34,207 nucleotides of DNA from Comamonadaceae bacterium (GCA_947463025.1 CANHSE010000005.1:1-34207); one strand, 5' to 3'. Positions 1-34,207 are shown, counted from the stretch's first letter. A program made the numbers and translations. Notes: generated by a model from the sequence alone, not told the origin.

Positions 1-502
1 CGCGGCGGCCCACCACCCGGTCTAGGCTGGCGCAGGCCAAATCGCGAAACACCGCACCCCGCGCCCGCCAGCGCGTGGGGGCGACGAAGTCCAGGGCGAT
101 GCCGTCTTCGTGAAAGTAGGGGGCGATGGCCGCCAGCAGCGTGCGCGAGGCGGCCTCGTCCAAATCCAGTGAGTCGACCGGGCGCATGAGGATGTGGTCT
201 TGCGCCACGTGCCAGTGGCAGGGCGTGATCCAGGCCCAGGCCTCGTCCCCTGGCGCCTGACCGTTCTGAACCCGCTCCCAGGCGGCCCAGGGGATCAGGC
301 CATCGGCTGCAGGCAGGCCCAGGACCTGCGCCAGCGCCCGCTCGTGAGGGGGCGACAGATCTTGTGCGTCGCCCGCCAGCACAGGGCCGGGCTGCAGGCG
401 CGCCAGCAGCCGTCGCAGCATGGGCAGCGCGCCTTCCACCGACCCCAGCGCCAGGCCCGGTGCGTGGGCGTAGGGGAGGATCAGGTGTTGGGCGCTGGAC
501 AT
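1..502 (-). CDS. Conserved hypothetical protein, often annotated as phosphoglycerate mutase (partial, 3' end outside window)
   Basis: This gene is missing from the ORF track because its stop codon lies beyond the left edge. Reading leftward from an ATG at 502 gives 167 open codons beginning MSSAQHLILPYAHAPG. It contains blocks I associate with a Burkholderiales family that lies beside lolC and is annotated as 'phosphoglycerate mutase' or 'RpfE-type regulatory protein': a SPPHERALA segment, WITPCHWHV, then YFHEDGIALDF and PTRWRARGAVF. No phosphoglycerate mutase active-site motif is visible in this part, so I do not assert that activity. The start is divergent from lolC, with about 70 bases between them that must hold both promoters. 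Real gene: confident. Function: unknown. Confidence 0.8.
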   Translation of the reverse strand, partial: MSSAQHLILPYAHAPGLALGSVEGALPMLRRLLARLQPGPVLAGDAQDLSPPHERALAQVLGLPAADGLIPWAAWERVQNGQAPGDEAWAWITPCHWHVAQDHILMRPVDSLDLDEAASRTLLAAIAPYFHEDGIALDFVAPTRWRARGAVFRDLACASLDRVVGRR

Positions 503-570
503 GGGGCTATTGTCCCGGATGCCACAATGCAGGCCGATTCCCTGCTTTGTTTGGCCATACTGACCGCGCG

Positions 571-1827
571 ATGCGACTTCCGTACGAATTGATCCTGGGC
601 TGGCGCTACACGCGCGCGGGCCGAGCGACCCGACGCAACGGCTTCATCTCCTTCATCTCGGGGGTGTCGATGCTGGGGATCGCGCTGGGCGTGGCGGCGC
701 TGATCATCGTGCTGTCGGTGATGAACGGGTTTCAGCGCGAGGTGCGTGACCGCATGCTGGGCGTGGTGTCGCATATCGAGATCTACGGCCCTGGCGGCGA
801 CGTCTTGTCCGATCCGGCCGGCACGATGGCCCAGGCGCGCCAGCATCCGCAGGTGGTGGCTGCGGCGCCCTTCGTGGCGGCGCAGGCGCTGCTGGCGCGC
901 GGCGAGGACATGCGCGGCACGCTGGTGCGCGGTATCGACCCTGCGCTGGAGCCCCAGATCACCGAACTGGCTTTTTCCCTGCGAGACACGGCCCTCAAGC
1001 GCCTGGTGCCCGGTGGCTTTGGCGTCGTGGTGGGGCGTGACCTGGCGCGCAATCTGGGCGTGCGCGTGGGCGACCCCGTCACCCTGATCTCGCCCAGCGG
1101 GCAGGTGACGCCCGCGGGCTTCGTGCCGCGCCTGAAGCAAATGGAGGTGGTGGGCATCTTCGACTCGGGCCACTTCGAATACGACAACGGCCTGGTCCTG
1201 ATGCACCAGGAGGACGCGATGCGGCTGTTCCGACTGGAGGGCCCCACTGGGTTGCGCCTGAAACTCAAGGACCTGCACCAGGCTCGCGAGGTGGCGGCAC
1301 AACTGGCCGTCACGCTGCCTGGCGGTCTGATCGTGCGTGATTGGACGCGCCAGAACCGCACCTGGTTTGCCGCCGTGCAACTGGAAAAACGCATGATGTT
1401 CATCATCCTCACGCTGATCGTGGCGGTGGCCGCGTTCAACCTGGTGAGTACGCTGGTGATGACCGTGACCGACAAGCGCGCCGACATCGCCATCTTGCGC
1501 ACGCTGGGGGCGAGCCCCTCGAGCATCATGGGCATCTTCATGGTCCAGGGTGCAACGGTGGGGGTGGCGGGCACGCTGTCCGGGCTCTTGCTCGGGCTGG
1601 GTGTGGCCTTCAACATCGATGTCATCGTGCCGGCGCTGGAGCAGTTGCTCAGTGCAAGCTTCCTGCCTCGCGACATTTATTTGATCAGCCGTATGCCCAG
1701 CGACCCGCAGTCCGCCGATATCGTGCCGATTGCGCTGATCTCGCTGGTGCTCTCGTTCGTGGCCACGATCTACCCCAGCTGGCGGGCCAGCCGCGTCAAC
1801 CCGGCGGAGGCGCTGCGCTATGAGTGA
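571..1827 (+). CDS. lolC: Lipoprotein-releasing ABC transporter permease LolC/LolE family
   Basis: This is the inner-membrane permease of the Lol system, which extracts outer-membrane lipoproteins from the inner membrane and passes them to LolA. From the ATG at 571 it encodes 418 residues, the usual family length; the longer ORF-track version starts inside the divergent upstream gene. The N-terminus ([26 protein letters not shown]) is typical of LolC/E and is followed by a first membrane helix near residues 26-51, a large periplasmic domain, and three C-terminal helices ending in a FtsX-like region ([20 protein letters not shown], then [18 protein letters not shown]). The end overlaps lolD by 8 bases, so the two are co-translated. 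Only one permease is present, as in organisms that use a single LolC/E-type subunit, probably as a homodimer (inference). Confidence 0.95.
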
Positions 1828-2494
1828 GCCGGTCCTGCAGGCGCAAGGCCTGTCCAAGCGCTTTACCGAGGGCGGCCTCGATGTTCAGGTGCTGCGCGGG
1901 GTCGATCTCACGGTGCAGGCCGGCGAGACGGTGGCCATCGTGGGCGCCTCGGGCTCGGGCAAGAGCACCTTGCTGCACCTGCTGGGAGGGCTGGATGCGC
2001 CCACCGAGGGTCAGGTGCGCCTGATGGGGCAGGCGCTGTCCCGCCTGAGTGCCGCGCAGCAAGGCCGCCTGCGCAATCAGCACCTGGGCTTTGTCTACCA
2101 GTTTCATCACCTGCTGCCGGAGTTCAGCGCGCTGGACAACGTGGCCATGCCGCTACGCATTCGACGCGACCCGATCGAGTCCTGCCATGCGAGGGCCCGC
2201 GAGGTCTTGGCGGCGGTGGGCCTGAGCGACCGGGTCCTGCATCGCCCCGCCGAGCTCTCGGGCGGCGAGCGCCAACGCGTGGCCATCGCGCGTGCCCTGG
2301 TGACCCGTCCGGCTTGCGTGCTGGCCGACGAGCCCACCGGCAACCTGGACCGGGCGACGGCCGACGGTGTGTTCGAGCAGATGCTGCAGCTGGCGCGTGA
2401 GCAGGGCACGGCCTTCGTGGTAGTGACGCATGACACGTCACTGGCGGATCGCTGCAGCCGGCAGCTGCGCCTCGTGGCAGGGCAGCTGGCCTAG
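1820..2494 (+). CDS. lolD: Lipoprotein-releasing ABC transporter ATPase LolD
   Basis: This is the cytoplasmic ATPase that powers LolC/E. The 224-residue protein has Walker [10 protein letters not shown] at about residues 42-50, a Q-loop in [18 protein letters not shown], the ABC signature LSGGERQ at 146-152, Walker B CVLADEP at 166-172 and the following TGNLD. The QFHHLLPEF stretch after the Q-loop is characteristic of LolD within the MacB/LolD/FtsE group. The ATG at 1820 overlaps the last codons of lolC, so the start is set by translational coupling. It ends 27 bases before the convergent TRAP permease gene; that gap is GC-rich with no T-run, so I do not call a terminator there. Confidence 0.96.
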
Positions 2495-2521
2495 CGGGCG
2501 CAGCGCGCGCCCTCGGGCCCG

Positions 2522-3850
2522 TCAGGTCAGGGCCAGACTCAGGAGCGGGAAGGCGCAGACCAGCAGCAGCACGGCGAACATCGCCGCGACAAAAGGCATC
2601 GCCCCAGCAAAGATGCTTTCCACCGACACCTTGGGATCGTTGAGCACCGATTTGACGGTGAACACCGAGATGCCAAAAGGCGGTGTGAGCAAGCCCATTT
2701 CCACCGCCAGCACCGTGATCACGCCAAAGTGAATGAGGTTGAAGCCAAAAGCCTGCGCGATCGGAACGGCTACCGGCGTCATGATCAGCAGGATCGAGCT
2801 GGAGTCGAGGATCATCCCCAGCAGCAAGACGATACCGATGTACAGGGCCAGGAAGCCGTAGGGGCCCAGACCCGCGTCGCGCACCATGTCGGCGATCGCC
2901 ACCGGCACACCCGCCACGCTGAGCATGCGGCTGTAAAAGCCCGCGGCCACCAGCAGGATCAGGATCGTGCACGAGACACTGCCGGTCTCATGGAGCACTC
3001 GCCACAGATTGCCCTGACCCAGCGAGCGGCGGGCCAGTGCGATGAGCAGCGCGCCGGCTGCCCCGACACCACCGGCCTCAGTGGGGGTGAAAAAGCCGCT
3101 GTACAGACCGCCCAGCACCAGCACCACCAGCGCAGCGATGGGGACGAGTTTGGAGGCCATTTGGGAGCCGGTGAGCGTGATCTGCACCCGGCGCTCGCGA
3201 GCCAGCTCGGCCTGGCGCGCCAGGTCGAACACGCGACTCGGCATGAAGCGCGCCATGCACATGATCATCACGGCAAAGACCACAGCCAGAAGCAGGCCCG
3301 GGATCACGCCCGCGACGAACAGCGTGCCGATGGATTGCTCGGCCAGCACACCGTAAATGATCATCAGCAGGCTGGGCGGGATCATCATGCCCAGCACCGA
3401 GCTGCCGGCCACCGTACCCGTGGCAAAGGTGGTTTTGTAACCATGGCTGACCATTTCGGGGACGGCCACCCGGGTGAACACCGCCGCCGAGGCGATCGAC
3501 ACGCCGGTCACGGCGGCGAACACGGTGTTGGCCGCCACGGTGGCCACGCCCAGGCCGCCCTTGAGCTTGCGCAGCAGCACTTCGGCGACCGTGAAAGTGT
3601 CTTTGCCCACGTTGGAGATGCTGACCAGCAGCCCCATGAGCACGAACAGCGGGATGGTGGCGTAGATGTAGTCGGCGATGCCGTTGTAGGCGGCCATGTA
3701 CAGCAGGCGCATGGCCATGTCGACGTTGTCGCGCACCAGCCAGACACCGAAGAAGCCCACAGCCAGCAATGCCACACCGATATGCACGCCTAGCAGCACC
3801 AGCATCACCAGTCCGCCGATGAGCAGACCGCCTAATCCGAGATCGCTCAT
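2522..3850 (-). CDS. TRAP transporter large permease (DctM-type)
   Basis: This is the large membrane subunit of a TRAP transporter, which couples solute import to a sodium gradient. I start it at the ATG at 3850 (MSDLGLGGLLIGGLV), giving 442 residues, close to the family norm; the track's longer 489-residue form reads through the upstream dctQ-type gene. It is almost entirely hydrophobic, with roughly a dozen membrane segments. DctM motifs include the TIPLFVLMG stretch near the N-terminus, SSVLGMMIPPSLLMIIYGV in the middle, FFTPTEAGGVGA and ILDSSSILLIMTPVAVP later. The start overlaps the stop of the small permease gene by 4 bases (ATGA). It is the last gene of the leftward tetR-dctPQM run and converges on lolD. 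Confidence 0.95.
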   Translation of the reverse strand: MSDLGLGGLLIGGLVMLVLLGVHIGVALLAVGFFGVWLVRDNVDMAMRLLYMAAYNGIADYIYATIPLFVLMGLLVSISNVGKDTFTVAEVLLRKLKGGLGVATVAANTVFAAVTGVSIASAAVFTRVAVPEMVSHGYKTTFATGTVAGSSVLGMMIPPSLLMIIYGVLAEQSIGTLFVAGVIPGLLLAVVFAVMIMCMARFMPSRVFDLARQAELARERRVQITLTGSQMASKLVPIAALVVLVLGGLYSGFFTPTEAGGVGAAGALLIALARRSLGQGNLWRVLHETGSVSCTILILLVAAGFYSRMLSVAGVPVAIADMVRDAGLGPYGFLALYIGIVLLLGMILDSSSILLIMTPVAVPIAQAFGFNLIHFGVITVLAVEMGLLTPPFGISVFTVKSVLNDPKVSVESIFAGAMPFVAAMFAVLLLVCAFPLLSLALT

Positions 3851-4428
3851 CGTCCGTCTCCTGTGCCCGCGGCCAGCGGATCTTCTGCCACGGTCTGCTG
3901 CCCGTGCTGGCGCAAGATGCCGGGAATGGACAGCAGGTAGCACAGCGCGGCCGCGAAGGAGCCGGCCACGATCAGTCCGCGAAAGGGCCAAGCGGGGACG
4001 CTGTAGACCCCCTGCACGCCATAAAACTCATTGTTGGCCCACGATTGACGCAGCTCAGGCCAGGCGATCACCGCCAGCGCCGCGAGCAGCGCCGCGCCCA
4101 CCAGGGCGTTGAAGAGGTTCAGCGCGGTGACCGCGCTGGCCGAGCGTTTGCCAATCAGATTGAGCAGGAAATCGCTGCGCGTCATGCGGCCGCTGCACAC
4201 AGCGGCCGCCAGTTGCAGAAAAACGATCGAGGCCACCGAGCGCGCCGAGAACTCAGACACGCCAGTGATCGGCCGGTCTAGAAAGTCCCGGCCGATCACG
4301 TCGGCCACCACCAGGGCCATGATCACGAAGATCCAGACCGTACCGACCGACGCCATCAGGTTGGCCGGCAAGTCCAGGGGATGCCGGGTTGCGGCCGGCG
4401 GGGCGTCGAGGTCGGTGTCGGTGGCCAT
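3847..4428 (-). CDS. TRAP transporter small permease (DctQ-type)
   Basis: This is the small membrane subunit of the TRAP transporter, 193 residues with four predicted membrane helices. The first follows a short polar N-terminus (about residues 25-47, LMASVGTVWIFVIMALVVADVIGR); the ADVIGRDFLDRPITGVSEFS motif is the most typical DctQ signature. Two central helices and a last one near residues 145-165 follow. The C-terminal tail is polar and ends with TGDGR. It lies 9 bases after the binding-protein gene and overlaps the large permease by 4 bases, so the three are one translationally linked unit. DctQ proteins are poorly conserved, so the call leans partly on position. Confidence 0.92.
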   Translation of the reverse strand: MATDTDLDAPPAATRHPLDLPANLMASVGTVWIFVIMALVVADVIGRDFLDRPITGVSEFSARSVASIVFLQLAAAVCSGRMTRSDFLLNLIGKRSASAVTALNLFNALVGAALLAALAVIAWPELRQSWANNEFYGVQGVYSVPAWPFRGLIVAGSFAAALCYLLSIPGILRQHGQQTVAEDPLAAGTGDGR

Positions 4429-4437
4429 GGCGGTGCG

Positions 4438-5508
4438 TCAGCGCGCGGCTTTGTCCCAGTCACGCAGCGGCTTCACGCCGCGTGCGCGCAGTTCGTCAAA
4501 GTAGGCGCGCAGCACGGACTTGCCGGCATCGCCGGTGGTCTGCAGCCAAGGCGTCACGATATCGGGCAGGCCGTTGATCCACTTGGCGCGCTCGGCGGCA
4601 GGCAGCTCGCTCACTTGCAGTCCAGCGGCGCGCATGGTGTCCATGGCCGTCGTCGACATCCGGGTCACGTGCTTGCCGTGCGCCACGGAGGTGGCTTGAC
4701 CGGCCTTCACGAAGGCGTCCTGCACTTCTTTGGGCAGCTTGTCGAAGAAGCTCTTGTTGCTGGCGACGCTGCCGAAGTACATCGCGCCGATGTTCACGCG
4801 CGTGAGGTGCTTGGCCACTTCGTGCACGCGGGCCGGTGCAATGCCGCTGGCAAAGCTCAGCGCGCCCTGGGTCACGCCGGTCTGGATGTTGGTGTAGTAC
4901 ACGGTCAGCGCGCCTTCCACGGGCGTGGCGCCGGTGTCGCGCATCCAGTTGGCCGAGGTGCCCGGCGCGTGGATCTTCTTGTTTTGCAGCGACGCCATGC
5001 TGGTCACGGGGAAGTTCGCATAGATGTCGTAGCTGTCGGTGATCAACGACGACAGCGGCACCATGTTCTGGGCAGTCCAGCTGGCCTTGAGTGCCGGGTG
5101 GTTCGCGTTGAGCTTGTCGAAAATCTCGATCAGCATTTCATGGTTGGTCGTGGCGAACGGGGTGAAGTACGTCACGTTCTGCAGGGGCATGGAGGAGTTC
5201 TCCCAGACCGTGCCGACCATGCCCACGTCCACGATGCCGTCTTTCACCGCCGTACGGGTTTCGTTGAACTTGTACAGCGTGCCGCCGTAGTTCTCGCGCC
5301 AGCGAATCTGGTACTTGTTGCCGCCTTCTTTCAGGAGGCGGTCCACCTCGGGCTGGAACACCTCTTTCATGGCGTTGGCCCAGATGTTGGCCACCGGATG
5401 GCTCGATCCGATGTTGACCGTGATGGCCTGCTGGGCCAGGGCGCCGCTGGCGGCCATGGCGCAACCAAGCGCGAAGAGCCCGGAACGGGCCAACTGGGTG
5501 AGCTTCAT
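4438..5508 (-). CDS. TRAP transporter substrate-binding protein (DctP-type)
   Basis: This is the periplasmic solute receptor of the TRAP system, 356 residues. The start is fixed by a strong AAGGAG site 8 bases before the ATG at 5508 and by a clean signal peptide (MKLTQLARSGLFALGCAMAASGALA). The mature part has the DctP features GSSHPVANIWANAMKEVF, RENYGGTLYKFNETRTAVKDGIVDVGMVG and a later ASNKSFFDKLPKEVQDAF. The conserved Arg that normally sits in the '(L/K)KIR.PG' motif and pairs with the ligand carboxylate is a His here (KKIHAPG, His180). The ligand is therefore uncertain and may not be a simple carboxylate. Position beside a regulator and a molybdenum hydroxylase suggests it imports that enzyme's substrate or a related compound (inference). 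Confidence 0.94.
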   Translation of the reverse strand: MKLTQLARSGLFALGCAMAASGALAQQAITVNIGSSHPVANIWANAMKEVFQPEVDRLLKEGGNKYQIRWRENYGGTLYKFNETRTAVKDGIVDVGMVGTVWENSSMPLQNVTYFTPFATTNHEMLIEIFDKLNANHPALKASWTAQNMVPLSSLITDSYDIYANFPVTSMASLQNKKIHAPGTSANWMRDTGATPVEGALTVYYTNIQTGVTQGALSFASGIAPARVHEVAKHLTRVNIGAMYFGSVASNKSFFDKLPKEVQDAFVKAGQATSVAHGKHVTRMSTTAMDTMRAAGLQVSELPAAERAKWINGLPDIVTPWLQTTGDAGKSVLRAYFDELRARGVKPLRDWDKAAR

Positions 5509-5608
5509 GCGATCTCCTTGCGGGTAAAGGGCGACTGATGGCAGCCGCGTGGGGTTGACGCCACGGCCGGAAGGCCGCAGCAAACGGGAACAGGGTAGGC
5601 AGGTGCGT

Positions 5609-6379
5609 TCATGCGCGACGCATCCTCGGCGTGGCTTGCGCCGCGTCGCCAAACAGGACCCGGCTGGCGACCAGGTAGCCACGCACACGGTCACGCACCA
5701 GAGACTGGCTGATGCGCACCGGCGCGGCGTCGCTGGCCACGCCCTGCGCATAGATCCAGCGGCGCATGGGGATGTAGAAGAAGCCACCATGCAAGCCCAT
5801 GAGCAGTTCGAGCTCGCGCTCGCTGGGCCGCGCGCGGCTGCTGCAGTCGCGAAAGCGCCGCGTCTCGCGCACCAGCCGCGGGAACAGACGCTGGCGCAGC
5901 AGGGAAAAGAAGCGGTCGGTGATGGTGTGGTCGGTCAGGCCGGAGAACACCAGGATGCGAACAAAGTCGCGCGAGAGCGTCGCATTGATGTACTCGTCAT
6001 AAAAGGCGGTGAGCTTGTCCTCGGGCGAGCGATCGCGGTCGTCCAGCAGCGTCTCCCACTCCGGTTGCCAGCGGCCTTCGAACACCTCGATGTAGACCCG
6101 GTCAATCAGGGCCTGCTTGGTCGGGAAGTAGTGATACAGCAGCGCGTGGGTGACGCCGATGCTGCTCGCCAGGTCGCGCAACTGACCGTCCAGGCCTTTT
6201 TCAGAAAAGAAGCGGATGGCTCCGTCCAGGATTTGCCGCTCGCGTTCGGCCACACCCAGACGCCGCCGCGGCGGCGCGATCACGCCAGGCGCCGCGGCGG
6301 GGCCGGGGCGCTTGCGGGGGCGATCAGGGTTTTTCTGGAGGGGCACGCTATTTACCGAATGGTCAACTCTGCCGTACAT
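5609..6379 (-). CDS. TetR-family transcriptional regulator
   Basis: This is a DNA-binding repressor-type protein. The N-terminal helix-turn-helix is plain: ERERQILDGAIRFFSEKGLDG, then LRDLASSIGVTHALLYHYFPTKQALIDRVY. The rest is a helical ligand-binding domain of about 170 residues with no assignable ligand. The start is uncertain. The track begins at a TTG (6400); I use the ATG at 6379 (256 residues), but a GTG at 6346 (245 residues) would leave both candidate operator sites outside the coding region, and no start has a good ribosome site. It is divergent from coxG and lies 100 bases upstream of the TRAP binding-protein gene in the same direction, so it may head a tetR-dctPQM operon. It probably controls both flanking units through the paired sites upstream. 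Confidence 0.9.
   Translation of the reverse strand: MYGRVDHSVNSVPLQKNPDRPRKRPGPAAAPGVIAPPRRRLGVAERERQILDGAIRFFSEKGLDGQLRDLASSIGVTHALLYHYFPTKQALIDRVYIEVFEGRWQPEWETLLDDRDRSPEDKLTAFYDEYINATLSRDFVRILVFSGLTDHTITDRFFSLLRQRLFPRLVRETRRFRDCSSRARPSERELELLMGLHGGFFYIPMRRWIYAQGVASDAAPVRISQSLVRDRVRGYLVASRVLFGDAAQATPRMRRA
6351..6366. promoter_or_regulatory. Candidate TetR operator, site 1
   Basis: TTTACCGAATGGTCAA is a near-perfect palindrome: TTTACC and the reverse complement of GGTCAA (TTGACC) differ at one of six positions around a 4-base spacer. It lies in the divergent tetR-coxG region. It could overlap a -35 element (TTTACC, with TACATT 18 bases further on) of a weak rightward promoter, which would suit repression of the cox-like genes. 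Binding by the neighbouring TetR protein is inferred. Confidence 0.6.
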
Positions 6380-6381
6380 TG

Positions 6382-6397
6382 TTGAACGACTGGTAAA
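6382..6397. promoter_or_regulatory. Candidate TetR operator, site 2
   Basis: TTGAACGACTGGTAAA has the same design as site 1: TTGAAC, a 4-base spacer, then GGTAAA, whose reverse complement TTTACC matches the left arm of site 1 exactly. The two sites are 31 bases apart centre to centre, about three helical turns, so two dimers could bind on the same DNA face. Its own arms match at only four of six positions, so it may be the weaker site. Confidence 0.55.
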
Positions 6398-6432
6398 CAA
6401 AATTCACCCGTGAAAACCCGAAAGACCTTCCG

Positions 6433-7080
6433 ATGCAACTCCATGGCGACGTCCTGATCGGTGCCCCGCGCGCCCGCGTGTGGTCGGCCCTGAACGATCC
6501 CGTGGTGCTGGCCGCCTGCATCCCGGGCTGTGAGGGCGTCGAGGTGGTCAGCCCGGTGGAAAAGACCGCCCGCGTGATGGTCAAGGTGGGCCCGGTGCGG
6601 GCGCGCTTTGCGGGGCGCATCCTGTTGTCTGACATCGTCGAGAACGAACGTTGCGCGATGGGCTTCGAAGGCTCGGGTGGCGCGGCCGGCATGGCCCGTG
6701 GCGAGTCGCAGGTGACGCTGGCCGATGAGGGCCCGGACACTCGGCTGTCCTACACGGTCAAGGCCTCGGTGGCGGGAAAGCTCGGTCAGGTGGGCGGTCG
6801 GATGATCGACGCGGCCGCCAAGCAGATGGCCGACCAGTTCTTCGCCGCCTTCCAGGCGCAGGTGGCGCCGGCTGCGCAAGCGGCTCCGGCGGCCGCAGTC
6901 GAGAGCGGCGCGCCCGCTGTGTCCAACGCACCGGTCGCTGCGCCGGCTCCGCGCCCCACCGCGCAAGGGGCCGCCCCCTTGCCCGAGACGGCACCCTCCA
7001 CCGAGTGGTTGCGCGTGAAGTGGTTTTTCTTGGGCGTCCTCGCCACCGGCGTGGGCGTCTGGATCGGCAGCCGGCTTTGA
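6433..7080 (+). CDS. CoxG-like protein (SRPBCC fold) with C-terminal membrane anchor
   Basis: This 215-residue protein begins like the CoxG/SRPBCC family: MQLHGDVLIGAPRARVWSALNDPVVLAACIPGCEG, with LSYTVKASVAGKLGQVGGRMIDAAAKQMADQFF closing the lipid-binding-type domain near residue 140. An Ala/Pro-rich linker of about 50 residues leads to a single membrane helix at the extreme C-terminus (WFFLGVLATGVGVWIGSRL). In characterised CO dehydrogenases CoxG attaches the enzyme to the membrane and helps electrons reach the quinone pool; the same job is inferred here for the hydroxylase encoded just downstream. It is the first gene of the coxGMSL-like run, with only a weak ribosome site before the ATG. 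Confidence 0.92.
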   Translation: MQLHGDVLIGAPRARVWSALNDPVVLAACIPGCEGVEVVSPVEKTARVMVKVGPVRARFAGRILLSDIVENERCAMGFEGSGGAAGMARGESQVTLADEGPDTRLSYTVKASVAGKLGQVGGRMIDAAAKQMADQFFAAFQAQVAPAAQAAPAAAVESGAPAVSNAPVAAPAPRPTAQGAAPLPETAPSTEWLRVKWFFLGVLATGVGVWIGSRL

Positions 7081-7126
7081 CGGACTGCCCCCTCCTTGTT
7101 TTTCATCTCTGGATGCGGAGCCTGAC

Positions 7127-8002
7127 TTGAAATCTCCCCCTTTTGACTACGCCAAGCCCACCACACTGGCCCAGGTCTTTGACCTGATGCAGACGCATGG
7201 CGACGACGCCTGCATCCTCGCGGGCGGCCAGACGCTCATGGCCACGCTGAACATGCGACTGTCCGAACCGCGCCTGGTGATCGACATCACCGGCCTGGAC
7301 GCGCTGCGCGGCATCCGTGTCGAGGGCGATCGCCTGTACATCGGCGCCCTGGTCACGCACACCGAGATCGAGGACAGCGCCTTGGTAGCCCAGCATGCGC
7401 CGATGCTGCTGCAGGCCGTGCCGCACATTGCGCACCGCGCGATTCGCAACGCGGGCACCTGGGGCGGCTCCATCGCCTACGGCGACCCCGCAGCCGAGTG
7501 GCCTTGCTGCCTGTGTGCGCTGGACGGCACCGTTCACCTGCAAGGCCCGGGCGGCACCCGCCGTGTGGCCGCCACCGATTTCTTCCAAGACCTCTACACC
7601 ACCGCCCGTGCGCCCGACGAGATCGTCATCGGGGCCGATGTGCCTCTGGTGAGTGCCTCCGACTGGTTCGCGTTCGACGAGCTGGCCCGCCGCCATGGCG
7701 ACTACGCCGTGGCCGGCCTGGCCGTGGCCGCGCGCTTTCAGGGCACCCTGGCGCAGCGGGTCACCCTGAGCTTCCTGGGCATCGGCGCGATTCCGGTGCG
7801 CGCGCGCCGCACCGAGGCCCTGCTGGCCGGCAAGACCCTGGACGCCGCCACCATCGGGATCGCGGTGGCCTCGCTCAAGGCCGAACTCGACCCCATCGCC
7901 GATTTGACCCACAGCGCCGAGACCAAGCGCCACCTGGCCACCGTCCTGGCGCGCCGCCTGCTGGAGGCTGCACACGCCAGCCGCAGCGCCATCACCGCCT
8001 GA
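7127..8002 (+). CDS. Molybdenum hydroxylase FAD-binding subunit (CoxM-like)
   Basis: This is the medium, FAD-carrying subunit of a xanthine-oxidase-family enzyme, 291 residues. The FAD motifs sit at the same positions as in CoxM: AGGQT at residues 32-36 (CoxM AGGHS) and TWGG at 111-114 (CoxM TIGG), followed by GDPAAEWP. The protein starts with TTG at 7127: no ATG or GTG is available in frame upstream, the N-terminus (M)KSPPFDYAKP is the normal one for the family, and GCGGAG lies about 8 bases before it. An ATG at 7113 in another frame opens a five-codon ORF whose TGA overlaps the TTG, which could affect translation. The electron path is presumably molybdenum site to CoxS iron-sulfur clusters to this FAD. 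Confidence 0.95.
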   Translation: MKSPPFDYAKPTTLAQVFDLMQTHGDDACILAGGQTLMATLNMRLSEPRLVIDITGLDALRGIRVEGDRLYIGALVTHTEIEDSALVAQHAPMLLQAVPHIAHRAIRNAGTWGGSIAYGDPAAEWPCCLCALDGTVHLQGPGGTRRVAATDFFQDLYTTARAPDEIVIGADVPLVSASDWFAFDELARRHGDYAVAGLAVAARFQGTLAQRVTLSFLGIGAIPVRARRTEALLAGKTLDAATIGIAVASLKAELDPIADLTHSAETKRHLATVLARRLLEAAHASRSAITA

Positions 8003-8019
8003 ACCCACGAGGTACTTTC

Positions 8020-8526
8020 ATGCCAGAACTCCATACCCTTCACGTCGAAGTCAATGGCCGACCGCAGCAGCGCAGCGTGCAGCCGCGCCAGCACCTGGTG
8101 GACTTCGTGCGCAACGAACTCGGGCTCAAGGGCTCGCACCTGGGCTGCGAACACGGCGTCTGCGGCGCCTGCACCGTCGAGGTTGATGGCCGCATCGTAC
8201 GCGGCTGTCTCACGCTGGCGGTTCAGACCCAGGGGTGCAAGGTCCGCACCATCGAGGGCCTGTCCGAGGACGGCGATGTGCGCGATCTGCAGGACGCGTT
8301 CGTCCGTCACAATGCCTTGCAGTGTGGCTTTTGCACCCCCGGCATGGTGATGGCGGCCAAGGAATTGCTGCAAGCCCGCCCCGACGCCTCGCGCGCCGAG
8401 GTGCGTGAGTGGATGAGTGGCAACTACTGCCGCTGCACGGGCTACCACGCCATCGTCGACGCCATCTGCGACACCCTGGCTGAACGCGCTGCCAAAGCGG
8501 GTGGTGCTGCGAAGGTGTCCGCATGA
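8020..8526 (+). CDS. Molybdenum hydroxylase [2Fe-2S] subunit (CoxS-like)
   Basis: This is the small iron-sulfur subunit, 168 residues from the ATG at 8020, which has GAGG just upstream; the 342-residue track version adds an out-of-frame shadow of the preceding gene. The plant-ferredoxin-type cluster is bound by Cys43, 48, 51 and 63 (CEHGVCGAC...GC). The second cluster is bound by Cys102, 105, 137 and 139 (CGFC...CRC). These positions match CoxS almost residue for residue. All eight ligands are present, so the subunit should be functional. The stop overlaps the start of the large-subunit gene (ATGA), indicating coupled translation. Confidence 0.97.
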   Translation: MPELHTLHVEVNGRPQQRSVQPRQHLVDFVRNELGLKGSHLGCEHGVCGACTVEVDGRIVRGCLTLAVQTQGCKVRTIEGLSEDGDVRDLQDAFVRHNALQCGFCTPGMVMAAKELLQARPDASRAEVREWMSGNYCRCTGYHAIVDAICDTLAERAAKAGGAAKVSA

Positions 8527-10985
8527 ACACCGGCACGCTCCACCCCACGCGCTCGGCGGCCATTGAGGCGGGCACCGAGGTCGAAGAACGGCCCGTGGCC
8601 GATCCGACCGACAAGCCTCTGCACGCGATCACCGAAGACCCACGCTACATCGGCAAGAGCGTCGAGCGCCCGAGCGCGCGCAAGCTGGTGCAAGGTCAAG
8701 GCACCTACATCGACGACATCGAGCTACCGCGGATGGCCCACGTGGTGTACTGGCGCAGCCCGGTGGCACATGCCCGCATTCGCCGTATCGACGTCGCCGC
8801 CGCGCGCGCCATGCCGGGCGTGGTGATGGTGGCTGACGGACAGGATCTGGCCAAGATCTGCAAGCCCTGGGTAGCCGTGCTGGGCCACCTGGCCGGCATG
8901 AAATCGGCGCCCCAATACCCGCTGGCCGTGGACCGCGCCTGCTGGCAGGGCGAGCCGGTGGTGGCCATCGTCGCGGACACGCGCGAACAGGCGGAAGACG
9001 CATTGCAGCTGGTGCAAGTGGACCTCGAGGAACTCGAGCCCGTGGTCGACATGGAAACCGCGCTGGACGCCGCCACGCCGCTGATTCATCCCGAGCTGGG
9101 CGACAACCTGTGCTTTTCTCGTAGCCTCGATGTGGGTTCGGTGGACGAGGCCTTTGCGCGCGCCGATGCAGTGGTCGAGACCACCTTTGACTTCGGTCGC
9201 CACACGGGCGTCACGCTAGAACCGCGCTGCCAGATCGCCGACTGGAACCCCGGCGAGCAAAAGCTCACCGTCTACCACTCTTTCCAGGCCCCGCACATGA
9301 TGCAGGACCTGTACGCGCGCCAGTTCGACCTGCCCGAGCATGCGGTGCGCGTGGTGTGCAAGGAAGTGGGCGGCTCCTTCGGCATCAAGGTGCACGCCTA
9401 CCCCGATGACTTTGCGACCGTCGCTTTGTCGATGCTGTGCAAGCGCCCGGTCAAGTTCGTGGCCGATCGCATCGAGAGCTTTACCAGCGACATTCATGCG
9501 CGTCATCACCGCGTCAAGGCCCGTATCGCCGCCAGCAAGAGCGGCGAGATTCTGGCGTTTGACATGGACGACCTCACCGGCATCGGCCCGTATTCGATGT
9601 TCCCGCGCACCAGCGCGATCGAGGGCAACCAGGTGGTCAATCTGGTGGGCGGCCCCTACAAGCACCAGCATTACCGCGCGCGCCTGCAGGTGGTCTTCCA
9701 GAACAAGACACCCACCTGCCAGTACCGTGGCGTGGGGCACCCCATCGCCTGCGCAGTGACCGAGGGCCTGGTCGATCAGGCGGCCCGCGCCATCGGCATG
9801 GACCCGCTGGAGTTTCGCAAGAAGAACGTCATCCCCGACGATGCCTACCCGGCCACTGGCGCCAGCGGCATCAAGCTGGAGGTTCTGTCGCACGAAGCCT
9901 GCTTGCGCAAGATCGAGCAGTTGATGGACTACCCCAAGCTCAAGGCCGAAATCGCGCAGCTGCGTGAGCAAGGCATCTACCGCGGCATCGGCTTTGCGGC
10001 GCTGATCGAGTTGACCAACCCCAGCGCCGCGTTCTATGGCGTGGGCGGTGCGCGCATCGCCTCGCAGGACGGCTGCACCATGCGCCTGGACCCCTCGGGT
10101 GCGATCAGCGTCAGCGTCAGTGTGGGCGAACAGGGCCAGGGCAACGACGGCATCTACCGCCAGATCGCGGCAGATGCCGTGGGCGTGGACCTGGAGAAGG
10201 TGCGCCTGGTGCTCAGTGACACCGACGTTACTCCGTATGGCGGTGGCACCTGGGCCTCGCGTGGGGCCGGTGTGGGCGGCGAAGCGGTGCTGCTGGCGGG
10301 TCAGGCGCTGCGCGCCAATATCCTGCAGGTGGCGGCGGTGATCCTCAAGCGCGACGCCGCCGGCCTGGCCGTGCGCCGTGGCCAGGTGGTCGATGCGGCC
10401 ACCCTGGCGCCTGTACTGGACTTCCCTGAGCTCGGACGCGTGGCTTACTTCCGCTCTGACATGCTGCCCAAGGACTTCACGCCCGAGCTCATGGTCACGC
10501 GCCACTACGCGCAGCGTGACTATCCCTTCATCTTCACCAACGGGGTCCAGGCCTCGTATGTGGAGGTCGACCCGGACACGGGCTTCGTCAAGCTGCTCAA
10601 ACACTGGGCGGTGGAAGACTGCGGCCGCGTGATCAACCCCCAGCTGGTCGACGAGCAGATTCGCGGTGCGATCGTGCAGGGCATTGGCGGCGCGATGCTC
10701 GAGGAGTGCCTCTACGACGAGCGGGGTCTCATGATCAACGCCAGCATGGCCGACTACCTGGTGCCTATGAGCGGCGAGATGCCCGACATCGAAGTGGCCC
10801 ACGTGCAAACGCCCACCCGCAGCAGCCAACTGGGGGCCAAGGGCGCGGGCGAGGCCGGCACAGCCGGCGCGCCGGCGGCGGTGATGAACGCGATCAACGA
10901 TGCGCTCGCACCGCTCGATGCGCAGTGCTGGTCACAGCCACTGACGCCCGAGAAGATTCTTCGCGCACTGGGCCGGGTGGGCTAA
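8523..10985 (+). CDS. Molybdenum hydroxylase large subunit, CO-dehydrogenase-like family, substrate unknown
   Basis: This 820-residue protein is the molybdopterin-binding catalytic subunit. Family marks include the N-terminal RKLVQGQGTYIDDI, GGSFG at about 283-287, GTWASRGAGVGGEAV in the C-terminal half, and KGAGEAG with the probable catalytic base Glu777. The active-site loop reads CQYRGVGHP (residues 399-407). True CO dehydrogenases have CSFR and the common 'form II' proteins have GAGR, so CO oxidation is very unlikely. The enzyme should hydroxylate an organic compound, perhaps a heteroaromatic or aldehyde, using water and passing electrons to the CoxS- and CoxM-like subunits. It has about 40 extra residues before the family's usual N-terminus. 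The gene ends 6 bases from the convergent VWA gene. Confidence 0.95.
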   Translation: MNTGTLHPTRSAAIEAGTEVEERPVADPTDKPLHAITEDPRYIGKSVERPSARKLVQGQGTYIDDIELPRMAHVVYWRSPVAHARIRRIDVAAARAMPGVVMVADGQDLAKICKPWVAVLGHLAGMKSAPQYPLAVDRACWQGEPVVAIVADTREQAEDALQLVQVDLEELEPVVDMETALDAATPLIHPELGDNLCFSRSLDVGSVDEAFARADAVVETTFDFGRHTGVTLEPRCQIADWNPGEQKLTVYHSFQAPHMMQDLYARQFDLPEHAVRVVCKEVGGSFGIKVHAYPDDFATVALSMLCKRPVKFVADRIESFTSDIHARHHRVKARIAASKSGEILAFDMDDLTGIGPYSMFPRTSAIEGNQVVNLVGGPYKHQHYRARLQVVFQNKTPTCQYRGVGHPIACAVTEGLVDQAARAIGMDPLEFRKKNVIPDDAYPATGASGIKLEVLSHEACLRKIEQLMDYPKLKAEIAQLREQGIYRGIGFAALIELTNPSAAFYGVGGARIASQDGCTMRLDPSGAISVSVSVGEQGQGNDGIYRQIAADAVGVDLEKVRLVLSDTDVTPYGGGTWASRGAGVGGEAVLLAGQALRANILQVAAVILKRDAAGLAVRRGQVVDAATLAPVLDFPELGRVAYFRSDMLPKDFTPELMVTRHYAQRDYPFIFTNGVQASYVEVDPDTGFVKLLKHWAVEDCGRVINPQLVDEQIRGAIVQGIGGAMLEECLYDERGLMINASMADYLVPMSGEMPDIEVAHVQTPTRSSQLGAKGAGEAGTAGAPAAVMNAINDALAPLDAQCWSQPLTPEKILRALGRVG

Positions 10986-10991
10986 AGCGCG

Positions 10992-12041
10992 CTAAAGAAT
11001 CCGGTTGAACCACAGCACCGACAGCCCGGCCGACAGCACGGCCAGGGCGGCGGCCAGCAGCGCCAGCAAGCCCGACACCTCGGTCTCTTTTTTCTCGACG
11101 GTCAGGCGCGTGCTCAGGGTCTCGTAGACCTTCTTGAGGTCTTGTGCGGTGCCGGCGTAGAAGTATTCGGCGCCGGTCTTTTGGGCGATCTGTTTGAGCG
11201 TTTCTTCGTCCAGCCGCACGCGCATGGACCAGCCCTCGAAGCCGATGGTCTCGCCATCGACCGTGCCGATGCCCACCGTGTAGACGCGCACCCCGCGTTC
11301 GGCGGCCAGCTTGGTGGCCTCCATCGGATCCACGCCGGTGGTGCGCTGGCCGTCGGTCAGCATGATGATGGCTGCCGAGGTGTACGAGCCGGGCGGAACC
11401 GGGGTGAAGGGTTTTTTCTCTTTCTCTTTCTTCTCAGCGTCGATGGCCATTCCGCGCATGCGGTCGCGGTTGTTTTGCATCAACTGCAGGTCGATGTGGC
11501 CGTCGTCGGGGAATAAGGTGGCCAGCGACATCACGATCGCGTTGCCCGTCGCGGTGCCACGCTGCATCTGGAAGCGATCGATGGCGGTGATCAGGTCTTC
11601 GCGGTTGACGGTGGCCAGTTGCGCGACCTGGGCCGAGCCGGCGAAAGCCACGATGCCGACCTTGACGTCACGCGGCAGGTCGCCCAAAAAAGCTTTGGCC
11701 GCATTCTGGGCGGCTACCAGCCGATTGGGCTGAACGTCGGTGGCCCGCATGCTGCCCGAGACGTCCATGGCCAGGATGATGGTCTGCTGCGTCGAGGGCA
11801 GGGTGATGGTGGCCACCGGGCGCGCGGCGGCCAGCAGCATGGCCGCCAGGGCCAGCAGAAACAGCACCGGCGGGATGTGACGGCGCAGGCCGGGCCCGCG
11901 CCCCAGCGCCTCTTTCACGATCGCCAGCGACGCATAGCGCACCGCCAGCTTCTTCTTGCGTCGAAGCAGGAGTAGGTACAGCAGCACCAGCAGCGGCAGC
12001 AGCAGCAGGAGCCAGAGTTGTTGGGGCCAGAGAAAGTGCAT
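10992..12041 (-). CDS. Membrane-anchored VWA-domain protein (BatA-like)
   Basis: This 349-residue protein has two N-terminal membrane helices (about 7-27 and 58-74), a von Willebrand A domain and a C-terminal helix (about 326-347). The metal-ion site begins with DVSGS at 93-97 and continues with a TATGNAI threonine and TDGQRTTG, so the site looks intact. An inserted charged stretch (AEKKEKEKKPFTPVPPGS) interrupts the domain before the TDG motif. In MoxR operons such proteins work with the AAA+ ATPase in envelope or metalloenzyme maturation, but the specific role here is unknown. It is the last gene of the leftward protease-moxR-DUF58-VWA operon, 18 bases after the DUF58 gene. Confidence 0.93.
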   Translation of the reverse strand: MHFLWPQQLWLLLLLPLLVLLYLLLLRRKKKLAVRYASLAIVKEALGRGPGLRRHIPPVLFLLALAAMLLAAARPVATITLPSTQQTIILAMDVSGSMRATDVQPNRLVAAQNAAKAFLGDLPRDVKVGIVAFAGSAQVAQLATVNREDLITAIDRFQMQRGTATGNAIVMSLATLFPDDGHIDLQLMQNNRDRMRGMAIDAEKKEKEKKPFTPVPPGSYTSAAIIMLTDGQRTTGVDPMEATKLAAERGVRVYTVGIGTVDGETIGFEGWSMRVRLDEETLKQIAQKTGAEYFYAGTAQDLKKVYETLSTRLTVEKKETEVSGLLALLAAALAVLSAGLSVLWFNRIL

Positions 12042-12059
12042 GGCAAGCAGGGCGGGCCT

Positions 12060-13037
12060 TTAGGCTGCCCGTTTCAGGTGGGTCGGGAGGCTGCCGGAGG
12101 AAAGACGGCTGCGGCGCTTGCGTAGTTCGACAAAGCGCACCAGGGCATCGACCAGATCGTCGTCGGTGACGAGTTCGAGCGTGTCCACGCCAGCGCGCGC
12201 CAGGCCTTCGCGCAGTTGCGTCTCACCCTGCGCAGCCAGGCGCGCAAAGCGCTCGCGAAAGCCTGCATCGTGCGTGTCCACCAGTAACTGCTCGCCGCTC
12301 TCGGCATCGCGCAGCGTCAGCAGCCCCAGATCGGGCAGCGTCTGCTCCATCGGATCGAGCACGCGCACAGCCACCACCTCGTGGCGCTGCGCCAGCCGCG
12401 CCAGGGCCTGCTCCCAGCCAGGTTCGCTGATGAAATCCGAGACGACAAACAGCGTGGAGCGCCGCTTGATCACGCCCGCCGCCGCATCCAAAAGGTCACG
12501 CAGGCGTGTCGTGCCGGTGTTGGCAGGGGGCGGGCGATGCGCGAGGCTGTGCAATAGGTGCAGCACATGCCGGCGGCCATTGCCGGTGGGAATGACGGTA
12601 TCGACCCCCGCGCCATAGAGCAGCGCGCCAACCCGATTGCCATGGCGCGTGAGCAGGCGCGCCAGCACGGTGGTGAAGTCGGTGGCGAGATCGCGCTTGC
12701 GTCGCTCGCGCGAGCCGAAATCGATCGAGGGGCTCAGGTCCACCAGGAACCAGGCGGCCATCTCGCGGTCTTCGGTGAACACGCGCACATGCGGTGTGCC
12801 GTGGCGTGCGGTGACGTTCCAGTCGATGTGGCGCACATCGTCGTGGTGCTGGTACTCGCGCAGATCGGCCAGGTCCATGCCGTGCCCGCGCATCAGGGTG
12901 CGGTAGTCGCCTTGCAAGAGGCCATCGAGCCGGCGAATGGTCGTCCACTCCAGGCGCCGCAGCGTCTGTTCGGCCTCACCCGGACGGGGCGCGGCCTGGC
13001 GCTTGCCCGGGCTCGAATCAGGCGGCGAGCTTGTCAT
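12060..13037 (-). CDS. DUF58 domain protein
   Basis: This is a 325-residue soluble protein with the DUF58 core DLADLREYQHHDDVRHIDWN at about residues 55-74, followed by VTARHGTPHVRVFTEDRE. Next comes a VWA-like segment with an apparent metal-ion motif, DLSPS at 100-104. It has no membrane helix and no signal peptide. DUF58 proteins nearly always accompany MoxR ATPases and VWA proteins and are thought to act with them; no biochemical activity is established for the family as far as I know. The start at 13037 lies inside the end of moxR (20-base overlap), which indicates tight translational coupling. Confidence 0.93.
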   Translation of the reverse strand: MTSSPPDSSPGKRQAAPRPGEAEQTLRRLEWTTIRRLDGLLQGDYRTLMRGHGMDLADLREYQHHDDVRHIDWNVTARHGTPHVRVFTEDREMAAWFLVDLSPSIDFGSRERRKRDLATDFTTVLARLLTRHGNRVGALLYGAGVDTVIPTGNGRRHVLHLLHSLAHRPPPANTGTTRLRDLLDAAAGVIKRRSTLFVVSDFISEPGWEQALARLAQRHEVVAVRVLDPMEQTLPDLGLLTLRDAESGEQLLVDTHDAGFRERFARLAAQGETQLREGLARAGVDTLELVTDDDLVDALVRFVELRKRRSRLSSGSLPTHLKRAA

Positions 13038-14028
13038 GTTCGAGTGGACGCGGCGGTGCAGGGATCTTGGCCATGATCTGGCCGATCAGGGCGTCGGCGT
13101 CCAGGCCCTCGGACAGCGCCTCATAGGACAGCACCAGCCGGTGACGCAGCACGTCGGCCACCAGATCGGTCATGTCCTCGGGCAGGGCGTAGCTACGACC
13201 GCGCATCAGCGCCAGCGCCCGCGCGCCCTCGGTGAGGTTGATGGTGGCGCGGGGGCTGGCGCCAAAGGTGATGAAGCGGGCGAGATCGGCCAGGCCATGG
13301 CGCGCCGGATCGCGCGTGGCCGATACCAGTTTGACCGCGTATTGCACCAGCGAGGGATCGACATACACGCCGCGGCATTCGCGTTGCAGGGCCGCCAGTT
13401 GCTCGGTGGTCGCTACCGCCGAGACCGTGACCGCAGGCCCCGTGACCCGCTCGACGATCACGTATTCCTCTTCGTCGGTCGGATAGTCGACCAGCACCTT
13501 CATCATGAAGCGATCGACCTGGGCCTCAGGCAGCGGGTAGGTGCCCTCGGTCTCGATCGGGTTTTGGGTGGCCATGACCAGAAAGGGATTGGGCACGCGG
13601 TGGGTCTCGCCGGCGATGGTGACCTGGCGCTCCTGCATCACCTCCAGCAGCGCGCTTTGCACCTTGGCCGGCGCGCGGTTGATCTCGTCGGCGAGCAAGA
13701 GGTTGGTGAACACCGGGCCGAGCGTGGTGCCGAAGTCGCCGGTGCGCTGGTTGTAGATGCGCGTGCCCACCAGGTCGGCGGGCACGAGATCGGGCGTGAA
13801 CTGGATGCGTTTGAACTGCCCGCGCACCGTGCCCGCCAGCGTCTTGACCGTGAGGGTCTTGGCCAGGCCCGGTACGCCCTCGACCAGCAGGTGACCCTGG
13901 GCCAGTATGGCCACCATCACCCGTTCGAGAAAGCGGTCCTGGCCCACAACGACGCGTTTGACCTCATAGAGGATCTGCTCCATCAGCTTGGCGGTGGCGG
14001 GATCGGGGGTGGACAGGTGGGGGGTCAT
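13018..14028 (-). CDS. moxR: MoxR-family AAA+ ATPase
   Basis: This 336-residue ATPase has Walker A GVPGLAKT at residues 51-58, Walker B LLADE at 111-115 followed by INRAPAKVQSALLEVMQERQVT, the sensor-type stretch FLVMATQNPIE and the EAQVDRF arginine region, all typical of MoxR. MoxR proteins act as chaperone-like ATPases, assembling or activating partner complexes with VWA proteins. In cox clusters CoxD is a related ATPase, but here the gene belongs to a separate leftward operon that converges on the coxL-like gene, so a link to the hydroxylase is possible but unproven. It lies 33 bases after the protease gene. Confidence 0.95.
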   Translation of the reverse strand: MTPHLSTPDPATAKLMEQILYEVKRVVVGQDRFLERVMVAILAQGHLLVEGVPGLAKTLTVKTLAGTVRGQFKRIQFTPDLVPADLVGTRIYNQRTGDFGTTLGPVFTNLLLADEINRAPAKVQSALLEVMQERQVTIAGETHRVPNPFLVMATQNPIETEGTYPLPEAQVDRFMMKVLVDYPTDEEEYVIVERVTGPAVTVSAVATTEQLAALQRECRGVYVDPSLVQYAVKLVSATRDPARHGLADLARFITFGASPRATINLTEGARALALMRGRSYALPEDMTDLVADVLRHRLVLSYEALSEGLDADALIGQIMAKIPAPPRPLEHDKLAA

Positions 14029-14061
14029 GGGTGTGCGGATCTCTGGGAGGGGTGAGCGGAT

Positions 14062-15084
14062 TCAGAAGGGTGGCATGCCGGCGGCCGAGGCCGCGCTTTC
14101 GATCGGCACGGCGAAGCCGATGCCCAGGAAGGTGCGCGCCGAGGTGGGGTTGAGGATGGCGGTGACGATGCCCACCACCTCGCCATCCATCGTGACCAGC
14201 GGCCCGCCGGAATTGCCCGGGTTGGCGGCGGCGTCGAACTGAATCAGGTTACGCATGTCCTGCTGGCCCTCGGGCGAGCGGAACACGCGGCCCAGGCCCG
14301 AGACCACGCCGCCCGAGGCCGAGGGGCCGATGCCGAAGGGAAAGCCCACCGCCAGCACCTTATCGCCTGGCGCGAGGTCTCGGGTGGAACGCATCGTGGC
14401 AGCGATCAGGTCGTCGGGGATCTTGTCCGCCTGCAACACCGCCAGGTCATTTTCGGCTTGCACTGAGCGCACATAGGCCGAGGCGACGAGTCCGTCCTGG
14501 AAGGTGACCTCGATGCGGTCTGCGCCCGCCACCACATGCAGATTGGTCAAGATGATGCCCTTGTCGACGATCACCACGCCGGTGCCCACGCCGAGCTCGA
14601 CTTCCTCGTTGCTCGCGGGCGCGCTGGCTGCAGCCTTTGGGGGCTTGGCGCCGGGCGTGCTCCCGGCTGCGGGCTTGCCCCCCGGATGGGGCTTGATGCG
14701 GTCGGCGCGCACATACCCGACCACGCGCACCACCGAGGGTCGGATGTTGTCGTAGGCCTTGGCGTATTCGGAGGGCAGGTTCTGGGTCGACAGCGTCTTG
14801 AGCACCGCGGCATCGATGTCTTCCTGCGTCAGGCGCCGCTGCCCCGGCCCGAGCTGCAGGGACAAGTTCCAGGCCAGCAGACCAGCCAGCAGCAGCACCA
14901 TGAGCCACAGCCACTCGGTGGGCGAGGGTTTGCGCAGGCGCTTGGTGCTTGAGGGGGGTCTGGGCGTCTCGGGGGGCTCTGCGCTGGGGCCAGAGCCCGC
15001 GCCCGAGCGATCTGCAGCCGCACCCGCCTGCGCCTGCGCCGGGGCGCTGGGGCGGCTGGAACTGTATAGGGCTTGCCTGCGCAT
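14062..15084 (-). CDS. Membrane-anchored trypsin-like serine protease (S1C/HtrA-like, no PDZ)
   Basis: I start this at the ATG at 15084, preceded by GAGG at good spacing, giving 340 residues. A Pro/Ala/Ser-rich N-terminal tail of about 55 residues precedes one membrane helix (about 58-72). A linker follows, then a trypsin-like domain with a complete catalytic triad: His183 in TNLHVVAG, Asp213 in ENDLAVLQ and Ser292 in PGNSGGPL. The chain ends directly after the protease domain, so the PDZ domains of DegP/DegS are absent. A second Pro/Ala/Gly-rich insert (about 131-160) separates the helix region from the fold. The active site is probably periplasmic. It heads the moxR operon, suggesting that proteolysis and the AAA+/VWA partners act in one envelope process (inference). 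Confidence 0.9.
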   Translation of the reverse strand: MRRQALYSSSRPSAPAQAQAGAAADRSGAGSGPSAEPPETPRPPSSTKRLRKPSPTEWLWLMVLLLAGLLAWNLSLQLGPGQRRLTQEDIDAAVLKTLSTQNLPSEYAKAYDNIRPSVVRVVGYVRADRIKPHPGGKPAAGSTPGAKPPKAAASAPASNEEVELGVGTGVVIVDKGIILTNLHVVAGADRIEVTFQDGLVASAYVRSVQAENDLAVLQADKIPDDLIAATMRSTRDLAPGDKVLAVGFPFGIGPSASGGVVSGLGRVFRSPEGQQDMRNLIQFDAAANPGNSGGPLVTMDGEVVGIVTAILNPTSARTFLGIGFAVPIESAASAAGMPPF

Positions 15085-15181
15085 CCGGCACCTCGAAAAA
15101 ACTGCGGAGAGCGGAAAAAACGTGACGAACACGGTATCACGGATCCCTGGCCCCTGCAGAGGTTTACGGCATCATCGGACG

Positions 15182-16021
15182 ATGTCGGTCTGGATCGATA
15201 CCCACTGCCACCTCGACGCGTCCGAGTTCGCGACAGACCGCTTGGCGGTGCGTGCGCGTGCCGCGCAGGCCGGCGTGGCGCACTGTGTGCTGCCGGCCGT
15301 CTGCGCCGACCATTTCGAGAGCATCCGTGCGCTGGCCCACCAGGGGGGTGACAGCTATGCCCTGGGCATCCATCCGCTGTACACACCTGCCGCGAAGGCG
15401 TCTGACCTTGAGCGTCTGGACCAGGCGCTCAGCGCGCACCGTGATGACCCCCGACTGGTGGCGGTGGGCGAGATCGGACTCGATCATTTCGTGCCGGGCC
15501 TGGATCGCGATCGGCAGAATTTCTTTTACATCGAGCAATTGCGCCTCGCCCAGCACCATCGCTTGCCGGTGATCCTGCATGTGCGTCGCTCGGCCGACGC
15601 GCTGCTGGCGGCCTTGCGCCGTATCCCGGTCACGGGCATCGCCCACGCCTTCAATGGCAGCCTGCAGCAGGCGCGAGCCTTTGTGGACCTGGGTTGGCGC
15701 CTGGGCTTTGGCGGCACGCTGACCTACGAGCGCGCATTGCAGATTCGGCGGCTGGCGACCGAGTTGCCCTTGTCCGCGCTGGTGCTCGAGACCGACGCGC
15801 CCGACATGCCGCCTCACTGGCTCTACCGAACGGCGCAGGCGCGCGCACAGGGTCAGGCACAAGGCCGCAACGAGCCCGAGCAATTGCCCGCCATCGGCGC
15901 GGTGCTGGCCGGCCTGCGCGGTCTCGCGCCGCAGGCGCTGGCGCAGGCCACCTGCGACAACGCGATCGCAGCCCTGCCCCGCCTGGCGGGCCTGGTGACC
16001 ACAGAAGACAGCTCGCGATAA
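15182..16021 (+). CDS. TatD-family metal-dependent hydrolase (YjjV-like)
   Basis: This protein of 279 residues starts at the ATG at 15182; the track's longer form reads through the divergent protease gene. Metal-site motifs of the family are DTHCHLD at the start, GIHPLY, GEIGLDHF, a HVRRS histidine, HAFNG and ETDAPDMPPHW. HAFNG replaces the more usual HCF.G, leaving the histidine intact. Such proteins are metal-dependent nucleases or deoxyribonuclease-like hydrolases; the exact substrate cannot be read from the sequence. The stop overlaps the next start by one base (TAATG). It is divergent from the protease gene across a 97-base gap. Confidence 0.92.
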   Translation: MSVWIDTHCHLDASEFATDRLAVRARAAQAGVAHCVLPAVCADHFESIRALAHQGGDSYALGIHPLYTPAAKASDLERLDQALSAHRDDPRLVAVGEIGLDHFVPGLDRDRQNFFYIEQLRLAQHHRLPVILHVRRSADALLAALRRIPVTGIAHAFNGSLQQARAFVDLGWRLGFGGTLTYERALQIRRLATELPLSALVLETDAPDMPPHWLYRTAQARAQGQAQGRNEPEQLPAIGAVLAGLRGLAPQALAQATCDNAIAALPRLAGLVTTEDSSR

Positions 16022-16800
16022 TGGCCCTCACTTTGAAAGCCCGCTCCACGCCAACGCGCCTGCCCGACGTCAACTTCTCTGACTACGGCAACTTGCGTTA
16101 CCTGCACCTGGGCACCGAATGGGTGCAGGGATCGATGCGTCTGGATGCGCCCTTCGATCTGGATCTGGAGTACGTGCAGCGCATGATGGCCTGGCTGCTG
16201 TTCGTCGATCCGTCCTCGGTGGCCCGGCGCCACGCGATGCAACTGGGGCTGGGCGCCGGTGCGCTCACCAAGTTTTGCCGCAAGAAGCTGCGTATGGCGA
16301 CCACCGCGATCGAGCTCAATCCGCAGGTGATCGCCGCGTGCCGACTCTGGTTCAAGTTGCCGCCCGATGACCAGCGCCTGTCCGTGATCCTGGGCGATGC
16401 CGCGCAGGTGGTGGCCTCGCCGCACTGGCAGGGCCGAATCGATGCCTTGCAAGTGGATCTGTATGACCAGGAAGCCGCCGCACCCGTCTTGGACAGCGAG
16501 GACTTTTATGCCGACTGCCGGCGCCTGCTCACCGAGGACGGCGCCATGACGGTCAACCTGTTTGGGCGTTCTTCGAGCTACGAACGCAGCCTGGCCAAGA
16601 TCGCGGCGGCCTTCGGAGCCAACGCAGTTTGGGCCTTCAAGCCCACGCGGGAAGGCAACACGGTGGTTCTCGCGCAGCGCACACCGCAACGCCCCAAGCG
16701 CATGCAGCTGGCGGCGCAGGCCGAGGTCGTTCAGGCCTGCTGGGGCTTGCCAGCGTCCAAATGGGTGCGCGCTTTCGGTCCGATCGCGGCCGAATACTAG
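16021..16800 (+). CDS. Spermidine synthase-like protein (SAM-binding fold)
   Basis: This 259-residue protein begins at the ATG that overlaps the TatD stop. It carries a Rossmann-type nucleotide-binding region: LGLGAG at 75-80, IELNP with Glu98, and LGDAAQV with Asp126. DLYD at 146-149 follows at the place of the DxxD pair of polyamine synthases, but the rest of the usual DSTDP.GP loop is not kept (DLYDQEAAAP). The N-terminal strand domain is short. It is therefore a SpeE-family relative whose aminopropyl-transfer activity is uncertain. It is probably co-transcribed with the hydrolase gene, and the pairing gives no clear functional hint. Confidence 0.82.
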   Translation: MALTLKARSTPTRLPDVNFSDYGNLRYLHLGTEWVQGSMRLDAPFDLDLEYVQRMMAWLLFVDPSSVARRHAMQLGLGAGALTKFCRKKLRMATTAIELNPQVIAACRLWFKLPPDDQRLSVILGDAAQVVASPHWQGRIDALQVDLYDQEAAAPVLDSEDFYADCRRLLTEDGAMTVNLFGRSSSYERSLAKIAAAFGANAVWAFKPTREGNTVVLAQRTPQRPKRMQLAAQAEVVQACWGLPASKWVRAFGPIAAEY

Positions 16801-16907
16801 GGTCATCCCTTAGTCGTAGCGGCTTTGGGTAGGTGAAACCCACACCCTCAACCGGATGGGTTGCGCCGACAATCCGAGGCTGGATTGCGTAACCACGGAG
16901 ACCACGC

Positions 16908-17396
16908 GTGAAAATCAAAAGCGAGCGGAATTTTTATTCCGGGCTCATGTTCCTGATCATTGGTAGCGCCTTCGCATGGGGTGCCACCAAGTACACCGTG
17001 GGCCAAGCCGCCCGCATGGGGCCCGGCTACTTCCCCTTGATGCTGGGGATCGTGCTGGCCATTTTGGGCGCAATCGTCCTGTTTGACTCCCTGGTCGTCG
17101 AGACCGAAGACGGTGAGAAGGTGGGCAAGATCGCCTGGCGCCCGCTGTGCTTCATCGTCGGCGCCAACCTGGTCTTCGGCTTTCTGCTCGGGGGTGTGCC
17201 TGCCCTGGGTATTCCGGCCATGGGCCTGATCGTCGCCACGTACGGCGTGGTGCTGGTGGCCGCCCAGGCCGGCGACCAGTTCCGGATCAAGGAGGTCCTG
17301 ATCGTGGCCACTATCCTCGCGGCACTCAGCTACGTGGCCTTCATCAAGATCCTCAAGCTGCAATTTCCCGTCTGGCCTTCCTTCATCGTCGGCTAA
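16908..17396 (+). CDS. tctB: Tripartite tricarboxylate transporter small subunit TctB
   Basis: This is the small membrane subunit of a TTT-type transporter, 162 residues with about four membrane helices. The N-terminus is typical (ERNFYSGLMFLIIGSAFAWGA), followed by GQAARMGPGYFPLMLGIVLAILG, the strongest TctB signature. The start codon is GTG at 16908 with GGAG 8 bases before it. It lies 107 bases after the spermidine-synthase-like gene; that gap has short GGGT/ACCC-type inverted repeats but no T-run, and must contain the tctBA promoter, which I cannot place. It is followed by tctA after 15 bases. No binding protein (TctC) gene is present in the window. Confidence 0.94.
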   Translation: MKIKSERNFYSGLMFLIIGSAFAWGATKYTVGQAARMGPGYFPLMLGIVLAILGAIVLFDSLVVETEDGEKVGKIAWRPLCFIVGANLVFGFLLGGVPALGIPAMGLIVATYGVVLVAAQAGDQFRIKEVLIVATILAALSYVAFIKILKLQFPVWPSFIVG

Positions 17397-17411
17397 AGGC
17401 GCTGTCACATC

Positions 17412-18926
17412 ATGGACCTGATTAACAATCTCTCGATCGGTTTCGCCGCCGCTTTCACGCTGCAGAACCTGGCCTATGCCTTCGTCGGCTGCCTACTGGG
17501 CACCCTGATCGGCGTGCTCCCGGGCATTGGCCCGGTCGCCACCATTGCCATGCTGCTGCCCGCCACCTACGCGCTGCCCCCGCTGGCGGCGCTGATCATG
17601 CTGGCTGGCATCTACTACGGCGCTCAGTACGGGGGGTCGACGACCGCCATCTTGGTGAACCTGCCGGGTGAATCGTCCTCGGTGGTGACCACCATCGATG
17701 GCTACCAGATGGCGCGCGCGGGCCGCGCCGGTCCTGCGTTGGCCGCGGCGGGCCTGGGCTCGTTCTTCGCGGGCTGTATTGGCACCCTGATCCTGGCCGC
17801 TTTCGCCGCGCCCTTGACCGAGGTCGCCTTCAAGTTCGGTCCTGCCGAATACTTCTCGCTCATGATCCTGGGCCTGGTCGGCGCCGTGGTGCTGGCCTCG
17901 GGCTCGCTGGTCAAGGCGGTCGCGATGATCGTGCTGGGCCTGCTTCTGGGCATCGTGGGCACCGACGTCAACTCGGGTGTTGCGCGTTTTTCGTTCGACA
18001 TCCCCGAGCTGACCGACGGCATCGGCTTCATCGTGGTCGCCATGGGCGTGTTCGGCTATGGCGAGATCATCATGAATCTCTCCAAATCGGAAGACGACCG
18101 GGAAGTGTTCACCGCCAAGGTGCAGGGCTTGTTCCCCACCGCCGAAGATTTCAAACGCATGGTGCCTGCCGTCCTGCGCGGCACGACGATCGGCTCTGTC
18201 CTGGGCATCCTGCCCGGCGGCGGTGCGCTGCTGGCCGCCTTTGCCGCCTACACCATCGAGAAGAAGATCAAGCTCAAGCAGGGTGAGGTCACCTTCGGCA
18301 AAGGCAACATTCGCGGTGTGGCTGGCCCTGAGGCCGCCAACAACGCGGGCGCCCAGACCTCTTTCATCCCGCTGCTGACGCTGGGCATTCCGCCCAACGC
18401 GGTGATGGCGTTGATGGTGGGTGCGATGACCATCCACAACATCCAGCCGGGCCCGCAGGTCATGACCAGCAACCCGCAGCTGTTTTGGGGCCTGATCGTC
18501 TCGATGTGGCTCGGCAACCTGATGCTGATCGTCCTGAACCTGCCGCTGATTGGCATGTGGATCAAGCTGCTCACCATCCCCTACCGCTGGTTGTTCCCCG
18601 CCATCGTGTTGTTCTGCGCGATCGGTGTGTACTCGACGAACAACAACACCTTCGACATTCGAATGGTGGCCTTGTTCGGCGTCATCGGCTATGTGTTCCT
18701 CAAGCTCGGCTGCGAGCCCGCGCCGTTGCTTCTGGGCTTCATCCTGGGCCCGATGATGGAAGAAAACCTGCGACGCGCGCTGCTGCTTTCGCGTGGCGAC
18801 TGGAGCGTGTTCGTCACCCGCCCGCTGTCCGCCAGCTTGCTGGCCGCTGCGGTGCTGCTGCTCGTGATCGTGCTGCTGCCCTCGATCCGCAGAAAACGTC
18901 AGGACGTCTTCCAGGAAGAAGCCTGA
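17412..18926 (+). CDS. tctA: Tripartite tricarboxylate transporter large permease TctA
   Basis: This is the large membrane subunit of the TTT transporter, 504 residues, a normal length. The two repeated half-motifs are clear: GVLPGIGP at 34-41 with GGSTTAILVNLPGE at 74-87, and later GILPGGGALLAAFAAYTIEKK with FIPLLTLGIPPNAVMALMVGA. About ten or more membrane segments are evident. TctA/B move carboxylates such as citrate using an ion gradient and depend on a separate periplasmic TctC receptor, which must be encoded elsewhere. The gene is followed 20 bases later by a clear intrinsic terminator, so the tctBA unit ends here. Confidence 0.96.
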   Translation: MDLINNLSIGFAAAFTLQNLAYAFVGCLLGTLIGVLPGIGPVATIAMLLPATYALPPLAALIMLAGIYYGAQYGGSTTAILVNLPGESSSVVTTIDGYQMARAGRAGPALAAAGLGSFFAGCIGTLILAAFAAPLTEVAFKFGPAEYFSLMILGLVGAVVLASGSLVKAVAMIVLGLLLGIVGTDVNSGVARFSFDIPELTDGIGFIVVAMGVFGYGEIIMNLSKSEDDREVFTAKVQGLFPTAEDFKRMVPAVLRGTTIGSVLGILPGGGALLAAFAAYTIEKKIKLKQGEVTFGKGNIRGVAGPEAANNAGAQTSFIPLLTLGIPPNAVMALMVGAMTIHNIQPGPQVMTSNPQLFWGLIVSMWLGNLMLIVLNLPLIGMWIKLLTIPYRWLFPAIVLFCAIGVYSTNNNTFDIRMVALFGVIGYVFLKLGCEPAPLLLGFILGPMMEENLRRALLLSRGDWSVFVTRPLSASLLAAAVLLLVIVLLPSIRRKRQDVFQEEA

Positions 18927-18946
18927 TCTGACCGAAACCCTCAGGC

Positions 18947-18973
18947 AAACGGCACCTTCGGGTGCCGTTTTTC
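18947..18973 (+). terminator. Rho-independent terminator after tctA
   Basis: AAACGGCACC, loop TTCG, GGTGCCGTTT then a further TT form a 10-bp perfect stem with a stable UUCG-type tetraloop and a U-run. It lies 20 bases beyond the tctA stop and about 43 bases before the SDR start. Confidence 0.93.
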
Positions 18974-19015
18974 TTGGGCTGCGACAATCACGGCCCAATC
19001 AAGAAAGTAGACGAC

Positions 19016-19813
19016 ATGGACATGGGAATCAAGGGCCGCTGGGCCCTGGTATGCGGCGCCAGCAAGGGCCTGGGTCTGGGTTGCGCGCGCGCGCTGGCCC
19101 TGGAGGGCGTGCACGTGGTGATGGTGGCGCGTGGCGCCGACGTGTTGCAGCAGGCGGCGACGGCCCTGCGCACCGACCCGGCGCTGCCCGCGGGCACGCA
19201 GGTCGTGGCGGTGGCGGCCGACATCACCTCGCCTGAAGGTCGCGCCGCCGCTTTCGCCGCGCATGCGGATTACGACATCGTGATCACCAACGCCGGCGGA
19301 CCGCCGCCTGGCGACTTCCGCGACTGGGATCGAGACGTCTGGATCCGGGCGGTCGATGCCAACATGCTCACGCCCATCGAGTTGATCAAGGCCACGGTGG
19401 ACGGCATGGCAGCGCGCGGCTTCGGCCGTATCGTCAACATCACCTCGGGCGCCGTCAAGTCACCGATCGACACCTTGGGTCTGTCCAACGGCGCGCGCAG
19501 CGGGCTGACGGGCTTTGTCGCGGGCGTTGCACGGTCCTCGCGCCTGGCGGCAGTCAACGTCACGATCAACAACCTGCTGCCGGGTGCCTTCGACACCGAA
19601 CGATTGCGCGGCACCATGGGCGGCGTGGCCAAGAAGACCGGCCAGACCCTGGAGGCCGTGATCGATGCGCGCCGCAAGCTCGTTCCGGCGCAGCGCCTGG
19701 GGCAGCCCGACGAGTTCGGCGCGACCTGTTTGTTTTTGTGCAGCGCGCACGCCAGCTACATCACGGGCCAGAACATCCTGATTGACGGCGGCGCCTATTC
19801 GGGCACGTTCTGA
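19016..19813 (+). CDS. Short-chain dehydrogenase/reductase family protein with altered catalytic residues
   Basis: This 265-residue protein starts at the ATG at 19016 (a second ATG is at 19022); the track's longer form begins inside the terminator. The dinucleotide-binding motif GASKGLG (14-20) and NAGG (92-95) are intact, as are Ser144 in NITSG and the C-terminal GQNILIDGG. The catalytic YxxxK, however, is replaced: the segment reads LSNGARSGLTGF, putting Ser157 and Arg161 where Tyr and Lys belong. Either the protein uses unusual chemistry or it binds NAD(P)(H) without normal reductase activity. The family is widespread in Burkholderiales as 3-oxoacyl-ACP-reductase-like SDRs. A GACAAT -10-like element lies shortly upstream. 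Confidence 0.92.
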   Translation: MDMGIKGRWALVCGASKGLGLGCARALALEGVHVVMVARGADVLQQAATALRTDPALPAGTQVVAVAADITSPEGRAAAFAAHADYDIVITNAGGPPPGDFRDWDRDVWIRAVDANMLTPIELIKATVDGMAARGFGRIVNITSGAVKSPIDTLGLSNGARSGLTGFVAGVARSSRLAAVNVTINNLLPGAFDTERLRGTMGGVAKKTGQTLEAVIDARRKLVPAQRLGQPDEFGATCLFLCSAHASYITGQNILIDGGAYSGTF

Positions 19814-19822
19814 GCGCGTGCC

Positions 19823-21013
19823 TCACTGCTTGCGTTGCACGATCAGGTTGCGGCGCGCGTCCTCGGGGTAGGCAAAGGTCACCGCACCATTGCGCACCTG
19901 CCCCATCACCAGCATGTTGGGGGTCACGGCGTCCTTGTCGTCGGCGCTGAAGGGGCGCTCGTAGGTGGTGACCACGCCGTAGTAGGGGCGCGAGATGTTC
20001 TCCAGGGCCTGCTTGATGGCGGGACCGCTGAGGTCGCCGTTGCGGATGCCGAACAGGGCGTATAGCAGCAGGTAGGTGCTGTCATAGGCCTGGGCCGCAG
20101 CCATGGGCACCGGGATCTTGCGCACCTTGAACTTGCGCGCGTAAGCCGCCAGGAAAGCAGAACGTCGCTCGTTGCTGGGCTCGGCGATGAAGGTCTGCGC
20201 CATCAGCGCGCCTTCGGCCGCCTCACGCGCGCCGTCAATGAAAAAGGGAAAGGACAGCGGCCAGCCGCCCACCTGGGGCACGTTCCACCGCAGCGCCTGG
20301 CGCCCCCGCGCGATCGCGGCGTTTTCCTTGCCCACGGTGTAGCTGAAGACGACATTCGCGCCAGCGGTGCGCGCGTCCTTCAGGGCCTCGGTCATGTCCT
20401 GTGTGCCCAGCGCGAAGCGGGCCACATGCACTGGCTCGAGCTTGCGCGCGGCCAGCGCCTTGCGCACATCGGCCAGGCCCCCTTCGCCATAGGGGGTGGT
20501 GTCGGCGAAGATCGCCACCCGAGTCCATCCGCGCTTGACCAGATCGGCCACCACGAAGTCCGCCTGCAGGCCATCACGCGCGGAGGTGCGAAAGACATAG
20601 CTGTCCTTGGCCGCAAAGCGCGCGGTGACCGGACTGCCCGCGGCGCACGGCACGATCAGAGGGATTCGGTTTTTCTGGAACACGTCCAGGGCTGCCATTG
20701 CCACCCCGGTGTTGCAAAAGCCGATCGTCGCCAGCACACGCTCGCTGGCTAGCGCGGTGGCCTGGGCCAGGCCGGTGGGCGGATCGGCCTTATCGTCCTT
20801 GACCACCAGCTCGATCGGACGGCCCAGGTAGCCGCCCACGGCGTTGATCTCCTCCACGGCGAGCTCAATCCCTTGCAGCATCGGCACACCGAAATCCGAC
20901 GATGGGCCGCTCAAGGGGCCGATCACGCCGATACGCAAAGGGGTCTGGAGGGTTTGGGCCGGGGCGGTCACGCAAAGCGCCGCCAGCCAGGCCCCGATGA
21001 ACAGGTTCCGCAT
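19823..21013 (-). CDS. Branched-chain amino acid-type ABC transporter substrate-binding protein
   Basis: This is a periplasmic binding protein of the LivJ/Peripla_BP_6 type, 396 residues. The start at 21013 has AAGGGAG nearby and opens a signal peptide (MRNLFIGAWLAALCVTAPAQ). Typical blocks are LRIGVIGPLSGPSSDFGVPMLQG, EEINAVGGYLGRPIELVVKDDKADP and TGVAMAALDVFQKNRIPLIVP, later YVFRTSARDGLQ and AQAYDSTYLLLYAL. No permease or ATPase genes adjoin it, so it is an orphan receptor that may share a transporter encoded elsewhere. The ligand cannot be read; in Burkholderiales such proteins bind amino acids, short amides or aromatic acids. Confidence 0.94.
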   Translation of the reverse strand: MRNLFIGAWLAALCVTAPAQTLQTPLRIGVIGPLSGPSSDFGVPMLQGIELAVEEINAVGGYLGRPIELVVKDDKADPPTGLAQATALASERVLATIGFCNTGVAMAALDVFQKNRIPLIVPCAAGSPVTARFAAKDSYVFRTSARDGLQADFVVADLVKRGWTRVAIFADTTPYGEGGLADVRKALAARKLEPVHVARFALGTQDMTEALKDARTAGANVVFSYTVGKENAAIARGRQALRWNVPQVGGWPLSFPFFIDGAREAAEGALMAQTFIAEPSNERRSAFLAAYARKFKVRKIPVPMAAAQAYDSTYLLLYALFGIRNGDLSGPAIKQALENISRPYYGVVTTYERPFSADDKDAVTPNMLVMGQVRNGAVTFAYPEDARRNLIVQRKQ

Positions 21014-21095
21014 TGTTTTCTCCCTTGAATGAAAACAATGGTATTCGTATTCGAGCCTGCCCGGCAATGCAGGCGGGCGCGCGGGCAGCTTGCGG

Positions 21096-22007
21096 TCAGC
21101 TCGGTTTGCGCGAAGACACCACGATGCCGCTGACGATCAGACCGAAGGCGGCTAGGTGATGCCACTGTGGCGGCTCGCCCAGAAAGGCCGCCGACATCAC
21201 GGCCGCAAACAGCGGGGTGAGGTTGCTGAAAACACCGGCAATGCCGGGCCCCACCCGCTGCACCCCCAGCCCCCAGGCCCGGTAAGCCAGGACCGCAGGG
21301 CCGATGGCCACAAAGGCCAATGTTGCGGCCAGCGGCCCGCCCCACTGAATGGGGGGCGGATCGGCCAGCGCCCACTCGGCGCCCGCGAACAGACCGGCCC
21401 AGGCCAGCCCCGGCACCACCTGCACCATCAGAAAGGCGGCCCAGTCCGCGCGCAGACCGGGCGGATCCTGGTCGGTGCGGGTCAGGAGCCAGCTGTACCA
21501 GGCCCAGGTCGCGGTGGCCACCAGCATGTACAGGTCACCGACCACGAACTGCACCTGTGCCAGGCGGGTGATGTCGCCATGGGCCAGAACCACCCCGACG
21601 CCCAGGATGGACAGCAGGGCCCCCAGCAGCGAGCGCAAGGCCAGGGCCTGCCCAAAAAACAAGGTGCCGATCATCAGCGTGAAGGCCGGCATGCTCGCGC
21701 CCACCAGGGTCACGTTCACCGGCGTCGAGGTCTTGAGCGCCAGGTACTGCAAGGCGTTGTACAGGCCCACACTGAGCAGGCCCAGCAGCGCGTAGCGGCG
21801 CCAGTGGGTCTGCAGCGGCCCGCCCGGGCGCAGCACCCAGGCGGCCAGCGGCAGCAGCACCAGGAAGGCGATCGCCCAGCGCAGGAAATTCAGGGTGATG
21901 GGCGGCACCAGCGAGCCCACCAGGCGCCCGACCACGGCGTTACCCGACCACATCAGGGGAGGTACCACCAGAATGGCGATGGTTCGAAGCGTCAAAGGCG
22001 AGTGCAT
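21096..22007 (-). CDS. EamA/DMT-family transporter
   Basis: This is an inner-membrane transporter of the drug/metabolite superfamily, 303 residues from the ATG at 22007 (MHSPLTLRTIAILVVPPLMWSGN). It has about ten hydrophobic helices in two EamA repeats; the WSGNAVVGRLVGSLVPPITLNFLRW stretch starts the first repeat and YMLVATATWAWYSWLLTR the second. The C-terminus LIVSGIVVSSRKPS is typical. The substrate is unknown; many relatives export amino acids or metabolites. It lies 82 bases upstream of the binding-protein gene in the same direction and could be co-transcribed. It is divergent from the quinone oxidoreductase gene. Confidence 0.93.
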   Translation of the reverse strand: MHSPLTLRTIAILVVPPLMWSGNAVVGRLVGSLVPPITLNFLRWAIAFLVLLPLAAWVLRPGGPLQTHWRRYALLGLLSVGLYNALQYLALKTSTPVNVTLVGASMPAFTLMIGTLFFGQALALRSLLGALLSILGVGVVLAHGDITRLAQVQFVVGDLYMLVATATWAWYSWLLTRTDQDPPGLRADWAAFLMVQVVPGLAWAGLFAGAEWALADPPPIQWGGPLAATLAFVAIGPAVLAYRAWGLGVQRVGPGIAGVFSNLTPLFAAVMSAAFLGEPPQWHHLAAFGLIVSGIVVSSRKPS

Positions 22008-22120
22008 GCGAGGGGCGACTGTAGCCCACTGGCGCGCTGCACCCCTCGCAGGCCACTCGGCAGGGCCCGCGGATTCGTGGCACGATCGCGCGCTTTGAGA
22101 CCCCGTACCAGGAGACACAC

Positions 22121-23104
22121 ATGATTCAAGCCATACGCCTGCGCCAAAACGGCGGCCCCGAACAGATGGAACTGGTCGATGTCGAAGTTGGCCAACCCGG
22201 CCCCGGCGAGATCCGCATTCGTCATCACGCCGTCGGCCTAAACTTCATCGACGTCTACCAGCGCACCGGCCTGTACCCCATGCAACTGCCTGCCGGCCTG
22301 GGCATGGAAGGCGCCGGCATCGTCGAGGCGGTGGGCGAAGGCGTCACGCACCTGAAGGTGGGTGATCGCGCTGCCTACGCCGGCCACCCTCCGGGCGCCT
22401 ACAGCCAGGCGCGTGTCATGCCCGCCAAGTGCGTGTGCAAGCTGCCCGACGTGATCGACTTCGAGACCGGCGCCGCCATGATGCTCAAGGGCCTCACCGC
22501 CCAATACCTGCTCAAACGCGTGCTGCCCCAAGGCGGTCTGCAAAAAGGCGACTTCGTGTTGTTTCATGCCGTCGCCGGTGGCGTTGGTCTGATCGCCGTG
22601 CAGTGGGCCAAGCACCTGGGCCTGCAGCTGATTGGCACCGCGGGCACCGACGAAAAATGCGCGCTGGCCAAGTCGCTGGGCGCTGCCCACGTGATCAACT
22701 ACCAGCGCGAGGACTTCGCCGCGCGGGTCAAGGAAATCACCGGTGGCCTGGGCGTGAAGGTGGTCTACGACTCGGTGGGCAAGGACACCTGGGACAAATC
22801 GCTGGACTGCCTGCGGCCCTTCGGCCTGATGGCGTCGTTCGGCAATGCCTCGGGCCCGGTGCCGCCGTTTGCGCCCGGCATCCTGGGCACCAAGGGCTCG
22901 ATCTATGTCACGCGCCAGACCTTGTTTAGCCACATCGCCACGCGCGAGACCACCCAGGAGATGGCCGACGACCTGTTCGCGGTGGTGGCCAGCGGCGCGG
23001 TGAAGATCCGCATTGACCAGCGCTATCCGCTCTCGCAGGTGGCGCAGGCCCATCGCGACCTGGAAGCGCGCAAGACCACAGGCTGCACCATCTTGCTGCC
23101 CTGA
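22121..23104 (+). CDS. NADPH:quinone oxidoreductase (zinc-free MDR family)
   Basis: This 327-residue protein belongs to the QOR branch of medium-chain reductases. The N-terminus MIQAIRLRQNGGPEQMELVDVEV, the catalytic-domain stretch GLNFIDVYQRTGLYP, GMEGAGIVEAVGEGV and the NADPH-binding AVAGGVGLIAVQWAK (about 150-164) are all characteristic. Zinc ligands of alcohol dehydrogenases are absent. It reduces quinones or related enones using NADPH in the cytoplasm. A good AGGAG lies 8 bases before the ATG. It is a single gene, convergent with lspA across 24 bases. Confidence 0.95.
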   Translation: MIQAIRLRQNGGPEQMELVDVEVGQPGPGEIRIRHHAVGLNFIDVYQRTGLYPMQLPAGLGMEGAGIVEAVGEGVTHLKVGDRAAYAGHPPGAYSQARVMPAKCVCKLPDVIDFETGAAMMLKGLTAQYLLKRVLPQGGLQKGDFVLFHAVAGGVGLIAVQWAKHLGLQLIGTAGTDEKCALAKSLGAAHVINYQREDFAARVKEITGGLGVKVVYDSVGKDTWDKSLDCLRPFGLMASFGNASGPVPPFAPGILGTKGSIYVTRQTLFSHIATRETTQEMADDLFAVVASGAVKIRIDQRYPLSQVAQAHRDLEARKTTGCTILLP

Positions 23105-23128
23105 GCGTCCGCGGGGCGGCGCAGGCGC

Positions 23129-23620
23129 TCAGCGTCCGCGCCGCACCCGCAGCAATTCGTCCAGGATCATGCCGATGGCGCCAGCGGTGATCGCCGAATC
23201 GGCCACATTGAACGCGGGGAAGGCCCAGCCCGCGTAATGCAGCTGGACGAAGTCGACCACATAGCCATACAGCACGCGGTCCACCACGTTGCCGACCGCG
23301 CCTCCAAGCAGGCAGGCCATGGAAAAGGCGAACAGGCGCTGGCTGCTATGAGACCGTAGCAGCCACACGATGAAGATCGCCGCGCCGATGCCCAGGGCGG
23401 TGAAGAACCACCGTTGCCAGCCCGAGGCCGAGGCCAGGAATGAGAACGCGGCTCCCGGGTTGTGCACCCGCACGATATTGAAAAAGGACGTCACGTAGGT
23501 CGAATCGCCCAGTGCGTAGTGCCCCAGGATCAGGACCTTGGTGAACTGATCGACCAGAAACAGTAGCAAGGCCAGCCCCAGCCAGGGCAGCATGCCACGC
23601 AGCGTGCCCGAGCGCGCCAT
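23129..23620 (-). CDS. lspA: Lipoprotein signal peptidase (signal peptidase II)
   Basis: This membrane aspartyl protease removes the signal peptide from prolipoproteins after diacylglyceryl modification. It has 163 residues with four membrane helices. The family motifs are present: [18 protein letters not shown], and the two catalytic aspartates Asp114 in GNVVDR and Asp141 in FNVADS. Its ATG overlaps the ileS stop by one base (TGATG), the usual ileS-lspA coupling in proteobacteria. It is functionally related to lolCD at the left end of the window, although the two loci are about 20 kb apart. Confidence 0.98.
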
Positions 23621-26478
23621 CAGGCGTGGGCCCGGGCTTCGCCCGCGCCATACAAGTTGGATGTGCAGCGCCCGCAGATCGTCGGGTGGGCCGCGTCATG
23701 GCCGACGTCATCGCGCCAGTGCCAGCAACGCTCGCACTTCGTCGCTTGAGACGGGCTGGCTTTCACCGCCAGTGCCTCACCCGCCTGCAGCGTGATCGCC
23801 GAGGAGATGAAGACGAACTTCAGGTCCTCGCCCAGGCTGGATAGCAGGGCGTGATCGGTGGGCGGTGCGGTGAGGGAAAGGTCGGCCTGCAGCGAGGAGC
23901 CCACTTCGCCCTTTTCGCGCAGGGCCTCGACTTCCTTGTTGGCAGCGTCGCGGATCTCGCGGATGCGGTTCCATTTGGCCAGCAGGGCTTCGTCGGGGCC
24001 GCCGATCTCGGCATAGGTCTCGAAGAAGATGGAGTCGGAATCACCAAACAACTTCCACGCTTCTTCCGCGGTGAAACTCAGGAAGGGCGCCATCCACCGC
24101 AGCATCGCGTGCGTGATGTTCCACAGTGCGGTCTGTGCGCTGCGTCGGGCATGCGACTTCGGGCCGGTGGTGTAGAGGCGGTCCTTGAGGATGTCCAGGT
24201 AGAAGGCGCCCAGATCTTCGGAGCAATACACCTGCAGCTTGGCCACCACCGGGTGGAACTCATACACCTCGTAGTGGGCCAGCACCTCCGCCTGAAATTG
24301 CGCCGCGCGGCTCATGGCGTAACGGTCGATCTCGAGCATCTCCGAGACAGGCACCGCGTCCTTCGCCGGATCGAAGTCGCTTACGTTGGCGAGCAAAAAG
24401 CGCAGGGTGTTGCGGATGCGGCGATAGGCGTCGACCACGCGCGCCAGGATCTTGTCGTCGCCGGCGATATCACCTGAATAGTCGGAGGCAGCCACCCACA
24501 GGCGGATGATCTCGGCGCCCAGCTTCTCGCTGGTCTTTTGCGGATCGACGCCGTTGCCCAGCGACTTGGACATCTTGCGGCCCTGGCTGTCCACCGTGAA
24601 GCCGTGCGTGAGGAGGCCCCGGTAAGGCGCGCGGCCATACATCGCGCAGGCCGTGAGCAGCGAGCTGTGAAACCAGCCGCGGTGCTGGTCGTGGCCTTCG
24701 AGGTACAGGTCGGCCTCGGGGCCGCTCTCATGGCCCGCGCCGGCGTGCGAGCCCTTGAGGACGGTGGTGTGCGTGGTACCCGAGTCGAACCACACTTCCA
24801 GGATGTCGGTGCTCTTGGTGTAGTGCGGGGCATCGGCAGCCGCGCCGACGCGCGCCAGGATCTCCTCGGCGGACGCCTTGGACCAGGCCTCGATGCCGCC
24901 AGCCTCGACCATCTGCGCCGCGATGTCCAGGATCTCGGGTGTCTTGGGATGCAGCTCGCCCGAGTCCATATGCAGAAAGAAAGGCAGCGGCACGCCCCAA
25001 CTGCGCTGGCGCGAGATGCACCAGTCGGGGCGACCGGCGATCATGTCGCGCAGGCGGGCCTTGCCGTTCTCGGGATAGAACTGCGTCTCTTCGATGGCCG
25101 CGAGCGCCAGTTCGCGCAGCGTGCCGGGGGCCTTGTCCTTCGTGAACACGCCTTCGCCCGCGTCCATGCGGATGAACCACTGGGCCGCGGCGCGGTAGAT
25201 CACCGGCGACTTGTGGCGCCAGCAATGCGGGTAGCTGTGTGTGATGTTTTCGGTAGCAAACAGGCGCCCGGCTTCGCGCAAGGTGTCAATGACGACGGGC
25301 GCGGCCTTCCAGATGTTTTGGCCACCAAAAAGCGCGAGCTCCGGTGCGTAGCTGCCGTGGCCTTGCACTGGATTGAGGATGTCGTCGTAGGCGACGCCAT
25401 GGGCGACGCAGCTGTTGAAGTCCTCTACGCCATAGGCGGGGGCGGAGTGCACGATGCCCGTGCCGTCGTCGGCCGTGGCGTAGTCGGCGAGGTACACGGG
25501 CGAGAGGCGCCGGTAGGCGGCGTCCACGTCGTGCAGCGGGTGGCGAAAGTTCAGGCCGCCCAGTTTCTCGCCAGGGGTGGTGGCCAGCACCTGGCCCTCC
25601 AGGGCGTAGCGGGCCAGGCACTTCTCCACCAGGGATTCGGCCACCACGATCAAGCCGCGCGGCGTGTCCACCAGCGCGTAGACGATCTCGGGGTTCAGGT
25701 TCAGGGCCTGGTTGGCGGGCAGGGTCCAGGCGGTGGTGGTCCAGATCACGGCGTACGCCGGCTTGGCCAGGGTGGGCAGGTCAAAGGCAGCGGCCAGCTT
25801 CGCGGGCTCGTCGCACTCAAAGCCCACGTCCAGCGTCTGCGACTTCTTGTCCGCGTACTCGATCTCGAATTCCGCCAGGGACGAGCCGCAGTCGAAGCAC
25901 CAGTAGACAGGCTTTAGGCCGCGGTACACGAAGCCGCGTTCCATCACGCGCTTGAAGGCGCGGATCTCGTCGGCCTCGTTGCGCGGGGCCATGGTTTGGT
26001 AGGGGTGGTCCCAGTCGCCCAGCACGCCCAGGCGCTTGAAATCGGCCATTTGCAAGGCGATCTGCTCGGTGGCGAAGGCGCGGCTCTTGGCCTGCATCTC
26101 GTCGCGCGGCAGCTTGCGTCCGTGCTTTTTTTCGATCGCGTTCTCGATCGGCAGGCCATGGCAGTCCCAGCCCGGGATGTAGGCCGCGTCCAGACCCTTT
26201 AACTGACGCGACTTCACGATCATGTCCTTGAGGATCTTGTTGACCGCGTGCCCCATATGGATCTGCCCGTTGGCATAGGGCGGGCCGTCGTGCAGCACGA
26301 ACTTCTCGTGGCTGCAGCGCGCTTCGCGCAGTCGCTTGTACAGGCCCTTGTCCTCCCACTCGGCGACCCAGCCTGGCTCGCGTTTGGGCAAGTCGCCACG
26401 CATCGGGAAGGGCGTATCGGGGAGATTGAGCGTGGCGCGGTAATCGGTCGCCGGGGCGTTGTTCTTCGGATCGGACAT
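23620..26478 (-). CDS. ileS: Isoleucyl-tRNA synthetase
   Basis: This class I aminoacyl-tRNA synthetase of 952 residues charges tRNA-Ile with isoleucine. The HIGH motif is HMGH at 74-77, within [17 protein letters not shown], and KMSKS is at 635-639. The editing domain contains [14 protein letters not shown], and the C-terminus has a zinc-finger-like CERCWHWRD...CGRC of the proteobacterial type. I start at the ATG at 26478 ([20 protein letters not shown]); the track's earlier start is a TTG nine codons upstream that lies within the repeat element. It sits between ribF and lspA in the conserved Burkholderiales order. Confidence 0.98.
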
Positions 26479-26494
26479 GGCGGTGCGTTTCGGG

Positions 26495-26586
26495 GGCTTC
26501 GACAAGCTCAGCCCGAACAGTGCGGGGGAGGGGGCTGCGGTGGGCAGCAGGTCCTGCAGTCGTTCGCCCTGAGCCTGTCGAAGGGC
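26495..26586. repeat. Dispersed intergenic inverted repeat (REP-like) between ribF and ileS
   Basis: The left arm GGCTTCGACAAGCTCAGC continues with CCGAACAG, and the right arm CGTTCGCCCTGAGCCTG continues with TCGAAGGGC. They are imperfect inverted copies about 26 bases long, separated by some 40 G-rich bases. The core TTCGACA(A/G)GCTCAG...CGAAC is a sequence I recognise as dispersed in many high-GC beta- and gammaproteobacterial genomes. The left arm reaches within 20 bases of the ileS ATG, so it could form a large hairpin in the mRNA leader. Confidence 0.8.
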
Positions 26587-26607
26587 GGCGAACGGGCGGG
26601 CAGGTCG

Positions 26608-27606
26608 CTAAATTCGATCGCGCGTGGTCTGGCGGCGGGTGGAGGCGAAGAAACCGCGGGCGTCATCGCAGTCGCGGGCGATGCCGGACGTGAGAGCGTC
26701 CAGGCTCTCGTACTTCAACTCGTCGTGCAATTTGTGCAGGAGGTCCACCCGGACGATTTTACCGTAGGCCCCTTCGGCGCCCAGGTGGACCGGCCAGTCC
26801 AGGCAATGGGTCTCCAGCAGCACCCGCCCGCCATTGACATCGTTGGGGTCCAGGGAGGGCCGAATGCCCAGATTGGCCACGCCCTCCAGGGGTGCGGCAT
26901 CGAGCCCGTGCACATGGACCGCAAAGATGCCGCTGGCGGCCGGCTTCCAGTGAGAAAAGCGTAGATTGAGGGTGCGAAAGCCCAGATCTCGACCCAGCTT
27001 GCGCCCGTGCACCACATGGCCGCTGATGCTGTAGGGACGCCCCAGCAGGGTGGCGGCGGCCTGCATGTCGCCGCACGCCAGGGCGTCGCGCACCGCCGAA
27101 CTGGACACGCGCAGGGTGTGCACCTCGTAGCTGTTCATGCGGGCCACGTCGAAGCCCCCGGCCGCCCCGGCGGCGTCGAGCATCGCGTAGTCCCCGCTGC
27201 GTTTGGCGCCGAAGCGGAAATCGTCTCCCACCAGCACATAGCGCGCGCGCAGCCCCCGCACCAGCACCTCGTCGATGAAGGCCTGGGGCTGTTGGCTGGA
27301 CAGGCGTTCGTCAAAGGGGACGACGACGCATTGCGCCACCCCGCAGGCCGCCAGTTCGGTGAGCTTGTCTCGCAGTGTGGCGATGCGTGCGGGTGCCAGT
27401 TCGGGCTTGCGTAGCGCGCCTGCGAAGTAATCGCGTGGGTGCGGCTCGAACGTCAGCACGCAACTGGGCACCCGCCGGTGGCGGGCTTCGTTGTTCAAAA
27501 GAGCGAGCATGGCCTGGTGGCCCCGATGCACACCATCGAAATTGCCAATGGTCAGGGCGCAAGCCGGTGCGATGTCCGGGTGGTGGAAGCCGCGAAAAAT
27601 CTGCAT
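26608..27606 (-). CDS. ribF: Bifunctional riboflavin kinase / FAD synthetase
   Basis: This enzyme makes FMN from riboflavin and then FAD. It has 332 residues from the ATG at 27606. The N-terminal FAD-synthetase (nucleotidyltransferase) domain carries GNFDGVHRGH at 21-30 and SSSAVRDAL later. The C-terminal kinase domain begins about residue 190 (RPYSISGHVVHGRKLGRDLG) and includes LETHCLDW. The normal PTAN motif of the kinase reads RTLN here (LGFRTLNLRF), keeping Thr and Asn but not Pro and Ala. The start lacks a clear ribosome site. It is upstream of ileS in the same direction, with the repeat element between them. Confidence 0.97.
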   Translation of the reverse strand: MQIFRGFHHPDIAPACALTIGNFDGVHRGHQAMLALLNNEARHRRVPSCVLTFEPHPRDYFAGALRKPELAPARIATLRDKLTELAACGVAQCVVVPFDERLSSQQPQAFIDEVLVRGLRARYVLVGDDFRFGAKRSGDYAMLDAAGAAGGFDVARMNSYEVHTLRVSSSAVRDALACGDMQAAATLLGRPYSISGHVVHGRKLGRDLGFRTLNLRFSHWKPAASGIFAVHVHGLDAAPLEGVANLGIRPSLDPNDVNGGRVLLETHCLDWPVHLGAEGAYGKIVRVDLLHKLHDELKYESLDALTSGIARDCDDARGFFASTRRQTTRDRI

Positions 27607-27737
27607 CGCGAAGGATAGGTTTTGGGTTGTCGCCAGGGCCGGTGCCGCCGGCGCCACGCAGGTTCGCCGTCATTGAAAGAGGTTATATTGTCAGGGCTAA
27701 GTTGTTCCGTGGTTCGCGTCGTTCAAGGAGAAGTCGC

Positions 27738-28295
27738 TTGAAGGTGTTGAAGCTGTCGGCCCAGGGCCTGCCGCAATCCTGGATTTCGCTGGAGCAGGCC
27801 GTGCTGCATTACGCCGCCGACCAGGTCCGTTGGGAGGTGGGTGCGCAAGTGGCAGTCTTTCGCGGCGGTCACAACGCCGCCACCGGCGAGCAGTCGGTCA
27901 TCGCGGTCAGCAGCATCATCGGCACCAAGGGCGTTCCAAACATCAACCCCTTTGATCTCAAGCCTGGCCTCGCCAATAGCAAACTCTTTGCCCGCGACCG
28001 CAATACCTGCGCCTATTGCGGCTGCCAGCACCACGAATCCGAACTCACACGCGAGCACATCATCCCCTTCGCCCAAAACGGGCGCGACCACTGGATGAAC
28101 GTCGTCACCGCCTGCCGCGCCTGCAACCACCGCAAAAGCAGCCGTACCCCCGAGCAGGCCAACATGCCCCTGCTGTATGCGCCGTATGTGCCCAGTCTCT
28201 GGGAAGACTTCATCCTGCGTAATCGCCGCATCCTGGCCGACCAGATGGAGTTCCTGATGGCACACCTGCCGCGGACCTCACGCCTGTACGCCTGA
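27738..28295 (+). CDS. HNH endonuclease family protein
   Basis: I start this at a TTG (27738) because AAGGAG lies 7 bases before it and the resulting N-terminus (M)KVLKLSAQGLPQSWISLEQAV is the one I associate with the family. The track's 306-residue form begins inside the divergent ribF gene. The 185-residue protein has a zinc-type HNH domain: CAYC at 91-94, Glu106-His107 in TREHIIPFAQ, Asn121, and CRACNHRK at 126-133. The N-terminal 85 residues lack a recognised domain. No intron, restriction methylase or toxin partner is near. The gene looks like a conserved chromosomal one rather than a mobile nuclease; its role is unknown. TTATATTG near 27683 may belong to its promoter. Confidence 0.9.
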   Translation: MKVLKLSAQGLPQSWISLEQAVLHYAADQVRWEVGAQVAVFRGGHNAATGEQSVIAVSSIIGTKGVPNINPFDLKPGLANSKLFARDRNTCAYCGCQHHESELTREHIIPFAQNGRDHWMNVVTACRACNHRKSSRTPEQANMPLLYAPYVPSLWEDFILRNRRILADQMEFLMAHLPRTSRLYA

Positions 28296-28324
28296 GATCG
28301 AGTCGCAGGCCGCTTCGGGGGGTG

Positions 28325-29440
28325 CTAAGAGAACACCCCCGCCGTCTCCTTCATCCGCGCCGACACCTGCCCCAGGTGGTGCAGGCTATCGCCGAAGCTC
28401 AATTCGAGCTGCGTGAGCTTCTTGAAGTAGTGGCTGCCGATGTATTCGTCGGTCACCGCGATACCGCCATGCAGCTGCACGGCGTTCTGACCGACAAAGC
28501 GCATGGCCACCCCGAGCTGGTACTTGGCCCGTGCCATCGCCGTGCGGCGTTCCTCGGTCGGTGCGTTCAGTTTCAGGCTGGCGTAGTAGCTCATGGAGCG
28601 TCCCAGTTCCTGCTGCATCTTCATGTCCGCCATGCGATGGCGCAGGGCCTGAAAGCTCGCGATCGCCACGCCAAACTGCTTGCGCGTGTTCATGTAGTCG
28701 GCGGTGAGCGCCATGGTCTTATCCATCACGCCCACACCCTCGGCGCACACGGCGGCGATGCCGATGTCCACCGCGTGTTCCAAGGCAGTCAGCCCCTCGC
28801 GCGTGACCAGAGTCGCCGGCGCATCGGTCATCACCACCTCGGCGGCGCGGCTGCCGTCCTGCGTGATGTAGCCACGCGTGACCACGCCGGCACCCTGGCG
28901 CTGCACCAGCCACAGCCCCATCGTGCCCTGTGCCATCGCCGGCACCAGGAAGGCATCGGCATGGTCACCTGCGGGCACCACGCTTTTGGTGCCCCTCACG
29001 CGCCAGGTGTCGCCGGTTTGCGTGGCTTGCGTGTCGCATCGATCGAGTTGCCAGCGCGCCGCCCGCTCCTGGTGGGCCAGCACCACCAGCGCCTCGCCGC
29101 TCGCCATGCGAGGCAGCCACTGCGCCTGCACGTCCTGCGGCGCGTAGCCCGCGATCACGCCGCTGGCGATCAGGGTCTGGCTCAGGGGCTCGAGCACCAT
29201 GCCGCGCCCGAGTTCTTCCATCACCACCATGGCCTCGACCGCGCCCATGCCCATGCCGCCATGCGCTTCGGGGATATACAAGCCGGTCAGGCCCAACTCG
29301 GCCAGCTCGCGGTAGGCCGCGCCATCGAAGCCGCCCGCGCGCACCGCAGCGCGTCGCCGCTCGAAGTCGTAGCTGCGGTCCACCCACTTGCGTACCGCGT
29401 CGCGCAGTTGTTCCTGGTCGTCGGAAAAATCGAAGTCCAT
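28325..29440 (-). CDS. Acyl-CoA dehydrogenase small subunit (PimD-like)
   Basis: This FAD-dependent acyl-CoA dehydrogenase has 371 residues, starting MDFDFSDDQEQLRDAVRKWV. It has the usual helical N-terminus, a divergent middle domain (ALVVLAHQERAARWQLD, in place of the strong flavin motif), and a C-terminal domain with NTRKQFGVAIASFQALRHRMADM and QLHGGIAVTDEYIGSHYFK. The order and pairing with a larger acyl-CoA dehydrogenase immediately upstream match the pimeloyl-CoA dehydrogenase large/small pairs of Burkholderiales and Rhodopseudomonas. The substrate is probably a dicarboxylic or medium-chain acyl-CoA (inference from family naming). It lies 30 bases after the large-subunit gene. Confidence 0.93.
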   Translation of the reverse strand: MDFDFSDDQEQLRDAVRKWVDRSYDFERRRAAVRAGGFDGAAYRELAELGLTGLYIPEAHGGMGMGAVEAMVVMEELGRGMVLEPLSQTLIASGVIAGYAPQDVQAQWLPRMASGEALVVLAHQERAARWQLDRCDTQATQTGDTWRVRGTKSVVPAGDHADAFLVPAMAQGTMGLWLVQRQGAGVVTRGYITQDGSRAAEVVMTDAPATLVTREGLTALEHAVDIGIAAVCAEGVGVMDKTMALTADYMNTRKQFGVAIASFQALRHRMADMKMQQELGRSMSYYASLKLNAPTEERRTAMARAKYQLGVAMRFVGQNAVQLHGGIAVTDEYIGSHYFKKLTQLELSFGDSLHHLGQVSARMKETAGVFS

Positions 29441-29470
29441 ATCAGTTCCTTGAGGTGCGTGCGGACCGGA

Positions 29471-30652
29471 TCAACCGAGCACCGTTTGCGCCACGATATT
29501 GCGCTGCACCTCGTTGGAGCCGCCATAGATCGTGGTCTTGCGCATGTTGAAGTACGTGGCGGCCAGCGGCGCCAGACCGGTGGCACCGCCGGGGAAGTCG
29601 CCTTGCCAGCCCGCCTCCATCGCCTCGCGGATGAAGGGCAGGGCGTAGGGCCCGGCGGCCAGCATCATCAGCTCGGCGTAGCGTTGCTGGATCTCGCTGC
29701 CGCGGATCTTGAGCAGGCCCGCGATGTCCAGCGAGTTCTTGCCGGATTTTTCGGCCGACAGAACCCGCAGCACCAGCATCTCCAGGGCGACGATGTCCAC
29801 TTCCAGTTTGGCGATCTCGTCGCGAAAGCGAGTGTCGTCCCAGGCGCCTTCGGCCTTGGCGATGCGCTTTAAGCGCTCGAGCTCGCGCTTGGAGCGGTTC
29901 ACGTCGGCGATGTTGGTGCGCTCGTGCGACAGCAGGTGCTTGGCGTAGGTCCAGCCCTTGTTCTCCTCGCCCACCAAATTGCTCGCCGGCACTTCGACGT
30001 TGTCGAACCAGACCTCGTTCACCTCGTGCCCACCATCGAGCATGATGATCGGCCGCACCTGAATGCCCGGTGATTTCATATCGATCAACAGGAAAGAAAT
30101 GCCGGTCTGCGGCTTGCCCGAACTGTCGGTGCGCACCAGGCAGAAGATCCAGTCGCCGTATTGGCCCAAGGTGGTCCAGGTCTTTTGACCGTTGACGATG
30201 TATTTGTCCCCCTTGCGTTCGGCGCGGGTCTTGAGCGAGGCCAGGTCGGAGCCTGAGCCTGGCTCGCTGTAGCCCTGGCTCCACCACACATCACCCGATG
30301 CGATGCCGGGCAGAAAGCGCTGTTGCTGCTCGGGAGAGCCGAAGGCCATGATCACCGGCGCCACCATGACCGGCCCGAAGGGCACGACGCGCGGCGCGCC
30401 GGCCAGGGCGCATTCTTCTTCGAACAAATGCTTTTGCACCGCATTCCAGCCCGGGCCGCCGAACTGCTCGGGCCAGCCATGTCCGAGCCAGCCTTTCTTG
30501 CCCAGGATGCGCGCCCATCGCTGCATGTCCTCGCGCGTCAGGTGCAGGTTGTGGTGAACCTTGTGCGCAATGTCCTGCGGCAGGTTGGCGTGCACCCAGT
30601 CGCGCACGCTTTGTCGAAATGTCTGTTCTTCGGGTGTGAAAGCCAAATCCAT
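29471..30652 (-). CDS. Acyl-CoA dehydrogenase large subunit (PimC-like)
   Basis: This is the 393-residue partner of the downstream acyl-CoA dehydrogenase, starting MDLAFTPEEQTFRQSVRDWV. The flavin and substrate motifs are strong: WWSQGYSEPGSGSDLASLKTRA, YIVNGQKTWTTLGQYGD, and near the end TTIYGGSNEVQRNIVAQ. LLSHERTNIA contains a glutamate where isovaleryl-CoA-dehydrogenase-type enzymes keep their catalytic base, while the MCAD-type glutamate position near the C-terminus is Gly. Together the pair should catalyse alpha,beta-oxidation of an acyl-CoA and pass electrons to ETF. It is divergent from purN over 107 bases. Confidence 0.95.
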   Translation of the reverse strand: MDLAFTPEEQTFRQSVRDWVHANLPQDIAHKVHHNLHLTREDMQRWARILGKKGWLGHGWPEQFGGPGWNAVQKHLFEEECALAGAPRVVPFGPVMVAPVIMAFGSPEQQQRFLPGIASGDVWWSQGYSEPGSGSDLASLKTRAERKGDKYIVNGQKTWTTLGQYGDWIFCLVRTDSSGKPQTGISFLLIDMKSPGIQVRPIIMLDGGHEVNEVWFDNVEVPASNLVGEENKGWTYAKHLLSHERTNIADVNRSKRELERLKRIAKAEGAWDDTRFRDEIAKLEVDIVALEMLVLRVLSAEKSGKNSLDIAGLLKIRGSEIQQRYAELMMLAAGPYALPFIREAMEAGWQGDFPGGATGLAPLAATYFNMRKTTIYGGSNEVQRNIVAQTVLG

Positions 30653-30759
30653 GAGGGTGTCTCCAAGCCAGCGAAGTTTGTAGCACGCCCGTGCTTTTCT
30701 GCGTGTCCGTGGGGCGACAAGTCGGTGGCGGCGACGCGCTGGGGATAATCGGGACTTCC

Positions 30760-31341
30760 ATGAAGAATCTCGTGATCCTGATCTCCTCAGGCGGCTCCAA
30801 CATGGCCGCCCTTGCGCGCGCGGCGCGCCAGGACGACTGGGAGCGCCGTCTGGGTGCGCGCATCGCGGCCGTGATCAGCAACCGGCCCGATGCCCCCGGC
30901 CTGGACCTGGCGCGCGCACTGGGCCTGCCCACCGAGGTGGTCGACCATCAGCAGTTTGAGGGACGCGAGGCTTTCGACACCGCCCTCGCGGGCGCCATTG
31001 ACCTCCACCAGCCGGCGCTGGTGGTGCTGGCCGGCTTCATGCGCATCCTCACACCCGCCTTCGTGGCGCGCTACGCGGGGCGTTTGGTCAACATCCATCC
31101 GTCCCTGTTGCCTGCCTTCCCTGGCCTGCGCACGCACGCGCGGGCGCTGGAGGCTGGCTGTCGCTTCGCCGGGGCCACGGTCCACCGCGTCACCGCGGAT
31201 CTCGATCACGGTCCCATCCTCGATCAGGCCATCGTGCCGGTGATGCCCGATGACACACCCGAGTCCCTGGCCGCCCGTGTCCTGACCCAGGAGCACGTCC
31301 TCTATCCCCGGGCCATCGCCCGCCTGCTGCGTCCGTCGTAG
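30760..31341 (+). CDS. purN: Phosphoribosylglycinamide formyltransferase
   Basis: This is the third step of purine synthesis: it transfers a formyl group from 10-formyltetrahydrofolate to GAR. The ATG at 30760 gives 193 residues, a normal length. SSGGSNMAAL near the N-terminus binds the phosphate, and the catalytic residues are visible: Asn111 and His113 in LVNIHPSLLPAFPG, and Asp149 in TADLDHGPIL. A GATAAT hexamer ends about 11 bases before the ATG and may be a -10 element, implying a very short leader. The RsmB-type gene follows after 17 bases, so the two may be co-transcribed. Confidence 0.97.
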   Translation: MKNLVILISSGGSNMAALARAARQDDWERRLGARIAAVISNRPDAPGLDLARALGLPTEVVDHQQFEGREAFDTALAGAIDLHQPALVVLAGFMRILTPAFVARYAGRLVNIHPSLLPAFPGLRTHARALEAGCRFAGATVHRVTADLDHGPILDQAIVPVMPDDTPESLAARVLTQEHVLYPRAIARLLRPS

Positions 31342-31358
31342 CGCCCACCGATCGCCCC

Positions 31359-32615
31359 ATGCACCCCAAAGCCCTGCTTGAGGCCTGCGCCGAACTCGTC
31401 GGCCTGGTCTTGAAACTCGACCACCCGGCCGACGCCGTGGTCTCCCGCTACTTTCGCGACCATCGCCAACTCGGTCCGCGCGAGCGCGCCACCCTGGCAG
31501 AGACCGTCTACGCCGTGCTGCGACGCAAGTTGCAATTCGATCATTTCGCGCCTTCGGGCAGCGGCCCGCGCGAGCGGCGCATGGCTATCCTGGGCTTTGC
31601 CGGCCCGCGCGATTTCCTCAAGAGCGCGCTGTCCGACACGGAGAAGACCTGGCTCGATGCCTGCGACGCGGTGTCCGAGGCCGACCTCCTGGAGCGCCAT
31701 CGCCACAACCTGCCCGAGTGGCTGGTGCAGCCCCTGAAGGACCAGGTCGGCCCCGACTTCTGGCCGCTGGCCGAGAGCCTGCTGCGCCCGGCGCCCCTGG
31801 ACCTGCGGGTCAACGCCCTGGCCGACAAGCGCGAGGACGTGCGCAAGGAACTGGCGCGCGCTGGCATCCACGCCCAGCCCACACCCTATTCCCCCTGGGG
31901 CTTGCGCCTGGCCGACAAGCCCGCGCTCACGCGCCTGGAGGCTTTCACGCGCGGCGCCATCGAGGTTCAGGACGAGGGCTCGCAGATCCTGGCCGCCCTG
32001 CTCGACGCGCACCGCGGCGAGATGGTGGTGGACTTTTGCGCGGGCGCTGGCGGCAAGACCCTGGCCATCGGTGCTTGCATGCGTAACACCGGGCGTCTTT
32101 ACGCCTTCGACACCTCGGCCCATCGCTTGGACGCACTCAAGCCGCGGCTGGCCCGCAGCGGCCTGTCCAACGTGCACCCCGCCGCGATTGCCCACGAGCG
32201 CGATGACCGCATCAAGCGCCTGGCCGGCAAGATCGATCGGGTGCTGGTCGACGCGCCCTGCTCGGGGCTGGGCACCTTGCGTCGTAACCCTGACCTGAAA
32301 TGGCGCCAGTCTCCCGAGGCGGTGCAGGAAATGGCGGCCAAGCAACTGGCCATCTTGCGCAGTGCGGCCCGACTGCTCAAGCCCGGCGGGCGTCTGGTCT
32401 ATGCCACCTGCAGCTTGCTGCGCGAGGAGAACGAGGCCGTGGCCCAGGCCTTTGGCGAGCAGGAGACATGCTTTCGGCTACTGCCTGCGGCGCAGGCGCT
32501 CGCCCCCCTGAAGCTGGCGGACCCGGACGCCCTATGTAGCGGCGATTTCCTGCGTTTGTGGCCCCATCAGCATGCAACCGACGGCTTTTTTGCAGCTGTC
32601 TGGGTGCGCAAATAG
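31359..32615 (+). CDS. RsmB/NOP2-family RNA (cytosine-5) methyltransferase
   Basis: This 418-residue SAM-dependent methyltransferase has the family's two catalytic cysteines: Cys301 in VDAPCSGLGTLRRNPDLKW and Cys351 in YATCSLLREENE. The SAM-binding motif I is DFCAGAGGKT at about 225-234. An N-terminal helical region (about 1-65) resembles the RNA-binding NusB-like part of RsmB. It most likely methylates cytosine 967 of 16S rRNA or another rRNA or tRNA position. Burkholderiales often carry two such paralogues, the other one near fmt, so I do not assign rsmB. The ATG is 17 bases after purN. Confidence 0.94.
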   Translation: MHPKALLEACAELVGLVLKLDHPADAVVSRYFRDHRQLGPRERATLAETVYAVLRRKLQFDHFAPSGSGPRERRMAILGFAGPRDFLKSALSDTEKTWLDACDAVSEADLLERHRHNLPEWLVQPLKDQVGPDFWPLAESLLRPAPLDLRVNALADKREDVRKELARAGIHAQPTPYSPWGLRLADKPALTRLEAFTRGAIEVQDEGSQILAALLDAHRGEMVVDFCAGAGGKTLAIGACMRNTGRLYAFDTSAHRLDALKPRLARSGLSNVHPAAIAHERDDRIKRLAGKIDRVLVDAPCSGLGTLRRNPDLKWRQSPEAVQEMAAKQLAILRSAARLLKPGGRLVYATCSLLREENEAVAQAFGEQETCFRLLPAAQALAPLKLADPDALCSGDFLRLWPHQHATDGFFAAVWVRK

Positions 32616-32721
32616 GGCGGCGGGCCTGATATGAGTCAAAAAGTATCTGCTTTTCCGGGGTGGCTGAAGCCCTCGGCCGTAGAATCGCCCGATCCCACTT
32701 TGGACTTCAAAGACACTTTTT

Positions 32722-33936
32722 ATGCTGCTACCTGATTGGGCCGTTCTGAACGCGGCGATCGATTTCCTCGCGCACGGCGTGTGGCGGCTGTCCTGGTGGC
32801 AGGTGCTCATCTTCACGCTGGTGGTCACCCACATCACCATCGCCTCGGTCACCATCTTTTTGCATCGCACGCAGGCGCACCGCGCGATGGAGCTGGGCCC
32901 CATCCCCTCGCATTTCTTCCGCTTCTGGCTGTGGCTCACCACCGGCATGGTCACCAAGGAGTGGGTAGCCATTCACCGCAAGCACCACGCCAAGTGCGAA
33001 ACGTCGGACGATCCCCACAGCCCTCAGACCCGCGGCATCGAGACCGTGTTCTGGCAAGGCGCCGAACTCTATCGCGCCGAAGCCAAGAACAAAGAAACCC
33101 TGGCCAAGTTCGGCCACGGCACGCCCGATGACTGGATCGAGCGCAATCTCTACACCCGTTTCAGCTGGCAGGGCGTGGCCCTGATGCTGATCATCGATGT
33201 GGCCCTCTTCGGCGCGCTGGGTGCCACCGTGTGGGCCGTGCAGATGCTGTGGATTCCCGTCACCGCTGCCGGCATCATCAATGGCATCGGCCACTACTGG
33301 GGATATCGCAACTTCGAAGCGGCCGACGCCAGCACCAACATCTCGCCCTGGGGCTTGATCATTGGCGGCGAAGAGCTTCATAACAACCACCACACTTACC
33401 CCACCTCGGCCAAGTTCTCGGTCAAGCGCTATGAGTTCGACCTGGGCTGGGCCTATATCCGCGCCATGCAGGCCATCGGGTGGGCCAAGGTCAAGAAGGT
33501 GCCGCCCAAGCTGCAACTGGGTGACATCCGCCCCGTTGCCGACGAAAAGACGCTCGAGGCCGTGATCGCCAACCGCTACGAGGTCATGGCCCGCTACGCC
33601 CGCGAGATGCGCCGCGCCTGCAGCGACGAGATCTCGGTGCTCCAGGCGCGCGGTCAAGACCTGTCCATCCTCAAAGCCGCCCGTCGCTGGTTGCACCGCG
33701 ACGACGATCGCGTGCCGGCCGATGCGCGCAACCAGGTCGATCAGGCCCGCGCGGCCTCGCCTGCCCTGGACAAGATGCTCACCATGCGCGAGGAATTGCG
33801 CCAGATGTGGCTCAACACCTCGGTCTCTCGCGAGCAGCTGACCCACGACCTGCAGGCCTGGTGCAAGCGTGCCGAGGACAGCGGCATTGCCCGCTTGCAG
33901 GTCTTCTCGCAGCGCCTGCGCGCGGCGCACGCCTGA
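32722..33936 (+). CDS. Acyl-CoA/acyl-lipid delta-9-type fatty acid desaturase with long C-terminal tail
   Basis: This membrane di-iron desaturase of 404 residues has all three histidine boxes: HRTQAH at 48-53, HRKHH at 85-89 and HNNHH at 220-224. Hydrophobic segments at about 26-46, 64-76, 150-172 and 174-190 are consistent with the desaturase fold. It should introduce a cis double bond into membrane fatty acyl chains. After about residue 265 comes a hydrophilic, helical tail of some 140 residues unlike the catalytic domain, ending LQAWCKRAEDSGIARLQVFS. TAGAAT at 32680 may be the -10 of its promoter. A bidirectional terminator follows the gene. Confidence 0.95.
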   Translation: MLLPDWAVLNAAIDFLAHGVWRLSWWQVLIFTLVVTHITIASVTIFLHRTQAHRAMELGPIPSHFFRFWLWLTTGMVTKEWVAIHRKHHAKCETSDDPHSPQTRGIETVFWQGAELYRAEAKNKETLAKFGHGTPDDWIERNLYTRFSWQGVALMLIIDVALFGALGATVWAVQMLWIPVTAAGIINGIGHYWGYRNFEAADASTNISPWGLIIGGEELHNNHHTYPTSAKFSVKRYEFDLGWAYIRAMQAIGWAKVKKVPPKLQLGDIRPVADEKTLEAVIANRYEVMARYAREMRRACSDEISVLQARGQDLSILKAARRWLHRDDDRVPADARNQVDQARAASPALDKMLTMREELRQMWLNTSVSREQLTHDLQAWCKRAEDSGIARLQVFSQRLRAAHA

Positions 33937-33973
33937 GGCCCCAGGGCTGCGCGTGCAGCCCAAGGCGCCCAAG

Positions 33974-34001
33974 AAAAAGCCCCGCATTGCGGGGCTTTTT
34001 T
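33974..34001. terminator. Bidirectional rho-independent terminator between desaturase gene and rpmG
   Basis: AAAAAGCCCCGC, loop ATT, GCGGGGCTTTTTT form a 7-bp GC stem flanked by an A-run on one side and a T-run on the other, so it can stop transcription from both directions. It lies between the convergent desaturase and rpmG genes. Confidence 0.95.
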
Positions 34002-34018
34002 CTGGGGATCGCGCTGAA

Positions 34019-34189
34019 TCACTTCAGCTTGATTTCCTTGTATTCGACGTGCTTGCGCGCCTTGGGGTCGAACTTCATGATCGACATTTTTTCAGGCATC
34101 GTCTTCTTGTTCTTGCTGGTGGTGTAGAAGTGGCCGGTGCCCGCAGTGGACTCCAGCTTGATTTTTTCGCGTCCGCCTTTGCTCGCCAT
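34019..34189 (-). CDS. rpmG: 50S ribosomal protein L33
   Basis: This small gene is absent from the ORF track. Reading leftward from the ATG at 34189 gives 56 residues beginning [20 protein letters not shown] and ending EYKEIKLK, the proteobacterial L33. The sequence contains [22 protein letters not shown] and no cysteines, so it is the zinc-independent form. AAGGAG lies 9 bases before the start. It usually follows rpmB, which would lie just beyond the right edge. It ends at the bidirectional terminator. Confidence 0.98.
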
Positions 34190-34207
34190 GATGCTGCTCC
34201 TTGATTA

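Follow-up and report, generated by a model that had tools for sequence, protein, structure and literature searches.

Positions 2,522 to 10,985 of the window, by which we mean the whole stretch of 34,207 nucleotides analysed, from a 2.59-Mb draft genome of a Comamonadaceae bacterium, hold a cassette of eight genes and two palindromes:

2522..3850, minus strand: dctM, TRAP large permease, ATG at 3850 (Pfam DctM, 274 bits; NCBIfam TIGR00786 above cut-off)
3847..4428, minus strand: dctQ, TRAP small permease (Pfam DctQ, 52 bits)
4438..5508, minus strand: dctP, TRAP solute-binding protein with a signal peptide and KKIH for KKIR (Pfam DctP, 91 bits; alignments)
5609..6346, minus strand: tetR regulator, GTG start preferred, the open frame extending to TTG at 6400 (Pfam TetR_N, 48 bits; operator placement)
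6351..6366, no strand: putative operator 1, TTTACCGAATGGTCAA (palindrome, conservation)
6382..6397, no strand: putative operator 2, TTGAACGACTGGTAAA, 31 bp from operator 1 (palindrome, conservation)
6433..7080, plus strand: coxG-like SRPBCC protein with a C-terminal hydrophobic helix at about residues 193-213 (Pfam COXG, 101 bits; PDB 8uds, 2pcs)
7127..8002, plus strand: coxM-like FAD subunit (Pfam FAD_binding_5, CO_deh_flav_C)
8020..8526, plus strand: coxS-like [2Fe-2S] subunit, no twin-arginine signal seen (Pfam Fer2, Fer2_2)
8523..10985, plus strand: coxL-like molybdopterin subunit with a QYRGVGHP loop and the catalytic Glu in KGAGEAGT (Pfam MoCoBD_1/2, Ald_Xan_dh_C; 1t3q match)

The Pfam assignments confirmed the order and orientation that an earlier note had proposed for all eight genes, with tetR-dctPQM and coxGMSL diverging from one short gap, and the two related palindromes it had placed in the tetR/coxG gap were found at 6351-6366 and 6382-6397. 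The coxL start overlaps the coxS stop. That note had also read the genes as a self-contained uptake-and-oxidation unit with one local regulator, a view supported by comparison with 91 other distinct loci.

A CoxL scan of genomes from 84,980 species yielded 80 named loci, which were typed together with the loci of the family and the window after removal of duplicates. We identified 33 TRAP-type loci, including Limnohabitans and Hydrogenophaga, and 47 ABC-type loci, including Ramlibacter, Curvibacter, and Polynucleobacter; 12 were cut or of another kind, and none carried both importers. The tetR-coxGMSL set exists in two mutually exclusive importer versions. The ABC block combines a branched-chain-type importer (binding protein, two permeases, and ATPases) with a flavoprotein and a VOC protein, the latter without a PDB match, while comparison of the TRAP-type loci revealed no conserved neighbour past the eight genes. 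The cassette is conserved in many freshwater and soil bacteria.

Since the typed loci were chosen by CoxL similarity, they are silent on how often TRAP genes occur without cox genes, a frequency that rests on the DctP scans. CoxL relatives (E ≤ 1e-150) were detected in 23 of 251 family genomes, all but one at 65% identity or more, and DctP/TRAP orthologues of at least 76% identity in only six. In five of these six the TRAP genes adjoin tetR-coxGMSL; the sixth (G243) has the two sets on contigs that are short and broken. The earlier note had asked whether the TRAP and cox genes occur apart in most relatives: for the TRAP orthologues they do not, whereas the coxGMSL orthologues are often found without TRAP genes and with an ABC importer instead. 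The Roseobacters Dinoroseobacter shibae and Loktanella carry the genes on plasmids as tetR | coxMSL-dctPQM, at identities of 67-69% (DctP), 65% (DctM), and 61-62% (CoxL); the TRAP-cox linkage thus persists in another class and in a different gene order. Leisingera and Roseivivax loci, which are more distant, likewise pair TRAP and coxMSL genes.

The regulator and its sites are common to both versions. The TTG at 6400 listed as the tetR start would put both palindromes within tetR, so GTG 6346 is the likelier start, which leaves both inside an 86-bp gap before coxG (6433). The palindromes are separated by 31 bp centre to centre, corresponding to three helix turns. With one mismatch or none, the 34-kb window has three occurrences of TTKACCN4GGTMAA, where 0.08 would be expected. 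The pair lies between tetR and the cox genes in all 33 TRAP-type loci, with a spacing of 31 bp in 32 of them and 29 bp in the other, and is kept, mostly 31 bp apart, in 37 of the 43 ABC-type loci with a readable region; in loci of both types, its scores exceeded all 50 shuffles of each region. A single exact site was not rare genome-wide, its counts in 16 genomes being at control level. As read from these sequences, the signal is the pair and not a single site, and because the single site is not rare in genomes, TetR looks local, with no regulon claimed. A TetR_N domain together with conserved palindromes in its own promoter region matches a local repressor of the TetR type; the matches to the protein were generic TetR proteins only, and a sigma-70 promoter scan found none.

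In the TetR tree, the TRAP-type proteins formed one clade (support 98). The CoxL tree preferred two TRAP clades (two changes) and did not reject a single one (p 0.14), while the TetR data rejected the CoxL-tree grouping (p 0.0002), a grouping chosen after the tree had been seen. An independent second gain of the TRAP genes was dropped on the basis of the unrejected single CoxL clade and the one TRAP clade of TetR. It is possible that the tetR-importer block was exchanged between enzyme backgrounds.

CoxMSL combines the parts of a xanthine oxidase family enzyme: FAD, two [2Fe-2S] domains, and a molybdopterin subunit with the catalytic Glu. The QYRGVGHP loop was present in all 35 TRAP-type and 52 ABC-type CoxL rows, and the catalytic glutamate motif in nearly all typed rows. 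The best PDB match of CoxL was quinoline 2-oxidoreductase (1t3q; E 3e-132, 777 residues), with which, as with other N-heterocycle hydroxylases of the family, it shares the YRGVG loop and catalytic Glu; its sequence is distant from theirs, and it comes with its own importer and CoxG. The choice of substrate could not be drawn from the CoxL sequence, because its scores against the best PDB matches, quinoline oxidoreductase and CO dehydrogenase, are too close. Form I CO dehydrogenase with CoxG (Mycobacterium smegmatis 8uem, 8uds) has the same M-S-L subunit plan, but the window enzyme carries QYRGVGHP in place of the AYXCSFR loop with its copper-binding cysteine, and it is linked to a solute importer. 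An identity as CO dehydrogenase was rejected on this motif. Among the aldehydes, N-heterocycles, and CO that the earlier note had allowed, CO is thereby disfavoured and N-heterocycles are favoured by gene context only. The coxS-like subunit appears to be cytoplasmic, as no twin-arginine signal was seen, and with no export signal seen on the enzyme subunits, the substrate must first enter the cell. An XdhC maturation gene lies elsewhere in the window genome, and XdhC-like and molybdenum-cofactor-transferase-like genes were recognised by eye near three Hydrogenophaga loci.

CoxG has the two features of a quinone-shuttle gene product, a COXG domain and a C-terminal membrane helix, the latter in 33/33 TRAP-type loci, and matches the solved mycobacterial CoxG (8uds, E 6.5e-9). 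Its hydrophobic helix is consistent with membrane contact, but the earlier proposal that CoxG attaches the enzyme to the membrane is not supported in that form. Based on the 8uds match and the role of mycobacterial CoxG (Kropp et al. 2025, as cited in PMC13240472), a quinone shuttle is a better reading of the protein than an anchor alone.

Carboxylates and other organic acids are the usual cargo of TRAP importers. As in SiaPQM and TeaABC, the window encodes DctP, DctQ, and DctM homologues together, all above the Pfam cut-off and with a signal peptide on P, which places the importer among the DctP-type TRAP systems. An arginine found in 97-98% of DctP proteins selects for carboxylates, and about 3% are without it (Fischer et al., PMC4646407). 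Unlike SiaP, which has Arg-147 as its carboxylate-binding residue, the window DctP has His at this position (KKIH instead of KKIR). DctP orthologues are 71-89% identical, and 33 distinct ones showed His in 13, Asn in 20, and Arg in none; the D. shibae and Loktanella proteins were both without the arginine, which was kept in 7/7 DctP paralogues examined in the window genome. By these alignments, the window importer is a TRAP homologue that does not belong to the carboxylate-selective majority. Of the DctP proteins encoded beside a molybdenum hydroxylase, that of Leisingera has Gly at the site and that of Roseivivax keeps Arg; in the sequences compared, the loss is not general to TRAP proteins beside such enzymes. 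Distant DctP relatives (~40% identity) have Ser or Thr there and adjoin genes for an intradiol ring-cleavage dioxygenase and for an iron-containing dehydrogenase, which we read from its sequence as of maleylacetate-reductase type, a context that fits import of neutral aromatics. Because His or Asn replaces the carboxylate-selective arginine in every orthologue, the DctP ligand is probably neutral; the loss argues against an organic acid, and permits neutrality without proving it. An AlphaFold model of DctP was unusable (mean pLDDT 46).

Further indications of the substrate came from the neighbours of relatives. The flavoprotein of the ABC loci best matched 2,6-dihydroxypyridine hydroxylase (2vou, E 1e-40; next match 1.5e-15), a pairing with a molybdenum hydroxylase that resembles the ketone dehydrogenase and 2,6-dihydroxypyridine hydroxylase of the Arthrobacter nicotine pyridine pathway. 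That pathway differs in importer and regulator, and the TRAP version is without the flavoprotein, a dihydroxypyridine-hydroxylase-like gene being absent in 5/6 TRAP-type genomes. On plasmids of Methylobacterium oryzae and M. radiotolerans, a homologous tetR-coxMSL-ABC-coxG set adjoins uraH (hydroxyisourate hydrolase), uraD (OHCU decarboxylase), a racemase, an NCS1 nucleobase symporter, and the dihydroxypyridine-hydroxylase-like flavoprotein. Homologues in Bradyrhizobium-like alphaproteobacteria with large genomes (genus name inferred) occur with allantoinase-PuuE-like, luciferase-type monooxygenase, and flavin reductase genes. At one locus (L121), coxGMSL is joined to caprolactamase-like subunits and a class III aminotransferase. 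These four kinds of neighbour point to a ring-nitrogen compound; at another locus (L198), a histidine-utilisation operon adjoins the enzyme copy. The neighbours fit an oxidation of the carbon next to a ring nitrogen followed by ring opening. They differ by lineage (pyridine-, purine-, and lactam-like), indicate no single molecule, and are all missing from the TRAP version.

Taking these observations together, we lean towards a cassette that is induced to import and oxidise a small nitrogen heterocycle, one that is probably uncharged. As the conserved sites suggest, TetR bound to the two operators 31 bp apart would repress both divergent transcripts, and the substrate or its first product would release it. 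In the periplasm, the substrate would bind to DctP in a pocket that lacks the usual arginine, and DctQM would import it using an ion gradient, which drives TRAP import in general. In the cytoplasm, CoxMSL may hydroxylate a ring carbon next to the nitrogen, as the gene context suggests. By analogy with mycobacterial CoxG, electrons would pass from molybdenum through the two [2Fe-2S] clusters and FAD to a quinone on membrane-tethered CoxG, and later steps would be encoded elsewhere in the genome. Sister lineages combine this regulator and this enzyme with an ABC importer of the branched-chain type, the dihydroxypyridine-hydroxylase-like flavoprotein, and the VOC protein.

A narrower form of this explanation, with which its probability overlaps, has a purine or methylxanthine as the substrate, which CoxMSL would dehydrogenate at C-8 with quinone as acceptor and which housekeeping enzymes of urate metabolism would degrade further; we regard it as unlikely, with an appreciable minority chance. 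The uraH, uraD, NCS1 symporter, and flavoprotein genes beside the Methylobacterium sets support it, purine alkaloids are neutral, and the window genome has uraH and uraD. The caffeine dehydrogenase of Pseudomonas sp. CBB1 (caffeine C-8 cluster cdhABC-tmuMHD) is likewise a heterotrimeric molybdenum hydroxylase, described as quinone-dependent, and a flavin monooxygenase and enzymes of the urate type act after it (PMC4408171); the likeness to CdhA is by description. However, tmuM, tmuH, and tmuD do not adjoin the window module, which has a TRAP importer and CoxG; comparable genes stand beside the Methylobacterium homologues. Moreover, uraH and uraD are present in ~83% of family genomes and are therefore uninformative as a marker, Curvibacter delicatus (G015) has an ABC cassette without either, and the flavoprotein is closer to dihydroxypyridine hydroxylase than to HpxO.

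The two importer versions might instead serve different substrates, which would make the ABC loci uninformative on the TRAP version. The flavoprotein and VOC genes vanish along with the ABC importer, and the TRAP version, with its single TetR clade, has no conserved neighbours and mostly no flavoprotein, so that its substrate could differ. Nevertheless, CoxL of the window and of the closest ABC loci are 82-86% identical and do not differ in the active-site loop, and both versions have the operator pair; we consider a difference in substrate improbable.

More doubtful still is a cassette in which the TRAP proteins bring in a carboxylate and CoxMSL oxidises an aldehyde. This would agree with the normal TRAP cargo and with an aldehyde dehydrogenase gene downstream in two TRAP-type loci. 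Glyceraldehyde dehydrogenase subunits are the closest curated models in NCBIfam, and one of them scored best with CoxL, which makes an aldehyde a possible substrate; the scores nonetheless fall far under the cut-offs (518 of 790 bits for CoxL). The arginine filter is also gone in 33/33 distinct orthologues, and the neighbours in relatives are ring-modifying or amide-hydrolysing genes. That CoxMSL is a form II CO dehydrogenase supplementing energy, with the TRAP genes as unrelated neighbours that share a promoter region, is very improbable: CoxG and the gene order resemble cox clusters and the literature has not settled what form II enzymes do (PMC13240472), but (A/S)YRCS(F/L)R is absent, QYRGVGHP is not even AYRGAGR, and CO needs no importer, yet an importer is linked across two classes and replaced by a second type.

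Beyond the heterocycle cassette that we favour for this locus, we tentatively advance a broader claim, at somewhat less than an even chance: a TRAP branch without the arginine-carboxylate clamp would carry neutral nitrogen heterocycles and act as a single regulated unit with a molybdenum hydroxylase linked to quinone, and an ABC importer could take its place behind the same pair of operators. Gene content, linkage, the operator pair, and the motif states show that the module is real and conserved, whereas repression, induction, ligand class, electron path, and reaction are inferred. Its components are known but newly combined, and one of them, the TRAP binding protein that lacks the arginine, is unusual. 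The novelty lies in the pairing of TRAP and molybdenum hydroxylase genes and in the arginine loss; a search of open-licence papers found no description of such a gene set. The arginine-less TRAP branch occurs with one enzyme wherever this could be checked, and importer and enzyme should share a substrate, so the cargo of arginine-less TRAP proteins becomes directly testable. The cassette is present in Limnohabitans, Hydrogenophaga, Polynucleobacter, and Roseobacters. Annotations there call such genes xanthine or CO dehydrogenase, and a corrected label alters the metabolic inference for these bacteria. If the broader claim is true, the neutral-heterocycle TRAP branch would give freshwater bacteria a widespread and so far uncharacterised way of using dissolved organic nitrogen.

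Three groups of genes were assigned around the tetR-dctPQM/coxGMSL cassette in the window:

559-2494, converging on dctM: lolC-like permease and lolD-like ATPase, identified as a lipoprotein release system by visual inspection of the sequence
10992-14028, minus strand, toward coxL: VWA-domain, DUF58-like and MoxR-like genes
16908-18926: tripartite tricarboxylate transporter genes resembling TctB and TctA, likewise identified by visual inspection

The genes beyond coxL look like a Bat-type operon, and none of them was found with coxGMSL at the other loci; they are therefore probably not CoxD/CoxE partners. On the opposite flank, 28 bp separates the convergent ends of dctM and the lolC-like/lolD-like pair.

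Gene content varied among the compared loci. At L121, coxGMSL lacks both tetR and the TRAP genes and lies downstream of caprolactamase-like genes, in the same direction. One genome with a TRAP-type locus (G116) also carries the VOC and flavoprotein genes typical of the ABC-type block, as a stray pair on a separate contig (L161:7762-9404), with a related TetR approximately 6 kb away.

Further occurrences of these genes were also observed. The window's own genome holds a second coxMSL set (L162, contig C178), whose CoxL is 53% identical to that of the window; no importer accompanies it on its contig, which is short. A record titled Akkermansia muciniphila (L078) contains the cassette with Limnohabitans-like identity, and either this title is wrong or the bin is mixed, probably. 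The Hydrogenophaga genome JAUCZG01 harbors two TRAP-type copies of the cassette (L118 and L130).
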